A stretch of DNA of 64,000 nucleotides from Paucimonas lemoignei (GTDB taxonomy: Bacteria; Pseudomonadota; Gammaproteobacteria; Pseudomonadales; Pseudomonadaceae): contig LS483371.1 in assembly GCA_900475325.1 (NCBI GenBank), positions 3,224,001 to 3,288,000 of the forward strand, given 5' to 3'. Under the pieces are notes generated by a model, which was given only the letters and a program-made list of their open reading frames with translations, was not told the origin of the DNA and ran no database searches. The position numbers and the translations under genes are program-made. Shown piece after piece: positions 1-64,000 of this stretch (the first letter of the stretch is position 1; every line of letters starts with the position of its first letter).

Positions 1-1
1 G

Positions 2-346
2 GGAAAGACCTATCAGCAGGCCCTCGCCCTCAAGAGCGAACAGATCACCTGTGCGAAAACCGTTGGCGGGCGAGATGCGGAAGAAACCTTCGTGGTCTTC
101 ACCGATAAGATGGGCGTCATGCTCGCGCCAATCACCCCCGGCGGCCAAATGAACATGCCGCTGAAGAAGCAATTCTTCGATTACCTGCTGGCGCGCAATC
201 AGACGGTGTTCACGGGCAAAGACGGCAGCTACGTCAAGGAAACCGACGAGCGCCGCTACGGCGGAGGCTTCGTCAGAGGCACAGCGATTCCTTACGCGAC
301 TTCCGAGACGGTCTGGACCACGATCAACCCTTGCCCGGCCTCCTGA
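2..346 (+). CDS. 3' end of an unrecognised protein
   Basis: Open from the left edge of the window to TGA at 344-346, giving at least 114 C-terminal residues. The tail contains FVVFTDKMGVMLAPITPGGQ and ends in NPCPAS. The start lies outside the window. I do not recognise the family and see no membrane segment in this part. A strong hairpin begins at the stop codon, which suits a gene end. Codon use is typical of the neighbouring genes, so I believe it is real, but I assign no function. Confidence 0.6.
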   Translation, partial: GKTYQQALALKSEQITCAKTVGGRDAEETFVVFTDKMGVMLAPITPGGQMNMPLKKQFFDYLLARNQTVFTGKDGSYVKETDERRYGGGFVRGTAIPYATSETVWTTINPCPAS

Positions 347-385
347 TTCCCGCACGACCGGTTCAAAACCAGTCCTGCGGGAATC
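345..385. terminator. Hairpin between convergent genes
   Basis: A 10-bp perfect outer stem (GATTCCCGCA / TGCGGGAATC) encloses a second 8-bp stem with one mismatch and a CAA loop. It starts at the stop codon of the + strand gene and lies between it and the convergent 43-aa gene. There is no T-run on either strand, so it is better seen as a transcript 3'-end stabiliser or a factor-assisted terminator than a classic intrinsic terminator. Confidence 0.45.
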
Positions 386-408
386 CATGCGCGCAAATGC
401 TCAAAGGC

Positions 409-540
409 TCAACAAGCGCCTGGCGGGATGCCGCCTTTGTTGAAGTCCTTAAGACGCTCCTTTTCCTGCTCGGTCGCATGAGCCGGGGTGTCGTCTTCAG
501 TGGGCTGTTTCTCGGGTGTGGGCTTCTTTTCGTCGCTCAT
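409..540 (-). CDS. Small acidic/charged protein, 43 aa
   Basis: An ATG at 540 is preceded by a good Shine-Dalgarno (CTGAGGAGAAGCACC) and the frame ends at TGA 409-411. The product starts MSDEKKPTPEKQPTEDDTPA and ends NKGGIPPGAC. It is very hydrophilic, rich in Lys, Glu, Pro and Thr, with no membrane segment. It lies 11 nt downstream of the PRISE-type reductase on the same strand, so the two are probably cotranscribed. The family is not recognised. It is likely a disordered small protein; the RBS and operon position are the main support. Confidence 0.6.
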   Translation of the reverse strand: MSDEKKPTPEKQPTEDDTPAHATEQEKERLKDFNKGGIPPGAC

Positions 541-551
541 GGTGCTTCTCC

Positions 552-1613
552 TCAGGGAATCAGACGGCGTTGGCGCAGCTCGGCGAACACGTCAAAAAAG
601 GCACGGTCGCTGGCTTTGTAGTCGGTAAAGCCCATCAGGCGGCTTTTCGACATGTCGGTGACCACTTCAATCGGGCGCCCCAGGTCCGCGTCGGTGTGCC
701 AGGGTGAAATCAGCTTGTCGATGTCCGGTTCTGCCAGGTTGTGCTGTTCAACCAGCTTCTGCCAGGCCTGCGCATCGTCGGCCATTTGCTCGGCAAGCGG
801 CGCATCCGACTCGGGGAACGGCGCGGGCTCGATATCAAACCAGCCCGCGATCTGCTCCCACATCCAGCTCCAGCGAAATATATCGCCGTTGGTCACGTTG
901 AAGGCCTGATTGGCCGCTGCCGGAGTGGTTGAAGCCCAGATTTGCTGGCGGGCGACGATATCGGCGTCGCTCATGTCGGTGAGGCTGTCCCACTGGACCC
1001 GCGACCCGGGGAAGCGAAACGGCCGGCCGGTGGCTTTGCAGATCGACGCATAGACCGCCAGGGTAGTGGCCATATTCATGGCATTGCCCACGGCAACCCC
1101 GGTGATGGTGTGCGGGCGATGCACGCTCCAGGTGAAGCCATCACGTTTGGCTGCGGCAAAGACTTCGTCTTCCTGGGCGTAGTAGAAGTTCTCCACGTCC
1201 AGCCTGCCTTGCTCTTCGCGGAACGGCGTCTTGGGCAGCGTGCCTTTGCCGTAGGCCTCGAAGGGACCCAGGTAATGTTTGAGCCCGGTGACCAACGCCA
1301 CATGCCGGACGCTGCCCTTGGTACTCAGAACATCGAGGACGTTGCGCACCATCGCGGCATTGACCCGAATGTTTTCCGCTTCCGTGGCCTGACGCGACCA
1401 GGTGGTGATGTACACATGGGTGGGAGCACTGTCAGCCAGTGCAGCCTTCAGCGAGTCGGTGTCGAGCAAGTCAGCGACCACCGGGGTCACGCCCTCCTGC
1501 TCCACCGGCTTGCGCGCCAGCCCCGCCACTTGCCAGCCCTGATCCACCAGGCTGCGAGCCGTTGCGCTGCCGATGATTCCGCTGGCACCGATGACCAATG
1601 CGTTGTCACTCAT
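552..1613 (-). CDS. SDR family oxidoreductase (PRISE-like), 353 aa
   Basis: NAD(P)-dependent short-chain dehydrogenase related to the progesterone 5-beta-reductase/iridoid synthase (PRISE) group of enone reductases. Visible features are the N-terminal nucleotide-binding motif VIGASGIIGSA, the TGLKHYLGPFE segment, and NFYYAQEDEVF, which carries the family's active-site Tyr. The ATG at 1613 is chosen because it has AGAGGAG upstream and begins directly with MSDNALVIGASG; the longer open frame upstream only translates REPIN sequence. The substrate is unknown; the family reduces activated C=C bonds. The small 43-aa gene follows 11 nt downstream. Confidence 0.85.
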   Translation of the reverse strand: MSDNALVIGASGIIGSATARSLVDQGWQVAGLARKPVEQEGVTPVVADLLDTDSLKAALADSAPTHVYITTWSRQATEAENIRVNAAMVRNVLDVLSTKGSVRHVALVTGLKHYLGPFEAYGKGTLPKTPFREEQGRLDVENFYYAQEDEVFAAAKRDGFTWSVHRPHTITGVAVGNAMNMATTLAVYASICKATGRPFRFPGSRVQWDSLTDMSDADIVARQQIWASTTPAAANQAFNVTNGDIFRWSWMWEQIAGWFDIEPAPFPESDAPLAEQMADDAQAWQKLVEQHNLAEPDIDKLISPWHTDADLGRPIEVVTDMSKSRLMGFTDYKASDRAFFDVFAELRQRRLIP

Positions 1614-1729
1614 CCCAAGTCTCCTCTGAATCGTTAGCGATTCCGGTTCGACAGGATCATCGGCTGATCGTGCAGAGAAATTGCCGAATACGGGAAAGTG
1701 TGTGCCTGAAAGACCACGTAACCGAACCC

Positions 1730-1819
1730 GTGGGAGCGAATTCATTCGCGAAGAGGACGGTACATTCGATAGAAATGCATCGTCTAAACATCCGTCTTCG
1801 CGAATGAATTCGCTCCCAC
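1730..1819. repeat. REPIN (GTGGGAGC type), 90 bp
   Basis: Two inverted REP arms, GTGGGAGCGAATTCATTCGC and its reverse complement, flank a loop with GGTACATTCGATAG. The loop is homologous, in reverse orientation, to that of the REPIN at 45328-45417. The gene-free stretch 1614-2138 holds this REPIN, the one at 1918-2007 and the gcd terminator; otherwise I see only the presumed promoter of the reductase near 1620-1720. Confidence 0.9.
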
Positions 1820-1917
1820 AGGTTATTCGCCGCCTTTGAACTCCTGCCCCCAACCGTAGAAGCAGCTTTAGCCGCGAAGGGCAGCAAAGGCGATCTGCCT
1901 GACACGCCGCAGCCCAC

Positions 1918-2007
1918 GTGGGAGCGAATTCATTCGCGAAGAGGACGGTACAGTCGATGCATCTTTATGAATCTTTACACCGCCTTCGCGAATGAATTCG
2001 CTCCCAC
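1918..2007. repeat. REPIN (GTGGGAGC type), 90 bp
   Basis: The same 90-bp size and arms as the copy 190 bp to the left. The sequence just outside (CTGACACGCCGCAGCCCAC) recurs, inverted, next to the REPINs at 45.4-45.7 kb, so the mobile or copied unit may include flanking sequence. Confidence 0.9.
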
Positions 2008-2073
2008 AGGTCCTGGGTGAACCGAGGTTGCAATGTGTTTCTAAAAGCCCTCCTGGCAACATTCAATCGCGCA

Positions 2074-2116
2074 CAAAAAAAACCCGCTGCCATCCTCACA
2101 GGACAGCAGCGGGTTT
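2074..2116 (-). terminator. Rho-independent terminator of gcd
   Basis: Read on the minus strand, AAACCCGCTGCTGTCC is followed by a short loop and the complementary arm GGCAGCGGGTTT, then by a run of eight T. It lies 20-60 nt past the gcd stop codon. Confidence 0.9.
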
Positions 2117-2138
2117 CAGGTGTTACAGGGCTGAACGC

Positions 2139-4562
2139 TTACTTACTATCAGGCAACGCGTAGGCGATGACGTAGTCACCACGATCCGGCGACTGACGAC
2201 CGCCACCGGCAGTAATCACCACGTACTGCTTGCCGGTTTTCGGCGACACGAAGGTCATCGGCCCGCCCTGGCTGCCCACCGGCAAGCGGGCTTTCCAGGC
2301 CTCTTCGCCATTGGCCGAGTTGAAGGCGCGCAGGTAGTAATCCTGGGTACCGGCAATGAAGATCAAGCCACCTTGAGTCGACAGCGTGCCACCCAGGGTC
2401 GGCATGCCGATAGGCAGCGGCAGGTGCATCTTCACGCCCAGCGGACCGGTGTCCTGCACTGTGCCGACGGGCACTTGCCAGGCGACTTTCTGGGTCTTCA
2501 TGTCAATCGCAGTCAGGGTACCGAACGGCGGCGCCTGGCATGGGATGCCGGCAATCGACAGGAAGCGGTTCTTGTTCACCGCGTAAGGCGTGCCCTTGAG
2601 CGGAACAGCGCCCATGCCGGTGTTCAACGCTTCGCCGCCGGACGAGGCCTTGGCGTCTTTCTGCTGCGGCACCATCTGGATCCACAGGCCCAGACGCATG
2701 TCGTTGACGAAGATGAAACCGTGTACCGGGTCAGTGGAGATGCTGCCCCAGTTCATGCCGCCCAGCGAACCCGGGAAGCTCAGCGACTTGTCTGTCCCCG
2801 GCGCGGTGTACAGGCCTTCGTAACGCATTTGCTTGAACGAGATGCGGCACAGCATCTGGTCAAACGGCGTAGCGCCCCACATGTCCGATTCGGTCATGTG
2901 TCGGGTGCCGATCTGCGGCATACCGGTGGACAGCGGCTGAGTCAGCGAGTACGGCTCGTTGGGGATGTTGGCGGCGTTGACGGGCACGTCTTCGACTTTG
3001 GTCAACGGCTTGCCGGTGGCGCGGTCGAGGACGAAGATTTGACCGGCCTTGGTGCCGATCACCACGGCTGGCACCTTGCTGCCGTCAGCCTGGGTGAAGT
3101 CCATCAAGGTGGGCTGCATGGGCAGGTCGAAGTCCCACAGGTCGTTATGAACGGTCTGGTAGACCCACTTCTCTTCGCCCGTGGTGGCGTTCAAGGCCAG
3201 CACCGAAGCACCGTATTTGTGATCCAGTGCGGTACGTTCCACGCCGTAAATGTCCGTGGACGAACTGCCCATCGGCAGGAAGATCGTGTTCATCGCCGGG
3301 TCATAGGACATCGGCGCCCAGCTGTTCGGCGTACTGCGCACATAAGTGCTGTCGGCAGCCGGGGCATTTTTGTCATCGGGGTTGCCGGGGTCGAATGCCC
3401 AGCGCATGGCACCGGTGACCACGTCAAAACCACGGATCACGCCACCGGGCATGTCCGCCTGGACGTTATCCGCCACCCGCCCGCCAACCACTACGGTGCT
3501 GCCCGCCATCAGCGGCGCGGACGACAGTTGGTAGTAGGAGTCCGGAACATTCCCCAAACCGGCTTTCAGATCCACCTGACCCTTGTTGCCGAAACCCTGG
3601 CAGAACTCGCCCGTATCGGCATCCACGGCAATCAGGCGCGCATCGATGGTGTTGCTCAGCAAGCGACGCTGGCAATTGGCGCCAGCGGGCACCGCCACGG
3701 CGGTTGCCGGGGTGCTGCCGTCCACCGGTTGGGCGAGCGGCGCCGTGGCGTCGAAGTACGCCAGGCCACGGCAACGCTGCCAGACTTTACTCTGGGCATT
3801 GATCTCGTTTTTCCACAGCTGTTTGCCGGTGTCGGCATCCAGGGCAATGATGTTGTTGTGCGGGGTGCAGATGAACACCTTGTCGCCGACCTGCAGCGGG
3901 GTGGTCTGGTCTTCAGCGCCGTTGCCGTCACTGATCGCCACATCACCGGTCTGGTAGGTCCAGGCGGGGACCAGGCTGGCGACGTTACTGCGGTTGATCT
4001 GGTCCAGCGCGGCAAAGCGGTTGCCGCCCTCGTCATTGCCGTAATGTGCCCAATTCTTCTGCGCATTGCCTGGCTCGACTTTGCTCAAGCCCGGGCCATC
4101 GCCCGTCGGCGCCACCGATGCATGGGGGATGAACATGCCATACACCCCGGCAACCACCGCAATCGCGAGCAGGCCGCTCAGCGCGTACCCGCCTCGCCCG
4201 CCGACCAGGCCGTTGTTCTTGCGCAACGTCGGGTAGACCAGCGCCACCACCAGGCTCAGGATGCCCAGCGCAAACAGGCGCGAAATCTGCGGCCAGAAAT
4301 TAAGCCCCGCATCGGCCAACGCCCAGATCACCGAAAGCAACATGACCGCCGCGAACAGCCAGGCACCCGCCAGACGCTGTTTGAACAGCAGCACCGCCGA
4401 CACCAGCATGCCCAGGCCCGCGAGCAGGAAGTACACGCTGCCGCCCAGCATTGTGAGGTAGCCGCCACCGGCCATGAACAGTAATCCAAATACCAGCACG
4501 CCCAGCGCAGCGACCCAAACGGGCCAGCGGCTGACGGATGCCGAAGGGAGAGACTTAGTCAT
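2139..4562 (-). CDS. gcd: Membrane-bound PQQ-dependent glucose dehydrogenase, 807 aa
   Basis: Periplasmic oxidation of glucose to gluconolactone with PQQ, passing electrons to ubiquinone. The first ~140 residues form about five membrane segments (AALGVLVFGLLFMAGGG onward), followed by an eight-bladed PQQ propeller with many tryptophan-docking-type repeats and the C-terminal GDYVIAYALPDSK typical of Gcd. Length matches family members (~800 aa). The family also includes quinate/shikimate dehydrogenases, which cannot be excluded by eye, though the C-terminal half (GNLG-like, PVPFNMGMPMLGG-like segments) resembles Gcd. Monocistronic, with its own terminator. The start ATG at 4562 has only a weak upstream AGGA. 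Confidence 0.85.
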   Translation of the reverse strand: MTKSLPSASVSRWPVWVAALGVLVFGLLFMAGGGYLTMLGGSVYFLLAGLGMLVSAVLLFKQRLAGAWLFAAVMLLSVIWALADAGLNFWPQISRLFALGILSLVVALVYPTLRKNNGLVGGRGGYALSGLLAIAVVAGVYGMFIPHASVAPTGDGPGLSKVEPGNAQKNWAHYGNDEGGNRFAALDQINRSNVASLVPAWTYQTGDVAISDGNGAEDQTTPLQVGDKVFICTPHNNIIALDADTGKQLWKNEINAQSKVWQRCRGLAYFDATAPLAQPVDGSTPATAVAVPAGANCQRRLLSNTIDARLIAVDADTGEFCQGFGNKGQVDLKAGLGNVPDSYYQLSSAPLMAGSTVVVGGRVADNVQADMPGGVIRGFDVVTGAMRWAFDPGNPDDKNAPAADSTYVRSTPNSWAPMSYDPAMNTIFLPMGSSSTDIYGVERTALDHKYGASVLALNATTGEEKWVYQTVHNDLWDFDLPMQPTLMDFTQADGSKVPAVVIGTKAGQIFVLDRATGKPLTKVEDVPVNAANIPNEPYSLTQPLSTGMPQIGTRHMTESDMWGATPFDQMLCRISFKQMRYEGLYTAPGTDKSLSFPGSLGGMNWGSISTDPVHGFIFVNDMRLGLWIQMVPQQKDAKASSGGEALNTGMGAVPLKGTPYAVNKNRFLSIAGIPCQAPPFGTLTAIDMKTQKVAWQVPVGTVQDTGPLGVKMHLPLPIGMPTLGGTLSTQGGLIFIAGTQDYYLRAFNSANGEEAWKARLPVGSQGGPMTFVSPKTGKQYVVITAGGGRQSPDRGDYVIAYALPDSK

Positions 4563-4716
4563 GTTGCATGATCCTGTTGACGCATGAACGTTTGAGAAGA
4601 AGTTAAGCGTAGTGCAGGCAAGCGCTGTCGCAGACGCTTGCAGGAGGCGAAACGCAGCTCGGGAAAAGAACGTATCGAGACTGATTCTCAGCGAGAAGCC
4701 TGTCGACTTAACAATT

Positions 4717-4732
4717 AACTAACTGGTTAGTT
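4717..4732. promoter_or_regulatory. Perfect palindrome AACTAAC-TG-GTTAGTT upstream of gcd
   Basis: A 16-bp inverted repeat about 155 bp upstream of the gcd start. Its core ACTAACTGGTTA differs at one base from ACTAACCGGTTA in front of the TRAP operon (41209-41220). This suggests a dimeric repressor site of TetR, GntR or LacI type; no cognate regulator is visible. Confidence 0.45.
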
Positions 4733-4807
4733 TTGCGACAATAACAAAAAATGCCCTGCCACTGCGACAAAACGTCTCGCATGGATCGGGCAAAACACTG
4801 TTACAGG

Positions 4808-4908
4808 AATGGTAATAAAGCAGTGGTGCGGGCATGTGGAGCGAGGACATGCAGGAGCAGGCAAGCCGCCCCCGCTGTAAATCAGGCTGATTCAGAAACC
4901 ACAGGTAC
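4808..4908 (+). promoter_or_regulatory. Cobalamin-riboswitch-like remnant
   Basis: In the gene-free stretch 4563-4908, the + strand carries AAGCCGCCCCCGCTGTAAAT, close to the conserved cobalamin-aptamer core (GCTGCCCCCGCAACTGTAA) but lacking AAC. GGTGCGGGCATG lies upstream and CAGAAACC, like the 3' B12 box, downstream. The usual 60-nt middle part is absent, and the only downstream sequence is the 3' end of the convergent ridA-like gene. This would be a decayed, orphan riboswitch, or chance similarity. The rest of the gap should hold the gcd promoter. Confidence 0.25.
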
Positions 4909-5289
4909 TCAGCCCTTCGCTGCCATGGCAGTGACTTCCACGCGCATGCCTTCCACGGCCAGCGCAGCGACGCCAACCGCAGCGCGCACCGGCCACGGCT
5001 GCATGAAAAAGCGTCGATAGACGTCATTGAAGGCGGCACGGTCGGCCATGTCGGTGAGGTAGATCGTCAGGTGCAGCACACGATCCATCGAGCTACCGGC
5101 TTTTTCCAGGGCAACCTTCAACGCTTGCAGCGTGCATTCGCTTTGCTCGGTAATGCCGCCCAACTCCAGGCTGCCATCGGCACGGGTGGGGATCTGGGTG
5201 GAAACCAGCAGCCCACCGACACCGGCTACATCGGAGGAAATCGAATCCGGGTCTGGATCGGGAATGAATGTCAGGTCTTGGTTGGCCAT
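4909..5289 (-). CDS. RidA/YjgF family deaminase-like protein, 126 aa
   Basis: Member of the Rid superfamily, whose characterised enzymes hydrolyse reactive enamine/imine intermediates. The start at MANQDLTF (ATG 5289, with AGAGG upstream) gives the usual ~126 aa length; the longer open frame upstream is discounted. The family's Arg is present in PWPVRAAVGV and the C-terminal Glu in EVTAMAAKG. The N-terminus differs from archetypal RidA, so it is probably a Rid2-7-type paralogue with unknown substrate. Divergent from the small membrane gene at 5438. Confidence 0.85.
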   Translation of the reverse strand: MANQDLTFIPDPDPDSISSDVAGVGGLLVSTQIPTRADGSLELGGITEQSECTLQALKVALEKAGSSMDRVLHLTIYLTDMADRAAFNDVYRRFFMQPWPVRAAVGVAALAVEGMRVEVTAMAAKG

Positions 5290-5437
5290 CAGCGCCTCTT
5301 GCACAGGAAGAATAAGAACCCCGCCCATCTAACACCTGATAGGGCGAGTGGCCCGCATGGTAGCGCGCTCGCACAATTAATGAACCCTTGCCGAGGCTCT
5401 GTGGACTAACCCTTAACGACCACGTGTGAGGTGTGCT

Positions 5438-5686
5438 ATGGGAAACTCAGAGAGCTGGAATGTATTAGCGGCGATTATGAACCTTCCGATCTTCTGGAGC
5501 GTATTCGCGGTGATTCTGGTAGTGCTCGAATTCTGGGCCGTCATACGCGTCGTGCAAAGTGATGCGAGCCGGGAAAGCAAATGTCTGTGGATTCTGGTGC
5601 TGGTGTTCGTGCCGGTGATCAGCCTGCTGGCCTGGATCTTTATCGGCCCGAAAACCAAGGCAGTGCGCGCCCAATCCCGCGCCTGA
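5438..5686 (+). CDS. Small membrane protein with PLDc_N-like domain, 82 aa
   Basis: Two hydrophobic helices (about residues 15-38 and 50-68) separated by RVVQSDASRESK, followed by FIGPKTKA. This is the pattern of the phospholipase-D-nuclease N-terminal (PLDc_N) domain found alone in small inner-membrane proteins. The start ATG at 5438 has GAGG upstream; an in-frame GTG at 5426 is less likely. Function unknown. Confidence 0.75.
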   Translation: MGNSESWNVLAAIMNLPIFWSVFAVILVVLEFWAVIRVVQSDASRESKCLWILVLVFVPVISLLAWIFIGPKTKAVRAQSRA

Positions 5687-5705
5687 TAGCACGGCGCCGA
5701 GCGCC

Positions 5706-5780
5706 TGTAGGAGCTGCCGAAGGCTGCGAACAGCGATTCATCTGACACAACGCAGTTCGCAGCCTTCGGCAGCTCCTACA
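5706..5780. repeat. REPIN (TGTAGGAGC type), 75 bp
   Basis: Inverted arms TGTAGGAGCTGCCGAAGGCT and its complement, in the gap between the convergent small membrane gene and the pnuC-like gene. Confidence 0.9.
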
Positions 5781-5789
5781 TAGACAGGG

Positions 5790-6359
5790 TCAGGCCGTCC
5801 GCTGCTCAAGCAAATCCCGCCTCCAGGCGCGCCAGCCGTACACCGCCAACACGATGAAGCCGACATACAGGCCAGCGGTCAAGTGCAGGTCCTTGAACAG
5901 ATACATCCCCACATAAACCACGTCCAGCACGATCCACAGCCACCAGCTGGCCACGTATTTGCGCGCGGCCCAGACACCGGCGACCACGCTACCCGCCGTC
6001 AGTGATGCGTCCAGCCATGGCACGGCAGCGTCGGTAAAACTCGCCATCAGGCTGCCCAGCAACACCGCGCCCAGAGCGCCAATCACCAGGCTCAACAGTG
6101 CTTCGTTCAGGGTCAGCTGCCCCACATGCACCTTGCCGTGATCCAGCCCGCCAGTGCTCCAGCGCCACCAGCCGTACACCTGCAGAAACGCAAACAGCAC
6201 TTGCAGGAGCATGTCCGAATACAGTTTGGCGTCGAAGAAAATCCACGCGTACAAGGACACCGCCACCACCCCTACCGGCCAGCACCAGCGAATACGCCGC
6301 GCAGTGAGCCAAACGCCCAGCACATTGACGATCACAGCGATGATTTCAAGCGTCGACAT
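5790..6359 (-). CDS. pnuC: PnuC-family nicotinamide riboside-type transporter, 189 aa
   Basis: Polytopic inner-membrane protein of about 7 helices. It has the PnuC signature WxxR near the N-terminus (RRIRWCWPVG) and LQVYGWWRW, with aromatic residues known to line the vitamin site. PnuC proteins carry nicotinamide riboside; relatives carry thiamine or riboflavin. The start ATG at 6359 has GAGGA upstream. It sits 13 nt downstream of a TonB receptor on the same strand, so outer- and inner-membrane steps of one uptake route may be coexpressed. No NadR-like kinase is nearby. Substrate unproven. Confidence 0.8.
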   Translation of the reverse strand: MSTLEIIAVIVNVLGVWLTARRIRWCWPVGVVAVSLYAWIFFDAKLYSDMLLQVLFAFLQVYGWWRWSTGGLDHGKVHVGQLTLNEALLSLVIGALGAVLLGSLMASFTDAAVPWLDASLTAGSVVAGVWAARKYVASWWLWIVLDVVYVGMYLFKDLHLTAGLYVGFIVLAVYGWRAWRRDLLEQRTA

Positions 6360-6372
6360 GGTCCATCCTCAA

Positions 6373-8574
6373 TCAGAAATTCACACTGGCGCTGAGCCTG
6401 GCGGTCAAGGGCGCACCCTGAAACAGGTAGCCGTCGCCAATGTACTCTCCGGCATCGCGCCAGTAGCGTTTGTCGAACAGGTTGTCGATGCTCAGACGAA
6501 ATACCGTCTGATAGCCGTCGATACGGGTGGTATAGCGACTGCCCGCATTGAAGATTGCATAGTCGCTGACCTTGACGCTGCCTTCGCGGTTCGCCGCTTT
6601 GCTGGCGCTGTACTGCACTCCACCGAGCATCGCCAGCCCGTCCACCCACGGCAGGCTGTAATCGGCATACAGGCTGGCGCGCAGTTTGGGCACGTTCAAG
6701 GATTGATGCCCTTCGTATTCGGGCGTGCCGCTGTCGGTGACCCGCGCCCGAATAGCCGCCACGCTGGCAGACAGCTGCAACCGCGAAGTGGCCCAGCCAT
6801 TGGCGGACACCTCCAGGCCGGTGTTTTTCTGCTCACCGCTCTGGACATAGGTGAAGGTGCCGTCCGTCTGAGGTTGAGAGTATTGGTGCGCCTGGCGAGT
6901 CTGGAACAGCGCCGCAGCCAGGCTGATGCGTTGCCAGTCGTATTTGACCCCGGCTTCGATCTGCCTGGACACCGTCGGCGGCAGGATCTCGAATGCATTG
7001 TTGGTGAACCAGGCCGCTTCACCGCCCAGCGACAAGCCCTTGCTGTAGCTGGTGTACACCGAGAGATTTTCCACCGGTTTGTAAATCAGCGCGGCCTGGG
7101 GCAAAAACACGTAGCGCTGGGTGTGGCGCGTGGTGTCGCCACCGCTGTCGAAGGTTTTCTCATCGAGACGCACTTCACGGCCACCCAGCACGGTTTGCCA
7201 CTGCTCGTTGAAGCTGATCCGGTCGCTGGCGAACAGCCCGTACTGGCGGCTGTCCAGGCGTCGATAGGACGGGCCGGACTCCCCAGGGAACGGCGCGAAG
7301 TCCAACGGTTGCGCATCAAGATTGCTACTGCTGATCCATTCGTTGATGTCATCGCGCTTGTCGATCACCCGGCGCAGCGCGCTGGTGCCGAAGGTCAGCT
7401 CATGCTTGAGCGAACCGGTGTTGAAAGTCCCGGCCAGCGCCGCCTGCACTTCATCGTTGCGGCGGGTGTCGTCGGGGCTGCGGAAATCGTAGATGTCGTA
7501 GTCGCCTTCGGCGCTGAAGTGATTGGGCACCGCCGTCGAAGCGCAACTGCTGGCCCCGTAGCAACCCCAGGCAAATGCGCTGTAGTCGTCGACCACCACT
7601 TTGCTGCGCGAGGCGCTGAGCGTGCCCTTCCAGGCGTCGCTGAACCGGTATTCGAACTTGCCGTTGACGTTGAGGGAGTCGATGCCGACCGGCTTGGCCC
7701 AGCTCTGGTGGCCCAGTTTGGTTTTAGGCGAAGCGTGATGAGGCAGTTCCCTGCCACCGAGCAATTGATAACCCGGCGATGAACGCTGTTCTTTGTTCTG
7801 GTACTCCACGTCCAGTTGCAGCAGCGCATCGGGGTTGATGGTCCAGTCAAACGCCAGCGAGGCGAAATCACGCTGGCCGTCGGCATGTTCGACGTAGGAA
7901 TTGATGTCTTCGTGAGCGAAATTGGCCTGCACACCGAATTGACGCTCGCTGCCGAAGAAGCCACCGACGTCGGTGGCCACATAGCCACTGCCCCTATCGT
8001 CGGTCGCCAGGGTCACCGAGCGCACGTCTTCCGGGCGCTTGGTGACGTAGTTGATCAGGCCACCCGGCTCGGCAATGCCACTCTGCAAGCCCGCCAGGCC
8101 TTTGAGGACTTCCACCTGCTGCTTGTTTTCCAGCGCGACGTTCTGCTCGCCAGTGATGGTGCGGCCGTTGATTTTGTAACTGCTAGCAGAGTTGAGAGTA
8201 AAACCACGAATCGCGAAGTTTTCGTAATAGCCCACCGGCGCGTAGCTTTCACCCACCGATGCGTCATTGCGCAGCACTTCACTGAGCAGACGCGCCTGCT
8301 GATCCTTGATCAATTGCTCGTTGATCACGGTAATCGACGCGGGGGTATCGAGCAGCGGCGCAGGCTCAAAACCACCCACGGCCGCTTGGTTGCCCTGATA
8401 ACCCTGATCCTGTTCGCCGACCACCGTGGTTGCATCCAGCTGAATACGGGTGGCATCAGCCGCCCACGCCGTGCCGCCCGCCCCGCAGGCCATAGCAATA
8501 CCGAGCCGAAATACATTGGGCGCGAAACGGTTGGCAACCGACGACAGCCTGGATGCCCGATAAAACATGACCAT
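6373..8574 (-). CDS. TonB-dependent siderophore-type receptor, 733 aa
   Basis: Outer-membrane beta-barrel receptor. The signal peptide ends near AWAADA, followed by the plug domain (DTPASITVINEQLIKDQQAR, GLAGLQSGIAEPGGLINYVTKRP) and a 22-strand barrel ending in the canonical terminal Phe (SASVNF). The plug resembles FhuA/FoxA-type siderophore receptors. The start ATG at 8574 has AGGAG 5 nt upstream; the second ATG is too far from it. No obvious Fur box is visible in the 150 bp upstream. Translationally close to the pnuC-like gene, so the ligand could be a cofactor precursor rather than a ferric siderophore. Confidence 0.85.
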   Translation of the reverse strand: MVMFYRASRLSSVANRFAPNVFRLGIAMACGAGGTAWAADATRIQLDATTVVGEQDQGYQGNQAAVGGFEPAPLLDTPASITVINEQLIKDQQARLLSEVLRNDASVGESYAPVGYYENFAIRGFTLNSASSYKINGRTITGEQNVALENKQQVEVLKGLAGLQSGIAEPGGLINYVTKRPEDVRSVTLATDDRGSGYVATDVGGFFGSERQFGVQANFAHEDINSYVEHADGQRDFASLAFDWTINPDALLQLDVEYQNKEQRSSPGYQLLGGRELPHHASPKTKLGHQSWAKPVGIDSLNVNGKFEYRFSDAWKGTLSASRSKVVVDDYSAFAWGCYGASSCASTAVPNHFSAEGDYDIYDFRSPDDTRRNDEVQAALAGTFNTGSLKHELTFGTSALRRVIDKRDDINEWISSSNLDAQPLDFAPFPGESGPSYRRLDSRQYGLFASDRISFNEQWQTVLGGREVRLDEKTFDSGGDTTRHTQRYVFLPQAALIYKPVENLSVYTSYSKGLSLGGEAAWFTNNAFEILPPTVSRQIEAGVKYDWQRISLAAALFQTRQAHQYSQPQTDGTFTYVQSGEQKNTGLEVSANGWATSRLQLSASVAAIRARVTDSGTPEYEGHQSLNVPKLRASLYADYSLPWVDGLAMLGGVQYSASKAANREGSVKVSDYAIFNAGSRYTTRIDGYQTVFRLSIDNLFDKRYWRDAGEYIGDGYLFQGAPLTARLSASVNF

Positions 8575-8742
8575 TGAAGCTCCTGAATAAAGCGCGGCGA
8601 TTGGGTGCCTGTTGGAGGGGCGCCATCATAGATGAAGACGTGCGGGAGGCCGAACAATATAAGTGCCGCCAAGCCTGGAGCTGACCGAGGTTACGAGGGC
8701 GGCTAAAGCGGTCTGTCTGACACACTCCTGTTCTCAGCCTTG

Positions 8743-8891
8743 ACCTGTAGGAGTGCCCCCGTCGTCCAGCGCGCCGCGCTGTCGCGCAGCAAACACAGGA
8801 CCTGTGGGAGCGAGCTTGCTCGCGAAAGCAATGTTCCTGCCCACAGATATATCGGGCGTACCGGCCTCCTCGCGAACAAGTTCGCTCCTAC
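8743..8891. repeat. Dispersed repeat plus REPIN
   Basis: 8743-8803 is a unit beginning CCTGTAGGAGTGCCCCCGTC and is about 80% identical to 45511-45575. 8804-8891 is a REPIN with arms GTGGGAGCGAGCTTGCTCGC and a partner ending GCTCCTAC. To the left, 8678-8700 (23 bp) recurs exactly, inverted, at 13279-13301 as a REP-arm variant. The remaining gap (8575-9019) has an AT-rich patch at 8920-8965, likely the desaturase promoter. Confidence 0.8.
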
Positions 8892-9019
8892 AGGACTGAA
8901 GACATCCTTTTAAGTCCAAAACGCTATATAAGATCAACTAAATGTGATTATTCATATATAACCAGCATTGCTAAGGTGGCCCTGACATCACAGTTCTTCT
9001 GCCATAGCGGGTCACTTCC

Positions 9020-9958
9020 ATGCCCAATTACCTCGACGCCGCACACCAGCAGCGCATCCGCCAGTTACGTCAGACCTGGACGGCGCGCACCGACTGGCCC
9101 ACCTGGCTGCTGTTGATCGGCACCTACGCGGCCTGGTTCAGCCTGATCCATTTTTCAGCCGTGCTAGGCCGGGGCCTGACGCTGGTGTTGCTGGTGCCGG
9201 TCATGACCTTCTGGATGTCGGTGCAGCACGAGTTGCTGCATGGGCACCCGACTCGCTGGCCGTGGCTCAACAAAGTGCTGGGCTACGCACCGCTGGCGAT
9301 CTGGTATCCGTACACGCTGTATCGCGACAGCCATTTGCTGCACCACCGCGATGAAGCGCTTACCCGCCCCCACGCGGACCCTGAAAGCCGCTACCTGAGC
9401 GAGCACCAGTGGCAGCAAAACGGCCGAAACACCCGTGGCCTGCACTGGCTGAACAAAACCCTGTGGGGTCGGCTGCTGATCGGACCGCTATTGGCCCTCA
9501 GTGGCCTGCTCAGAGAGGAATCGAGCCGCCTGCGCCAGGGTGTCGCGCAAGCCTGGCTGATGTGGTTGACCCACGGAGCCTGCGTGGTTGCGGTCTTGCT
9601 TTTGGTTCAAGCCCAGGGTGGCATCGGTGTGCTGGACTACCTGCTGGCCAGCGTGCTCGGCCTGGCGTTGTCGATGGTGCGCTCGTTCTACGAACACCGC
9701 CCCGCCGCGTCTTCAGCCCATCGTTCGGTGATCAATGAAGCCGGCTCGCCATGGCGCTGGCTGTTTCTGAACCTCAACCTGCATCTGGTCCACCACGACC
9801 TGCCCGGCCTGCCCTGGTATTACCTGCCCAAAGTCTATGAAGAACGCCGCAATGACTGGCTGCAGCGCAACGGCCAGTTTCTGGTGGCTGGTTACGGCGA
9901 ACTGTTCCGCCGCCATGGCCTGAAGCCAATCGATAGCCCGCAGCATCCGTGGGCTTGA
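9020..9958 (+). CDS. Fatty acid desaturase family protein, 312 aa
   Basis: Membrane di-iron desaturase/hydroxylase. The three His boxes are HELLHGHP (from residue 70), HLLHH (105) and HLVHH (255), in the usual order. Hydrophobic segments lie around residues 28-66 and 155-215. Length is normal for the family, which modifies acyl chains or related lipids; the substrate is not predictable. A strong intrinsic terminator follows at 10085. Confidence 0.85.
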   Translation: MPNYLDAAHQQRIRQLRQTWTARTDWPTWLLLIGTYAAWFSLIHFSAVLGRGLTLVLLVPVMTFWMSVQHELLHGHPTRWPWLNKVLGYAPLAIWYPYTLYRDSHLLHHRDEALTRPHADPESRYLSEHQWQQNGRNTRGLHWLNKTLWGRLLIGPLLALSGLLREESSRLRQGVAQAWLMWLTHGACVVAVLLLVQAQGGIGVLDYLLASVLGLALSMVRSFYEHRPAASSAHRSVINEAGSPWRWLFLNLNLHLVHHDLPGLPWYYLPKVYEERRNDWLQRNGQFLVAGYGELFRRHGLKPIDSPQHPWA

Positions 9959-10084
9959 ACGCTAGCGCCACCGATGATGCAGGACAGTGCGGTGGTCAGA
10001 CTTGCCCGCGCGCAGGCCAATGCGGTGTATCTGCCGAATCGCGCCGGCCATATCGCTTCCGGCCAATCCATCAGCCTGAGCGCA

Positions 10085-10114
10085 ACAAACCGGCACTTGG
10101 CCGGTTTGTTTTTT
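10085..10114 (+). terminator. Rho-independent terminator
   Basis: A perfect 10-bp stem ACAAACCGGC / GCCGGTTTGT with a 5-nt loop and a following T6. It is oriented for the desaturase gene and lies just before the convergent amino-acid ABC operon. Confidence 0.9.
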
Positions 10115-10136
10115 GCTTTGGGTCAACGCCTGATGA

Positions 10137-11009
10137 TCAAGGCTTCCACTTGCCGCCTTCAACGATCACCGAATTCGGGTCGGTGCCTTCGGCCAGCTGA
10201 TCACGAACATATTGGTCGTACAGCTTGAGCAGGTATTTCTCTTCGCCCAACTTCGCCAGTTCGGTGTTGATCCAGTCACGCAGCTCGATGTTGCCTTTCT
10301 TCACAGCCGGGGCGATTGGCGCTTCGTCGCCCAGTTTCTGATCAAGCACACGGTAGCCCGGGTTTTTCTTGGCCCAGCTGAATAGCACCAGATTGTCCTG
10401 GGCGTAGGCATCGCCACGGCCATTGGCCAAGGCCTGCAGCGACTCAGAGTTCTTTTCGAACTTGAGCAGTTTCCAGTCCGGATGATTCTTGGTCAGCCAG
10501 ATATCAGCGGTGGTCCCAGTGGTGACGATGGTGGTTTTGGTCGCCAGATCATCAAGATTCTTGACCGCACTGGCCTCCGGAACCAGTGCCTGGACCGCGA
10601 CCCGCAGGTTCGGGTTGGTGAACTCCACCGCTTCACGGCGCTCCGGGGTCACCGTCACATTCGCCAGGACCAGATCAACCTTGTCGCTTTGCAGGAACGG
10701 AATCCGGCTGGCAGGTTCCACCACCACGAACTCGATCTTCTTCTCGTCACCGAGCAGATCCTTGGCAAAACGCTTGGCCAGGTCAGTATCAAAGCCTACG
10801 TATTCGCCGGTTTCGCTGACAAAGCCGAACGGCGGTTTGTCACTGAAGACCCCGACAATCAATTTGTCACGGGCTTTGATGGTGTCCAGATAGCTGGCTG
10901 AAGGTGACGCAGCCGCCTTGGCCACGGGTTTCTGATCAGCAGGCTTGTCGCAACCGGCCAACAGGCCGAGGGCGATCAAGGGTAAAACGAGGGCAGTTTT
11001 AAAACTCAC
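10137..11009 (-). CDS. Polar amino-acid ABC transporter binding lipoprotein, 290 aa
   Basis: Family 3 (SBP_bac_3) periplasmic binding protein. Lipobox LLAGC near residue 20, then [19 protein letters not shown], the family N-terminal signature, and [13 protein letters not shown]. Starts with GTG at 11009 (AAGGA 7 nt upstream), overlapping the ATPase stop as GTGA. It is the last gene of a four-gene overlapping operon (permease, permease, ATPase, binding protein). The ligand is unknown; cystine or another polar amino acid is plausible by family. Confidence 0.85.
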
Positions 11010-11767
11010 GATGCTTTCCTTTTTGGCATGTTTTCTACATAGGAAAACCTCTCCAGGAACTGCTGCGCGCGTGCGCTCTGCGGGGCGCTGAAGAAAGTTT
11101 CGGGGTCGTTCTGTTCCGCGATCACGCCACGGTCCATGAACAGGATTCGGTCCGCCACCGCACGGGCAAAAGCCATTTCGTGGGTAACGATCAGCATGGT
11201 CATGCCGCCTTCCGCCAGGTGCAGGATGACTTCCAGCACTTCCTTGACCATTTCCGGGTCCAGGGCGGCAGTGACTTCATCAAACAGCATGACCTTGGGG
11301 TTCATGCACAAGGCGCGGACGATGGCGATACGTTGTTGCTGCCCGCCGGATAGCTCCCTTGGATACGCATCGCGCTTGTCCGCCAGGCCTACCCTTTCAA
11401 GCAGCGCCTCAGCCTGGGTGCGTGCCTCGGCGGGCGCGCGGTTCTGCACCCTTAATGGCCCGAGCAGAATGTTGTCCAGCACCGGCATGTGCGGGAACAG
11501 GTGATAGCTCTGAAACACCATGCCAATCTGCTGCCGCACCTTGCGCCAGTCGGCATTGGCGGCCAGCGCCTTGCCAGCAAACTGCAGCGTGCCTGCGTGC
11601 CCGATTTCAAGGCCGTTGAGGCAACGCAGCAACGTGCTTTTGCCACAACCGCTGGGGCCAAGAATCACCACCACCTCGCCCTCTTGTACCTTGAGGTCGA
11701 TGGATTGCAGAACCGGCGTCGCACCGAAGTTTTTGCTGAAACCGGACAACTCGATCAACGCGCTCAT
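11006..11767 (-). CDS. Amino-acid ABC transporter ATPase, 253 aa
   Basis: GlnQ/HisP-type ATPase that energises the adjacent importer. Walker [10 protein letters not shown] (residues 37-45), Q-loop [11 protein letters not shown], signature LSGGQQQR, Walker [15 protein letters not shown] and switch His in IVTHE are all present. Overlaps the upstream permease by ATGA and the downstream binding protein by 4 nt, implying coupled translation. Confidence 0.92.
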
Positions 11768-12423
11768 TGATGACTCCAGCGCCGTTCAAGCACACGCGAA
11801 GCGGCCGACAGCGGATAGCAGACGAAAAAGAAAAACAGAAACAGGAAGCCGTAGATCAGCACTGATTCATAAGTACGCTCGATGATCTGCTGCCCGACTT
11901 TGGTGATATCCACCACGCCGATCAACACCGCCAGCGAGCTGGTCTTGATCAGCCGGGTGTAGACGTTGATCACCGGCGGGGTCAGCCGTTTGAGGGCCTG
12001 GGGCAACAACACCCGACCGTACAGCTGACCCAGGCCAAGGCCGATCGCCAGTCCGGCCTCACGCTGCCCGCGCGGGATGGAACGCAAGCCACCACGCACC
12101 ACCTCGCCCACCTCGCTGGCGCCCCAAAGCGACAACACCAACACCGCACAGCTAAACGCAGGAATGCTCAAACCGAAGAAAATCGGCAGACCAAAGAAAA
12201 ACAGGTACAGCCAGACCAGCACCGGAATCGCCCTGAACAATTCCAGATAGATGCGTAACGGCACGTCCAGCCAACGCTTACCCAAGCTGCGCAGTACCCC
12301 GTAAAGCAAGCCACCGACACTGCTGAACACGATGGCCAGCAGCGAAATACCCAGCGTGCGGCTGGCACCGGTCACCAGTTGGGGTGCCGAAACCCACAGC
12401 AACTCAAGACCCGAACTGGCCAT
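11764..12423 (-). CDS. Amino-acid ABC transporter permease, 219 aa
   Basis: HisMQ-type inner-membrane permease with about five helices. The EAA loop, which contacts the ATPase, is seen as [20 protein letters not shown]. The start at ATG 12423 overlaps the preceding permease by 20 nt, a longer overlap than the 4-nt joins elsewhere in the operon. Confidence 0.9.
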
Positions 12424-13069
12424 GCTGGAGCCTCCTTTCCAACAGGCCGAGCAACAACGACAAGGGCAGAAATATCAGCACGCACAGGCCCGTCATCACC
12501 GCGAGCATCTCGTAGGTCTTGTAATACAAGGCGATGTAACTCTTGGTGGTGTATAGGATTTCCGGAACTGCAACAGCCGACACCACGGTGGTTTCCTTGA
12601 GCAGAAACACGAAATTGGCGAACAGTGCTGGCAGGCTGAGAATGCCGGCCTGAGGCAGGATCACGTGACGCAGCAGTTGCCAGCGGGACAGCCCGATGGA
12701 CAGCCCCGATTCGATCTGCGATTTGGGTACGGCCTCGATCCCGGCACGCAGAATCTCGGTCAGATAAGCCCCGCCCAGAAAGGTCATGGCGATCACTGCC
12801 GAGGCGAAACCCGAGACCCGAATGCCCAGGGTCGGCAACGCGAAATAGATGAAGAACAGCTGGATCAGCAACGGCGTGTTACGCGCCAGCTCCACATAAA
12901 GCGGCACCAGCCGATACAGCACCGGCACCTTGAAAGTGGCGATGGCGGCGTTGACGACAGCCACGGTCAGCGAAGTCAGAATAGCGATCAACCCCACTTG
13001 CAAGGTGACGCCGACGGCTTTGAGAAAGGTAGGTAACGTGGACAGAGCGAATGCGTAGTCGAAGGTCAT
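12404..13069 (-). CDS. Amino-acid ABC transporter permease, 221 aa
   Basis: First gene of the operon and partner of the following permease in a heterodimer. The EAA loop is ESGLSIGLSRWQLLRHVILP. N-terminal membrane segments begin at TLPTFLKAVGVTLQVGLIAI. The gap upstream (13070-13349) has an AT-rich stretch at 13131-13190 (TTATTGATATATAGCTTAAC and following), likely its promoter, and a degenerate REP. Confidence 0.9.
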   Translation of the reverse strand: MTFDYAFALSTLPTFLKAVGVTLQVGLIAILTSLTVAVVNAAIATFKVPVLYRLVPLYVELARNTPLLIQLFFIYFALPTLGIRVSGFASAVIAMTFLGGAYLTEILRAGIEAVPKSQIESGLSIGLSRWQLLRHVILPQAGILSLPALFANFVFLLKETTVVSAVAVPEILYTTKSYIALYYKTYEMLAVMTGLCVLIFLPLSLLLGLLERRLQHGQFGS

Positions 13070-13223
13070 GGCTGACCTTCTGAAGCGGGTTGGACGAAGC
13101 AGAGATACATCGAATGTGGCCTTGAACTGGCTTATTGATATATAGCTTAACCTTCTGTTTTATTTAAATTTAATACCTTTTTCGCATAAGCATAGAGCTT
13201 AATCCGCAGCGCTCCCACAGGTC

Positions 13224-13301
13224 TGTAGGAGCTGCCGAAGGCTGCGAATGGCGACCTGTCTGACACACCGCCTTCGCAGCCCTCGTAACCTCGGTCAGCT
13301 C
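13224..13301. repeat. Degenerate/chimeric REP
   Basis: Left arm TGTAGGAGCTGCCGAAGGCT; the right arm is a variant (CCTCGTAACCTCGGTCAGCT) that does not pair well with it. The 23-bp variant arm is an exact inverted match of 8678-8700. Confidence 0.65.
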
Positions 13302-13349
13302 AGAACCGAGGTGTGCCAGAAACGCGTTAAGGCCACCACAATTCCGCGC

Positions 13350-14972
13350 CTAAAACCCCGCAGCCAACCCATCCCGCCGACTATCACTGGCCGCCACGTA
13401 ACCATGGTCCGGATCATCGGACAGACGCCAGATGAATTGCCCGGAGCCGAAGTCCATGTACGGGTCTTCCACGGATTTCAAGCGATGGCCCAGATTACGC
13501 AAGCCGTCCACCGTGGCGGCGGCCAGGGTGTCTTCCAGATCCACGGAAAAGTCCCGGTTGACCTTCCAGCGCGGTGCATCGCAGGCGGCCTGGGGTTGCT
13601 GGTTGTAGTCGAGCATGCGCACCAGGGTCTGCACATGGCCTTGGGGCTGCATGTCGCCGCCCATCACGCCGAAGCTCATTTGCGGCTTGCCATCCTTGGT
13701 CAGGAACGCCGGGATGATGGTATGAAATGGCCGCTTGCCGGGCGCGACCACATTGGCCGACGCCGGATCACTGGAGAAACCGGCACCGCGATTCTGCAGA
13801 CTGATGCCGTATTGCGGCACCACGATGCCTGAGCCGAAGCCCATGTAGTTGGACTGAATGAACGAAATCATCATGCCGTTCTCGTCGGCAGCGCTCAGGT
13901 AAACCGTGCCGCCGCTGCGGGGCATGCCAAAGCCCGGATCACTGGCCTTGTTCGGGTTGATGAGTTTGGCGCGGCTGTCGAGATAGGCGTCATCGAGCAT
14001 TTGCTCAGGGGTGACGTCCATGCTCGAAGGGTCGGCGACGTACTGGTAGATATCGGCAAACGCGAGCTTCATGGCTTCGATCTGCAAATGCTGAGACTGC
14101 GCCGAATCCAGCGGCAACGCCCCCAGATCAAAATGCTCCAGAATACCCAGCGCAATCAGTGCCGCGATGCCCTGCCCGTTTGGCGGAATCTCGTGTACGT
14201 CATAGCCCCGGTAAGACTGGGCGATGGGCGCGACCCACTCGGGCTGGTAGTTGCGCAAGTCATTCAGCGTGAGCGACCCGCCGGTCTGGCGTGCAAAGCC
14301 GACGATGGCTTCGGCGATCTGCCCTTCGTAAAACGCCCGGCCGCCCTGCTGACCCAGCAGGCGCAAGGTACGGGCGGCGTCCTTGAACACGAACTTCTCA
14401 CCGGTGCGCGGCGCGCGTCCGCCGGGCATGAACACATCGGCAAAGCCAGGCTGGGTATTGAGCAACGGCACGGCACCCGACCATTTGTGCGCCACAGTCG
14501 GCGCCAGCGTCACACCGCGTTCAGCCACCTGCGCCGCCGGCTCCAGAAGATCGGCGAACGGCAGCTTGCCGAAACGCTCATGCAACGCCGCCCAGCCAGC
14601 GACGGCACCAGGGACAGTGACCGAATCCCAGCCACGCACCGGGCGCTTGGCGTGCCCGGCGCCATCCTCGCCATAGCGCTTGCGAAAATGCTCAAGATCC
14701 CAGGCCTGAGGCGCCGGGCCGGAAGCGTTCAGACCCTGCAGTTGCTGGCCGTCCCAGAGGATGGCGAACGCGTCACTGCCCAGCCCATTAGACACCGGCT
14801 CGACCACGGTCAACATCGCCGCAGCTGCAATGGCCGCATCCACCGCGTTGCCACCGGCCAGCAGTATATTCAGCCCCGCCTGGGCAGCAAGAGGGTGTGA
14901 GGTCGATACCACGTTGCGGGCGAACAGCGGAATACGGGTAGTCAGATAAGGGTTTTGCCAATCGAAAGCCAT
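13350..14972 (-). CDS. Gamma-glutamyltransferase family protein, 540 aa
   Basis: N-terminal-nucleophile hydrolase that cleaves or transfers gamma-glutamyl groups and self-processes at a conserved Thr. Typical segments are VSTSHPLAAQAGLNILLAGG, the nucleophile region SGGTVYLSAAD (Thr about residue 356) and GFGSGIVVPQYG. No signal peptide is evident, unlike periplasmic Ggt, so a cytoplasmic role is likely. The ATG at 14972 has AAGGAG 5 nt upstream; the GTG at 14978 overlaps that SD and is rejected. Last gene of the GntR-headed operon, 14 nt after the permease, so its substrate is probably what that transporter imports. Confidence 0.88.
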   Translation of the reverse strand: MAFDWQNPYLTTRIPLFARNVVSTSHPLAAQAGLNILLAGGNAVDAAIAAAAMLTVVEPVSNGLGSDAFAILWDGQQLQGLNASGPAPQAWDLEHFRKRYGEDGAGHAKRPVRGWDSVTVPGAVAGWAALHERFGKLPFADLLEPAAQVAERGVTLAPTVAHKWSGAVPLLNTQPGFADVFMPGGRAPRTGEKFVFKDAARTLRLLGQQGGRAFYEGQIAEAIVGFARQTGGSLTLNDLRNYQPEWVAPIAQSYRGYDVHEIPPNGQGIAALIALGILEHFDLGALPLDSAQSQHLQIEAMKLAFADIYQYVADPSSMDVTPEQMLDDAYLDSRAKLINPNKASDPGFGMPRSGGTVYLSAADENGMMISFIQSNYMGFGSGIVVPQYGISLQNRGAGFSSDPASANVVAPGKRPFHTIIPAFLTKDGKPQMSFGVMGGDMQPQGHVQTLVRMLDYNQQPQAACDAPRWKVNRDFSVDLEDTLAAATVDGLRNLGHRLKSVEDPYMDFGSGQFIWRLSDDPDHGYVAASDSRRDGLAAGF

Positions 14973-14986
14973 GTGCACTCCTTGAT

Positions 14987-15766
14987 TCAGTCTTTAGGTT
15001 GTCGCCGGGCGGCGCCCGGCTCCCAGAAAATCACCCGGTGCTGAATCGCGCGAACGCTCTGTGCACCGCACAACCCGATCAACGCCAGCAGGATCAGGCC
15101 GCTGAACATCGTGGCCATGTTCATGCTCACCGAGCTTGAAGCGATCAGATAACCCAGCCCGCTTTGCGACGACAGAAACTCCCCTACCACTGCGCCAATC
15201 AACGCCAGGGAGATGCCGATTTGCAAACCGGCAAAGACTTCACCGGCCGCAGCGGGAAATTTCACGTGCAGCAATAAATACATTCGCGACGCCGAAAACG
15301 CCCGGCACGCATCCAGCAATTCAGGGTCGGCGCGGCGGATGCCGTTGACGGTGTTGACGAACAGCGGGAAGAAACACACCAGGGTCACGAGCACGATCTT
15401 CGAGGTCATGCCGAAGCCGAACCACACCAGAATGATCGGCCCCAGAGCGACTTTCGGCGTGGCCTGCAAGCCGATCAGCAGCGGGTAGACGAACCGCTCG
15501 AAGGTGCGAGACTCGGCCAGCACCGCACCGAGGATGATTGCCAGCAGCGAGCCGATCACGTAACCGCTCAAGGTTTCGATCACCGTGGCCGCGATGTGCG
15601 GCCACAACGTCCCGTCCGCAAAACCCTTGGCCAGTGCCTGATAAACCGCCAGGGGCGGCGGCAATAAATAGTCGGAAATCCCCAGCCAGCGCACCGACTG
15701 GTCCCAGATCAGAATCAATACCGCCAGACTGGTCAGCGGGTACAACAAAGGCAGCAATCTACGCAT
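14987..15766 (-). CDS. NitT/TauT-type ABC permease, 259 aa
   Basis: SsuC/TauC-like permease with about six helices and an EAA-type loop at LLDACRAFSASRMYLLLHVK. It partners with the ATPase that overlaps its start by 8 nt and with the binding protein at 17818. Family substrates are nitrate, taurine, alkanesulfonates, thiamine precursors and aromatic acids. Confidence 0.9.
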   Translation of the reverse strand: MRRLLPLLYPLTSLAVLILIWDQSVRWLGISDYLLPPPLAVYQALAKGFADGTLWPHIAATVIETLSGYVIGSLLAIILGAVLAESRTFERFVYPLLIGLQATPKVALGPIILVWFGFGMTSKIVLVTLVCFFPLFVNTVNGIRRADPELLDACRAFSASRMYLLLHVKFPAAAGEVFAGLQIGISLALIGAVVGEFLSSQSGLGYLIASSSVSMNMATMFSGLILLALIGLCGAQSVRAIQHRVIFWEPGAARRQPKD

Positions 15767-16517
15767 GGCTGAAGTGCCTCCGCAGGTGATGACACAACGC
15801 GGTGAACTGCGGGTCGTTGAGGGTATCCAGGGTGCGTGGGCGCGGCAGCTCGATGACCAGTTCGTCGATGATGGTGCCCGGCGAGGGCGACATCACCAGC
15901 ACCCGGTCGGCGAGGAACACGGCTTCCTGAATGCTGTGGGTGATGAACAACACCGACTTGCGATGCACGCTCCAGATCCTCTGCAGCTCCAAGGTCAGGG
16001 CCTCCCGGGACATCGCATCCAGGGCGGCGAACGGCTCATCCATCAGGAGCATCCGCGGGTCATGCAGCAACATGCGAGCGATACCGACCCGCTGCTGCAT
16101 GCCGCCGGACAGCTCGAACGGGTAGTCATTGGCGAACGCCTGCAATCCCACCAATTCCAGCAATTGCAGGGCTCGCGGCCGGGCTTCAGCCATCGGCAAA
16201 CCCAGGGTTTTCGCCGGTAACAACACGTTATCCAGCACCGTTTTCCAGGGCAGCATATTGGGCTTCTGGAACACCACCCCGCTCTGTCGGCTTGGCCCTT
16301 GCACTGGTTTGCCAGCCAGCTCAATGCGGCCACTGGACACCGGCAGCAAACCCGCCGCCAGCTTCAACAGCGTGGATTTGCCACAGCCCGACGGCCCCAG
16401 CAGCGCGACGAATTCGCCCTCGGCAATGTTCAGGTCGATGTCGCGCAACGCCTGAATCTGCCCACGCCGGGTTTCATAGGTCAGACCGACCTGCTGAACA
16501 CTCAGCGCGGCACTCAT
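15759..16517 (-). CDS. NitT/TauT-type ABC ATPase, 252 aa
   Basis: SsuB/TauB-like ATPase. Walker [10 protein letters not shown] (41-49), signature LSGGMQQRVGIAR, Walker B MLLMDEPFAALD and switch His FITHS are intact. The ATG at 16517 overlaps the stop of the BAAT-type hydrolase (ATGA), so the hydrolase is embedded between transporter genes and very likely acts on the transported compound. Confidence 0.9.
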   Translation of the reverse strand: MSAALSVQQVGLTYETRRGQIQALRDIDLNIAEGEFVALLGPSGCGKSTLLKLAAGLLPVSSGRIELAGKPVQGPSRQSGVVFQKPNMLPWKTVLDNVLLPAKTLGLPMAEARPRALQLLELVGLQAFANDYPFELSGGMQQRVGIARMLLHDPRMLLMDEPFAALDAMSREALTLELQRIWSVHRKSVLFITHSIQEAVFLADRVLVMSPSPGTIIDELVIELPRPRTLDTLNDPQFTALCHHLRRHFSHA

Positions 16518-17821
16518 TGGGCAGCACCCTTGGCGGCAACCGCCCGCTCAAGAAAGGCCAGCACCCGTTCCCAGCTGCGCTCATTGGCCAGCGCATTGCC
16601 CGCAGGGGTCCCGCCGCCGCTGATCAACACTTTGGCCACCGGGTGCAGCCGGGCAATGACCGTCGTCGGCACAAAGGGAAAGCCAATGGCATGCCCGGCG
16701 CCTTGATTGAGCACATGCTCCACCGGCCATTTGTGCCCACGCGCGGCCAGATCAGCCTCGATCTCGGCGCAATAGTCGCTGGAGGGCCAGAAGCCGTCGT
16801 CATCGCCGGAAATCAACAGCAGCGGACCGCGAATGTTTTCCACCGGAATCCGCGCCCGAGCGACAGCGGCTGCGTCCTGCTGCACCGCGACAAACGCTGG
16901 GGCCTGACGGATAGGCGCACCGGGCGCTTGGGCAACATCGAAGGGTCGCCAGTCAACATGCGGGTTGTTTTGCCAGACATTGGCCAGCGGCTGCCCTTGC
17001 CAGGTCCAGGCGTCGGCATCCCGAGGTTGTTCCGGGCGACCGGCGCGCAACGTGCCGTGAACCACTGAACTCGGTACATAACCAATCACCGCGCTGACCA
17101 GCTCCGGGAAGCGCGAGCCCAGCAATAGCGCCAGCTCGCCCCCACGAGACAACCCGGCCACGGCGATGAAGCCGTCTTTGGGCTCAAGCTCGGCAGCCGC
17201 CCATTGCAACGCTCTCTGGAAGTACTCAAGGGGTGTAGCGCTGATATGTTCCGGCAGACCGGGCGCCTTGAAATACGCCAATGCCAACGCCGCATAACCA
17301 TGAGCGGCATACAACGCGGCGCGTTGTTCCGGCGTGCCTCCACCGGAACCATTGAGCACCACCACCAATGGCGCAGGTTCATCACCCACCGGTTGAAACA
17401 ACGTGGCACTGATCCCCGCTCCCCGCACCTCAGTTCGCTGCACGCCGGGTGCCAGATAGTGTTGGACGAAACGGCCACTGACGGTCTGACCCTGAGCATC
17501 GGTCAATTGCAGCTCGATCCGTTGCGCAGTCAGGCTTTCCTGATTCAACACCTCGACCGGCGGCGTAACCTGACGCATCGACCACACAAGCGCCATGGCG
17601 TCGGCACTCAGCCAGTCGCCGGTGTGCGGGGCGTCACGGCTCAGATCAAGCTCACCCTCTTCGCCAATCAGGAACTGCGCACGGCTTTCCCAGCGGCTGC
17701 CATCCGCAGCCTGCAAGCAGGCTCGCAACTCAGCCAAACCGGGCGCGAGGCCGTCGAAGCGGATGTGTCGGGGCTGATCGATGAGCCCTTCCGGCAGGTC
17801 TATCCAGCAGTTCCGACTCAT
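16514..17821 (-). CDS. BAAT-type acyl-CoA thioesterase/hydrolase, 435 aa
   Basis: Resembles bile-acid-CoA:amino acid N-acyltransferase/acyl-CoA thioesterase proteins: an N-terminal Ig-like half (residues ~10-120, RHIRFDGLAPGLAELRA) and a C-terminal alpha/beta hydrolase half. The nucleophile elbow is GLSRGG (Ser about 225), with the acid at SGDDDGFWPSSD and His at GAGHAIGFP. A Ser rather than Cys nucleophile favours thioesterase over amino-acid conjugation. Overlaps both neighbours by 4 nt inside the transporter operon. It may release the acid from the CoA thioester made by the CoA ligase, or cleave a conjugate. Confidence 0.8.
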   Translation of the reverse strand: MSRNCWIDLPEGLIDQPRHIRFDGLAPGLAELRACLQAADGSRWESRAQFLIGEEGELDLSRDAPHTGDWLSADAMALVWSMRQVTPPVEVLNQESLTAQRIELQLTDAQGQTVSGRFVQHYLAPGVQRTEVRGAGISATLFQPVGDEPAPLVVVLNGSGGGTPEQRAALYAAHGYAALALAYFKAPGLPEHISATPLEYFQRALQWAAAELEPKDGFIAVAGLSRGGELALLLGSRFPELVSAVIGYVPSSVVHGTLRAGRPEQPRDADAWTWQGQPLANVWQNNPHVDWRPFDVAQAPGAPIRQAPAFVAVQQDAAAVARARIPVENIRGPLLLISGDDDGFWPSSDYCAEIEADLAARGHKWPVEHVLNQGAGHAIGFPFVPTTVIARLHPVAKVLISGGGTPAGNALANERSWERVLAFLERAVAAKGAAQ

Positions 17822-18891
17822 TTCGCCTCCTGAGCACGCTTGATCAATGCGGCGTGATCAAAGTCGCTGAAAGCAGGAACAAATTCATTGGAGAAGATCT
17901 TGTCCACCGGCACATCGGCGGTCGGGAATTCGCCGGTTTTGGCCATGGCCGCAATCGCGTCCTTGATGATGGGCAGGCTGTATTCGCCCGGCACCCGATT
18001 GCTGCCATCGGCGTGATGCAAAGTGTTGCGCAGACGGCGGACCAGCAACTCACGTGCATCGGCCAGGCCCTTGCCTTCGGCATCCGCCGGCTTGCTTTCC
18101 GGATGCTGACGCCAGAAGGCTTGCACGCAATAGGTCGGGTTGGCTTCGCAGACGAGCTGCCCCTGGGTGTAGGCGCGGCCGAAACGGCGGATCAGGTCCG
18201 GGTTTTCCTTGAAGGTATCCACGTGAGCGATAAAGCCGTTGCCGGGGTTTTCCTGAAACACCGGCGGGTAAGCAATGCGGCGGATCGGCGTGCCGGACAG
18301 CTCCAGCATGTCATTCCAGCTGCTGTTGAAATTCAGGGCATCGACGCGGCCGGTCTTCAGCGCCTGAAAGCCCGCGCCCAATGCACCGACGGCAACGAAC
18401 TCGACGTTCTTGCCCGGCTCCAGCCCGGCGACACGCAGCGCGGCACGACTATTGGGCAAGGTGCCCCAGGTCAAGGCACCCACGCCGATCTGCTTGCCTA
18501 TGAGGTCGGCCAGGTTCTTGATCGGCGAATCAGCCAACACCGCATATTCCAGGGTCTGGCTCGGCACGCCATTGTAGAAATAACGCACCGGCAATGGGTC
18601 TTTGCCATTGAAGTAACTGGAAATGACTGGTTCGGCCACCGGGAAGCCAAAGGTCACGCGCTTGCTGGCGATCTGCGGCAACAAAGCCCCGGCGCCCTGA
18701 AACACCACCACGTTGACTTTCAGCCCCTGTTCCTTGAACAGGCCCAGTTCTTCGGCAGCCGCGTAGGCAGCGCCGTCATGCACCGCGGGCGGAATCGCCA
18801 GGGCGACAGTTACATCATCCAGCGCCCAGGCCTGGGTAGCGCCCAACATCAGTGGCACGGTCAACGGCAGCAACAACTTGGCAATGGTCAT
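17818..18891 (-). CDS. NitT/TauT-type ABC substrate-binding protein, 357 aa
   Basis: Periplasmic binding protein with a signal peptide cleaved near AWALDD and an NMT1/SsuA-like fold (AAYAAAEELGLFKEQGLKVN; ADSPIKNLADLIGKQIGVGA). Overlaps the BAAT-type hydrolase by 4 nt; the CoA ligase ends 9 nt upstream. First transporter of the two of this type in the operon. Longer than typical SsuA (~320 aa). Ligand unknown. Confidence 0.85.
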   Translation of the reverse strand: MTIAKLLLPLTVPLMLGATQAWALDDVTVALAIPPAVHDGAAYAAAEELGLFKEQGLKVNVVVFQGAGALLPQIASKRVTFGFPVAEPVISSYFNGKDPLPVRYFYNGVPSQTLEYAVLADSPIKNLADLIGKQIGVGALTWGTLPNSRAALRVAGLEPGKNVEFVAVGALGAGFQALKTGRVDALNFNSSWNDMLELSGTPIRRIAYPPVFQENPGNGFIAHVDTFKENPDLIRRFGRAYTQGQLVCEANPTYCVQAFWRQHPESKPADAEGKGLADARELLVRRLRNTLHHADGSNRVPGEYSLPIIKDAIAAMAKTGEFPTADVPVDKIFSNEFVPAFSDFDHAALIKRAQEAK

Positions 18892-18900
18892 GAGCAGTCC

Positions 18901-20484
18901 TTAGTGGGTCAATCCAGAGAGCGCCTGGTCGATCAGGGCGCGACGGTCGATCTTGTTGGTCGTGGCAAGGGGTAATGCATCGAGAAACCAGACCCGGCGC
19001 GGGTGCTGATAGGCAGCGGCGTGTTCCAGCACGAAGGTTTTGAGCTGGTCCTCCGTGGCGTGAAAGCCTTCGCGCAGGACCACGAATGCCACCGGTTTCT
19101 GGCCTTTGATGGCGTCTTCAACCGGGACCACGCAGGCTTGCTGCACGGCGGGATGCCGCTCCAGAAGCTTTTCGATTTCGCCGGGGTAAATGTTTTCCCC
19201 GCCGCTGACGAACATGTCATCGCGGCGCCCGACGAAGGTGTAAAAGCCGTCGCCGTCGCGCTCGAAAACGTCGCCAGTGATGTAGTAACCGTCGGCGGTA
19301 AACGGCAGCGGCAGGTCCGGGCGATTGTGATAGCCGCTCATCAGGCCGGGGCTGCGCAGTTCCAGCACACCTTGATCGCTCAGCTCACCGGCTTCATCGC
19401 GCAAGCGCAGTTGTACTTTTGGGTGGGCGCAACCCAGAGACAACGGAGGGCTGACTAACCCGGCCGGATGCGGCCCGAACACCACCGGCCCACCTTCGGT
19501 GGTGCCATAGGCATTGATGACTTTGGCGCCGGGCAGCAACCGGCGAATCTGCTCCAGCAGACTGGCGCTGACCGGTGCCGAACCCATGCGCACCACCCTC
19601 ACCGAGGACAGATCAGCGTCGGCCAACAAAGCCTTTTCACTGAGCATCATGGCAATCATCGGCGGCACCGCGGTGAGCCAGGTGCAGCGATGGCGCTGGA
19701 TGGCATCGATGTAACTGGCGGCCGTGAACTGTGGCAACAGCACGGTGGTGGTATGAGACGCTAGACTCAGGAACGCCAGCGCCAACGCGTTCATGTGATA
19801 AAACGGTGCGGCAATCAACGGCGTTTCGTCAGCCAGACGTGTGGCCTGCAAGCGGGTCTGCACCACCCATAAATGCGCGGCATGGCTGAGCACCACGCCC
19901 TTGGGTTTGCCGGTGGAACCGGAGGTGTAGAGGATCAGCGCGGGCTCGTCCGACTGAGGCTCGAATGCCCTGAAGGCGCCTGACTCTGCGAAAGCGGCAA
20001 GCCCTTCGGCGCTCAACTCCAGGTGTTCAAGCCCTTGTGGTGCGGCTGGCAGACGGTACGGGTCGCAAAACAGCAGCCGCGCCCCGCTATCAGCGATGAC
20101 GTAATGCACCGTGGCGTCGGGGAATTTGTAATTGACCGGCACTGCCACCAGCCCGGCGCGCATGATGCCCAGCACCACCGCCAGATACTCCACCGAGTTG
20201 GCGGCCAACAGCGCAATCCGCTCGCCCTGGGCATAGCCGCGAGCCGCCAGCGCGCGGGCAATGCTGTCGGCCAGGTCGTCGAGTTCGCCGTAAGTAATCG
20301 AGTGCTCGGCACCCAACCCTGTAGGAGCCAACTTGTTGGCGAGGCGGTGTGTCAGGCTCATTGTCTCGCCAACACGTTGGCTCCTACAGGTATCGTGTTC
20401 ACCATGCATGCCAATAAACGCCACCCTTTCACGATCAGCCTGCCGGTCGATCACCCGGCCAAGGTTTTTCGAAGCCGCGCTCAC
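18901..20484 (-). CDS. Acyl-CoA synthetase (AMP-binding) with in-frame REPIN, 527 aa
   Basis: Class I adenylate-forming enzyme that activates a carboxylic acid to its CoA thioester. Visible motifs are YTSGSTGKPKGVVLSH, NAYGTTEGGP, YYITGDVFERDGDGF, GRRDDMFVSGGENIYP and the catalytic Lys in TTNKIDRRA. Starts with GTG at 20484, overlapping the VOC gene stop. Residues 33-55 are encoded entirely by a 69-bp REPIN (20320-20388), placed between AFIGMHGEH and SITYGELDD, which would be contiguous in relatives. The insertion is a multiple of three, so the frame is kept. It falls before the first conserved core motif and may be tolerated. Acid substrate unknown. Confidence 0.88.
   Translation of the reverse strand: MSAASKNLGRVIDRQADRERVAFIGMHGEHDTCRSQRVGETMSLTHRLANKLAPTGLGAEHSITYGELDDLADSIARALAARGYAQGERIALLAANSVEYLAVVLGIMRAGLVAVPVNYKFPDATVHYVIADSGARLLFCDPYRLPAAPQGLEHLELSAEGLAAFAESGAFRAFEPQSDEPALILYTSGSTGKPKGVVLSHAAHLWVVQTRLQATRLADETPLIAAPFYHMNALALAFLSLASHTTTVLLPQFTAASYIDAIQRHRCTWLTAVPPMIAMMLSEKALLADADLSSVRVVRMGSAPVSASLLEQIRRLLPGAKVINAYGTTEGGPVVFGPHPAGLVSPPLSLGCAHPKVQLRLRDEAGELSDQGVLELRSPGLMSGYHNRPDLPLPFTADGYYITGDVFERDGDGFYTFVGRRDDMFVSGGENIYPGEIEKLLERHPAVQQACVVPVEDAIKGQKPVAFVVLREGFHATEDQLKTFVLEHAAAYQHPRRVWFLDALPLATTNKIDRRALIDQALSGLTH
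20320..20388. repeat. REPIN inside the CoA ligase gene, 69 bp
   Basis: Arms TGTAGGAGCCAACTTGTTGG and CCAACACGTTGGCTCCTACA. Exactly 23 codons; on the gene's strand its first codon TGT is in frame. It adds a Cys/Arg-rich stretch near the N-terminus. Confidence 0.92.
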
Positions 20485-21269
20485 GAGACGAACTCCAGCA
20501 GGGTTTCGAATTCGGCGATTTCGATCAGCAGCCGAGCGCCTTCGAACCTGTGCACCAGCCCTTCGGCTTCGGCAAGCCGAGCCAGTTCAGCAGGGTCAGC
20601 GCAACGCAGAGTAATCACCGCAAAGCGCTCGCCCCGTTGGCTGAGCTGCGTCGCTGAAGGCCCGTAGCGTTGTTGCAGCACAGCCTCATCCACGACTTCC
20701 AGATCAAAACCTGCGTCCAGCTGCCCCAGCGTGGCATAACGTTGCCGGGCCGCCTCGGGATCAGCACTGAGCACCGTCAGTTTGACGATCCCGGTGACGC
20801 CGTTGGCATGGTTCAGCCATTGCGGTTGCCAGACCAGTTCGGGAGTTTCGTGATGGCAGTAATAAACGCGCCCAGCGGCAAATTCGTTGGGCTGCAGGCG
20901 CACAGTGGTAAAACGCGCTGTCAGCTCACGGCCCTGATGCTCCACCGGGCGAGAAAAGCGCTGCACCGGCTGCACCAGAAACCCGGCGCTTACCAGCTCG
21001 GCGTGTGTGGCATGAGCGTTTTTGGTGCTCAGCACCAGGCCGTCGATGCCCAACGGGCTGTCCAGCACCTCTTGGCGCAATCTGTGGTTGCCCAGCGGCA
21101 GGCCGATGAGTTCGAGGTAACCGCCCGGGAACATCATCAAATGGTTGAGTGAACCCAGCGAGTGATAACCGCGCGGCGTGAGGGTGAAACCCAGCGCAGC
21201 GAACACTTGAGCTGCGGTGTCGGTCTCGAAACGAGTGTTGATGACCAGATGATCCAGAGCGGTCTGCAT
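20481..21269 (-). CDS. VOC-fold (glyoxalase-like) protein, 262 aa
   Basis: Two tandem beta-alpha-beta-beta-beta units; the N-terminal half (MQTALDHLVINTRF ... ALGFTLTPRGYHSLGSLNHL) resembles the glyoxalase-like domain of dioxygenases, lyases and isomerases. Metal ligands would be His 7 (LDHLVI), the NHL His and a C-terminal Glu. Overlaps the CoA ligase (GTGA) and lies 2 nt after the PaaI-type gene, so it is part of the same pathway. The reaction cannot be named from sequence. Confidence 0.75.
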   Translation of the reverse strand: MQTALDHLVINTRFETDTAAQVFAALGFTLTPRGYHSLGSLNHLMMFPGGYLELIGLPLGNHRLRQEVLDSPLGIDGLVLSTKNAHATHAELVSAGFLVQPVQRFSRPVEHQGRELTARFTTVRLQPNEFAAGRVYYCHHETPELVWQPQWLNHANGVTGIVKLTVLSADPEAARQRYATLGQLDAGFDLEVVDEAVLQQRYGPSATQLSQRGERFAVITLRCADPAELARLAEAEGLVHRFEGARLLIEIAEFETLLEFVS

Positions 21270-21271
21270 GA

Positions 21272-21691
21272 TCAGGCCTTGGGTGCAGGAGTCGAATAAA
21301 GACCACGACCACTGGCCACCAGATGACCCTCGGCGTCGAAGACCTGGGCCTCGGCCACCGAGAACTGCTTGCCGAACTTGATGACTTTGCCCGTGGCACG
21401 CAAATCGCCTTTGGCGGCGCGATGGTAATCAACCCGCAGGTCGACAGTAGGCACGCCCTTGCCGGTTTTCGAGACCAGTGCCCAATCGGCCGTCAGGTCA
21501 ACCAGTGCGGCGAGAATGCCGCCGTGGGTGTAACCGCCTTCGACGTTGACCACCCACTCTTCACGCCACTTGGCGGTCAGTTCGATGGTGCCCTCGCCCA
21601 CTTCAGTGACTTCAAGCCCCAGCCATTGGTGGTAAGGGCCCTTGAGCAAGCGGGCCTGGATGTCGGCGGCAGTTGGCAATGTATCGGTCAT
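21272..21691 (-). CDS. PaaI-family hotdog thioesterase, 139 aa
   Basis: Single hotdog domain with GGYTHGGILAALVDLTADWA, the PaaI-type helix motif (HGG then Asp). Such enzymes hydrolyse aryl- or acyl-CoA esters. The ATG at 21691 has GAGG 7 nt upstream; the TTG at 21697 is rejected. A second thioesterase beside the BAAT-type one in the same operon as a CoA ligase points to CoA-ester processing or salvage. Confidence 0.85.
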   Translation of the reverse strand: MTDTLPTAADIQARLLKGPYHQWLGLEVTEVGEGTIELTAKWREEWVVNVEGGYTHGGILAALVDLTADWALVSKTGKGVPTVDLRVDYHRAAKGDLRATGKVIKFGKQFSVAEAQVFDAEGHLVASGRGLYSTPAPKA

Positions 21692-21739
21692 GTTCAATCC
21701 TCGTTATTCAGGTAGGCGGTTCTAAATTCGTGTGCGTTC

Positions 21740-21831
21740 CGTAGGACCGGCTTTAGCCGGGAGAGCGGCATTCCTGACATAGCAAATGCAGCGTATGTAC
21801 CAATGTCCTTCCGGCTGAAGCCGGCCCTACG
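21740..21831. repeat. REPIN (CGTAGGACCGGC type)
   Basis: Arms CGTAGGACCGGCTTTAGCCG and CGGCTGAAGCCGGCCCTACG, a third arm type in the window. It sits in the 247-bp gap between the MDR gene and the PaaI-type gene, within the presumed operon. Confidence 0.85.
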
Positions 21832-21938
21832 AATTCACTTGGTCTCAGCTTCGAGCCGCTGAATCAAAGGCAACAGAGCCCCGTGCCGCCAAATGGAAAA
21901 CTCCGGCAGCGATGCAGCGTTAAACAGTTGAAACGGTG

Positions 21939-22955
21939 TCAGGGCTTGACGACGACCTTGCCCAACACTTCACGGTCGCGGATCAGGGCCAGGCCTTCGG
22001 CGGCCTGTTCCAGCGGCAGAACACGGTCGATCAGCGGGTCGATCTTGCCTTCGGCGATCAAGTCCAACAGGCCCACCAGGTTTTCTTCGTAGAAGCTGTT
22101 GGAGCCCTTGATGTTCAGCTCGAAGCTCCACACGTAGCGCAAGTCTTCCGCCGGATCGTGGCCCGCCGTCGCACCGCAGACCAGCAAGGTGCCGCCGCGT
22201 TTCAGGCATTTGAGCGAAGGTACCCAGGTGTCGCCGCCGGTGAAGTTGATCACAACATCGACGCCGCCTTCATGGGTCCGACGTTGTGGCTTGCCGTATT
22301 GACCAATGGCCCATTTGGAGAAATCCGTGTCGCGGTAATTGATCACGTGATCGGCGCCGATTTCCTTGAGGCGCTCACCCTTGGCGTCGCTGCCGGCACA
22401 GGCAATCACTTCGGCACCCAGCAGTTTGGCGAGAATCACACTGGCCGTGCCCACGCCCCCGCTGGCGCCGAGGATCAGCACCCGGTCGCCCGGTTTGACG
22501 GTGTTGTGGGTGATCAACATGCGGTGCGCCGTACCGTAAGCCACCGGCAGCGCCGCCGCCTGTTCGAAGCTCACCGCTGCAGGCAGGCTGATCAGCTGGC
22601 GGGCGTCCACCAGCGCGTACTCCGCCATGCCGCCGTCGACCATTTCCCCCATCAGGCCCACATCAGGCTTGAGCGGGTTGACCAGCACGCGGTCACCCAC
22701 GCTCCAGCCGGTGACGCCCTCGCCCACTTCGGTGATGGTCCCGGCAAGGTCCAGGCCAATCACCACCGGCAACGGCACCTTGATGCCCGGCATGCCTTTG
22801 ACGGTGAACACATCGTGATAATTGAACGACGACGCTCCAACACGGATCACGACGTGACCCTGGGTAACTGCCGGTACCGGCTTGTCGTTCACCACACGCA
22901 GACGGTCAAGATCACCGTGTGCATCGAGTACCAGGGCTTTCATGGTTTTGCTCAC
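21939..22955 (-). CDS. Zinc-independent MDR oxidoreductase (quinone reductase-like), 338 aa
   Basis: Medium-chain dehydrogenase/reductase with an N-terminal GroES-like domain and a Rossmann motif LILGASGGVGTASVILAKLL. The catalytic-zinc Cys and His are replaced (SSFNYHDVF; GLDLAGTI) and no structural-zinc Cys cluster is present, as in NADPH:quinone or enoyl reductases. A GTG start at 22955 fits AGGAG 9 nt upstream. Could act on an alpha,beta-unsaturated intermediate of the operon's pathway. Confidence 0.85.
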   Translation of the reverse strand: MSKTMKALVLDAHGDLDRLRVVNDKPVPAVTQGHVVIRVGASSFNYHDVFTVKGMPGIKVPLPVVIGLDLAGTITEVGEGVTGWSVGDRVLVNPLKPDVGLMGEMVDGGMAEYALVDARQLISLPAAVSFEQAAALPVAYGTAHRMLITHNTVKPGDRVLILGASGGVGTASVILAKLLGAEVIACAGSDAKGERLKEIGADHVINYRDTDFSKWAIGQYGKPQRRTHEGGVDVVINFTGGDTWVPSLKCLKRGGTLLVCGATAGHDPAEDLRYVWSFELNIKGSNSFYEENLVGLLDLIAEGKIDPLIDRVLPLEQAAEGLALIRDREVLGKVVVKP

Positions 22956-22993
22956 TGGGGATTTCTCCTGATGGGTTAATTAGGGTTCAAGCG

Positions 22994-23977
22994 TTATTTC
23001 AACGCTTTGGAATCGGCATACGGCTGGGTCGCGAACAGGTCGTCCTTGAGCTCGCCTTTGACCAGCCCGCCTTCGATGAAGACCATGTGTTGCAACTTGA
23101 GGGTGGCGATGTCCGCCGGTTCGAACGACACACGATTCATGGCGTCCCACAGGCCGACGTAGACTTTTGCGTCCTTGGTTGGCAGGTTGGCGCTTTTCTC
23201 CAGGATGCCGATCACTTCGTCATGGTGCGTCGCGCCCCAGGCCAGGGTGTCGCGCAGTGCGGCGATGACTTTGGCGACGGTTTCTGGATGCTCATCCACC
23301 AGTTTGGCGTTCACCGCGCCGACGCCGATGTAAGGCACCGCATCGGTTTTGGTGAGCTTTTTCCACTCATCGGCGAAGCTGCCCAGGCGTTTGACCTTCA
23401 GCTCATCGTCCAGCTGGTCGATGGTCAGCGAGCGCAACGCTGCACCGTCCACCTGTTTCTGGGACAGAAACTGCGCCAGCCGCGACTCGTTGCCGCCAAT
23501 CAGCGAAAAGTCGTTGGGTTGAATGCCGTAGTTACCCGCCAGTACCGTCCCGGCGATCACCGCCACCGATGAGCCGGTGGGCGACATGCCGATTTTCTTG
23601 CCCTTGAACTCAGCCACCGATTTGATCGGCGAATCGGCTGGCACCACAAACTGCACGTCCGCAGGCTGAGTGGCGGCGAAGATTTTGATCGGCACCCCTT
23701 CAGCTGCGGCGCTGAACACCCCGGCCACCGGCGCTCCGAACGCCAGGTCAATGGAGCCTGCGGCCAGCGCGCGAATGGGTGCATTCACGTCGGGAAAATG
23801 CACGAAAGTGGCCTCGATGCCGCGCTTGGCCAGGAAGTCTTTGGCCTCCAGCACCGAGCCGTAGCCCAGGCTCACGCCGCTGGTCCAATAGCCAATGCGC
23901 ACCGCGTCGGCCGCCTGGCTGGAGAAAGAAACAAAAACAGTCGTCGCCAACGCTGCGGCGGCAAAAAGCTTACGCAT
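22994..23977 (-). CDS. NitT/TauT-type ABC substrate-binding protein, 327 aa
   Basis: Second binding protein of this class in the operon. The signal peptide MRKLFAAAALATTVFVSFSS is cleaved near SQAAD, followed by AVRIGYWTSGVSLGYG and the SsuA-like ADSPIKSVAEFKGKKIGMSP. The start at ATG 23977 is chosen for the signal peptide; upstream codons of the open frame are not coding. It follows its permease by 19 nt. Ligand probably a small organic anion. Confidence 0.87.
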   Translation of the reverse strand: MRKLFAAAALATTVFVSFSSQAADAVRIGYWTSGVSLGYGSVLEAKDFLAKRGIEATFVHFPDVNAPIRALAAGSIDLAFGAPVAGVFSAAAEGVPIKIFAATQPADVQFVVPADSPIKSVAEFKGKKIGMSPTGSSVAVIAGTVLAGNYGIQPNDFSLIGGNESRLAQFLSQKQVDGAALRSLTIDQLDDELKVKRLGSFADEWKKLTKTDAVPYIGVGAVNAKLVDEHPETVAKVIAALRDTLAWGATHHDEVIGILEKSANLPTKDAKVYVGLWDAMNRVSFEPADIATLKLQHMVFIEGGLVKGELKDDLFATQPYADSKALK

Positions 23978-23996
23978 GGGTGCAGTTCCTAAAGGA

Positions 23997-24773
23997 TTAT
24001 TGATTGGAGGTTTTCCAGCGAAACAAACGGCGTTCCAGCGGTTTGAGCACACCCGCTTCGAGCAGCAACATCAGCGTGACCAGCAGGATCGTCCAGGCGA
24101 ACACCTGATCGCTTTGCACCAGGTCCGCCGCCTGGCGCAGGCGGTAACCGATGCCATCAGAGGCGCCCAGGGTTTCCGCTACCAGCGAGACCCGCCATCC
24201 GAAACCGAAGGCCAGCCGGGCACCGGAAAAGAAGTACGGCAGGATCGTTGGCAGGTAGATCTTCAGCAGAATCTGGCCGCGGGACATGCGAAACGAGCGC
24301 GCCAGGTCGATGTACTGCCGCTCGACCGTCTGCGCGCCCTGCCAGACATTGGTCAGGATCAGCGGCATGGAGGTCATGAACACCACAAACACCGTGGTCG
24401 CGTCGGAGATGCCGAACCAGATGATCGCGAAAATCGCCCATATGGCTGACGAAACAGTGTTGAACACCGCCAGAATCGGCTCGAAAAACTGCGCCAGCAT
24501 GCGGCTTGAACCCAAGGCCATGCCCAGTGGAGTGCCCACTAGCGCGGCCAAGGCAAACCCGCTGAGTACCCGGCCCATGGTTGCGCCCAGGTCATGCACG
24601 AAGGTCGCGCTGTGCCAGAGGTTAGTCAGCGCGGTGAAGACTTTTTCCGGGCCTGGCAACACAAAGGATGGCAACCGCCCGGCGGCGTACCACCAGGCGA
24701 TGGCGAACACCGCAACCAGCAGCAGACGCTGGGCAAACAAAATGACGAATCGGTTCGAAAGCATGCCGTTCAT
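23997..24773 (-). CDS. NitT/TauT-type ABC permease, 258 aa
   Basis: SsuC-like permease with six predicted helices and an EAA loop at YIDLARSFRMSRGQILLKIY. Its ATG overlaps the ATPase stop by 4 nt. Complete set with the ATPase at 24770 and the binding protein at 22994. Confidence 0.9.
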   Translation of the reverse strand: MNGMLSNRFVILFAQRLLLVAVFAIAWWYAAGRLPSFVLPGPEKVFTALTNLWHSATFVHDLGATMGRVLSGFALAALVGTPLGMALGSSRMLAQFFEPILAVFNTVSSAIWAIFAIIWFGISDATTVFVVFMTSMPLILTNVWQGAQTVERQYIDLARSFRMSRGQILLKIYLPTILPYFFSGARLAFGFGWRVSLVAETLGASDGIGYRLRQAADLVQSDQVFAWTILLVTLMLLLEAGVLKPLERRLFRWKTSNQ

Positions 24774-25537
24774 ACCTTCAACCGCAATTGCCGAACCTGC
24801 TCGCTGACATCGGCGGCAGTGGGTACGCGGGGACGGTTCAGGTCGATACTCACGATGTCCCTAATCCGGCCCGGGCGCGGTTCAAGCACCACCACGCGAT
24901 CGGCCAGCACCACCGCCTCTTCCACGTCGTGGGTGACAAACACAATGGTCATGCCCTTGAGCGCTTGCAGGCGCAGCAACTCATGGTGCATTTGCGTACG
25001 GGTTTGCGGATCGAGTTTGGAAAATGGCTCATCCATCAGCAGCACACTGGGTTCCACCACCAGACTACGCGCCAGGGCCACCCGGCTACGCATTCCGCCG
25101 GACAGCTGATGGGGCCAGACGCTGGCAAAGGATTCCAGTTCCACCAGTTTCAGCGCAGCATCGGCACGAGCCAGGCGCTCGGGCTTGCTCAAGCCGGAAC
25201 CTTCCAGGCCAAAGGCGACGTTATTGCGCACGCTGCGCCACGGCAGCAGGCGGTCCTCCTGGAACATATAGGCGACTCGACGCCAGCCCTCGAACTGCGC
25301 AGCGTCCAGCCCCTCCAGTTGCAAGGTGCCCTGATCGGCCTGCAGCAACCCGGAAAGGATATTCAGCAAGGTACTTTTGCCGCAGCCCGAAGTGCCCAGC
25401 AAAGCGAGGATTTCGCCCTGCCCGACTTGCACGGAAATATCACGCAGCACTTCCAGTTCACCGAAGTGCTTGGAGATGCCCTGCAGACTGAGCGTTGGAG
25501 TGGAGGCGTTGAAGGTAAACGTGGCCTGCGCAGTCAT
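24770..25537 (-). CDS. NitT/TauT-type ABC ATPase, 255 aa
   Basis: SsuB-like. Walker A GTSGCGKST (48-56), signature LSGGMRSRVALAR, Walker B VLLMDEPFSKLD and switch His FVTHD. Overlaps the GntR gene stop (ATGA), so regulator and transporter are translationally coupled. Confidence 0.9.
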   Translation of the reverse strand: MTAQATFTFNASTPTLSLQGISKHFGELEVLRDISVQVGQGEILALLGTSGCGKSTLLNILSGLLQADQGTLQLEGLDAAQFEGWRRVAYMFQEDRLLPWRSVRNNVAFGLEGSGLSKPERLARADAALKLVELESFASVWPHQLSGGMRSRVALARSLVVEPSVLLMDEPFSKLDPQTRTQMHHELLRLQALKGMTIVFVTHDVEEAVVLADRVVVLEPRPGRIRDIVSIDLNRPRVPTAADVSEQVRQLRLKV

Positions 25538-26259
25538 CGGGCAAACCTCGCGGCCAGCAGAGGCAGTGAAGTTCCGGATTCGCTGAGGCTGTCGTAGACC
25601 TTCTCAAGGGTCATGGCCTGAAAGGTTTCGATATGGCGCCGGGCGATCAGCTCGGCACGCTTGCCGTCGCCCTCTTCAAAGGCGCTGATCATCGCGTTGT
25701 GGTCGTGCTTGATCTCCGGTTTGGTCTGCTGCACGTTGAAACCCAATGCCACCAGCCGGGTCATCTCATCCATCAGGCCCGACAGGGTTCGCACCAGTCG
25801 CTCATTGCCAGAGGCTTCGATGATCGCCATGTGGAAGGCTTTGTTGGCGTCCATGAACACGTCGATCTGCTCCGACAGCGGTGCCGGATGCCGCACCCGG
25901 CAGGCGGCTTCCAGGGCGCGCAACTGATCAAGATCCACCCGCCCGACCGCAAGACGCGCCGCCATGGGTTCGAGCTGCACACGCAGGGCGAAGATTTCTT
26001 CCACGTCTTTCAAGGTGATTGGCGCCACCTGATAACCCTTGCGCGGAATGGAGCGCAGCAGATTCTCGTGGCACAGACGGGTCAGCGCGATCCGGCAGCT
26101 GCTCTTGCCGATGGCGTAATCGGCCATCAAGTCCGGTTCTGTGATTTTGGTACCAGGCATCAACCGGCAAGAGAGGATGTCGCGGCGAATGCGGCTATAG
26201 GCGTCGTCGCCAAAACTGGCGATTTCGGGGCTGGCAAACGGCGTGGCGGAGATAGTCAT
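25534..26259 (-). CDS. GntR/FadR-family transcriptional regulator, 241 aa
   Basis: N-terminal winged HTH (YSRIRRDILSCRLMPGTKIT then ALTRLCHENLL) and a C-terminal FCD ligand domain (residues ~85-225, with the D-x3-H type metal/ligand site around FMDANKAFHMAI and the final HIETFQ). First gene of the operon. The ATG at 26259 is chosen over the TTG at 26262. Two identical 13-bp palindromes upstream are its probable operators, suggesting autoregulation and control of the whole downstream operon. The inducer should be an acid imported or formed by the pathway. Confidence 0.88.
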   Translation of the reverse strand: MTISATPFASPEIASFGDDAYSRIRRDILSCRLMPGTKITEPDLMADYAIGKSSCRIALTRLCHENLLRSIPRKGYQVAPITLKDVEEIFALRVQLEPMAARLAVGRVDLDQLRALEAACRVRHPAPLSEQIDVFMDANKAFHMAIIEASGNERLVRTLSGLMDEMTRLVALGFNVQQTKPEIKHDHNAMISAFEEGDGKRAELIARRHIETFQAMTLEKVYDSLSESGTSLPLLAARFAR

Positions 26260-26279
26260 CAAGCGGGCTCGATCCAGTC

Positions 26280-26294
26280 TGTGAGCTGCTCACA
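26280..26294. promoter_or_regulatory. Operator palindrome TGTGAGCTGCTCACA
   Basis: Perfect 15-bp inverted repeat 21 bp upstream of the GntR gene start, where a bound dimer would block transcription or early elongation. The half site recurs as GCTGTGAGG at about 26302. Confidence 0.7.
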
Positions 26295-26394
26295 GCCAGA
26301 TGCTGTGAGGCTTACCAAGAGCCGCTAAGCTAATCCATAACCGCCCAAATCCGAACGAACCCTTTGGGCTAAGAATATGCGCCGTGAGCATAAC

Positions 26395-26407
26395 GTGAGC
26401 TGCTCAC
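26395..26407. promoter_or_regulatory. Second operator copy GTGAGCTGCTCAC
   Basis: The same palindrome, 114 bp centre-to-centre from the first, about eleven helical turns, compatible with cooperative binding or looping. A further half site GCCGTGAGCA lies next to it. The rest of the 26260-26584 gap holds a REPIN and nothing else I can name. Confidence 0.7.
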
Positions 26408-26461
26408 AGAGCGAAAATGCATAAAAGCCACATCGGCCATGCGCCATACACACCGCGGTTC

Positions 26462-26543
26462 TGTAGGAGTTGTTGAAGGTTACGACGGCGACGAATGCGG
26501 TTTGCCTGATGCACCGCATTCGCAGCCTTCGGCAGCTCCTACA
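26462..26543. repeat. REPIN (TGTAGGAG type)
   Basis: Left arm TGTAGGAGTTGTTGAAGGTT is diverged; right arm CGCAGCCTTCGGCAGCTCCT is canonical. It lies between the divergent GntR promoter region and the end of the peptide-ABC operon. Confidence 0.85.
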
Positions 26544-26584
26544 AGGTTCTGCGTTTCACACTGGTCAGTTCGCGCCATACCCCC

Positions 26585-28258
26585 TCAAATCGCAATCCGC
26601 AACAGCGCCACCGCTCTGGAGAACTCATCCAGTTGATCCAGATAAAGCCGACCTGGCACGTCGGCCAGCAAGCGGCGGGTATAGCCGTGGGTAGGCGACT
26701 GGAACACCTGCTCGCTGCTGCCCTTCTCCACCACCTTGCCCGCCTGCATGACCACCACCTGATCGGAGATTTGCCGCACCACGGCCAGGTCATGGGAGAT
26801 AAACAGATAGCTCAGGCCCAATCGCTGTTGCAGGCCGGCGAGCAACGCAAGAATCTGGGTCTGCACCGACGCATCCAGTGCTGACAGCGGCTCATCGAGC
26901 ACCACCAGTTCCGGCTCCAGCGCCAGGGCTCTGGCAATGGCGACGCGCTGGCGTTGCCCGCCCGACAGCTGCCCCGGCCTGCTATGCAACAAGCGCGATG
27001 GCAACTCGACCTGCTCAAGCAGCTCGGCGGCCCGGGCGTTGCGCCAGGCTTTGTCGCCTACGGCGTAGGCTTGCAAAGGCTCGGTGATGATCTGTTCCAG
27101 GGTAAAGCGCGGGTCCAGCGAGGCGTAAGGGTTCTGGTAGACCACCTGAATCCTGCGTCGCAACGACTGCCAGTCGCGCCGCGAATATTGGCTGATGTCT
27201 TCGCCATCAAACAACACCCGGCCCGCATCGAGTTTTTCCAGGCCGACGATCAGCCGTGCAGTGGTGGATTTCCCCGACCCCGACTCCCCCACCAGGCCCG
27301 TGGTGCCATGCCGCACCACCGAGAACGAAACCCCATCCACGGCAGGCAAGCCCGGATTACGCCAGCTAGAAAAATCCTTATGCAGTTGCTCCACCACCAG
27401 CAACGGCTGGTCGGCGACGAAACCTGCTCTGCGTACTTTGGGCTCAGCGGGCTGGACCACGGTCGCCAACGCCGGGACGGTCTTCAGCAATTGCCGGGTA
27501 TACGCATGCTGCGGGCGATGGAATATTTGACCAGTGCCACCGCTTTCGACAATCCGCCCGCGATGCATCACCAGTACCCGATCAGCGCGGTCCAACGCCA
27601 CCCCCAGATCGTGAGTGATCAGCAATACCGCCGTGCCCCGCTCCCGCGCAAGGGCCTGCAATCGATCCAGAATCTGCCGCTGCACGCCAAGGTCCAGCGC
27701 ACTGGTGGGTTCATCGGCAATGATCAGCGCCGGGTTGTTGGCCAGGGCGATTGCAATCAACACCCGCTGACGCATCCCTCCGGACAGCTGATGAGGAAAG
27801 CTGCGCCCGACCCGCTCCACGTGCTTGAGGCCCACCTCTTCGAGCAGCGCCGAGGCTCGCAATCGGGCTGCGGCGCGCGGCACGCCGTGGATGGTCATCG
27901 CTTCCTGCAACTGGGCATCGATGCGTTTCACCGGATCCAGCGACAGACCCGGATCCTGAGGCACAAAGCCCAGCACCTTGCCACGCAGGCTTCGCCAATG
28001 GCGCTCAGTGGCAGCGATGTGTTCAACCCCATTGAGCAAAATACTGCCGGACTCGATGCGGCCATTGGCGGCCAGCAAGCCCACCAGCGCCGCTGCGGTG
28101 GTGGATTTCCCCGAGCCAGACTCACCGACGACTGCGACGATTTCGCCGGGGTACAAGGCAAAGTCGATCTGGCTGACGCCGTCCACTCGACCGTCCTGGG
28201 TCTGATAACCAATGCACAAACCCTCGACCTTCAAGACTGCGTTACGGGCATCGCTCAT
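26585..28258 (-). CDS. Dual-domain peptide-type ABC ATPase, 557 aa
   Basis: DppD- and DppF-like ATPases fused in one chain. First Walker A GESGSGKST at 45-53, second at about 322-330. Signatures LSGGMRQRVLIAIAL and LSGGQRQRVAIARAL; Walker B LIIADEPTSALD and LVVLDEPLSALD. Fused ATPases of this kind serve dipeptide, opine or glutathione-type importers. Last gene of the operon, overlapping permease 28255 by 4 nt. Confidence 0.9.
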   Translation of the reverse strand: MSDARNAVLKVEGLCIGYQTQDGRVDGVSQIDFALYPGEIVAVVGESGSGKSTTAAALVGLLAANGRIESGSILLNGVEHIAATERHWRSLRGKVLGFVPQDPGLSLDPVKRIDAQLQEAMTIHGVPRAAARLRASALLEEVGLKHVERVGRSFPHQLSGGMRQRVLIAIALANNPALIIADEPTSALDLGVQRQILDRLQALARERGTAVLLITHDLGVALDRADRVLVMHRGRIVESGGTGQIFHRPQHAYTRQLLKTVPALATVVQPAEPKVRRAGFVADQPLLVVEQLHKDFSSWRNPGLPAVDGVSFSVVRHGTTGLVGESGSGKSTTARLIVGLEKLDAGRVLFDGEDISQYSRRDWQSLRRRIQVVYQNPYASLDPRFTLEQIITEPLQAYAVGDKAWRNARAAELLEQVELPSRLLHSRPGQLSGGQRQRVAIARALALEPELVVLDEPLSALDASVQTQILALLAGLQQRLGLSYLFISHDLAVVRQISDQVVVMQAGKVVEKGSSEQVFQSPTHGYTRRLLADVPGRLYLDQLDEFSRAVALLRIAI

Positions 28259-29142
28259 GATTTGTGTCCCTGTAGATCCTGCACCGCCCGCGCCAGCTGG
28301 TTAGCCGCCAGCACCACCGAAGCCACTACCAGACCCGGCAGCGTCGTGTACCACCAGGCCGCGACCATGTAATTGCGCCCTTCGGAAATCAACAAGCCCC
28401 ACTCCGGCTGCGGCGGTGGTGCGCCAAAGCCGAGAAAGCTCAAGGCCGAGACCGACAGCACGGCGCTGCCGAATTCCAGCGCCGCCAGGGCAAGTACCGG
28501 CCCGGCCGCGTGGGCCAGAATATGCCGCCGGATGATGGTCCATGGGCCTACACCACAGGACACCGCCGCCTCGACAAACACCGATGTTCGCCAGCGCAAC
28601 ACCTCACCACGCACCAGCCGGGCAAAGGTTGCCACCGACGACAGCCCCACCGCCAAGGCGATGTTCAGGGTGCCGAAACCCAGTACGGTAATAATCGCCA
28701 TGGCCAGCAACAACGAGGGGATGGCCATCAACACTTCCACCACACGCATGAGCAACGCATCCACCAGGCCACCGAAATAACCGGCAATAACCCCCAGCAA
28801 GATGCCCACCAGCAGGGCAATCGCAACCGCCAGCGCCGTGGCCTGCAAGGAAATCGCCGAGCCATGCACGGCCCGGCTGTAGAGATCACGGCCCAATTGG
28901 TCAGTGCCAAACCAATGGGTAGCGCTCGGCCCTTGCAGCGCCTGGCTTGGCACACCCAGCAAAGGGTCGTAATGGCTGAACACCCCTGGCCACAACGCCC
29001 AGGCCAGGACTAGCAGCAACACCGCGACACCCAGCGGCAGCAGCGGACGCCGGCGCAGCAGCACGCGGGTTTTATGGCTCCAGCGAGGGCGATTGAACGG
29101 GCTGTTATTCAGCGCCAGATCTTCATTCAGTGCGACAGTCAT
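28255..29142 (-). CDS. DppC-like ABC permease, 295 aa
   Basis: Peptide/nickel-type inner-membrane permease. An N-terminal cytoplasmic region leads to the first helix LPLGVAVLLLVLAWALWPGV, with the periplasmic HWFGTDQLGRDLYSR motif typical of DppC/OppC and an EAA-like loop FVEAAVSCGVGPWTIIRRHI. Overlaps the preceding fusion gene as ATGA. Confidence 0.92.
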   Translation of the reverse strand: MTVALNEDLALNNSPFNRPRWSHKTRVLLRRRPLLPLGVAVLLLVLAWALWPGVFSHYDPLLGVPSQALQGPSATHWFGTDQLGRDLYSRAVHGSAISLQATALAVAIALLVGILLGVIAGYFGGLVDALLMRVVEVLMAIPSLLLAMAIITVLGFGTLNIALAVGLSSVATFARLVRGEVLRWRTSVFVEAAVSCGVGPWTIIRRHILAHAAGPVLALAALEFGSAVLSVSALSFLGFGAPPPQPEWGLLISEGRNYMVAAWWYTTLPGLVVASVVLAANQLARAVQDLQGHKS

Positions 29143-31850
29143 TTGCCAGCCCCTCCCTGCATACGCGGATCGAGCAAGGGATACAGCAGATCCACCAGCA
29201 AATTCACGCCGATGAAAATCACCGCTGCCAGCACCACCACGCCCTGCACCAACGGAATGTCCTGGCCACTCACCGCCCCTTGCGCAAGACGGCCGACGCC
29301 CTCCCGGGAAAACACCGTCTCGGTCACCACCGAACCGGCCAGCAGGTTGCCGACGATCACTCCCGACAGGCTGAGTAACGGGATCGCAGCGTTATGCAGC
29401 AGATGCACAAACAACAGGCGACTCGGGCTGAGCCCCTTGGCGATCAGCACCTCCACAAATGGCTGAGCACGCACCGCTTGCAGGGAGCGGGTCAGCACCT
29501 GAGCAATCACTGCCGCCGTGGGAATGGCCAGGGTCATTGCAGGCAGCACCAACGCGCTGAAACCCTGATTACCCATGGCCGGAAACCAGTGCCAGGTAAA
29601 CGAGAAGCCTTGCAGCAGAAGCAACCCGATCCAGAAGGTCGGTAATGACACCGCCACCGACGGGATACCCAGCAAGCCATTGCGCAGCCAGTCGCGCTTG
29701 ACCAGGCTGGCGGTCAGCGCCAGGGCAATGCCCGCCAGCAAGGCAAAGCCAAGGGCCAAAAAGGTCAGCGCTGCGGTGGCGGGCAGCGCTTGAATCAAGG
29801 CTTGCACCACCGGCTCACCGCTTTGTATCGAGCTGCCGAAATCCAGGTGCAACGCCTTCCACAAGGCAATGCCGTACTGCACCGGCAATGGTTGATCCAG
29901 ATGATATTCAGCGCGCAGGGCATTGATCTGCACTTGATCCACCGCCGAGGGCTCGCCCTGTTGATTGAGCATGATGCTGACCGGATCGCTGGGCAGCGCA
30001 TACAGAATCACGAACGACACGCTGAACGCCGCCCATAACACCAGCAACGACTGGCCGATGCGGCTGAGCAGGTAGAACGAAGCTTGTCTGTAGCGCCTAC
30101 CGTTTCTTGTGTGGGAGCGAGCTTGCTCGCGAAGGGGCAGGAACATCCGGCCTACCTTTCGGGTCTGCAAATACGCCTTCGCAAGCAAGCTTGCTCCCAC
30201 GGGGTCTCCGGTTGCCATCTTGCCGCGTTGTGTCAGTGCCATTTGTTTCTCCTGCCGCTGCAACCAGGTATCAAAAAACTGCAACCGCGACGACGCCTCG
30301 AAATGCAGCCCGTGCACTTGTTTGCCGTGGGCCAGCACTGTGGCCAGTTCGATCAGGGGGATGGCGTGGGCTTCGCGCAGCAGGATGTCGCTGGCCTGAT
30401 CGATCAGTTGCTGCCGTTGCGGGCCGTCGAGGGTGGCGGCGGCATCACGCAGCACGTCGTCAACAAGCCCCGGCTGGCGGCGGTTGTAGTTGCGCCCCGG
30501 TGATTGATAAACCGTGCGGATCACATCCGGGTCAGCGCGGGTCAGGTTGAAAAAGGTCAGGTGCATGTCGCCGCTTGCCTGCAAGGCGGATACCTGGCTG
30601 ATCGTGGATTTGTTCAGCCGCAGGTCAACGCCCACCTGACGCCACTGCTGCTGGACCAGTTCAAGAATCGGCGCGTTCTGCCAGTAACTCAGCTGCAGCG
30701 CCAGACGCTTGCCGTCGCGCACGCGAATGCCATCGGTACCGACTTGCCAGCCCGCGTCATCCAACAGTTTGCGCGCACCATCCGGGTCGAAAGCCAGCAA
30801 CGGGGACAGATCCCGATAGAACGGCGTGCTGCTGGCCAACAGCGCGGTGGCCGGTTTCTGGTAACGGGAAATGATGCTGCGCAGCTGCTCCCGGTCGATG
30901 GCTTTGCTCAAGGCCTGGCGCACTTTCACGTCGCTGTACAGCGGGTCGGTTTCGTCAGGCGTCAGGTTGTAGACCACGCCGGGGTTGGCCCGGGCCAGTA
31001 ACGGCACACCTTGGCTTTCCAAGACCTGTTCGTTCTGCGCCACCACGCCGGTGTCCACATCGATCTGCCCCGATAACAAGCTGCCCAGGCGTACGCCAGA
31101 TTCCGGCACGATCACGAACTCAATGCCCTCCAGCCAGGCCTTGCCCTGATGACTGGCCAGGGATGATGGCCAGTTATAGGCCTCGTGGCGCGCCAACTGC
31201 ACCCGTTGGTTATGCACGAATGACTTCAGCACAAAAGGCCCGCTGCCCAGCAGATTGCCCTGACAGCGCTCGGCGGATGGCAACGCTAGTGTCGACGCTG
31301 CCAGCAGGCCGAGGCTCATGGTCGAGGTGGCCTGCAGAAACTGCGCGTTGGACTGCCCGAACTCAATCACCACCGTTTTCGCGTCTGGCGTCTCGATGGC
31401 TTTCAGCCCCGCCAGATAGGTCGAGCCCAGGATCGAGCGTGCGCCGAGGGTGATGATGTTTTCGAAGTTGGCCTTGACGGCCGCTGCATCCAGCGCGCTG
31501 CCATCGCTGAATTTCACCCCCTCGCGCAGATAGAAGGTGAAGCGCCTGGAATCGGCATCCACCTCCCAGCGGGTGGCGAGCCAAGGGACGATTTCGCCGG
31601 TTTTCGGGTCTTGGTCAGTGAGGGAATCCACCACCTGACGGCCCACATTGAGCGCGGTGTTATTGCCCGCCTGTTGCGGGTCGATGCAATTGGGGTCGCC
31701 ATCCAGCGCGACTTTGAGGGTGCCGCCGGAGACTGGAGTGGCCGCGGCCTTGTTCGCTGTCTCAGCGGTTTTATCACCGCAGGCGGCCAGGCTGACTGCG
31801 ATGCATAGCAGGCAAAGCCGGGAGAGTTTTAACGGAGTATTCAAGGTCAT
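29139..31850 (-). CDS. Peptide-type binding lipoprotein fused in frame to DppB-like permease, 903 codons
   Basis: Residues 1-536 are a family 5 extracellular solute-binding protein (lipobox LAAC; GGTLKVALDGDPNCIDPQQA). Residues from ~590 are a DppB-like permease (YALPSDPVSIMLN; ALRAEYHLDQPLPVQYG; EAA loop VEVLIAKGLSPSRLLFV). Between them a 90-bp REPIN encodes residues 551-580, with no stop anywhere. An internal ATG at 30242 (residue 537) has AGGAG 6 nt upstream and would give a 367-residue permease, or 337 without the REPIN, the normal DppB size. A secreted lipoprotein fused before a permease whose N-terminus should be cytoplasmic conflicts in topology, so internal initiation is likely needed for function. 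Could otherwise be a damaged operon. Confidence 0.8.
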   Translation of the reverse strand: MTLNTPLKLSRLCLLCIAVSLAACGDKTAETANKAAATPVSGGTLKVALDGDPNCIDPQQAGNNTALNVGRQVVDSLTDQDPKTGEIVPWLATRWEVDADSRRFTFYLREGVKFSDGSALDAAAVKANFENIITLGARSILGSTYLAGLKAIETPDAKTVVIEFGQSNAQFLQATSTMSLGLLAASTLALPSAERCQGNLLGSGPFVLKSFVHNQRVQLARHEAYNWPSSLASHQGKAWLEGIEFVIVPESGVRLGSLLSGQIDVDTGVVAQNEQVLESQGVPLLARANPGVVYNLTPDETDPLYSDVKVRQALSKAIDREQLRSIISRYQKPATALLASSTPFYRDLSPLLAFDPDGARKLLDDAGWQVGTDGIRVRDGKRLALQLSYWQNAPILELVQQQWRQVGVDLRLNKSTISQVSALQASGDMHLTFFNLTRADPDVIRTVYQSPGRNYNRRQPGLVDDVLRDAAATLDGPQRQQLIDQASDILLREAHAIPLIELATVLAHGKQVHGLHFEASSRLQFFDTWLQRQEKQMALTQRGKMATGDPVGASLLAKAYLQTRKVGRMFLPLREQARSHTRNGRRYRQASFYLLSRIGQSLLVLWAAFSVSFVILYALPSDPVSIMLNQQGEPSAVDQVQINALRAEYHLDQPLPVQYGIALWKALHLDFGSSIQSGEPVVQALIQALPATAALTFLALGFALLAGIALALTASLVKRDWLRNGLLGIPSVAVSLPTFWIGLLLLQGFSFTWHWFPAMGNQGFSALVLPAMTLAIPTAAVIAQVLTRSLQAVRAQPFVEVLIAKGLSPSRLLFVHLLHNAAIPLLSLSGVIVGNLLAGSVVTETVFSREGVGRLAQGAVSGQDIPLVQGVVVLAAVIFIGVNLLVDLLYPLLDPRMQGGAGK
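30111..30200. repeat. REPIN inside the ABC fusion gene, 90 bp
   Basis: Arms GTGGGAGCGAGCTTGCTCGC and GCAAGCAAGCTTGCTCCCAC. Exactly 30 codons, translated as residues 551-580 of the fused frame. A TAG lies in another frame 12-14 nt beyond it (30097-30099). Confidence 0.92.
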
Positions 31851-31880
31851 GGGCGCAATTCTGAATTAGAACGAAATTTC

Positions 31881-31954
31881 TGTAGGAGCTGCCGCAGGCT
31901 GCGAATCGCGATGTGCCTGATACTCCGCTTTCGCAGCCTTCGGCAGCTCCTACA
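31881..31954. repeat. REPIN (TGTAGGAGC type)
   Basis: Arms TGTAGGAGCTGCCGCAGGCT and its near complement. It fills the 121-bp gap between the flavin monooxygenase and the ABC fusion gene and may attenuate or stabilise segments of one long transcript. Confidence 0.9.
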
Positions 31955-31971
31955 GTGAGGATGTGCGTTTG

Positions 31972-33312
31972 TCACGGCGCTGCCGCATACCGATTCTTGA
32001 TATACGGCAACCCAAGGTTTTCCCGCAGGCTGCGGCCCTGATAGTCGTGCTGGAACAGCCCACGGCGTTGCAACTCGGGCACCACGCCTTCGGCGAAATC
32101 GCTGATGCCCTCGTGCAGGCCACTGAACATCACGTTGAAACCATCCGCCGCGCCTGCTTCAAACCACACTTGAAAATCATCGGCGATGCTTTGCGGGGTG
32201 CCGATCAGGATTCGGTGCCCACCGGCCGTCAGCTTGTTGAACAGCTGACGAACCGTGGGACGCTCGCGGCGGATCAGATCGAAAACCAGTTTCTGGCGGC
32301 TCTTGTGGGTGTTGGTGTCGAAGGTTTCCGGCGGTAGCGGCACCACTTCGTCGAACGGCAATTCAGACAGGTCGAAACCCAGGCTGGTGAAGCGCGAAAT
32401 GGTGCGCAGGAATGACTTGGGGTCCAGCAACTCCTGCAAACGGTCGTACTTGGCCTGGGCTTCGGCTTGAGTGCGGCCGACCACCGTGGAGACTCCTGGC
32501 AGCACTTTCAGGTGATCAGGATTACGGCCCAGTGCCGCCGCCCGCTGTTTGATTTCGGCATAGAACGCCTGGCCCTGCTCCACCGTGTGTTGCGCGGTAA
32601 ACACCAGCTCTCCGGCCCGAGCCGCAAGCGCACGACCGGCATCGGAAGATCCCGCCTGGGCGATCACCGGGTAGCCCTGCACCGGCCGCGCCGCATTGAG
32701 CGGGCCTTTGACCTGGAACGCTTTGCCGTGGTGGTCCAGCACATGCATTTTGTCCACGTCGAGCCAGGTGCCGCTGGCCTTGTCCTGCACAAAAGCATCG
32801 TCTTCCCAGCTGTCCCACAGCCCGGCCACCACGTCGTAGAACTCTTCGGCACGCTCATAGCGGTCGGCATGCTGGACATGAGCATCCAGATTGAAGTTCT
32901 CGCCACCGCCCAGTGAAGTCACCAGATTCCAGCCAGCCCTGCCGCCGCTCAGGTGATCGATATTGGCCAGCTTGCGGGCGATGTTATACGGCTCGTTGTA
33001 AGTGGTGCTGGCGGTGCCGATCAAGCCGATATCACGAGTGACCAGCGCCAGTGCCGGGATCAATACCAGAGGGTCCCAACGCACGCTGTTGGGGCCCCGA
33101 GCCAGGGCTTGCAGGTCCAGTTCGACGTTGAGGCTGTCATTGAAAAACAGCGTATGGAAGCGGGCTTTTTCCAGGGTTTCGGCGATCCAGCGAAAGTGCC
33201 CGAAATCCTTGAAGGAGTCCGCAGCAGCGCTGGGGTGACGCCAGCTGGACCCCATGATCCCGGCGCTGGGGATGAACGCGCCGAGGATGATCTGTGGTTT
33301 TGCTGTGCTCAT
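31972..33312 (-). CDS. LLM flavin-dependent monooxygenase (NtaA/DszA family), 446 aa
   Basis: FMN-dependent bacterial-luciferase-like monooxygenase. Family segments NIARKLANIDHLSGGRAGWN, QHADRYERAEEFYDVV and VIAQAGSSDAGRALAARAGE are present, as in NtaA, SnaA and DszA enzymes that oxidise nitrilotriacetate, streptogramin or sulfur compounds with FMNH2 from a separate reductase. No reductase gene is adjacent. Lies 13 nt downstream of the TonB receptor in a cluster with an SsuA-like protein, which favours a role in organosulfur scavenging (inference). Confidence 0.88.
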   Translation of the reverse strand: MSTAKPQIILGAFIPSAGIMGSSWRHPSAAADSFKDFGHFRWIAETLEKARFHTLFFNDSLNVELDLQALARGPNSVRWDPLVLIPALALVTRDIGLIGTASTTYNEPYNIARKLANIDHLSGGRAGWNLVTSLGGGENFNLDAHVQHADRYERAEEFYDVVAGLWDSWEDDAFVQDKASGTWLDVDKMHVLDHHGKAFQVKGPLNAARPVQGYPVIAQAGSSDAGRALAARAGELVFTAQHTVEQGQAFYAEIKQRAAALGRNPDHLKVLPGVSTVVGRTQAEAQAKYDRLQELLDPKSFLRTISRFTSLGFDLSELPFDEVVPLPPETFDTNTHKSRQKLVFDLIRRERPTVRQLFNKLTAGGHRILIGTPQSIADDFQVWFEAGAADGFNVMFSGLHEGISDFAEGVVPELQRRGLFQHDYQGRSLRENLGLPYIKNRYAAAP

Positions 33313-33325
33313 GCTCGTATCCCTG

Positions 33326-35779
33326 TCAGAAGTTGTAACTCACGCGGGTGTACCAGAGGCCACCGTAGGGATCGAATGGCGAGATGCTGCCGAATTTGGG
33401 GAAGCCATTGACGTCGCCAGCCGGATAACCGTTGTTGTCTGCTCGCACGTCGAACAGGTTATTGGCGCCCACTGCGACCCCCAGGTTCTCGGTAACCGCA
33501 TAGGCGACTTCCAGATCGGTGATCCACTTCGCGCCGTAGGTCACGTCATAGGCAGGGTTGGCGTCCCGGGCGATGACCTTGTCGTAGCGATTGAGCGAGG
33601 CATTGATGTCGAACTTGTCGATCTTCCAGTTACCGCTGAGGATCAGTTTGGTCTTGGGGTTGGCCACGGTGAGATAGCCCTGAGCAACCCGGTCAAACAG
33701 CTCCAGCCCGCCGGAAGCCAAGCCAGCCGGGGTGGACTTGATGCTGTCCAGTTCGGTCTTGTTGTAGTTAAACGCCACGCTGTATTTGACGCTGCCATAG
33801 CGGCCGTAATCGACCTTGTAATCGGTGACCAGGTCCACACCACGGGTGGTGGTATCGGCGGCGTTGGTGAAGTACTTCACCCGATAGCCAGGTCGCAGCC
33901 CCTGTTCCTGAAGGATCTGATTCACGCCGTTACCGAACAGAAATCCGGTCAGGGCGATGCGATCCTTGATTTCGATCTGATACGCATCCAGGGTCAGGTT
34001 GGCTTGGGGGACTGGCTTGTAGGTGAAACCAACGCTGATGTTGCGGGACTTTTCCGGGTCCAGATCAGTGGCACCCAGGGCCTTGGCCAACGCCGAGTCC
34101 ACACGCGCGGTCTTGGCCTCGACGAACTGCGCAATGCCGTTGACCAGGGTGTACTGGTTTGACGTCTGCGCGTAGGTGGACTGCGACAGCGACGGCGCGC
34201 GGAAGCCATTGCTCAGGGTGCCGCGCACCGCGAAGGTCGGGGTGAAGTCGTAGCGCACCGAGAGTTTGCCGCTGGCAGTGTTGCCCGAACTGTCGTCGTA
34301 TTTTTCGAAACGCCCGGCCACCCCGACGTAGAGCTTCTCCGTGGGGTTGATGCCCAGGTCCAGATAAGTCGCGTAGCTGTTGCGGCTGTTCTGCCCCTCA
34401 TCGTCGGGCGTCAGGGTGATCGCGCCTTGTGCACCGACGGCTGCAGGCTGCCCGGCCAGAGGTCCACTGGGGTAGATATAACCGCCGTTGATCCACGACT
34501 CCACGTCGTCAGATTCGGTCTTGTAGCGTTCATGGCGGTGCTCAGCGCCCCAGGAGACCTGTAACGGCTTGGCCAAGCCGACGTCAAAGGCGCGGGTCAG
34601 GTCGAGGTTGTTGGTCCACTGATCGAAGGTGTTGGTGTAGCTGTCAAACCGGGTCGGGCTGGCCGGGCCCAGTGACGCGTTGAGGGTTTCATCGGCGCCA
34701 GCCTGGCCCTTGTCGCGGCCGAACGTCGAACTCAGATCCCAGTTCCACTCATGGAGCAGGCCTTTAACCCCGGCTGCGGCTTGATAATCGACCTCTTCCA
34801 GGGTGTAGAACGGCGCCGTGCCGTCCGGGTAGATCTCAGGGATGATGTTGGTGGAGTTGGGCCGTCGGTAGTTCTGCCCGCCCCTGGCATCGCGTTTGCT
34901 CAGGGTCGAAAACGAATACAGCGTCAGGTCGTCATTGAGCGGCGCTTCGGCGTTGTAGCCGACATTGATGGCCTTGATTTTCGGCAGGCCGTTCTTCTGC
35001 AGTTCACGGTTGGTGCTGGCATCACGCGGGTCAGGCGAGCCGTCGGCTTGCGGGTAATACAACGCCCCGGTCGCGTCCCGGGAGCGCACCGCCGTCTGTT
35101 GGGATTTGGCGTCCAGTGACAGGTTGAAAAAGCCGTCATTGGGCAGCGTGAAGCCGGTGTTCAATGCCTGTTTGATGATCCCGCCATCGCCCTTGTAATA
35201 CTCTCCGTACTGGGTGCTCGCCGAGCCGCCGTGATCGGTTTGCTTGAGGATGATATTGATCACCCCGGCAATGGCGTCCGAGCCATATTGTGCCGAGGCG
35301 CCGTCGCGCAGCACCTCGATGTGGTCGATGGCGCTGATCGGGATCATGTCCAGATCCACCGGATTGGTGCCGTAGGCCGCCGTGGAATCCAGGTTGATCA
35401 CGGCACTGTTATGGCGGCGCTTGCCATTGACCAGCACCAGCACGTTGGAGCCGTTCAGTCCACGCAGGCTGTACGGCCTGGCGATGCTGTCATTGGAGCT
35501 GCCAGACGGCCGCTGGCTGAATGATGGCAGGGTCTTTTCCAGCGCACCCCGCAGGCTCCCGGAGCCGGTCTTTTCCAGCTGTTGCGCACTGATCACGTCA
35601 ATGGGCGCCGGGCTGCTGGTTACGGTCCGTGCTTCGCTGCCCCGGGAGCCGGTGACGATCACGGTGTCCAGGGTGTCGCTGCTGTCGGCGGCCAGTGCTA
35701 GCCCCGGCAACAGGCTGAAACCGGCGAAGATCAAGGGCGCCAAGGATGGCGCGACTGCAAATGAATTGAGTTTTGTCAT
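33326..35779 (-). CDS. TonB-dependent receptor, 817 aa
   Basis: Outer-membrane gated channel. Signal peptide to ALAADS, TonB-box-like TLDTVIVTGSR, plug (GSLRGALEKTLPSFSQRPSG; HIEVLRDGASAQYGSDAIAG) and a barrel ending in VSYNF. The plug type is that of general TonB receptors rather than siderophore receptors. Its ATG overlaps the stop of the SsuA-like gene by 1 nt (TGATG). Context suggests uptake of an organic substrate for the monooxygenase. Confidence 0.9.
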   Translation of the reverse strand: MTKLNSFAVAPSLAPLIFAGFSLLPGLALAADSSDTLDTVIVTGSRGSEARTVTSSPAPIDVISAQQLEKTGSGSLRGALEKTLPSFSQRPSGSSNDSIARPYSLRGLNGSNVLVLVNGKRRHNSAVINLDSTAAYGTNPVDLDMIPISAIDHIEVLRDGASAQYGSDAIAGVINIILKQTDHGGSASTQYGEYYKGDGGIIKQALNTGFTLPNDGFFNLSLDAKSQQTAVRSRDATGALYYPQADGSPDPRDASTNRELQKNGLPKIKAINVGYNAEAPLNDDLTLYSFSTLSKRDARGGQNYRRPNSTNIIPEIYPDGTAPFYTLEEVDYQAAAGVKGLLHEWNWDLSSTFGRDKGQAGADETLNASLGPASPTRFDSYTNTFDQWTNNLDLTRAFDVGLAKPLQVSWGAEHRHERYKTESDDVESWINGGYIYPSGPLAGQPAAVGAQGAITLTPDDEGQNSRNSYATYLDLGINPTEKLYVGVAGRFEKYDDSSGNTASGKLSVRYDFTPTFAVRGTLSNGFRAPSLSQSTYAQTSNQYTLVNGIAQFVEAKTARVDSALAKALGATDLDPEKSRNISVGFTYKPVPQANLTLDAYQIEIKDRIALTGFLFGNGVNQILQEQGLRPGYRVKYFTNAADTTTRGVDLVTDYKVDYGRYGSVKYSVAFNYNKTELDSIKSTPAGLASGGLELFDRVAQGYLTVANPKTKLILSGNWKIDKFDINASLNRYDKVIARDANPAYDVTYGAKWITDLEVAYAVTENLGVAVGANNLFDVRADNNGYPAGDVNGFPKFGSISPFDPYGGLWYTRVSYNF

Positions 35780-36744
35780 CAGCTTTCCAGAATGTGCTTG
35801 AAGTCGTTACGCCACAGCGGCCGCACATCGACGGACTGGCGAATCAACTGATGTTCAAAAAAGCCGTCGGCGACGCGTTGCTCAGAGGCAATGGCCTGCT
35901 CGGAAACCGGCACCACTCGCTGCCCTTCGCCCCGCAGGCGAAATTGTTCGAGGTACAGATCTGCGCCGATCCCGGTGATGTCCTGATTGCGTTGCGCCCA
36001 GGCCTGGGGGTTGCTTTGCACCCATGCCCAGGTGGCGCGCTCGCGCAGGAGAAAATCGGCCAGCTGTGCACTGCGCACCGGGTCCTGCAAAGCTTGCGTG
36101 GTGGTGGCGATCACCGTGTTGCCCCGGTAATCGCTGACGTTGTGCAACCGCGTGCCACCCGACTGCTGCGCCTGCAACACGGAAATCCCGCCCCCGATCA
36201 CCGCATCCAGATGGCCGCTGCGAAAGGCAATCAGCGCTTCCTGAATCGGCATCGGGATCGGCTGCACATCCTTGAGGGTCAGGCCGTGCTGATTGAGCAG
36301 GCGCAACAGGAAGTAATGGGTATTGGTGGCCCGCACGTAGCTGATCTTCTTGCCTTTCAGATCAGCCACTTGCTCGATACCTGCGCCGTTGCGGACCACG
36401 ATGCCGATGTCGCTGACGTCACCAGGAATACTCGCTACCAGGGCAATCGGCACGTTGGCGATGGAGGCGAAAATCGGCGGAATCTCGCTCATGTACACGT
36501 AATCGAGGCTGTCGCTGTTAAGGGCTTCGAGCACTAGATTGCCGCCGCCGATATCGACCCATTCCACCGGATAAGGCGTATCTAGCTGCCCGGCCAGCCC
36601 CATGAATGAAGCCGCCGAGCCTTTGTAGCGCCAGACTCGCAGCGGCTTTGCGCTGCCAGCCATTGCCGTCAACGGCGCAAGCAGGCCGTTGGCAGCGGCG
36701 ATGGCACTGCCTGCCAGTAATTGACGTCGCGTAAGGGCAACCAT
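35779..36744 (-). CDS. SsuA-like ABC substrate-binding protein, 321 aa
   Basis: Starts MVALTRRQLLAGSAIAAANG, a possible twin-arginine signal, cleaved near TAMAG. The mature part resembles aliphatic-sulfonate binding proteins (GGGNLVLEALNSDSLDYVYM; GIEQVADLKGKKISYVRATN; YFLLRLLNQHGL). No SsuB/C genes are in this cluster; the partner could be one of the NitT/TauT systems at 15-25 kb or elsewhere. 11 nt downstream of the aldolase gene. Confidence 0.85.
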   Translation of the reverse strand: MVALTRRQLLAGSAIAAANGLLAPLTAMAGSAKPLRVWRYKGSAASFMGLAGQLDTPYPVEWVDIGGGNLVLEALNSDSLDYVYMSEIPPIFASIANVPIALVASIPGDVSDIGIVVRNGAGIEQVADLKGKKISYVRATNTHYFLLRLLNQHGLTLKDVQPIPMPIQEALIAFRSGHLDAVIGGGISVLQAQQSGGTRLHNVSDYRGNTVIATTTQALQDPVRSAQLADFLLRERATWAWVQSNPQAWAQRNQDITGIGADLYLEQFRLRGEGQRVVPVSEQAIASEQRVADGFFEHQLIRQSVDVRPLWRNDFKHILES

Positions 36745-36755
36745 GAACGCGCGCC

Positions 36756-37586
36756 CTATGCCAACAGATCAGGCTGCTGGGCGATGATCTCGTCCCAGAG
36801 CGGCTGAAAATTGAGCCAGGCAAACAGTTCGTGGCGCGCCCTACCCTGTTCATTCACAGGCTCGAACTGAGGAATCACCGGCACCCCGGCGGCACGCGCC
36901 AGCAGATGGGAACGCGCGACATCCTCGGCAAGAATGAACCGCCAGGCCGCGCTCTCGACACTTTCACCCACGGTCCACACGCCGTGGTTCTGCCAGAACA
37001 ACAGGTTGTTGCCCGCGAAGCTGTCGACGAACGCGTCGGTCACAATGTCCCGGTCCTGCTCCAGGCTGCCATCGGCTTTGCGCAGAGCATGGCGGGCAAA
37101 GATCGCCTGATCCCCGACAAACGCCCCAGCCTCCGCAGTGATCGGGTCGAACAGCTGCGCCAGCGATGACCAGGTTCGGCCATAGAAGCCGTGCAGATGG
37201 GCAATGCCGACGACTTCGGGGCGCGCTTGCTGCAAACCGTAATGCAGGTCCAGCGCGCTGGTGTTGAGCAGCCCGTCACCTTCGACGACCTGCCCCTGAG
37301 CATTGACGCGCAGCAGTTGCGAGACACTGATCTGGGAAAACGGCACACCCAACGGGTTGATCCAGTAATGGTCGGTTTCGACCGGGTCACGCGCGGAGAA
37401 ATGTCCGGCCAGGCCGACTTCAAAGCCATACCGTGAAAACAATCGATACGCCGCCGCCAGACGCTGCTTGCGATGCAGACGCTCCTGCAGCAAATCGGCG
37501 TGCCGGGGCACGGCGTCGAGGGTCAGGCGATTATTGCTGTTGGGCAGGTTGTAGATGCTCTTACTGACAGTGTTTGCATGGCTCAT
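36756..37586 (-). CDS. Class II aldolase/adducin-family protein, 276 aa
   Basis: Zinc-dependent aldolase fold (fuculose-phosphate aldolase/adducin head). The metal-site His pair is visible in IAHLHGFYG and a third in WQNHGVWTVGESVESA. Members include sugar-phosphate aldolases, epimerases and decarboxylases; the absence of a phosphate-site signature leaves the activity open. First gene of the operon, with a long structured leader upstream (37587-37860). Weak SD before ATG 37586. Confidence 0.85.
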   Translation of the reverse strand: MSHANTVSKSIYNLPNSNNRLTLDAVPRHADLLQERLHRKQRLAAAYRLFSRYGFEVGLAGHFSARDPVETDHYWINPLGVPFSQISVSQLLRVNAQGQVVEGDGLLNTSALDLHYGLQQARPEVVGIAHLHGFYGRTWSSLAQLFDPITAEAGAFVGDQAIFARHALRKADGSLEQDRDIVTDAFVDSFAGNNLLFWQNHGVWTVGESVESAAWRFILAEDVARSHLLARAAGVPVIPQFEPVNEQGRARHELFAWLNFQPLWDEIIAQQPDLLA

Positions 37587-37599
37587 TGGGTTTACTCAA

Positions 37600-37812
37600 G
37601 CGGTGCTCGTGTTGCCGAGCTTTTTTCTTCAGGCGAACGTCATCGCTACGCCGTTGTTGGCGTGGTGATGAGTCAAGGATTCGGGGGTCCGCTGCCGCCG
37701 TGCAGCGCTGGGCTGCGGGACAGAGTCACAAGAGGTGGAAAGCTAGAAGGTCATGATCGAAGTCCCTCGCATGGATGGCGTATCTACTGCTCTCCTCCAC
37801 CGTGCGAGGGGT
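37600..37812 (-). ncRNA. Candidate structured 5' leader
   Basis: Several strong hairpins lie in the gap 37587-38059. 37605-37620 has a 5-bp stem with a hexa-T on the + side. 37641-37670 has a 12-bp stem with two GU pairs and loop GTTGTT. 37687-37721 has GTCCGC / GCGGGAC arms. 37764-37810 has a perfect 8-bp stem CCCTCGCA / TGCGAGGG whose loop carries GGTGGAGGAGAG. A 9-codon frame MRGTSIMTF starts at about 37773. Upstream, 37870-37960 is strikingly AT-rich, a likely promoter. The element could be a riboswitch, an attenuator with leader peptide, or a small RNA. No known class is recognised. Confidence 0.4.
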
Positions 37813-37978
37813 CGGGTTGAGCCTTTACCAAACGGCTTTTCTGGCCGTTGCGTAAGAACTTAATCGAAGGATCGGTTACTGTGAAATTCTTAATTGATCT
37901 AACGTAATATTTTAATTATTTATCTAGATGGTGATTATCTATTCGATTAGGACATATAAAGATGAACTCTGAAACCGC

Positions 37979-38053
37979 TGTAGGAGCTGCCGAAGGCTGC
38001 GAATTGCGGTGTGTCAGACGAATCGCTTTCGTAGCATCCCGGCAGCTCCTACA
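37979..38053. repeat. REPIN (TGTAGGAGC type), 75 bp
   Basis: Arms TGTAGGAGCTGCCGAAGGCT and a slightly diverged partner, 6 bp beyond the stop codon of the TRAP binding protein, where it may protect the mRNA 3' end. Confidence 0.88.
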
Positions 38054-38059
38054 GGTAAA

Positions 38060-39079
38060 TCACTGGGCTTGACGCACCTTGGCAATTTCCTCGTACATGG
38101 TCTTCACCAACCCCGCATCCACGGTTTTCGCGAACTTGTCGACCACGGGCTTCACTTTCTCGCGGAAGCGGTCTTTTTCTTCAGGGGAAATATCGTTGAT
38201 CGCGATGTGCGCAGCCAGGTTGTCGCGGGCTTTGTCCATGCTCGCGGCGGTGACTTCGCGCTGATATTGCTGGGCTTTGGCAGCGGCGTCGCGCACCAGC
38301 GCCTTCTCGTCGTCGTTAAGGCGGTTCCAGGTCTTCTGGCCGATGATCAACGACTGGGGATTGAAGATGTGACCGGTCACGGACAGGTACTTCTGCACCT
38401 CATAAAATTTGCCGCCTTCGATCACCGTGAACGGGTTTTCCTGGCCGTCGATGGTGTTCTGCTCAAGCCCGGTGTACACCTCGGGGAACGCCATGGGCAC
38501 CGGGTTGGCGCCCAGTGCCGAGAAGGTTTCCAGATAAATCGGCGACTGGATCACGCGGATTTTCAGGCCCTGCATATCTTCCAGCTTTGTCACCGGGCGC
38601 TTGCTGTTGGTCAGGTTGCGAAAACCCAGGTCCCAGTAGCCCAAACCGACCAGGCCTTTGCTGTCCAGCTGCGCCGCCAGCTTCTGACCCACGGGGCCGT
38701 CGATCACGGCGTGAGCCTCTTCGACGTTGTTGAACAGAAACGGGAAATCCAGCATGGCGAAGTCCGGCGCCTGAGCCGCGAGGATGCCGGAGTTCAATAC
38801 GGTGATGTCCAGCGTGCCACCTTGCAACGCCGATACTGTCTGCAGATCACCGCCCAGTGTACCGCCGGGAAACAACCGCACCTTGATCTTGCCGCCGCTG
38901 CTCTCAGCCAGCAGGTCCGCGAACTTCTGGGCGCCCAGCCCCTGGGGGTGGTCCTTGACGTTCTGGAAGGCGAACCGCAGGGTCCGCTCGCGGATGTCCG
39001 CCGCCTGGCTGCTCATGCTGGCCAGTATCAGGCCTGTTGCGCAGGCACCGGCGAGCAGGGTTTTGATCAGTGTTTTCAT
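38060..39079 (-). CDS. dctP: TRAP transporter substrate-binding protein (DctP), 339 aa
   Basis: Periplasmic solute receptor of a tripartite ATP-independent transporter. Signal peptide to SSQAAD; DctP-family segments FPGGTLGGDLQTVSALQGG, GLKIRVIQSPIYLETFSALG (with the carboxylate-binding Arg) and GLEQNTIDGQENP. The ATG at 39079 has GGAG. Substrates of the family are C4-dicarboxylates, sugar acids and other organic acids; specificity not resolved. Confidence 0.9.
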   Translation of the reverse strand: MKTLIKTLLAGACATGLILASMSSQAADIRERTLRFAFQNVKDHPQGLGAQKFADLLAESSGGKIKVRLFPGGTLGGDLQTVSALQGGTLDITVLNSGILAAQAPDFAMLDFPFLFNNVEEAHAVIDGPVGQKLAAQLDSKGLVGLGYWDLGFRNLTNSKRPVTKLEDMQGLKIRVIQSPIYLETFSALGANPVPMAFPEVYTGLEQNTIDGQENPFTVIEGGKFYEVQKYLSVTGHIFNPQSLIIGQKTWNRLNDDEKALVRDAAAKAQQYQREVTAASMDKARDNLAAHIAINDISPEEKDRFREKVKPVVDKFAKTVDAGLVKTMYEEIAKVRQAQ

Positions 39080-39130
39080 GTCACGCTCCGATGTTGTTAT
39101 TAGAGGTCGAGTGAATCAGGCCACGGGCAA

Positions 39131-40411
39131 TCAACCCGTGAAGAATTTCAGGGGGACGAGCACCAACGATGGGAACAGCACCAACAGGAACAGCACCACA
39201 AACTGCGCCAGCATGAACGGCCAGACACCGCGGATGATTTCATCCATGCTGATTTTCGACACCCCGCACACCACGTTGAGCACCGTGCCCACCGGGGGCG
39301 TAATCAAGCCAATGGCGCAGTTGATGAGAAACAGCACACCAAAGTAGACCGGGTCGATCCCGGCCAGGGTGATGGCGGGCATCAGTACCGGCGTGAGCAA
39401 CAGAATGGTCGGGGTCATGTCCATCGCCGTGCCAACCAGAATCACCAACAGCATGATGACCACCAGCAGCATGGTCTGGTTATCCATGAACGGTTCCAGG
39501 ACACCGGCCAGTTGCTCCGGTAACTCGGCGACGGTCACCAGCCACGACGACACCATGGCGGCGGCCACCAGCAGCATGACCACCGAGGTGGTTTTGGCCG
39601 ACGACAGCAGCAAGTCATAGAGTTGGTTGATTTTCAGTTCGCGGTAGATCACCACGGCCACGAACAGCGCATACACCGCCGCCACCACGGCCGCTTCGGT
39701 CGGGGTGAAAATCCCGAACTTCAGACCGAACACGATGATCAGCGGCAGGCCCAGCGCCCAGGCGCCATCGAGCAAGGTCCGCAACACAGCGGCGAAGCTT
39801 TGTCTGGCTGGCGTCGCGACGTTCTCCCGGCGCGAGATAAACCACCAGGCAACCGCCAGCGACACACCGAGCATCAGCCCCGGCACGATCCCGGCCAGGA
39901 ACAGTTTGGAAATCGATACCCCGGAGGCCACCCCGAACACGATGAAACCGATACTCGGTGGAATGATCGGCGCAATGATCCCGCCTGCAGCGATCAGGCC
40001 CGCCGAGTGGGCGCGGTCGTGCCCGGCCTTGATCATCATCGGCACCAGCAACGCGGCAAGGGCAGCGGCATCCGCCACCGCCGAGCCGGACAGCGAGGCC
40101 AGCAGGCAGGATGCGATGATTGCCACATACCCCAGACCGCCGCGCTTGTGGCCCACCATGGCCATGGCGATATTGACGATGCGTTTGGACAGCCCGCCCG
40201 CGTTCATGATCTCCCCGGCCAGCATAAAAAACGGCACCGCCATCAGCGGGAAGCTGTCAGCGCCGTTGAGCAGGTTCTGGGCAATGATCTGCGCGTCGAA
40301 CATATCCAGCTGGATCATCAGCGCCACGCTGACCAGCAACAGGGCAAAGGCGATCGGAATACCCAGCGCCATGGTGCCAATCAACGAGCCGAGAAAGATT
40401 GCCAGGGTCAT
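39131..40411 (-). CDS. dctM: TRAP transporter large permease (DctM), 426 aa
   Basis: Membrane subunit with about 12 helices that carries out Na+-coupled transport. Family features are MAVPFFMLAGEIMNAGGLSK, GSAVADAAALAALLVPMMIK and PPSIGFIVFGVASGVSISKL. Overlaps the small permease as ATGA and is followed 51 nt later by the receptor gene. Confidence 0.93.
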   Translation of the reverse strand: MTLAIFLGSLIGTMALGIPIAFALLLVSVALMIQLDMFDAQIIAQNLLNGADSFPLMAVPFFMLAGEIMNAGGLSKRIVNIAMAMVGHKRGGLGYVAIIASCLLASLSGSAVADAAALAALLVPMMIKAGHDRAHSAGLIAAGGIIAPIIPPSIGFIVFGVASGVSISKLFLAGIVPGLMLGVSLAVAWWFISRRENVATPARQSFAAVLRTLLDGAWALGLPLIIVFGLKFGIFTPTEAAVVAAVYALFVAVVIYRELKINQLYDLLLSSAKTTSVVMLLVAAAMVSSWLVTVAELPEQLAGVLEPFMDNQTMLLVVIMLLVILVGTAMDMTPTILLLTPVLMPAITLAGIDPVYFGVLFLINCAIGLITPPVGTVLNVVCGVSKISMDEIIRGVWPFMLAQFVVLFLLVLFPSLVLVPLKFFTG

Positions 40412-40974
40412 GGTCGTGACCTCTCATTGTTGTGGGCGTGATACGGCGGGGTGTGCTCCAGTTCGATGTCGGCGTCACTGTCCTTGACCATGACCAGTTC
40501 GTCATCGCCCAGCTTGCCGCTCAGCACCAGGTACAACTCGTAGATCAGAATGGCCGCTGCGCTGGCGCCAAATACCAGCCCGGCGGCGTAGAACAGGGCC
40601 ATGGACAAGCCTGACGCCGGCGCCACCACGTGCCAGTTGATCACCGCTTGCTGCCAACTGCCGCTGAACACCAGCCAGCAGATGTAGAGCATCAACAGGT
40701 GGCCGATCACCAGGCAGATGCGTTTGCCGGTCGGTGGCAGGCGCCGCACCAGACTGTCCAGGCCCATGTGCGCGCGCTCCTTGAGCGCCACCAGCGAGCC
40801 GAGAAAAATCATCCACACAAAAAACCAGCGTGAGAGCTCTTCAGACACGCTGATCCCGGAATTAAAGGCGTAGCGCAGCACGACGTTGCCAAATACCAGC
40901 ACCACCATGGCGACCATGCACAACACGATCAGTAACTTCAGCAACTTGAAATACAGGTCGACGATTGTTGTCAT
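40408..40974 (-). CDS. dctQ: TRAP transporter small permease (DctQ), 188 aa
   Basis: Four-helix subunit with the conserved SEELSRWFFVWMIFLGSLVA motif and the Ala/Lys-rich segment ALKERAHMGLDSL. First complete gene of the QMP operon; GAGG precedes its ATG at 40974. The operon's promoter region carries palindromes, described separately. Confidence 0.9.
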   Translation of the reverse strand: MTTIVDLYFKLLKLLIVLCMVAMVVLVFGNVVLRYAFNSGISVSEELSRWFFVWMIFLGSLVALKERAHMGLDSLVRRLPPTGKRICLVIGHLLMLYICWLVFSGSWQQAVINWHVVAPASGLSMALFYAAGLVFGASAAAILIYELYLVLSGKLGDDELVMVKDSDADIELEHTPPYHAHNNERSRP

Positions 40975-41051
40975 TTTTCGATACCTCGCAAATGTCGAGA
41001 GTCTGCCGACGCAGCAAAAGGCGTGGCGTGCCTGGCTCCCGAGGGAGTGAC

Positions 41052-41141
41052 TCAGAACTGCAGTGCGGGTAAGCGAGATGAGCCGCGCGACGTCGACGAA
41101 TCGAGCCGGCCACGATAAAGCGCGAGCAAGGACTGCTGCAT
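41052..41141 (-). CDS. Short upstream ORF of the TRAP operon, 29 aa
   Basis: ATG at 41141 with GGAG 8 nt upstream; the product runs MQQSLLALYRGRLDSSTSRG to a TGA at 41052-41054. It lies between the putative operator and dctQ (77 nt downstream). Basic, Ser/Arg-rich, no membrane helix. Possibly a leader peptide or a fortuitous ORF; only the RBS and position support it. Confidence 0.35.
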   Translation of the reverse strand: MQQSLLALYRGRLDSSTSRGSSRLPALQF

Positions 41142-41172
41142 AGGGATTACTCCATTTGTTTTTATTGTTTTG

Positions 41173-41220
41173 CTGACGACAACGTCAGTACCGCAGACCA
41201 GAAATTGTACTAACCGGTTA
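41173..41220. promoter_or_regulatory. Palindromes in the TRAP promoter region
   Basis: CTGACG-ACAA-CGTCAG (41173-41188) and TAACCGGTTA (41211-41220). The second, extended as ACTAACCGGTTA, matches the gcd upstream palindrome at 11 of 12 positions. They sit 30-80 nt upstream of the short ORF. The remaining gap to 41515 shows no further gene and should also contain the diguanylate-cyclase promoter. Confidence 0.5.
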
Positions 41221-41515
41221 ATTCGGTCAATATCAAATAAGCGGATTCGGTGAAAATCAGCCAAAAGTCGAAGGAGTAAAGCCTCGGTAGCCGAGTAGCA
41301 ACGATGAAAAACCGCGACACACCGGGGGTTTATCGCTACCGATCGTTCAGGCAGGAGCATTTATTGAGTGCAATAAACCGGGCGATTATCGGCCAGATCA
41401 CATCTGAAACGTCTCGGTGTCTCTTAGAAAAGCCACAGCAGCGCATCGAGCATGGCAAGCATTGCTAGCGGCTGGATAGGCATGAGGACTAATATGCCAC
41501 TACTCCGATCATCAG

Positions 41516-43210
41516 ATGACTCCCATGATAAAAGCCAGCCTGCGTAGCCACCTAACCCTCTGGTTCGCGGGCGTTTCGCTTTTAGCGCTGGTCAGCGTTG
41601 GGTTGTACGTCGGGCATATCGCCACCGGGCAGGTCAGACAGGCCAGCGGCACGGCACTGGCCAGCACCGCCAAGTCCGCGGCCACCATGCTCGGGAACCA
41701 ATTGCGCGAACGGCAACTGGAAGTTTTTCTGCTTAGTCGCGAACCCCATCTGGTGCGCGGCAATCTGGATGACCCCGACATCCTGCCGTCCATGGAACTG
41801 CGCACTCAGTCGCACTCCGAATATGCCTGGATGGGCGTTGCCGATACCGAAGGCCGTGTGCATCAGGCGGTCAATGGCTTGCTGGTCAATCAATCCGTCA
41901 AAGAGCGCCCCTGGTTCAAGGCCGGGTTATCCGGTGCCTACACCGGAGACCCGCACGAAGCGGTGCTATTGGCCAAACTGCTACCTGGCAACGCCAGCGG
42001 CGAGCTGCTGCGCTTCATCGATTTTGCCGCGCCCATCCGCACCGCCGATGGCCGCGTGGTGGGAGTGCTCAGCGCACACGTGCACTGGAACTGGATGACC
42101 CGCATCGTCGAGTCGGCCATTGTTCGCGAAGGCGTGCCGGCCGATCTTGAAGTGTTGATCGTCAATGGCGCAGGCGCAGTGCTGTATCCGCAGCAGATGA
42201 TGGGCCAACAGCGCCCCGAGCTGCTCACCGCACTCCTGCAGCAGGGCACCCAGGGCTGGTCCGTGGCTGACGGCTATGTCAGCAGCGTGCTGGAGGTGCC
42301 TACGCCTCCTGGCTCGGGGCTTTCCTGGTACGTCGTCGTTCGCCAGCCCCTGAATGCAGCGCTGCAGCCCGCGCATGTCCTGCTCTTTAAACTGCTGGCA
42401 TTGGGCGTGCTGGCAGCGTTGGTTCTGGCAGTCGTGGCTTATTATCTGGCCCAGCACCTGAGCCGGCCCATCGAACTGCTGGCCCGATCCGCCAAGCTGG
42501 TCCAGGCCAAACGCACCGGGGTCACCTTTCCTCAGGAGCACTCGGTGCTGGAAATCGCCCAGCTCGGGCAATCCATCCAGAGCATGACCGAGTCGTTGCT
42601 CGGCAAGGAGCGCGAACTGCAGGATGCCAATGCATCCCTGGAAGTGACCGTCACTCAGCGTACCGCCGCGCTGACCCAGGCCAACGCCGAGCTATTGAAG
42701 CTGGCAACCCACGATGCACTGACCGGCGTCTACAACAGAAGACGCTTTGACGAGAAACTCAACGAATGCAGCCTGCTCTTCGAGCGCACCGGCCGCCCTT
42801 TCGCCTTGCTGTTCATCGACGCGGACCACTTCAAGCGGGTGAATGACAGCTTCGGGCATGCCAGTGGCGATGAAGTGCTGCACCAACTGGCCCGCCTCAT
42901 CGAGCAAAGCGTGCGCCTGACTGACTTCGTCGCCCGTTATGGCGGTGAGGAGTTCGCGGTATTGCTGCAGGATATTCTGGACGTGCACGGCGCAGTACGG
43001 GTTGCCGAAAACATCCGCCGCCGAGTGGCTGACGCCAGCTTCGGCCCGGTCGGGCAGGTGACCGTGAGCATTGGCATTGGCATGGCGCAAGAGGCGGATG
43101 ACAACACCATTACCCTGATCAAGCGTGCGGACCAACAGCTCTACCAGGCAAAATCTTCGGGCCGCAATCGCGTTGCGTGCAATACGCAAGTCGATGGTTT
43201 GATGTTGTGA
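41516..43210 (+). CDS. Membrane diguanylate cyclase (dCache-HAMP-GGDEF), 564 aa
   Basis: Makes cyclic di-GMP. TM1 at about residues 12-34, a periplasmic sensing region to ~290 with dCache-like AWMGVADTEGRVHQAVNG, TM2 ~292-312 (LALGVLAALVLAVVAYY), HAMP, a short coiled coil and a GGDEF domain. The active site is GGEEF at 476-480, and the inhibitory I-site RLTD at 467-470 is correctly spaced, so an active, feedback-inhibited cyclase is expected. No clear SD; the start could be ATG 41516 or 41525. Transcribed divergently from the TRAP operon. Confidence 0.9.
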   Translation: MTPMIKASLRSHLTLWFAGVSLLALVSVGLYVGHIATGQVRQASGTALASTAKSAATMLGNQLRERQLEVFLLSREPHLVRGNLDDPDILPSMELRTQSHSEYAWMGVADTEGRVHQAVNGLLVNQSVKERPWFKAGLSGAYTGDPHEAVLLAKLLPGNASGELLRFIDFAAPIRTADGRVVGVLSAHVHWNWMTRIVESAIVREGVPADLEVLIVNGAGAVLYPQQMMGQQRPELLTALLQQGTQGWSVADGYVSSVLEVPTPPGSGLSWYVVVRQPLNAALQPAHVLLFKLLALGVLAALVLAVVAYYLAQHLSRPIELLARSAKLVQAKRTGVTFPQEHSVLEIAQLGQSIQSMTESLLGKERELQDANASLEVTVTQRTAALTQANAELLKLATHDALTGVYNRRRFDEKLNECSLLFERTGRPFALLFIDADHFKRVNDSFGHASGDEVLHQLARLIEQSVRLTDFVARYGGEEFAVLLQDILDVHGAVRVAENIRRRVADASFGPVGQVTVSIGIGMAQEADDNTITLIKRADQQLYQAKSSGRNRVACNTQVDGLML

Positions 43211-43383
43211 AGTGCGTTTAATAGGCAACTAACGAGTTGGCAGCTATTTAAATAAAAGCCTGCCACTGGAGATAGTGCTGCGTTGTTTGCTGCGCAGGGC
43301 TGTAGATTACACCGCCAGCTCAAGCCTGGCGCATCGCGGTCGATGTAGACATTAACTCTCGTTATAGGGCAAGGGGCAGCGGT

Positions 43384-45180
43384 ATGGGTGCGGTAAAGGC
43401 TTTATACGATTCAATCGAGCAGCAGTTTTTCAATACGCTGACCAAGAAGTTGTCCAGCCTGTTCTTGCTGGTTGCGGTCAGCGGCCTGCTGTATTGGATC
43501 GCCTTGAGCATCCGTGCCGACATCGCGCTGGAATTGCGCAACGCGCAGCTTGATCCACGCGTCTCCGGGCTGATCGAGAGCAAACTCGACACGCTCAACG
43601 CGGCCATTCTGCTCAGCACGCTGTTTACCCTGGGCATGGTCAGTTTCATGATCGGCTACTTTCGGCACCTGATCGTCAGGCCCGTGACGTACATGACCCG
43701 CGCCCTTGAAGAAATCGCCAACGGTGAAGGCGACCTGTCCAAGGACCTGCCGCTGCTGACCCACGACGAGATTCGTGTCCTGGCCAGCACCTGCAACCGC
43801 TTCCTGGCCAAGCAGCGGGAAATCATCAGTAACGTCCAGGCCCTGACCGTACACATTGCGGTGGAGTCGGCGCGTTCGCTGAAGAACATCAGCGACTCCA
43901 GCGACAGCGCTACCCATCAGGCGCGCTTTGCCAAGGAAGTGATGGACGAGAGCAACACCGCCGTGGGGCGCATCGAAGAGGTCTCGCACCAGACCCAGGG
44001 CATCTCCAGCACCACTGCGCAGAACCTGAGCATGGCCCGGGATTCTTACTCGGAACTGCTTGAGGTCACCGGCAATATCAGTGAAATCTCCCGCAGCCTG
44101 GGTGAGTTCAGCACCCTGGTCTCTGCGTTGAATCAGCGTTCATCGAGTATCAAATCCATTGTCGGGCTGATTCAGCAGATTTCCTCGCAAACCAACCTGC
44201 TAGCCCTCAACGCGGCCATCGAAGCGGCCCGGGCCGGTGAAAGCGGGCGTGGCTTTGCGGTAGTGGCCGATGAAGTACGAACCCTGGCACAGAACGTCAG
44301 CCGCGCCACCGATGACATCTCCCAGAACATCGACGCCATGCTGCTGGAGGTGAGTTCGACTCACGCACAGACCACGCAGATCAGCCAGAGCGCGCAGGAA
44401 ACACAGAAAGTGGTTGAGCGCGCCTCCGGCCATTTCGAGAGCATGATCGTCGATTTCGAGTCCACCAACGGCAAGCTGGCCGATATCGCCGGGCACATCC
44501 AGCAGTTTGCCGACACCAACACGGGCATCAACCAACGGGTGACCCGGATCTACGCCGACAGCCAGTCCATCGATCAACGCATGCAGCATTCAGCCGCCGC
44601 CACCCGTGACCTGTCCGGCGTGGCAGAGCGGGTCCAGACGCTGCTGGGCAAGTTCGTGCTCGGCCATGGCGCGCTGGATGCGGCCATCACCCGCGCCAGT
44701 GCATGCCGCGACACGTTGCAAACGCGCCTCGCGGCGGCGCAGCGTGAGGGGCTCAACCTGTTCGACCAAAGCTACAAACTGATCCCCAATACCGACCCCA
44801 AGCAATACCTCACCAGCTATACCGAACGCTTTGCGCAGATTTGCCAGGAAGAGTGCGACAAGCTGACCAAGGGCACGGTCGGTGGCAAGGTCAGCTTCAT
44901 TGTCGACAGCAAGGGTTATTGCCCGGTGAACAACAGCTGGGTCTCGAAAAAACCCACAGGCGACCGAGCCGTTGACCTGCCCGTGTGCCGCAACAAGCGC
45001 ATGTTCGCCGACCCCATCGGCCTGCGCGCAGCGGGCAACACCCAACGCTTCCTGCTGCAGACGTACCTGCGCGACACCGGCGAAATCATGACCGAGATCG
45101 ACGTGCCGTTCTTCTTCGAAGGCCGCCATTGGGGCAATTTGCGCATGGGGTTTGATGCGGGGCTGTTGTTGGCCAAGTGA
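43384..45180 (+). CDS. Methyl-accepting chemotaxis protein with C-terminal sensor-like domain, 598 aa
   Basis: TM1 ~23-42, only about 28 periplasmic residues, TM2 ~70-93, HAMP, then the signalling domain with the conserved tip region at ~260-303 ([20 protein letters not shown]). After ~430 a further 160 residues follow, beyond the usual MCP end. They contain [26 protein letters not shown] and a final Cache/PAS-like strand pattern ([14 protein letters not shown]). With almost no periplasmic domain, sensing is probably cytoplasmic through this C-terminal part. AAGGGG precedes the ATG. Confidence 0.88.
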
Positions 45181-45206
45181 CAAGGCTTTAACAGAGCCGA
45201 GGTTAC

Positions 45207-45300
45207 GTAGGAGCGGCTTTAGCCGCGATGATATCGGCCTATGCGCTGGATCTTTATCGCTAACACTGCCCTTGCGGCTAAGGTCGCCAAGGTACGGCGG
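45207..45300. repeat. Degenerate REP pair
   Basis: GTAGGAGCGGCTTTAGCCGC at left; the right partner is degraded (CTTGCGGCTAAGGTCGCC). First of the repeats filling the gene-free stretch 45181-45896. Confidence 0.6.
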
Positions 45301-45327
45301 CAGGAATTCAGAGGCGGCGAATAACCG

Positions 45328-45417
45328 GTGGGAGCGAATTCATTCGCGAAGACGGATGTACTGCCGATGCATCTCTACCGAATGTACCGGCCCCTTCGCG
45401 AATGAATTCGCTCCCAC
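45328..45417. repeat. REPIN (GTGGGAGC type), 90 bp
   Basis: Arms GTGGGAGCGAATTCATTCGC and complement. The right 63 bp (45358-45420) is repeated without change at 45615-45677. The loop is homologous to that of the REPIN at 1730-1819 in reverse. Confidence 0.92.
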
Positions 45418-45510
45418 GTGAGCTGCGGCGTGTCAGGCAAATCGCATTCGCTGCCCTTTGCAGTCCACGCCGCTTCTCTGGTCAGTCAACAATCCCAACG
45501 CGGCGGATAA

Positions 45511-45677
45511 CCTGTGGGAGTGCCCACGTCGTCCAGACGGCGCGCTGTCGCTCAGCAAAGACAGGACCTGTGGGACGACCGGGGTGGCGCTCCACCTTGC
45601 TCGCGAAGGCGGCCGTACTGCCGATGCATCTCTACCGAATGTACCGGCCCCTTCGCGAATGAATTCGCTCCCACGTG
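45511..45677. repeat. Dispersed repeat plus partial REPIN copy
   Basis: 45511-45575 matches 8743-8803 (start CCTGTGGGAGTGCCCACGTC). 45595-45677 is the right part of a REPIN whose left arm is replaced by CTTGCTCGCGAAGG; its last 63 bp duplicate 45358-45420. This looks like serial insertion or recombination among REP family members. Confidence 0.8.
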
Positions 45678-45795
45678 GGCTGCGTCGTGTCAGGCAGATA
45701 GCATTCGCCGTTCTTCGCGGCTAAAGCGGAACGCCGCCCGGCCATTCGTGCAGTTCAAATGAGCCATGCCTCCGGCCAAATGCTAAAACCTGACG

Positions 45796-45814
45796 AATGA
45801 GAACAATTCCGTTA
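45796..45814 (+). promoter_or_regulatory. Fur-box-like site
   Basis: AATGAGAACAATTCCGTTA fits the 19-bp Fur consensus pattern AATGAGAAT-N-ATTCTCATT at most positions. It lies 82 bp upstream of the iron-type ABC operon, which supports iron repression. Confidence 0.5.
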
Positions 45815-45896
45815 CCCTAGCCGCACTTTTTTGATGGCGGTTTTGTCGTGCGTGGCTCGACCGATTCGCCCTTCTCTTCTCTGGAATGGCTATCAC

Positions 45897-47039
45897 ATGC
45901 AAATTCTCAAGCACCTCGCGGCCGGGATCGGCCTGATCCTGGCAGGGCAAACATTGGCCCATGCCACCACCTACCCGATCACCGTCACCGACCTCTCCAA
46001 CCGTCAGGTTGAAATCAAGCAGGAGCCTAAACGGATTGTCCTGCAGGATGGCCGCGACCTGTTTACCCTCGCGCTGCTCGACCGCGCCGATCCGTTCCAG
46101 CGGATCGTTGCCTGGAACAACATCGTCAAGCGCTCGGACCCCAACACCTGGCATGTCTTCGAAAACCAGTGGCCCAAAACCGCCAACCAGGCCACCGACA
46201 TGAAGTTCGGTGACGATGGCGACCTGAATCTGGAAGCCGTGGTCGCGGCCCGTCCGGACCTGCTGATCTTTCAGACCCGCGCACGCGCCTCACTGGAAAA
46301 CGCCGGTGTTGCCCAGAAGCTGGCAGCGTTGAACATTCCGGTGCTGTTCGTCGACAGCGACCTGGACCCGGTGGTCAACAGCCAGAAAACCGTGACCCTG
46401 CTGGGCCAGGTACTCAACCGCGAAACCGAGGCGAAGGCCTATGTCGACTTCTACAAAAAACGCCTGACCCAGATTGAAGCCATCACCGCTCAACATTCGA
46501 AAAAACCGTTGGTGTTTGTCGAAGCCAAGGCCGGTCAAGGCGGCGCAACCGCCTGCTGCTTCACCCATGGAGACGTTTATTGGGGCAAGCTGGTTCAGGC
46601 CGCAGGCGGCGTGAACCTGGGGTCGAACCTGCTGCCGGGCGCCACGGGCGATGTGACGCTGGAAACCGTATTGGGCAAGCAACCGGATGTGTACGTCATG
46701 ACCGGCACGCGCTTCCCGGGCAGCACCTCGGTGTCGCCGCCGTTTGGTTTCGGTAACAACGTCAAGCAGCAAGACATCGACAAATCCCTGAGCCTGTTGC
46801 AGAAACGCCCTGGCTTCGCGCAATTGAAAGCCAGCGAACAAGGCCGCGTTTACGGCATCTACCACCAGTTCTACGCCAGCAGCTGGAACATCCTGGCCGT
46901 GGAAAACCTTAATCAAGCCTTCTACCCCGACAGCGCAAAACAACTGGACGCAGGCGCCAGCCTCAAGGCGTTGTTCGAGCTGACCGGTCTTAAAGCAGTG
47001 CCCGCGATCCTCTACTCGCCCGCACCCGCCAACCGTTGA
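45897..47039 (+). CDS. Iron-complex-type ABC substrate-binding protein, 380 aa
   Basis: Class III (FepB/BtuF-like) periplasmic binding protein: signal peptide HLAAGIGLILAGQTLAHAT, then YPITVTDLSNRQVEIKQEPK and a long inter-lobe helix. The start at MQILKH (45897) gives a proper signal peptide; the upstream in-frame codons are unlikely. Paired Cys in TACCFTHGD are notable. Family ligands are ferric siderophores, heme and cobalamin. A Fur-box-like site upstream favours iron. Confidence 0.87.
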   Translation: MQILKHLAAGIGLILAGQTLAHATTYPITVTDLSNRQVEIKQEPKRIVLQDGRDLFTLALLDRADPFQRIVAWNNIVKRSDPNTWHVFENQWPKTANQATDMKFGDDGDLNLEAVVAARPDLLIFQTRARASLENAGVAQKLAALNIPVLFVDSDLDPVVNSQKTVTLLGQVLNRETEAKAYVDFYKKRLTQIEAITAQHSKKPLVFVEAKAGQGGATACCFTHGDVYWGKLVQAAGGVNLGSNLLPGATGDVTLETVLGKQPDVYVMTGTRFPGSTSVSPPFGFGNNVKQQDIDKSLSLLQKRPGFAQLKASEQGRVYGIYHQFYASSWNILAVENLNQAFYPDSAKQLDAGASLKALFELTGLKAVPAILYSPAPANR

Positions 47040-47052
47040 TTGACGAGCAACC

Positions 47053-48152
<1,100 letters not shown>

Positions 48153-48156
<4 letters not shown>

Positions 48157-48941
48157 GCTTCGCCACTGCTGATTACCGCGTCACCCTCCACGGCAGGACC
48201 ATCCTCGACGGGCTGGCCGTCAACGCCGCAGCAGGTCGAACCCTGGCGCTGCTCGGTGCCAATGGCGCAGGCAAGTCGACGTTCATGAAAGGCCTCTGCG
48301 GCCTGACCAAAGCCCATGGCTCTGCCACCATCGATGGCATCGAACTGCTCAGCGCTTCGCCCACCGCCCGCGCGCAGTTGATCGGCTATGTTGCACAGGA
48401 TCTGGCGCATCTGGACGTACGCCTGTCCACCTACGAGCTGCTGCTCCTGGCCCAGCATGGCAACGCTCGCAGTTGGGCCACCGGCAAGGACGCGCAACGC
48501 AAAGCCAGTGAAATGCTCGACCTGCTCGGCTTGCAGCGTTTTGCCGAATGCCAGCCGGGGCAGCTGTCGGGTGGTGAGCGGCAGATGATTTCCCTCGCGC
48601 TGGCACTGGTGCGCAGCCCGCGCCTGTTGCTGCTGGACGAACCGACCTCGGCGCTGGACCTGGCCAACCAGTTGCAGATCCTCGACGCCGTCAATGCCTA
48701 CACCCGCAAGGAAAACATCGTCACCCTGGCGATTTTCCATGACATGAACCTGGCCAGCCGTTACGCCGACGACACCTTGATGCTGCATCACGGCCAGGTG
48801 CATTGCAGCGGCCCGACCCGCAGCACGCTGACGCCGGAAAACCTTGCCCATGTCTATGGGGTGGATTGCCGGGCTCTGAGCGTCGATGACGGGGCCTTTA
48901 CGGCGATCTACCCGGTTTCGGTGCTGGCGGCGGCTGGCTGA
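48153..48941 (+). CDS. Iron-type ABC ATPase (FecE/FepC-like), 262 aa
   Basis: Walker A GANGAGKST (35-43), signature LSGGERQMISLALAL, Walker B LLLLDEPTSALD and switch His IFHD. Completes the three-gene importer. Ends 7 bp before the convergent LysR gene. No outer-membrane receptor is in this operon. Confidence 0.92.
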
Positions 48942-48948
48942 TTCCCTC

Positions 48949-49851
48949 TCACCCTGGCAATCGCTCACGCCACTCCTGTTCCTGCATCACTTCCCTGGTC
49001 ATTTCCATGAACACCCTGGCCAGGGCGCTGGGCACCTTGTCGGTGGGCAGCACGGTGAAGCCAAAGAACGGAATGGGTGTGCTCAACGCCCGGAATACCA
49101 CCCCCGGTGGCGCATCGAGCATCGACAACGGGTTGGTGATGCTCACGCCCATGCCCTGCGCGACCAGTGCACAGAGGGTCATGCTGTAGGGGGTTTCGAT
49201 GCTCAGGTGGCGGTTGACGCCCGCGCGCTCGAAGGCTTCATCGATCAGCCGCCGGGTGTTATCCACGGCGGACAGGGAAATGAACGACTCGCCCCTGAGG
49301 TCTTCCAGGCTGATCTGATCCTGCGCCGCCAGGCGATGTTCGGCAGGCAGGACTACCACGCCGGGCAATTGATACAACTTGTCGACATGCACATTGGGTG
49401 ACTCGCCCACGCTGGACGCATAGCCGATGTCGCAATAGCCCACCGATGTCCAGCGACGCACTGTCGCTTCGCTGCGCATTTCCAGCAGGATGGCCACTGC
49501 CGGAAAGCGCGCCTTGAAGCGCTTGATCACCCGTGGCAGCAAACCGGCAATCGCCGGGATTGACGCAATGCGCAGCCGACCGGTGCCTGATACTCGGATT
49601 TCATGGGCCGCCTGATTGAGGTAGGCCAGGCCGCTGAAGCTGTGTTCGACCTCGCGATAGAACGCCGAACCTTCATCGGTAGGCGTCAGGCGACTGGCAC
49701 CGCGCACGAACAGCTTGAACTGCAAGCGCTCCTCAAGCTCGGTCACCAGACGGCTGATGCTGGGCTGGGAAGTGTGTAATTCCCGGGCTGCGGCGGTCAT
49801 GGTGCCAAACATCATGACCGCCCGAAACGCTTCGATCTGACGCAGATTCAT
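48949..49851 (-). CDS. LysR-family regulator (NocR/OccR-like), 300 aa
   Basis: N-terminal HTH MNLRQIEAFRAVMMFGTMTA with TSQPSISRLVTELEERL, then a substrate-binding domain (SGTGRLRIASIPAIAGLLPR). The opening resembles opine-type regulators NocR/OccR. Divergent from the amino-acid ABC/oxidase operon at 49972, its probable target, with only 120 bp between. The ATG at 49851 is preferred to the GTG at 49860. Confidence 0.88.
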   Translation of the reverse strand: MNLRQIEAFRAVMMFGTMTAAARELHTSQPSISRLVTELEERLQFKLFVRGASRLTPTDEGSAFYREVEHSFSGLAYLNQAAHEIRVSGTGRLRIASIPAIAGLLPRVIKRFKARFPAVAILLEMRSEATVRRWTSVGYCDIGYASSVGESPNVHVDKLYQLPGVVVLPAEHRLAAQDQISLEDLRGESFISLSAVDNTRRLIDEAFERAGVNRHLSIETPYSMTLCALVAQGMGVSITNPLSMLDAPPGVVFRALSTPIPFFGFTVLPTDKVPSALARVFMEMTREVMQEQEWRERLPG

Positions 49852-49971
49852 GCCCACCACCTATATCACTGCTGAATAGCACCCCTGAATATAACAATTG
49901 GACTGGATTGCCAAGTGCCACGAAACTGAAACAGTTCCAGCCTGACCCCCTTGCCACTGCGGAGTACCTCC

Positions 49972-50835
49972 ATGAAAAGACTCGTGACCCGACCTGGCCT
50001 GAGCTCCACTCTGACTGCCTGCGCGTTGACCCTCGGCGTGCTGGGGGTTAATGCGACCTCCGCTAGCGCGGCCCCACTGCCGCCGCTGCCTGCCGAGATC
50101 GCCGCAAAAGGCGAGCTGGCCGTAGGGGTGCGTTGCGATCAGCCGCCTTTCGGCTTCAAAGATCAGAACGGTGGTTTTGCAGGGGTGGAAGTCGAAGTGG
50201 CACGGCAGATTGCCGAGTACGCCTTTGGTTCCAAGGACAAGGCGATACTCACCTGCGTCACCGCTGAAAGCCGCATTCCGCAATTGTTGGGCAAGAAAGT
50301 CGACATGCTGATCGCCACACTGGGTATTACCCCGGAGCGTGAGCGGGTGGTTGCCTTCAGTACGCCTTATCGCTGGGACAGCAGCGACATCATGGTCAAA
50401 AACGACAGCCCGGCCAAAACCATCGAAGACCTGACGGGCAAAACCGTGATCGCCCTCAAGGGCTCGACCCAGGCTCGCTGGCTGGGTGAGCACGCCAGCG
50501 GCGTACAGCTGACCAACCTCAACAGTTCGTCGGAAGCCTTGATGGCCTTCAAACAGGGCCGCGCCGAGGGGTATGCCCACGACAGCGCGACGCTGGTGAT
50601 GATCAGTGCCCGTGACAAGAGCGTGCGCCTGATCGGCCAGCCTTACGGGATTTCCGAAGCAGCCGTTGGCCTGCGTAAAAACGAAGACGCCTGGCTGGCT
50701 TATGTGAATGCGTCCCTGGCACAGATCAAAGAGCAAAACCTTTACAGCGGCTGGATCAAAGCCGTGGCGCCAGAAGGCACCGAGCAGTTTTATGTGGACG
50801 GTTTCACCAAGCCGACGCCACAGCAAAACAAGTAA
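49972..50835 (+). CDS. Amino-acid ABC transporter binding protein, 287 aa
   Basis: SBP_bac_3 family. Signal peptide to ATSASAAP, then AKGELAVGVRCDQPPFGFKD, NGGFAGVEVEVARQ and the TPERERVVAF motif. GGAG before ATG 49972. First gene of a five-gene operon ending in an FAD oxidase, so the ligand is likely an amino acid, amine or opine oxidised by that enzyme. Confidence 0.9.
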   Translation: MKRLVTRPGLSSTLTACALTLGVLGVNATSASAAPLPPLPAEIAAKGELAVGVRCDQPPFGFKDQNGGFAGVEVEVARQIAEYAFGSKDKAILTCVTAESRIPQLLGKKVDMLIATLGITPERERVVAFSTPYRWDSSDIMVKNDSPAKTIEDLTGKTVIALKGSTQARWLGEHASGVQLTNLNSSSEALMAFKQGRAEGYAHDSATLVMISARDKSVRLIGQPYGISEAAVGLRKNEDAWLAYVNASLAQIKEQNLYSGWIKAVAPEGTEQFYVDGFTKPTPQQNK

Positions 50836-50865
50836 CCGCGGTGTTTCGGCACGTGTGAGGTAAGC

Positions 50866-51528
50866 ATGGATTTCGACGTTCACTACCTGTTGCAACAATG
50901 GCCGGCACTGCTCAAGGGCATCTGGGTCACGCTCAATGTCAGCATGGTGGCCATCGTTCTGTCGCTGGTGATTGGCCTGTTGGGCGCAACCGTGCGTTAT
51001 TTCAAATTGCGCTGGCTCAGCCCGTTCGTTGCAGGCTACGTCGAATTCATTCGCAACACGCCGCTGCTGGGGCAGATGTTCTTCATCTACTACGGCCTGC
51101 CGGGGCTCGGGTTACCGCTGTCGCTGTACGGGTCCAGCGTGTTGACCCTGACCCTCTGGGCCGGGGCCTACCAGATCGAGAACCTGCGCGGTGGTCTTGC
51201 TTCGGTGCCGCTGGGCCTGCGCGAGGCCGCCACCGCCATGAGCCTCAACCGCTGGCAATTCATGTGGCTGATCGCAAGGCCGGTAGCCCTGCGCACTAGC
51301 CTGCCGTCACTGCTCAATACCGCCGTGTCGCTGCTCAAGAACTCGGCGTTCCTGCAAGCCATCGGCCTGGCAGAACTGACCTACGTCGCCGTGAACAAGA
51401 TTGCTTCGGACTTCCGCACCCTGGAAATGCTCGCGGCCATGTGCGTGATTTACCTGGCGCTGGTGATCATCCTGTCCCTGGCTTCGGCCTGGCTCGAAGC
51501 GCGGCTGCAAAAGCCGTATCGCACCTGA
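50866..51528 (+). CDS. Amino-acid ABC permease, 220 aa
   Basis: HisM-type permease with EAA loop REAATAMSLNRWQFMWLIAR, in which the usual proline-bearing helix end is modified. GAGG upstream of ATG 50866. Confidence 0.9.
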   Translation: MDFDVHYLLQQWPALLKGIWVTLNVSMVAIVLSLVIGLLGATVRYFKLRWLSPFVAGYVEFIRNTPLLGQMFFIYYGLPGLGLPLSLYGSSVLTLTLWAGAYQIENLRGGLASVPLGLREAATAMSLNRWQFMWLIARPVALRTSLPSLLNTAVSLLKNSAFLQAIGLAELTYVAVNKIASDFRTLEMLAAMCVIYLALVIILSLASAWLEARLQKPYRT

Positions 51529-51538
51529 GAAGCCGACC

Positions 51539-52249
51539 ATGAACCTATTGATCAACAACGCGGGCTTCTTTCTCGACGGTCTGCTCAAAACCCTGGCGCT
51601 GGCCGCAGTCACGCTGGTGGGTGCGACCGTGATCGGCCTGCTGATCGGCACGCTGGCCAATGCACGCTTCGCGCCGCTGCGCTGGGCGATGCGTGGCTAC
51701 ATCGAACTGCTGCGGGGCATCCCGCTGGTCGTCAATATCTTCTTTGTGTTCTTTGGCGCGCCGCTGATGGGCCTGGACCTTTCGCCCTTCGCGGCAGTGA
51801 CCCTGAGCCTGTCGTTGTGGGGCGGGGCCAACGCGGCGGAGCTGGTGCGCGGCGCCCTCAATGCCGTGCCGGTGCACCAGATCAACAGCGCACGGGCCCT
51901 GGGCCTCAAGAGCTGGGAAGTCTTGTGTCTGGTCAGCGGCCCCCAGGCGTTTCGCCACGTGCTGCCAGCCTATGTGGGGCTACTGACGCTGCTGCTGCAG
52001 TCAACCACCCTGGGCGCGATTGTTGGCGTGAGCGAGTTTTTCCGGGTCGGCCAGTTGATCGTCGAGCGCACCACCATGATGGACGGCTACAACGCGGCGC
52101 CTGCGGTCTATGGGCTCGTTCTGCTGGTGTACTTCCTGATGTGTTCGGTGCTCACCGCCCTCGGACGCCGCCTTGAACGCAAGCTCAAGCATGAACGTCC
52201 CGTGCTTGCCGCGACACCTTCGCCCAGCCCTGCGCTGACGCCTAACTGA
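51539..52249 (+). CDS. Amino-acid ABC permease, 236 aa
   Basis: HisQ-type permease. Loop NSARALGLKSWEVLCLVSGP replaces the typical EAA start with NSA. Follows its partner by 10 nt. The C-terminal ~25 residues are a Pro/Ala-rich cytoplasmic tail. Confidence 0.9.
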   Translation: MNLLINNAGFFLDGLLKTLALAAVTLVGATVIGLLIGTLANARFAPLRWAMRGYIELLRGIPLVVNIFFVFFGAPLMGLDLSPFAAVTLSLSLWGGANAAELVRGALNAVPVHQINSARALGLKSWEVLCLVSGPQAFRHVLPAYVGLLTLLLQSTTLGAIVGVSEFFRVGQLIVERTTMMDGYNAAPAVYGLVLLVYFLMCSVLTALGRRLERKLKHERPVLAATPSPSPALTPN

Positions 52250-52267
52250 TCTCCAGGAAACCCATCC

Positions 52268-53032
52268 ATGCCAGACCTCAGCTCTGCCCTGCCCTTGCTG
52301 CGCCTGCGCGGCCTGCATAAAAGCTTCGGCGCGCTCCAGGTGCTCAAAGGCATCGACCTGGATGTGCAACCCGGCAGCGTCATGGTGTTGATCGGCCCCA
52401 GCGGTTCGGGCAAAAGCACGCTGATCCGGATGCTCAATGGCCTGGTCCAGCCCGATCAGGGCACCGTGGAACTGAGCGGCAAGCAGCTCAACACCCACAG
52501 CGAAAGCGCCTGGCAAAAGCTGAGGCTGCAAGTGGGCATGGTGTTCCAGGATTACACCCTGTTCCCGCACCTCAGCGTGCTCGACAACATCACCCTGACG
52601 CCAGTGCGTCGCAAGCTGTGCAGCCGCGCCGAAGCCCAAGCGCAGGCCCGCAAACTGCTGGCCAAAGTCGGGCTGGAGCACAAGGCCGACGCCTGGCCCA
52701 GCGAGCTGTCCGGTGGTCAGCAGCAGCGCGTGGCGATTGTCCGAGCCCTGGCCATGCGGCCCGAGGCGATGCTCTTTGATGAGCCCACCTCGGCGCTGGA
52801 CCCAGAAACCATCGGCGATGTGCTCAAGGTCATGCGCGACCTTGCTGCCGAAGGCATGACCATGGTGGTGGTCACCCACGAAATGCGTTTTGCCAGGGAA
52901 GTGGCAGACCAGGTGGTGTTCATGGCAGGCGGACGCGTGGTCGAGCAGGCCCCGCCCGACATTATGTTCAGCGCACCACAGGACCCTCGCACCCAGGAAT
53001 TTCTGTCTTCTTTTCTTACTGCCGGAAACTGA
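52268..53032 (+). CDS. Amino-acid ABC ATPase, 254 aa
   Basis: GlnQ-type ATPase: Walker A GPSGSGKST (43-51), signature [16 protein letters not shown], Walker B AMLFDEPTSALDPE and switch His VVTHE. AGGAAA before ATG 52268. The FAD oxidase starts 3 nt after its stop. Confidence 0.92.
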   Translation: MPDLSSALPLLRLRGLHKSFGALQVLKGIDLDVQPGSVMVLIGPSGSGKSTLIRMLNGLVQPDQGTVELSGKQLNTHSESAWQKLRLQVGMVFQDYTLFPHLSVLDNITLTPVRRKLCSRAEAQAQARKLLAKVGLEHKADAWPSELSGGQQQRVAIVRALAMRPEAMLFDEPTSALDPETIGDVLKVMRDLAAEGMTMVVVTHEMRFAREVADQVVFMAGGRVVEQAPPDIMFSAPQDPRTQEFLSSFLTAGN

Positions 53033-53035
53033 GCC

Positions 53036-54337
53036 ATGCCTTCGATCTATTCCCCCGAGTTCAAGATCACACCCTACTGGTGGGAAGCCGCCTCCCCGGA
53101 AAGCCACAACGGCCCGTTGCCTGAGCGGGTGGAAATGCTGATTGTCGGCTCCGGCTTTTGCGGCATGACAGCGGCTATCGAGCTGGCCCGTGGTGGTGTT
53201 CAGGTGCTGGTGATGGATGAACTGGCCATTGGCGCCGGGGGCAGCACCCGAACCGGCGGCATGGTTTCCAGCGGGCAGAAGCTGGTGATCGGCGGTGCAG
53301 TCAAAGGCGTCAACGAAGCGCAGAAGGCCCGCCTGCTCAAGGACTCCCTGGCCTCGTTCGACTACTTGAAACGCTTCGTGGGCGAAGACAATCTGGATGC
53401 CGACCTGAACATCAGCGGGCGCTTCTTCGGCGCCATCAGCCAGCGGCACTACGAACAACTGTGCCGCGACGGCGAGTTGCTGCGCAGCCACACCGGCGTC
53501 ACCGTTCACGAAATCAGCAAGGCGCGCCAGGCCGAGGTCTCGGCAACAGACTTCTACAAGGGCGGCATCCTCATCGAGGAATACGGCGGCCTGCACGCAG
53601 GCAAATACCATGCGGCGCTGCGCAAGTTGGCCACTTCTCTGGGGGTGAAATTTGCCTCCCACGCACGCCTGCAGAAGATCGAAGAGCAAGGCCCTGCCAA
53701 GCGGGTGTTCACCAGCCGTGGCTCACTGACCGCCGACACCGTGTTTGTCGCCACCAATGGCTACACCAGCAATGCCACGCCGTACCTGGGTAGCCGGGTG
53801 ATTCCGGTCCGCAGCTACCAGATCACCACTGAAGCGATCCCGGCCGAGCTGATGGATGAGATCAACCCGCGCCGCCTGATGATTACCGACAGCCAGCGCG
53901 AGGTGATCTACACCCGGCCGACCCCGGATGGCACCCGCGTGATGTTTGGCGCGCGCCCCGGAGCGTTCGAAATGAGCGAATACGAGGCGGTGCCGCATCT
54001 TTACGCAAAAATGCTCGAAATCTGGCCACAGCTTGAGGGTTATCAGGTCAGCCATTGCTGGCACGGCCAGGTGGGCATGACCTTCGACAAGATCGCGCAC
54101 ATGGGCGAGCACGACGGCAGCGAACATGCGGTGGGTTGCAACGGCAACGGCGTCGCGTTGATGACCTATCTGGGCTACCAGTTTGCCCGCAAGCACCTGG
54201 GCAAGCTGCAACAACCCTGCGCTTTCGACAACCCCAACTTCCCCGGCAACCCGCTGTACCGGGGCAAGGCCTGGTTCCTGCCCCTCGTCAGCGGCTGGTA
54301 CCGCGGCCTGGACTATCTGGATCGACGCCGGGGTTGA
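53036..54337 (+). CDS. FAD-dependent amine/amino-acid oxidase (DAO family), 433 aa
   Basis: N-terminal FAD-binding motif MLIVGSGFCGMTAAIELARG after a ~33-residue lead (TPYWWEAASPE) that is typical of gamma-glutamylputrescine oxidase-like proteins. Further DAO motifs: GAGGSTRTGGMVSS, TVFVATNGYTSNATP and the C-terminal GCNGNGVALMTYLG. Expected to oxidise a secondary or primary amine, giving aldehyde or keto acid plus H2O2 or a reduced acceptor. Last in the ABC operon, so it likely acts on the imported compound. Confidence 0.88.
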   Translation: MPSIYSPEFKITPYWWEAASPESHNGPLPERVEMLIVGSGFCGMTAAIELARGGVQVLVMDELAIGAGGSTRTGGMVSSGQKLVIGGAVKGVNEAQKARLLKDSLASFDYLKRFVGEDNLDADLNISGRFFGAISQRHYEQLCRDGELLRSHTGVTVHEISKARQAEVSATDFYKGGILIEEYGGLHAGKYHAALRKLATSLGVKFASHARLQKIEEQGPAKRVFTSRGSLTADTVFVATNGYTSNATPYLGSRVIPVRSYQITTEAIPAELMDEINPRRLMITDSQREVIYTRPTPDGTRVMFGARPGAFEMSEYEAVPHLYAKMLEIWPQLEGYQVSHCWHGQVGMTFDKIAHMGEHDGSEHAVGCNGNGVALMTYLGYQFARKHLGKLQQPCAFDNPNFPGNPLYRGKAWFLPLVSGWYRGLDYLDRRRG

Positions 54338-54361
54338 GGCAGTGGCGGTTCAGGCTTCGAA

Positions 54362-54389
54362 CTGAGGGTTTAAACCCTGCGATCCTCAG
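54362..54389. terminator. Hairpin in convergent gap
   Basis: GGGTTTAAACCC palindrome (54366-54377) nested with outer CTGAGG / CCTCAG arms, between the FAD oxidase stop and the convergent GntR gene, whose stop it touches. No T-run, so termination is uncertain. Confidence 0.35.
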
Positions 54390-55078
54390 TCCGTGAGTGC
54401 CTGCCTGAGGTTGAATTCCTCGGGCGCGCCCTCGTCCAGCGCCAGTTGCCCTTCCAGTTCGTCCAGGTGTTCGATCATCACTGCAACGGCCTTCTCAGTG
54501 TCGCCGTTTTCCAGAGCGGTAATGATCTGCTGGTGTTCATCCGACGCGCAGGATGGCACGTCATTGCGTTGATACAGCGCCACGATCAGCGAGCTGCGCA
54601 CCATCAGGTTGGCGAGGATGTCACTCAGGACGGCATTGCCGCTGATCTCGCCCAGCATCAGGTGAAACTCGCTCAATTCGCGAACGATGGCGCGGCGATC
54701 CGTGTCGTTGGTGGCTTTGCGTTCGTTGTTCATGTGGCTGGTGATGCGCGGTCGCTGCTTGCGGATGATCACAGGCGTGATGGCTTCGACAATCGCCCGC
54801 TCGATGGCCCGCCGTGCGCTGAAAATATCCCGCGCTTCCTTGGCCGTGGGCTGCGCCACCATGGCACCGCGATTGGCCTCGATGGTTACCACTTTCTGCA
54901 TCGCCAGGCGCTGCAGCGCCACCTGGACATGGTTGCGATTGGCCTGCAAGGTTTCGACAATCTGGGCTTCGATCAACCGGGTGCCGGGGGGCAGACGATG
55001 CTGAGCGATAGCCTTGAACAACGCATCGACGATACGTTGCACCTCAAGCTGTTTGGCAGTGACAGTGCTCAACCCCAT
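54386..55078 (-). CDS. GntR/FadR-family regulator, 230 aa
   Basis: HTH region QRIVDALFKAIAQHRLPPGT and ANRNHVQVALQRLAMQK, followed by an FCD domain (ARDIFSARRAIERAIVEAIT, HLMLGEISGN). Located between the FAD-oxidase operon and the second gamma-glutamyltransferase, both plausible targets. No clear palindrome was found in its upstream 110 bp. Confidence 0.87.
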   Translation of the reverse strand: MGLSTVTAKQLEVQRIVDALFKAIAQHRLPPGTRLIEAQIVETLQANRNHVQVALQRLAMQKVVTIEANRGAMVAQPTAKEARDIFSARRAIERAIVEAITPVIIRKQRPRITSHMNNERKATNDTDRRAIVRELSEFHLMLGEISGNAVLSDILANLMVRSSLIVALYQRNDVPSCASDEHQQIITALENGDTEKAVAVMIEHLDELEGQLALDEGAPEEFNLRQALTD

Positions 55079-55191
55079 CCAATCCTTCTAGTGTCCAGAA
55101 AACCTTATGCCAACGCGCAAGGCTGCGGATGACGGGCAATGGGCGGCATTATCCGCCAGCAACCCGACCCCGGCAAATGCTCGATGCCTGA

Positions 55192-56763
55192 TCAGCCCGC
55201 CTGCCCCAGCGCCACGCCTTCGCCACGGGGATCGTGCATCGCGCTGCGCTGATCGTCAGCGCTGATGGCGATGATCCCGGCGTGCCCGGTCATGGGGCTC
55301 AGCGCCGGGATCATTTCGACGTCGTGGCCCAGCTCGGCCAGGCCTTGAGCGGTGTCCGGGTTGATGTCGCTCTCCAGCTTGAGGTTATCGGTACTGTCGA
55401 AAAAGCTGCGACCGAGCAGAAAGCGAGGCGTTTGCAGGGCAACGTCGATGGGTTGCTCGAAGTCGACCAGTTGCGTGGCCAGCACCATCTGCGTCTGCGG
55501 CTGGCCATCGCCGCCCTGGGTGCCGAAGAAGAAGCGTCGGCCATCATCGGCCAGGTAGCAGGATGGGTTGAGGGTGTGCGCCGGACGCTTGCCCGCCGCC
55601 CAGCCGTTGACGTGCCCTGCATCAGCATTGAACCCCGCAGCGCGGTTCTGCCACAGCACCCCGGTGTCGCCGAGGATGCAGCCTGAACCGAAGTCATGAA
55701 ACAGGCTCTGGATCAGGCAAGCGGTGCGCCCCTGGGCGTCGGTGGCAGCCATCCAGATGGTATCGGCCGGTCGGCCCGGTTCATTCCACGGCGCGGCGCG
55801 TTGATCGTCAATGGCGTTGGCATAGCCTTGAACGGGCCCGGCCTCCAGCGTGGCTGCGAAATCCCAGGGTGTGGCGTGTGGATCGCACAGTTGTGCATTG
55901 CGGCGCAGCAGGCCTTGCTTGATGGCTTCGACCAGGTAGTGATAGTAGAGCGCGCTGCCATTGCCGACCCCGGCCAGCGGCTTGTGTTGCAGCGCTGCCA
56001 TGGCTTGAAGGGTGTACAAGCCCTGGCACGGCGGCGCGACGTTGAACAGTCGGCCCTGACGATAACGCACTGAAATCGGCGCGGCTTCGTGCGCCTGAGT
56101 CGCGGCCAGGTCAGCCGCCGTCAAGCCGCAGTCCAGGCGGGCGAATGCAGCACCGAACGCGTCAGCCAGCTCCCCGCGGTAGAAGTCCTCGACGCCATGC
56201 CTGCCCAGCTGCCGCAGGGTATTGGCCAGCTCGGGCTGACGCAGGATGTCACCTTGCGCCAGCCAGCGGCCCTGGGTTTTGCACAGGCGATGCAGGTCCG
56301 GCAATTGCTCGATCAGCGGCTGGCGCAGGGTTTGCCAGAACAGTTGCGACTGCGAGACCGTAGCCCCGGCGTAAGCCATGGCGGCGGCATCTTCCAGCAG
56401 ATCCGCCCAGCCCAGCTTCGAGCCCCATTGGCTCCGGCTGATGCTCGCGGCGGTTTGCCAGCTTTTCAAGGCGCCGGCTGTTGTCGCCACTGAACTGGGC
56501 CCACGCAGGCCGATCTTGCCGCCTTCGGGCAAGCGCTGCCCGGCCTGACCGATCCCCACGATGGTGCGCACCTGGCTGTCGTGGATCATCCATAGGGCGT
56601 CGCCGCCCAAACCGGTCATGTGCGGGAAGACCGCCGCAAGCATGGCGCTGGCCGCGAGCATCGCATCAATGGCTGTACCACCCGCATCGAGGATGCGCAG
56701 CCCCGCCGCGCTGGCCTGGGCATGAGGCGTACAGATGACAGCACGGCGTGATGTGGCAATCAT
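55192..56763 (-). CDS. Gamma-glutamyltransferase family protein, 523 aa
   Basis: Second Ggt-like protein in the window, not a close copy of the first. N-terminal RAVICTPHAQASAAGLRILD, nucleophile region PADTIWMAATDAQG (Thr about residue 335, aligning with the TTH-type position) and FGSGCILGDTGVL. No signal peptide, so likely cytoplasmic. Flanked by GntR and LysR regulators beside an amino-acid importer and amine oxidase, which suggests catabolism of gamma-glutamyl conjugates (inference). Confidence 0.87.
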   Translation of the reverse strand: MIATSRRAVICTPHAQASAAGLRILDAGGTAIDAMLAASAMLAAVFPHMTGLGGDALWMIHDSQVRTIVGIGQAGQRLPEGGKIGLRGPSSVATTAGALKSWQTAASISRSQWGSKLGWADLLEDAAAMAYAGATVSQSQLFWQTLRQPLIEQLPDLHRLCKTQGRWLAQGDILRQPELANTLRQLGRHGVEDFYRGELADAFGAAFARLDCGLTAADLAATQAHEAAPISVRYRQGRLFNVAPPCQGLYTLQAMAALQHKPLAGVGNGSALYYHYLVEAIKQGLLRRNAQLCDPHATPWDFAATLEAGPVQGYANAIDDQRAAPWNEPGRPADTIWMAATDAQGRTACLIQSLFHDFGSGCILGDTGVLWQNRAAGFNADAGHVNGWAAGKRPAHTLNPSCYLADDGRRFFFGTQGGDGQPQTQMVLATQLVDFEQPIDVALQTPRFLLGRSFFDSTDNLKLESDINPDTAQGLAELGHDVEMIPALSPMTGHAGIIAISADDQRSAMHDPRGEGVALGQAG

Positions 56764-56953
56764 GATTCAGAAGCCCTCTTTTCCTGCTAGCTATCGATAT
56801 ATTTATTGTTAGCAAAGCAAGAGTTATGCCTTCACCTGAGACCCCGCTGAAAGCGCCCGGCCGACTCTGCACGATCGACAGCGTTGCAATAGGTGAAAAA
56901 CCTGCGGGTTTTTGTTCTGATGGCGCGATTCCATTTCCGTATCGGGCCTACTC
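56764..56953. promoter_or_regulatory. Divergent promoter region with AT-rich core
   Basis: Between the gamma-glutamyltransferase (-) and LysR (+). 56790-56816 reads GCTAGCTATCGATATATTTA continuing to GTTAGC, with inverted GCTA/TAGC ends around an AT core, a plausible LysR site of the T-N11-A kind. Evidence is only positional. Confidence 0.35.
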
Positions 56954-57856
56954 ATGCGCATCGAACCCCTGCCGCCGCTGCAAACGTTGATTGCGTTCGA
57001 GGCAACGGTACGTCACGGCAGCTTTACCCGCGCCGCCGCCGAACTGCACCTGACCCAAAGCGCAATCAGCCGCCAGGTGCAGCAGCTTGAGGAGTTCCTG
57101 GGCCGGGCGCTGTTCCGACGCGAGCACAAGCGCATCCACCTCACCGTCGCCGGGCAGGTCTACGCCGAAGAGGTGCATCGGGTGCTGGCCCATTGCGCTG
57201 AAGCCACGGCGCAAGTCATGACCCACAGCGGCGAGCAGGAATTGACGCTGGCCTGTTCCAGCGGCGTGGCGGCGCTCTGGCTGGGCCCGTTGACGGGACG
57301 CTATGCCGACGAATTCCCCAACGTCGACGTGCGCCTGCGGGTGGTGGACGGGCTGGATTCCCTGGTGCGCGCCGAGTTTGACCTGGCCGTGTACTTCCTG
57401 CGCTCCGGCTCACCACCTGGGCTGGACAGCCGCCTGCTGTTTCCCGAATCGGTCGGTGCTTACTGCGCACCCGGTTACCTGCAAGGCCAGGTGCTGGAGC
57501 CTGAAGCGCTACTCGAACATCGCCTGCTGATGCTCGAAGACGGCCAACGCCAATGGCTGTCCTGGACCGACTGGTTCGCACGCCAGGGCGTGGACGCATC
57601 CGCCATTCGCCGACGCCTGACGGTCAACAACTACCCGGTGATGGTCGACCTCGCCATCGCCGGCCGCGGCATCGTGCTGGGCTGGTCGCCGATGATTGAC
57701 ATGCACCTTACATCCGGCGCCCTAGTACCGGCGTGTGACGCCCATGTGGGTGAAATCGGCGGCTATTACCTGCTCAACCCCACCGGCCAATTCCCCAGCC
57801 GGGCAGCGCGCTCGTTCGAGAAATGGCTGGCGGTGCAGAGAGAGATACCTCTGTGA
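56954..57856 (+). CDS. LysR-family regulator (GcvA-like), 300 aa
   Basis: HTH with PPLQTLIAFEATVRHGSFTR and LTQSAISRQVQQLEEFLGRA, the GcvA/AmpR-type opening, then an effector domain ending in GQFPSRAARSFEKWL. Divergent from the second gamma-glutamyltransferase gene and probably its activator. Confidence 0.88.
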   Translation: MRIEPLPPLQTLIAFEATVRHGSFTRAAAELHLTQSAISRQVQQLEEFLGRALFRREHKRIHLTVAGQVYAEEVHRVLAHCAEATAQVMTHSGEQELTLACSSGVAALWLGPLTGRYADEFPNVDVRLRVVDGLDSLVRAEFDLAVYFLRSGSPPGLDSRLLFPESVGAYCAPGYLQGQVLEPEALLEHRLLMLEDGQRQWLSWTDWFARQGVDASAIRRRLTVNNYPVMVDLAIAGRGIVLGWSPMIDMHLTSGALVPACDAHVGEIGGYYLLNPTGQFPSRAARSFEKWLAVQREIPL

Positions 57857-57934
57857 GGTTCCACCCCTGTCTTCGAAGGCACTGCTGTCGGCAACAAACG
57901 CAAAATAACTAACTGAATTGGAACGCCTTTTTTT

Positions 57935-58041
57935 TGTAGGAGCGGCCGGGTGGCGTTCCGCGTTAGCCGCGAAAGCAACTTCACTGGCGGCGAGTATGCA
58001 TCGACTGTCCCGGCCCCTCGCGGCTGCAGCCGCTCCTTGTA
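57935..58041. repeat. REPIN (TGTAGGAGCGGC type)
   Basis: Arms TGTAGGAGCGGCCGGGTGGC and GCGGCTGCAGCCGCTCCTTG around a ~60-bp loop; the left arm carries an internal CGGGTGGCGTTCCG insertion. A T8 run precedes it. Left part of the gene-free stretch 57857-58997. Confidence 0.8.
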
Positions 58042-58136
58042 TGTTCGTAGCTTCGACGAATCAGAGTGGTGAGCCTTGAACTGGGTACCGGCACTGCATC
58101 CGGGTGCTGCTGAGTCAGGTTCCGTCCTGACGGCCG

Positions 58137-58662
58137 GGTCACTTTTGGTGCCAAAAGTAACCAAAACCTCTGCGCTGGCGTACGGCCCCCGCTTCGCGGC
58201 GGTACCTTCGCTCCGGCACCGTGGGGCGGGCACGCGCCGACGGGCCATCCATGGCCCAGCGGCGCTCGCTCGGCATCCATGCCGAGCGACCCACCCCACG
58301 GCACCTCCACTCAGCCTCCCGACGCGCATTTTGTGTCGTCTGTGAAATCGCGGCATGAAAAGCAAAAGCAAATCTGCTTTGCAGATTTCTCAAGCATGAC
58401 GTCTTCCTGACTCACCCTGCTTTTGATTCTCGAGGCCTGCGCAAAACGTAGGGGCGACACAATTTGCGACTTGTGGCCGGCCGAGCGCAGGTATTGCGCA
58501 GTGGGTGAACCGGCAAGGATGCCGGTTTAGCCGCACTGGGCCAGGGATGGCCCTTTGCGGCGACCCACGGAGCAATGCCGGAGCGAGGGAAGTCTGAGCC
58601 TTGGCGAAGACCCGGACAAAGGAGCGGGAGCGTTTTACTTTTGCGCTCTATCAAAAGTGAGG
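58137..58662. repeat. Large mirror-image (inverted doublet) repeat
   Basis: Ends carry ACTTTTGG-TG-CCAAAAGT (58141-58158) and ACTTTTG...CAAAAGT (58637-58658). Each arm holds two hairpins in mirrored order. Left: GGGCCATCCATGGCCC (58242) and GCTCGGCATCCATGCCGAGC (58268). Right: AACCGGCAAGGATGCCGGTT (58508) and GGGCCAGGGATGGCCC (58538). Sequence around them (CTCGCTCCGGCA, GGCCCAG) also matches in inverse orientation. From memory, related sequence occurs dispersed in other Pseudomonas genomes and is sometimes mis-annotated as small proteins. 58700-58997 shows only the probable MFS promoter. Confidence 0.7.
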
Positions 58663-58997
58663 CGCCGTAAGGGCGCAAAGGTGAATCAGCGTCGCCGCCG
58701 CTGCTGGATATACATGGTATTAGGGCTCGTCCAACAGATTATCTACGAGGTCCCATGTTTGCTACGCGACAGCGAGGCGTCTGGACGACAGGGGATCTCC
58801 TGCGAGACTGTGCACTATCATCTCTGCATGCCCCCAGCGCATGCATATCTGCCAAATGAGCGTTTTGCCGCATCCAGAGCGCCGAGTATTCTCGGCCTTA
58901 CAAGGGCACCAGACCCTGACGATGTTTCACCCAATGCTTCTCTGCCCAAATTAGCGCGCGGGATTATCCCTGCGTCATCTGCATGCAGGAGTTCTAC

Positions 58998-60311
58998 GTG
59001 AACGCTATAAAAAACGCCTCCACCCTCACGCACAATCAACAGGCCCGCAAGGCCGTGGTCGCCACGGTCATCGGTAATGGCCTGGAATGGTTCGACTTCA
59101 CGGTCTACAGCTTTTTCTCGGTGATTATCGCCAAGGTCTTCTTCCCCACCGACAGCGAACTCACCTCTTACTTACTGGCGCTTGCCACCTTCGGCGTGGG
59201 GTTCTTCATGCGCCCGGTGGGCGGCATCGTGCTGGGTATCTATGGGGACAAACATGGGCGCAAGGCGGCGTTGTCGCTGACCATTCTATTAATGGCGCTG
59301 GGCACCCTGATCATCGCGATCACCCCCGGTTACGCCCAGATCGGCCTGATCGCACCGGTGCTGATAGTGCTGGCGCGCCTGCTACAGGGCTTTTCGGCGG
59401 GCGGGGAAATGGGCAGTGCCACGGCGTTTCTCACCGAGCATGCCCCGGACGGTAAAAAGGCGTTTTACTCCAGCTGGATTCAAGCCAGCATCGGGGTTGC
59501 GGTGCTGATGGGTTCGGGCCTTGGCGCTTTGCTCTCCAGCTACCTGACCCAGGCCCAGCTGGAAAGCTGGGGCTGGCGGATCCCGTTCATCATCGGCACG
59601 CTGATTGGCCCGGTAGGCTTCTACATCCGGAGCCGCATCGATGAAACACCCGCCTATACCGACGCCAAAACAGCAGAGTCGCCCCTGCGCGAAGTGCTGC
59701 GCACCTATCCTCGACAAACCCTGATCAGCTTCTCGCTGGTGGTGCTGTGGACGGTGTGCACCTACGCGATCCTGTTCTACATCCCGTCGTACTCGACCCG
59801 GGTGCTGGGCCTGCCGAGCTGGATGGGCTTCAGTGCCGGGATGATGGGCGGCGCCGTGCTGATCATTGCCACGCCCATAGTCGGCATGCTCGCTGACAAA
59901 CAGGGTCGTCGCCCTTGGCTGCTGGGTTCGGCCGTTGCGATTTTCTTCGCGGCGTACCCCATGTTTCTGTACATCAACCAGGTGCCTGGGGTGGCCTCGT
60001 TGCTGATTTTCGAGCTGGTCATGGGCCTGCTGATCGCCGGTTATATCGGCTCGATCCTCGCTGCATTTGGTGAACTGCTGCCGACCCACGTGCTGTCTAC
60101 CGGCCTGTCGGTGGCCTACAACTTTGCGGTCACTATCTTCGGCGGTTTCGCCACCTTCACCATTACCTGGCTGATCGCCAATACCGGCAGCAACGTGGCG
60201 CCCGCCTTTTACATCATGTTTGCGGCGGTGGTCAGCGGCTGCGGCGCGTTCCTGTTTCGCGACCGTGCCGCCAGCCCCAACGCCACCTTCAAAGGAGCAG
60301 CTTTGCAATGA
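58998..60311 (+). CDS. MFS metabolite:H+ symporter (MHS family), 437 aa
   Basis: Twelve-helix transporter of the citrate/ProP/shikimate type. Family marks are IGNGLEWFDFTVYSFFSVII, MRPVGGIVLGIYGDKHGRKA and LLQGFSAGGEMGSATAFLTE. A GTG start at 58998 has AGGAG with a 6-nt spacer; the in-frame ATG at 58983 overlaps that SD. Its stop overlaps the amidohydrolase start (ATGA), so uptake and hydrolysis are coupled. Confidence 0.9.
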   Translation: MNAIKNASTLTHNQQARKAVVATVIGNGLEWFDFTVYSFFSVIIAKVFFPTDSELTSYLLALATFGVGFFMRPVGGIVLGIYGDKHGRKAALSLTILLMALGTLIIAITPGYAQIGLIAPVLIVLARLLQGFSAGGEMGSATAFLTEHAPDGKKAFYSSWIQASIGVAVLMGSGLGALLSSYLTQAQLESWGWRIPFIIGTLIGPVGFYIRSRIDETPAYTDAKTAESPLREVLRTYPRQTLISFSLVVLWTVCTYAILFYIPSYSTRVLGLPSWMGFSAGMMGGAVLIIATPIVGMLADKQGRRPWLLGSAVAIFFAAYPMFLYINQVPGVASLLIFELVMGLLIAGYIGSILAAFGELLPTHVLSTGLSVAYNFAVTIFGGFATFTITWLIANTGSNVAPAFYIMFAAVVSGCGAFLFRDRAASPNATFKGAALQ

Positions 60312-61567
60312 GTACTCAAAACACTTCCCGCCTGATTCTGCGTAACGGCCAGCTGCTGGACGTGGTCAAGGGTGACCTGTTGGGTGGCCTGGAGGTCGTG
60401 ATTGAGGGCGGCCGAATCAGCGCCGTCCAACCACAAGGCACTGCGCCGGAAGCTGACGCCCAGGTCTTCGATCTCGACGGCCGCACCCTGATGCCCGGCC
60501 TGATCGACTGCCACGTGCATGTGCTGGCTTCCAATGCGAACCTGGGCATGAACGCCCTGCAACCCAACGCGATCATCATGTACCGCGCCTTGCCGATTCT
60601 CGAAGCCATGCTCAACCGGGGCTTTACCACCGTGCGCGATGCGGGCGGTGCCGACTGGGCACTGGCACGTTCGATCGCGTTGGGGCTGGTCCCCGGCCCA
60701 CGCATCTTCGCCGCGGGTAAAGCGCTGTCGCAGACCGGCGGCCACGGCGACATGCGGGCTCGCGGCGAACTGCTGCTCAGTGAGCCGTGCTCGTGCTGCT
60801 TCCGCGCAGGCGCCATCGCCCGTGTCGTGGACGGCGTCGATAATGTTCGCTTGGCCGTGCGTGAAGAGCTGCAACAAGGCGCCAACCAGATCAAGATCAT
60901 GGCCTCGGGCGGCGTGTCCTCCCCCACTGACCCGATTGCCAATACCCAATACAGCGAAGCGGAGATCCGCGCCATCGTCGAGGAGGCCGAAGCCGCCAAC
61001 ACCTACGTGATGGCCCACGCCTACACCGCCAGGGCCATTCGCAGGGCCATTGAGTGCGGGGTGCGGACCATTGAGCACGGCAACCTGGTGGATGCTGATA
61101 CCGCAAAACTGATGGCGGAAAAAGGCGCGTTTGCCGTGCCCACCCAGGTCACTTACGAGATGCTGGCCAAACACGGCGCAGAAGCGGGTTTACCACCGGA
61201 CTCAGTGGCCAAGATCGAAGACGTGCGCCTGGCCGGCCGTAATGCATTGAAGCTGTTTGCTGAAGCGGGTGTGGAAATGGGTTATGGCTCCGACCTGCTG
61301 GGCGACATGCACCAGTACCAAAGCCACGAGCTGCAGATCCGTGCCGAAGTGCTCGGCAACCTGGCCGCTCTGCGCAGCGCCACCAGCGTTGCCGCCAAGA
61401 TCCTGCAGCGCGAAGGTCAACTGGGCTGCATCGCCGAGGGTGCCATCGCTGACTTGCTGGTGGTGGACGGCAATCCGCTGGAGGACATCGGCTGCCTGGT
61501 GGGCCAAGGCGAAAACCTGGCGATGATCATTCAGGAAGGCAGCATCAAGAAGAACACCCTGATGTAA
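60308..61567 (+). CDS. Metal-dependent amidohydrolase (imidazolonepropionase/Xaa-dipeptidase-like), 419 aa
   Basis: TIM-barrel amidohydrolase with a likely binuclear site: DCHVHV (His 69 and 71), the candidate carboxylated Lys in QIKIMASGG, His in MAHAYT and TIEHGN, and Asp in GYGSDLLGD. Also carries GGHGDMRARGE, seen in peptidase-like members that hydrolyse N-acyl or Xaa-amino acid amide bonds. Strong AAAGGAG before ATG. Likely cleaves the compound brought in by the MFS transporter. Confidence 0.85.
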   Translation: MSTQNTSRLILRNGQLLDVVKGDLLGGLEVVIEGGRISAVQPQGTAPEADAQVFDLDGRTLMPGLIDCHVHVLASNANLGMNALQPNAIIMYRALPILEAMLNRGFTTVRDAGGADWALARSIALGLVPGPRIFAAGKALSQTGGHGDMRARGELLLSEPCSCCFRAGAIARVVDGVDNVRLAVREELQQGANQIKIMASGGVSSPTDPIANTQYSEAEIRAIVEEAEAANTYVMAHAYTARAIRRAIECGVRTIEHGNLVDADTAKLMAEKGAFAVPTQVTYEMLAKHGAEAGLPPDSVAKIEDVRLAGRNALKLFAEAGVEMGYGSDLLGDMHQYQSHELQIRAEVLGNLAALRSATSVAAKILQREGQLGCIAEGAIADLLVVDGNPLEDIGCLVGQGENLAMIIQEGSIKKNTLM

Positions 61568-61581
61568 GCACTGCCGGTTAT

Positions 61582-61620
61582 AAAAAAATCCGAGACCAGG
61601 ATACTGGCCTCGGATTTTTT
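61582..61620. terminator. Bidirectional Rho-independent terminator
   Basis: Stem ATCCGAG-A-CCAG / CTGG-C-CTCGGAT with loop GATA, flanked by A7 on the left and T6 on the right. It serves the amidohydrolase (+) and the convergent unknown gene (-). Confidence 0.92.
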
Positions 61621-61674
61621 ATGGCTGCTCTACCGGCACCTTTTGCTATGTGTAAACTTAGGTACGCTCTGCAC

Positions 61675-62448
61675 TCAAGTAGGATCTGCACCAGTGCCAT
61701 CAAACATCTGCTTGTCGAGACTTAATACCTTATTAATCACGTCCTGAGCACTCCCGGCACCTTCAGCGGTATGAGTCTTGTAGTTGAAGTCGAGTGTTAT
61801 CCAACCCTGCAGCTTCGCCTCATAACTTTCAGGATATTGTGCCTGCTCAATAGCTGGTAGATCCTTATAGTGTTCAAGGGCTGCAGTAAAGAATTTCGTC
61901 AGTTTCCCGGTTCCGTTATATTCCGCCATCGCATTGGCAGCAACCTTCTGCCGCCAGACGGACTCTTGGTCGAATGACTCGCTCCACGCGGCGCGGCGCT
62001 CATTAGTCGTAAAACTCCCACTGTCATCATAGATTATCAATGAGAGTTGATCGCTCGACATACCCGAAAATGGGTTCTTGCCACTGCCATTGACAAATTG
62101 CGTTGAATTTTCCGCGCGTGCCAACAACACAGGATCATCAGTGTCAGGCACTTCTGCATCGATGGCTTTTTTGTTGGCGAAATAACCATCACCAGAAATC
62201 TGGCTCAAAAGCTCGCTGGCTTTTGCACCAAGCTCTTTCCTGCTCAAGCTCGAGTCCCTTGCCGATGCACGCGCCGCACTTTCGCTCAGCTGCAGAGAGA
62301 GTGAAGAAATGCTGCTGGTATCTTTCTGACTGCCAACAACGGCGTTTACAGTAGTCACCTGACTTTTCGTCAGCGATCCATTTGGGCTCGCCGTCACACT
62401 GGAAACCTGCGAGCCAGGAAATGAGTTTGAGTTAATTGAAACGACCAT
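61675..62448 (-). CDS. Unrecognised Ser-rich protein, 257 aa
   Basis: Strong RBS (GGGAGG, 7 nt before ATG 62448) and terminator support a real gene. The first ~50 residues are Ser-rich (14 Ser) with no acidic residue before about position 43 and look disordered. Residues ~125-250 look folded and carry DQLSLIIYDDSGSFTTNERR and LPAIEQAQYPESYEAKLQGW. No Cys, no membrane segment and no classical signal peptide. GC is lower than in neighbours, and an insertion-element remnant lies just upstream. From memory similar proteins exist in other pseudomonads without known function. The N-terminal composition would suit a type III-secreted protein, but no hrp-box was found. Confidence 0.7.
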   Translation of the reverse strand: MVVSINSNSFPGSQVSSVTASPNGSLTKSQVTTVNAVVGSQKDTSSISSLSLQLSESAARASARDSSLSRKELGAKASELLSQISGDGYFANKKAIDAEVPDTDDPVLLARAENSTQFVNGSGKNPFSGMSSDQLSLIIYDDSGSFTTNERRAAWSESFDQESVWRQKVAANAMAEYNGTGKLTKFFTAALEHYKDLPAIEQAQYPESYEAKLQGWITLDFNYKTHTAEGAGSAQDVINKVLSLDKQMFDGTGADPT

Positions 62449-62528
62449 GGTTATGCCTCCCTGTCATTAGCCATTCCTGAATACCTAGCTAGTAAACCAT
62501 TATCGGCAGCACCCAAAGAAACTGTAAT

Positions 62529-62676
62529 GTTGGCGCTGAAAAATTTTGACCACAGTTGCTGATTTTAATTGACTATATGCGGTATCTGAAATTCTGCGCA
62601 AAGACTTCGTTCGCTGAGTATTCGGGTAGGTCAATGAATACCAGCAGCCTGGGTCAAAATCGCATCAGCGGCAATA
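62529..62676. repeat. Miniature element or remnant with IS21-like inverted ends
   Basis: Left TTGGCGCTGAAAAATTTTGA and continuing to ATTGAC, and the right end on the opposite strand ATTGCCGCTGATGCGATTTT to ATTGACC, align over about 46 bp with shared GCTGA, ATTTTGACC, TGCTG and ATTGAC blocks. The interior is ~56 bp with no ORF. The end sequences resemble those of IS21-family elements as I remember them. The rest of 62449-62861 shows no gene. Confidence 0.5.
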
Positions 62677-62861
62677 AGCTCCAGTCACCGGCTACCTGTG
62701 ACTTGGGCAGACGCTTACCATGACCTGGCGTCTCTACTGAGTTAGTCCAGAATTGCGACAGGAGTTGCGCAGCGAGTAAGGGTGTCGGACGGTACACCGG
62801 ACTATTTAATTCCAGTCAGAGGGCAGTCTGGTTTTAAATCCTACTCAGGTGTTCTGGATTA

Positions 62862-64000
62862 TTAATCATTTGGCACGTCAGATCGTCGGTCAGCAGTTGA
62901 GACATAACGCTCAGTGAACTCATGAGCCGTCATAGGGCGACCATACAGGTAGCCTTGGCCCTCTTCGCATAAATAATGCAGCATCAGACTTTCCTGTTCG
63001 CGGGTTTCTATGCCTTCCGCAGTGACTTGAAGATTAAAGCCGGCAGCCAGCCTGATAACAGCCTCGATGATTACTTCGTCTTTTTTGCTACGTTCGACGC
63101 CACTTACAAACGAACGGTCAATCTTCAGACGTGTGACCGGGTAGTCTTTCAGAAGGCTCAAAGACGCATAGCCTGTACCAAAATCATCGAACGCAATGCC
63201 TACACCCAACGAGCGAAGGTAGCGTAGGGGCTCCATAATCCGCTGTTCGTTTCGCAAAATTATATTTTCTGTAATCTCCAGTTCGAGTGCGTTTGCTGGT
63301 AAAGAAAAGTCGTTAAGCGCACTTTCGACGGTTTCAGAAAAATCGCGCGTACGAAACTGAGCCGCGAACAAATTGACGCCGATCCTGAATCCGTCACAGC
63401 CGATATTTCGCCAATGAGCTGCCTGTTTACAGGCTGAGCGCAATATCCATTCGCCCACCGGTACCGCTAGAAGGCCTGCTTCTAGTGTAGGTAAAAAAAC
63501 CGCTGGGGAAATGACACCCAGTGTTGGATGGTTCCATCGTATAAGTGCTTCGGCCCCAGTAATAACGCCATCTGCAAGTCGTACCTGGGGCTGGTAGTAC
63601 AGTTCAAACTCTTTGTTCGCCCAGGCCTGACGCATTGATGAGCTGAGAGCTCCTCTCTTCGATGCGGTGTGTCGATGCTCGGAGGTGAACATACGAACAA
63701 GGGATCTACCGTCAGACTTGGCTTGATAGAGCGCCAAATCCGCGTTACCTAGCATTTGCTCGCCATCGTAATCGGAGCCTGATCTCATCGACACGCCAAT
63801 ACTGGCTCCGATATAAATATAATTGTCTTCAAACTCTATAGGCTCCTCAATGAGTGCGATGAGCGCCAAACCAAGCTCAATCGCTGTCGGCTCATCTACA
63901 ATCTCTGGCATGAAAACTACAAATTCGTCCCCACCCAGACGGGCCACCATATGACACATTGGGACGCGTTCGCGAAGACGATTTGACGTCACTCTCAGGA
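62862..64000 (-). CDS. GGDEF-EAL cyclic-di-GMP protein, N-terminus outside the window
   Basis: C-terminal 379 residues visible. GGDEF domain with the active-site motif RLGGDEFVVF, then an EAL phosphodiesterase domain. EAL residues are present in GAEALIRW, VNLFAAQF, LEITEN, FDDFGTGYASL, LKIDRSFV and TAEGIE, so phosphodiesterase activity is expected; the GGDEF may be active or regulatory. The frame is open past the right edge (residues LRVTSNRLRERVP precede the GGDEF core), so the apparent GTG at 63992 is not the true start. Sensor domains would lie further upstream. Confidence 0.9.
   Translation of the reverse strand, partial: LRVTSNRLRERVPMCHMVARLGGDEFVVFMPEIVDEPTAIELGLALIALIEEPIEFEDNYIYIGASIGVSMRSGSDYDGEQMLGNADLALYQAKSDGRSLVRMFTSEHRHTASKRGALSSSMRQAWANKEFELYYQPQVRLADGVITGAEALIRWNHPTLGVISPAVFLPTLEAGLLAVPVGEWILRSACKQAAHWRNIGCDGFRIGVNLFAAQFRTRDFSETVESALNDFSLPANALELEITENIILRNEQRIMEPLRYLRSLGVGIAFDDFGTGYASLSLLKDYPVTRLKIDRSFVSGVERSKKDEVIIEAVIRLAAGFNLQVTAEGIETREQESLMLHYLCEEGQGYLYGRPMTAHEFTERYVSTADRRSDVPND

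Follow-up and report, generated by a model that had tools for sequence, protein, structure and literature searches.

Binding-protein and permease genes of a peptide importer joined in one reading frame, with a REPIN at the junction, in Paucimonas lemoignei

The window analysed here, a stretch of 64,000 nucleotides of Paucimonas lemoignei DNA, carries on its reverse strand a frame in which the binding lipoprotein and a permease of a peptide ABC importer follow each other without a stop. The relevant features, in the direction of reading, are:

29139..31850, (-), one frame of 903 codons for binding lipoprotein and permease, from the ORF list and Pfam domains
30255..31850, (-), binding-protein part, family 5, residues 1-532, complete by comparison with relatives
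30252..30254, (-), codon 533, a glutamine codon where the binding-protein stop lies in relatives L038 to L042
30201..30254, (-), codons 533-550, whose initial ~25 nt align with the spacer 3′ of the binding-protein gene in L038, and less well in L039
30249..30253, (-), Shine-Dalgarno-like AGGAG preceding the ATG at 30242, duplex energy -7.4
30240..30242, (-), in-frame ATG, codon 537, which would start a permease of 367 aa with a 56-residue tail before YLLSR
30111..30200, (-), REPIN of 90 bp, codons 551-580, in the place of the relatives' permease start region
30151..30159, (-), Shine-Dalgarno-like AAAGGTAGG inside the REPIN, duplex energy -7.8
30144..30146, (-), in-frame ATG in the REPIN, codon 569, which would start a permease of 335 aa with a 24-residue tail
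30097..30099, (-), TAG in another frame just past the REPIN, seen in the sequence
29139..30074, (-), permease core of DppB/OppB fold, from residue 593 (YLLSR) to the stop, with six hydrophobic stretches after merging of overlaps
28255..29142, (-), second, DppC-like permease, sharing 4 bases with the long frame
26585..28258, (-), double ATPase subunit of the same importer, from the ORF list and Pfam

The ORF list gives the long frame as 903 aa with an ATG start. Together with the Pfam domains and the REPIN alignment, it bore out the first-pass annotation, according to which a binding lipoprotein and a permease share one frame containing a REPIN; the extent given there for the REPIN (90 bp supplying residues 551-580) was exact, and the TAG beyond it lies as described. 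In the 903-aa product, SBP_bac_5 (PF00496) matched residues 86-444 with an E-value of 2e-69 and 234.9 bits, above the Pfam cut-off of 32.4. The binding-protein part begins with a hydrophobic stretch (residues 5-25) that ends in LAAC (residues 21-24), which we take, by eye, to be lipobox-like, making this a predicted lipoprotein only. Its end had been placed at residue 536, but the proteins of the nearest relatives stop at the equivalent of residue 532. According to the ORF list, no stop precedes the permease and the binding-protein part does not end as a free protein. In the permease part, BPD_transp_1_N (residues 593-696, E-value 6.3e-7) and BPD_transp_1 (residues 706-898, E-value 1.6e-27) both scored above the Pfam cut-offs. 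The combination of PF00528, PF19300, six helices and a DppB fold identifies it as a DppB/OppB permease. An AlphaFold2 model of the 367-aa product starting at ATG 30242 reached a mean pLDDT of 85.0, falling to 51-53 in the blocks spanning residues 11-40, most of them REPIN-coded, and the top eight Foldseek matches to this model were DppB/OppB-type chains.

We compared the locus with 43 relative loci, 14 of which had the same DNA as another, leaving 29 distinct ones. A stop separates binding protein and permease in 29/29 of these (in L040 the alignment overran the stop, which is visible in the DNA), and the fused frame was found in 0/29. The proposal that the genes were formerly separate was thereby upheld, and a continuous frame in relatives, named beforehand as the observation that would speak against it, was absent from all 29 distinct loci. 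Alignment with close relatives revealed both the ancestral stop and the permease start, and both are missing from the window. Specifically, the binding-protein stop of the nearest relatives is lost 51 nt upstream of the REPIN, while nothing at this locus corresponds to the hairpin, permease ribosome site, start codon and roughly 12 initial codons of the relatives, and the REPIN is found at that point; in all, some 150 nt of spacer, hairpin and start region are different. The closest relative, L039, is 95.5% identical in the binding half and 97.7% in the permease half, and its stop is followed by 126 nt to the permease ATG. Furthermore, L038 and L039 already have a spacer free of stops in the same frame, so that the binding-protein stop is the only barrier. 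Given a lost stop on the upstream side of the REPIN, and same-frame open spacers in two relatives, we rejected the REPIN by itself as the cause of the fusion, which had been suggested as one possibility. Nor were the open spacers taken to indicate that read-through is selected for, as 559/2000 and 376/2000 shuffles of the 126-nt pre-ATG spacer were also open.

The search was extended beyond these loci. No fused homologue occurred among the 120 matches listed of 523 in a database of 5.8 billion proteins, the listed matches being binding proteins of 504-571 aa, and no REPIN-coded tail occurred among the 120 listed of 3203 permease matches (308-362 aa). REPIN-like 5-mers in 8/240 database proteins were discarded, being single words of which none lay in an N-terminal tail. 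A comparison covering 57 genomes added no relative beyond G022.

The 90-bp element qualifies as a REPIN by its two inverted REP arms, high copy number and predicted hairpin; a 120-nt stretch containing it folds with -56.2 kcal/mol, a value given with no shuffle control. It is also an intragenic REP, lying in frame within a frame homologous to a real gene. When the 903-codon query was run against the genome, 68 matches were obtained from the 40 scored of 420 first-look candidates; one was the locus itself, one matched the permease part, and the rest were REPIN matches. Our REPIN counts cover the window copy and 39 of the 67 other matches, all 39 being near-full copies that align over both arms. 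The 28 omitted were short, lay on the opposite strand of an included copy, or comprised the one permease-part match and three near-full matches in two clusters. Since 40 of 420 candidates were scored, the family has at least as many members as the copies scored. Stop-free copies numbered 25, 33 and 26 of 39 in the three forward frames; with most copies open in each, openness of the REPIN frame was rejected as evidence of selection, and it is the lack of any stop separating the two genes, shared by 0/29 relatives, that sets this locus apart. For the DNA of codons 533-550, a second copy was not found in the window's own genome.

Ribosomes starting at 31850 would yield a lipoprotein-permease fusion, and its predicted topology is unfavourable. 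Net charge amounts to +6 over the 30 residues preceding helix 1 and to -3 over the 30 following it. In addition, a study of DppB (PMC12136057) describes a protein of six helices whose TM1-TM2 region is periplasmic, from which we infer a cytoplasmic N-terminus. By prediction, both the charge bias and the DppB topology point against an extracytoplasmic N-terminal domain for helix 1, in line with the conflict noted in the first-pass annotation. With the binding domain exported to the periplasm by the signal peptide, the first permease helix would be forced into an inverted orientation, and the fusion product would probably be at best a membrane-tethered binding protein. A topologically normal permease would come only from an internal start, in which case the basic N-terminal tail, partly REPIN-coded, would stay cytoplasmic. 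Internal initiation is therefore favoured, as the expected cytoplasmic start of helix 1 conflicts with fusion to an exported lipoprotein. For the binding protein, the present frame has no second route to release: as there is no other stop, every copy made would carry the linker unless cut by a protease.

Supporting the idea that internal initiation would be the natural way out of this conflict, the sequence offers two well-scoring in-frame ATGs. The AGGAG reported ahead of ATG 30242 is present, followed by AAACAA and the ATG; the second, ATG 30146, was missing from the earlier account. Among the nine in-frame ATGs after the first, those at codons 569 and 537 have the strongest Shine-Dalgarno pairing (the next reaches -2.8). 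For comparison, 58/1813 ATGs in the window reach -7.4, and the permease starts of five relatives pair with -3.6 to -9.1. When GTG and TTG are counted, however, the internal GTG at codon 246 does better (-9.8), and GTG 551 (-6.6) and TTG 555 (-6.5) come near, so that the two ATGs do not stand out from other candidates by pairing strength alone. The predicted fold leaves the GGAG before ATG 30242 open (unpaired probability 0.75-0.98) but keeps two of the three bases of the ATG itself mostly paired (0.25 and 0.23), while the region of the REPIN ATG is partly paired, with unpaired probabilities from 0.06 to 0.99 between -14 and +3. ATG 30242 was rejected as the old permease start, its DNA aligning with the 3′ spacer of L038, which is moderate evidence given a short, gapped alignment. 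As the initial ~25 nt of this DNA match binding-protein spacer, its good ribosome site seems to have arisen anew or by chance. The 24-residue tail from codon 569 equals that in L038, L039 and L040 (27 residues in L041 and L042). Moreover, of the 29/40 REPIN copies with an ATG no more than 20 nt from the right arm, the one carrying AAAGGTAGG scores best (next copy -4.4), a rank found post hoc.

Together these findings lead us to the reading, held with moderate confidence and drawn from sequence comparison, that two genes separate in 29 distinct relatives have become one frame here through a lost stop and a REPIN at the permease start, and that a working permease would likely arise from internal initiation at ATG 30242 or 30146. 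Conceivably, the REPIN itself has been taken over as the permease translation start: AAAGGTAGG and the ATG lie in its central loop, 24 codons before YLLSR, where the nearest relatives start, and loss of the upstream stop would tie translation of the permease to translation of the binding protein through ribosomes that open the hairpin. This further step we regard as rather improbable.

A recent lesion would account for the same arrangement in another way, the fusion and the REPIN replacement having broken a transporter that is on its way to loss in this strain, leaving too little functional permease and free binding protein to be of use. The absence of the arrangement from the relatives and from the database matches listed, the unfavourable topology predicted for the fusion, and the missing counterparts of the relatives' permease ribosome site and start all speak for it. 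Against it, neither half is damaged, nor is the second permease or the ATPase, and all are conserved, with dN/dS of 0.030-0.061 versus L039 (binding part 0.061, permease part 0.049), so that both halves, as judged from these comparisons, show purifying selection. Nor is there a clear nonsynonymous excess on the window branch, which carries 5 nonsynonymous and 24 synonymous changes in the binding part and 3 and 9 in the permease part, and two internal ATGs are well placed. Recent loss of function nevertheless also fits, as the branch counts are small and the signal of selection may for the most part be older than the fusion; we consider a lesion unlikely.

The remaining alternatives concern whether the joined frame is real and whether it works as one piece. 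If a sequencing or assembly error were involved, the true genome would contain a stop separating the halves, and the permease start altered by the REPIN would be the only genuine change. A small change would indeed decide whether the first gene stops, and the fused protein is absent among the database matches listed, although that database may not include this strain. The assembly, however, consists of one 5.92-Mb contig with a completeness rating of 100%, and the difference from the relatives is not one base but extends through spacer, hairpin and start region; we regard an error as quite improbable. Very doubtful, in our view, is a genuine one-piece importer with binding domains tethered to the translocator. 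The frame is continuous, both domains are complete and conserved, and GlnPQ (PMC8025302) has binding domains N-terminally linked to the permease. A DppB-type permease, however, should start in the cytoplasm and has a strongly basic segment before helix 1, such that an exported domain would invert it, and the fusion occurs in no relative examined. GlnPQ resembles the window frame in its N-terminal binding domain and single frame, but it is an established importer of another kind, whereas the window has a DppB-type permease with a predicted cytoplasmic N-terminus and a fusion in one genome.

Internal initiation within a frame joined by a lost stop remains our preferred reading, and its elements have parallels. 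A survey of ‘REP-decorated’ proteins describes intragenic REP elements, also names the Rickettsia RPE elements, and holds that many N-terminal cases may be non-coding, with translation able to start downstream (PMC3733652, BMC Genomics 2013). As in those proteins, a palindromic REP-type repeat lies in frame and, by sequence, supplies amino acids; unlike in them, it sits at the seam of two operon genes that are separate elsewhere and may supply a start codon. In its inverted REP pair, spacer, many copies and predicted hairpin the element resembles the REPINs of PMC3116915 (PLoS Genet 2011). There, 14/1,067 of the commonest 16-mers of SBW25 overlap genes and REPs are overwhelmingly extragenic, whereas the window copy is intragenic. 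Stem-loops between binding-protein and permease genes have been reported, for malE-malF (PMC5927463) and Clostridia (PMC9045158), to keep the binding protein in excess. Palindromes of the relatives sit in the same place: seven of the 29, with more than 150 nt between stop and permease core, have them there (by eye and fold, with no chance control), L011 and L041 having short ones only. Unlike those stem-loops, the window palindrome lies inside an open frame, and read-through ribosomes would therefore open the hairpin. A literature search, with most subscription papers outside its scope, yielded no account of a binding protein and a permease connected via a REPIN. In-frame REPs and tethered binding domains each have precedents; bringing the two together is a new variation, though perhaps a recent lesion of one strain.

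REPINs are treated as almost purely extragenic, and here one occupies the place of a permease-gene start in a junction that also lacks the only stop separating two importer subunits. If the permease is still made, the locus would exemplify how a mobile palindrome can supply or enclose a translation start, and would show how an operon that normally overproduces its binding protein can turn into a fused gene. Without permease production, it would instead be a clean snapshot of importer loss. Should the REPIN start prove true, a selfish repeat at a former gene start would have provided the new one.

The long frame is a single ORF of 903 codons according to the ORF listing, in which Pfam recognised a family-5 binding protein (residues 86–444) followed by the two parts of a DppB-type permease (residues 593–696 and 706–898). 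This agreed with the first-pass annotation, which had described a binding lipoprotein and a permease sharing one reading frame that contains a REPIN; as claimed, the repeat is 90 bp long and supplies residues 551–580. The frame and its neighbours are as follows:

29139–31850, minus strand: single ORF of 903 codons
30111–30200: REPIN, exactly 90 bp, codons 551–580 of the long frame
downstream of the long frame, with a 4-base overlap: second permease gene
downstream of the long frame: double ATPase gene
upstream of the long frame: NtaA/DmoA-type monooxygenase gene
upstream of the long frame: TonB-receptor-like protein gene

NCBIfam matches of the long frame and the second permease (nickel and peptide importers) were all under their cut-offs, while the ATPase was above the cut-off for several models (nickel, opine and dipeptide importers). 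The binding-protein start (31848–31850) had a duplex energy of +0.2 and hence lacks Shine-Dalgarno pairing; translation may in fact begin elsewhere or be controlled differently. Just 5′ of this start, at 31880–31955, lies a palindrome (CTGTAGGAGCTGCC...GGCAGCTCCTACAG) resembling one in the spacers of the near relatives L038 and L039.

Relatives comprised 13 Pseudomonas loci plus others from searches of 298 and 398 genomes, the latter with matches in 20 genomes, the window's own among these. Stops were compared in 43 loci (L010–L019, L038–L050 and L094–L113), 14 of which duplicate another's DNA. A stop separated binding protein and permease in all 29 distinct loci, so the comparison proposed in the first-pass annotation revealed no continuous frame there; in L040 (P. 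viridiflava p8.G8) the tblastn match overran the stop, which was evident in the DNA itself. Among the genomes examined, the fusion is specific to that of the window. In 22 of the 29 relatives the two genes either overlap by the four bases ATGA or leave no more than 73 nt from the stop to the codon preceding YLLSR, the start of the permease core. This distance is at least 152 nt in the remaining seven (L011, L012 and L038–L042), all of which carry spacer palindromes as judged by eye and fold, uncontrolled for chance; those of L011 and L041 are short only. The L040 spacer (∼7620–8390) is filled by a tandem array of five REPIN-like units from a different family, and the L042 spacer holds a REPIN of the window's family. 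In L042 (P. syringae GR12-2, ∼7600–8000), the binding-protein gene's final 24 nt, stop included, are duplicated; the two copies flank a different kind of REPIN-like palindrome, after which comes the REPIN. Stem-loops between such genes are reported, in excerpts of PMC5927463 and PMC9045158, to keep the binding protein in excess.

The stop that ends the binding protein in L038 and L039 is missing from the window. Of the 54 nt 5′ of the REPIN, the first ∼25 align with the L038 3′ spacer and less well with that of L039, and of the 36 nt 3′ of it, the last ∼15 match the relatives' permease reading. In these alignments, no counterpart was found in the window for the hairpin, ribosome site, permease start codon and first codons. 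The L038 and L039 spacers are stop-free and already in the same frame, and shuffles showed such openness to be not improbable. The idea that the REPIN had fused formerly separate genes did not hold: because the missing stop sits upstream of the repeat, its insertion alone is not the cause. Rather, the fusion goes with loss of the stop and a replaced permease start region.

The REPIN belongs to a large family, with at least 66 REPIN matches from the same genome among the 68 matches listed. In 39 other near-full copies from this genome both arms were common and the centre was variable. Since 25, 33 and 26 of these 39 are stop-free in the three forward frames, the 30 open codons in the window are unremarkable. 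In 29 of 40 copies an ATG sits no more than 20 nt from the right arm; Shine-Dalgarno pairing among those 29 is strongest in the window copy (−7.8; runner-up −4.4), a rank spotted post hoc and thus a lead. According to part of PMC3116915, REPs in SBW25 are predominantly extragenic. The present case resembles the intragenic REPs in excerpts of PMC3733652 in having a REP-type repeat in frame inside a gene, with the caution voiced there that N-terminal ones may be non-coding. A literature search found no report of a binding-protein/permease frame joined through a REPIN. Elsewhere in the same genome, at L062 (1958830–1962922; ORF 1325–2356, plus strand), a same-family REPIN lies in frame in a gene for a 343-residue PLP-dependent ACC deaminase/D-cysteine desulfhydrase-like protein, adding ∼30 residues between two conserved stretches; an in-frame REPIN is therefore not unique to the long frame. 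Other REPIN-spanning ORFs of this genome (L082, L091 and L059/L069) were judged by eye to resemble shadow ORFs on the antisense strand, or reading frames running across tandem REPIN clusters, rather than real genes.

Relative to L039, the closest locus, the two parts of the long frame gave dN/dS values of 0.061 (binding) and 0.049 (permease); the second permease gave 0.030 and the ATPase 0.047. Where all outgroups present agreed, nonsynonymous to synonymous changes numbered 5:24 (binding half) and 3:9 (permease half) on the window branch, and 6:14 and 2:8 on the L039 branch. This pattern demonstrates that the sequences were constrained until recently, but does not speak for function once the halves were fused. 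The fusion could be a recent lesion in this genome; a sequencing error is less likely.

Nine in-frame ATGs follow the first. The best pairing (−7.8) belongs to codon 569, at 30146 within the REPIN, followed by codon 537 (30242) with −7.4, a value reached by 58 of the 1813 ATGs in the window; the next scores −2.8. With GTG and TTG there are 91 in-frame candidates, and the internal GTG at codon 246 scores −9.8, so that pairing alone is no proof of a start. In the predicted fold, the GGAG ahead of codon 537 is open and two bases of its ATG are mostly paired, while codon 569 and its Shine-Dalgarno sequence are partly paired. A start at codon 537 would leave a 56-residue tail before YLLSR, the longest among 38 aligned homologues (of the 120 listed matches) being 38; codon 569 would give 24 residues, equal to L038, L039 and L040 (27 in L041 and L042). 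The 367-residue product of a start at codon 537 yielded a good DppB-type permease model (mean pLDDT 85.0, with blocks at 51–53 over residues 11–40), and its top eight Foldseek matches were DppB/OppB-type.

The lipoprotein signal of a fused product would direct export of the binding domain. For DppB, part of PMC12136057 describes six helices, with the TM1–TM2 region in the periplasm; this points to a cytoplasmic N-terminus, and the charge bias around helix 1 in the window permease (+6 in the 30 residues before it, −3 in the 30 after) favours the same orientation. These data support the clash noted earlier, of a secreted domain preceding a helix predicted to start in the cytoplasm. GlnPQ likewise has binding domains linked N-terminally to the permease (excerpts of PMC8025302). 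In the window, the fusion would require helix 1 to adopt the orientation opposite to that predicted. Internal initiation would sidestep this conflict, and the fused arrangement probably depends on it.
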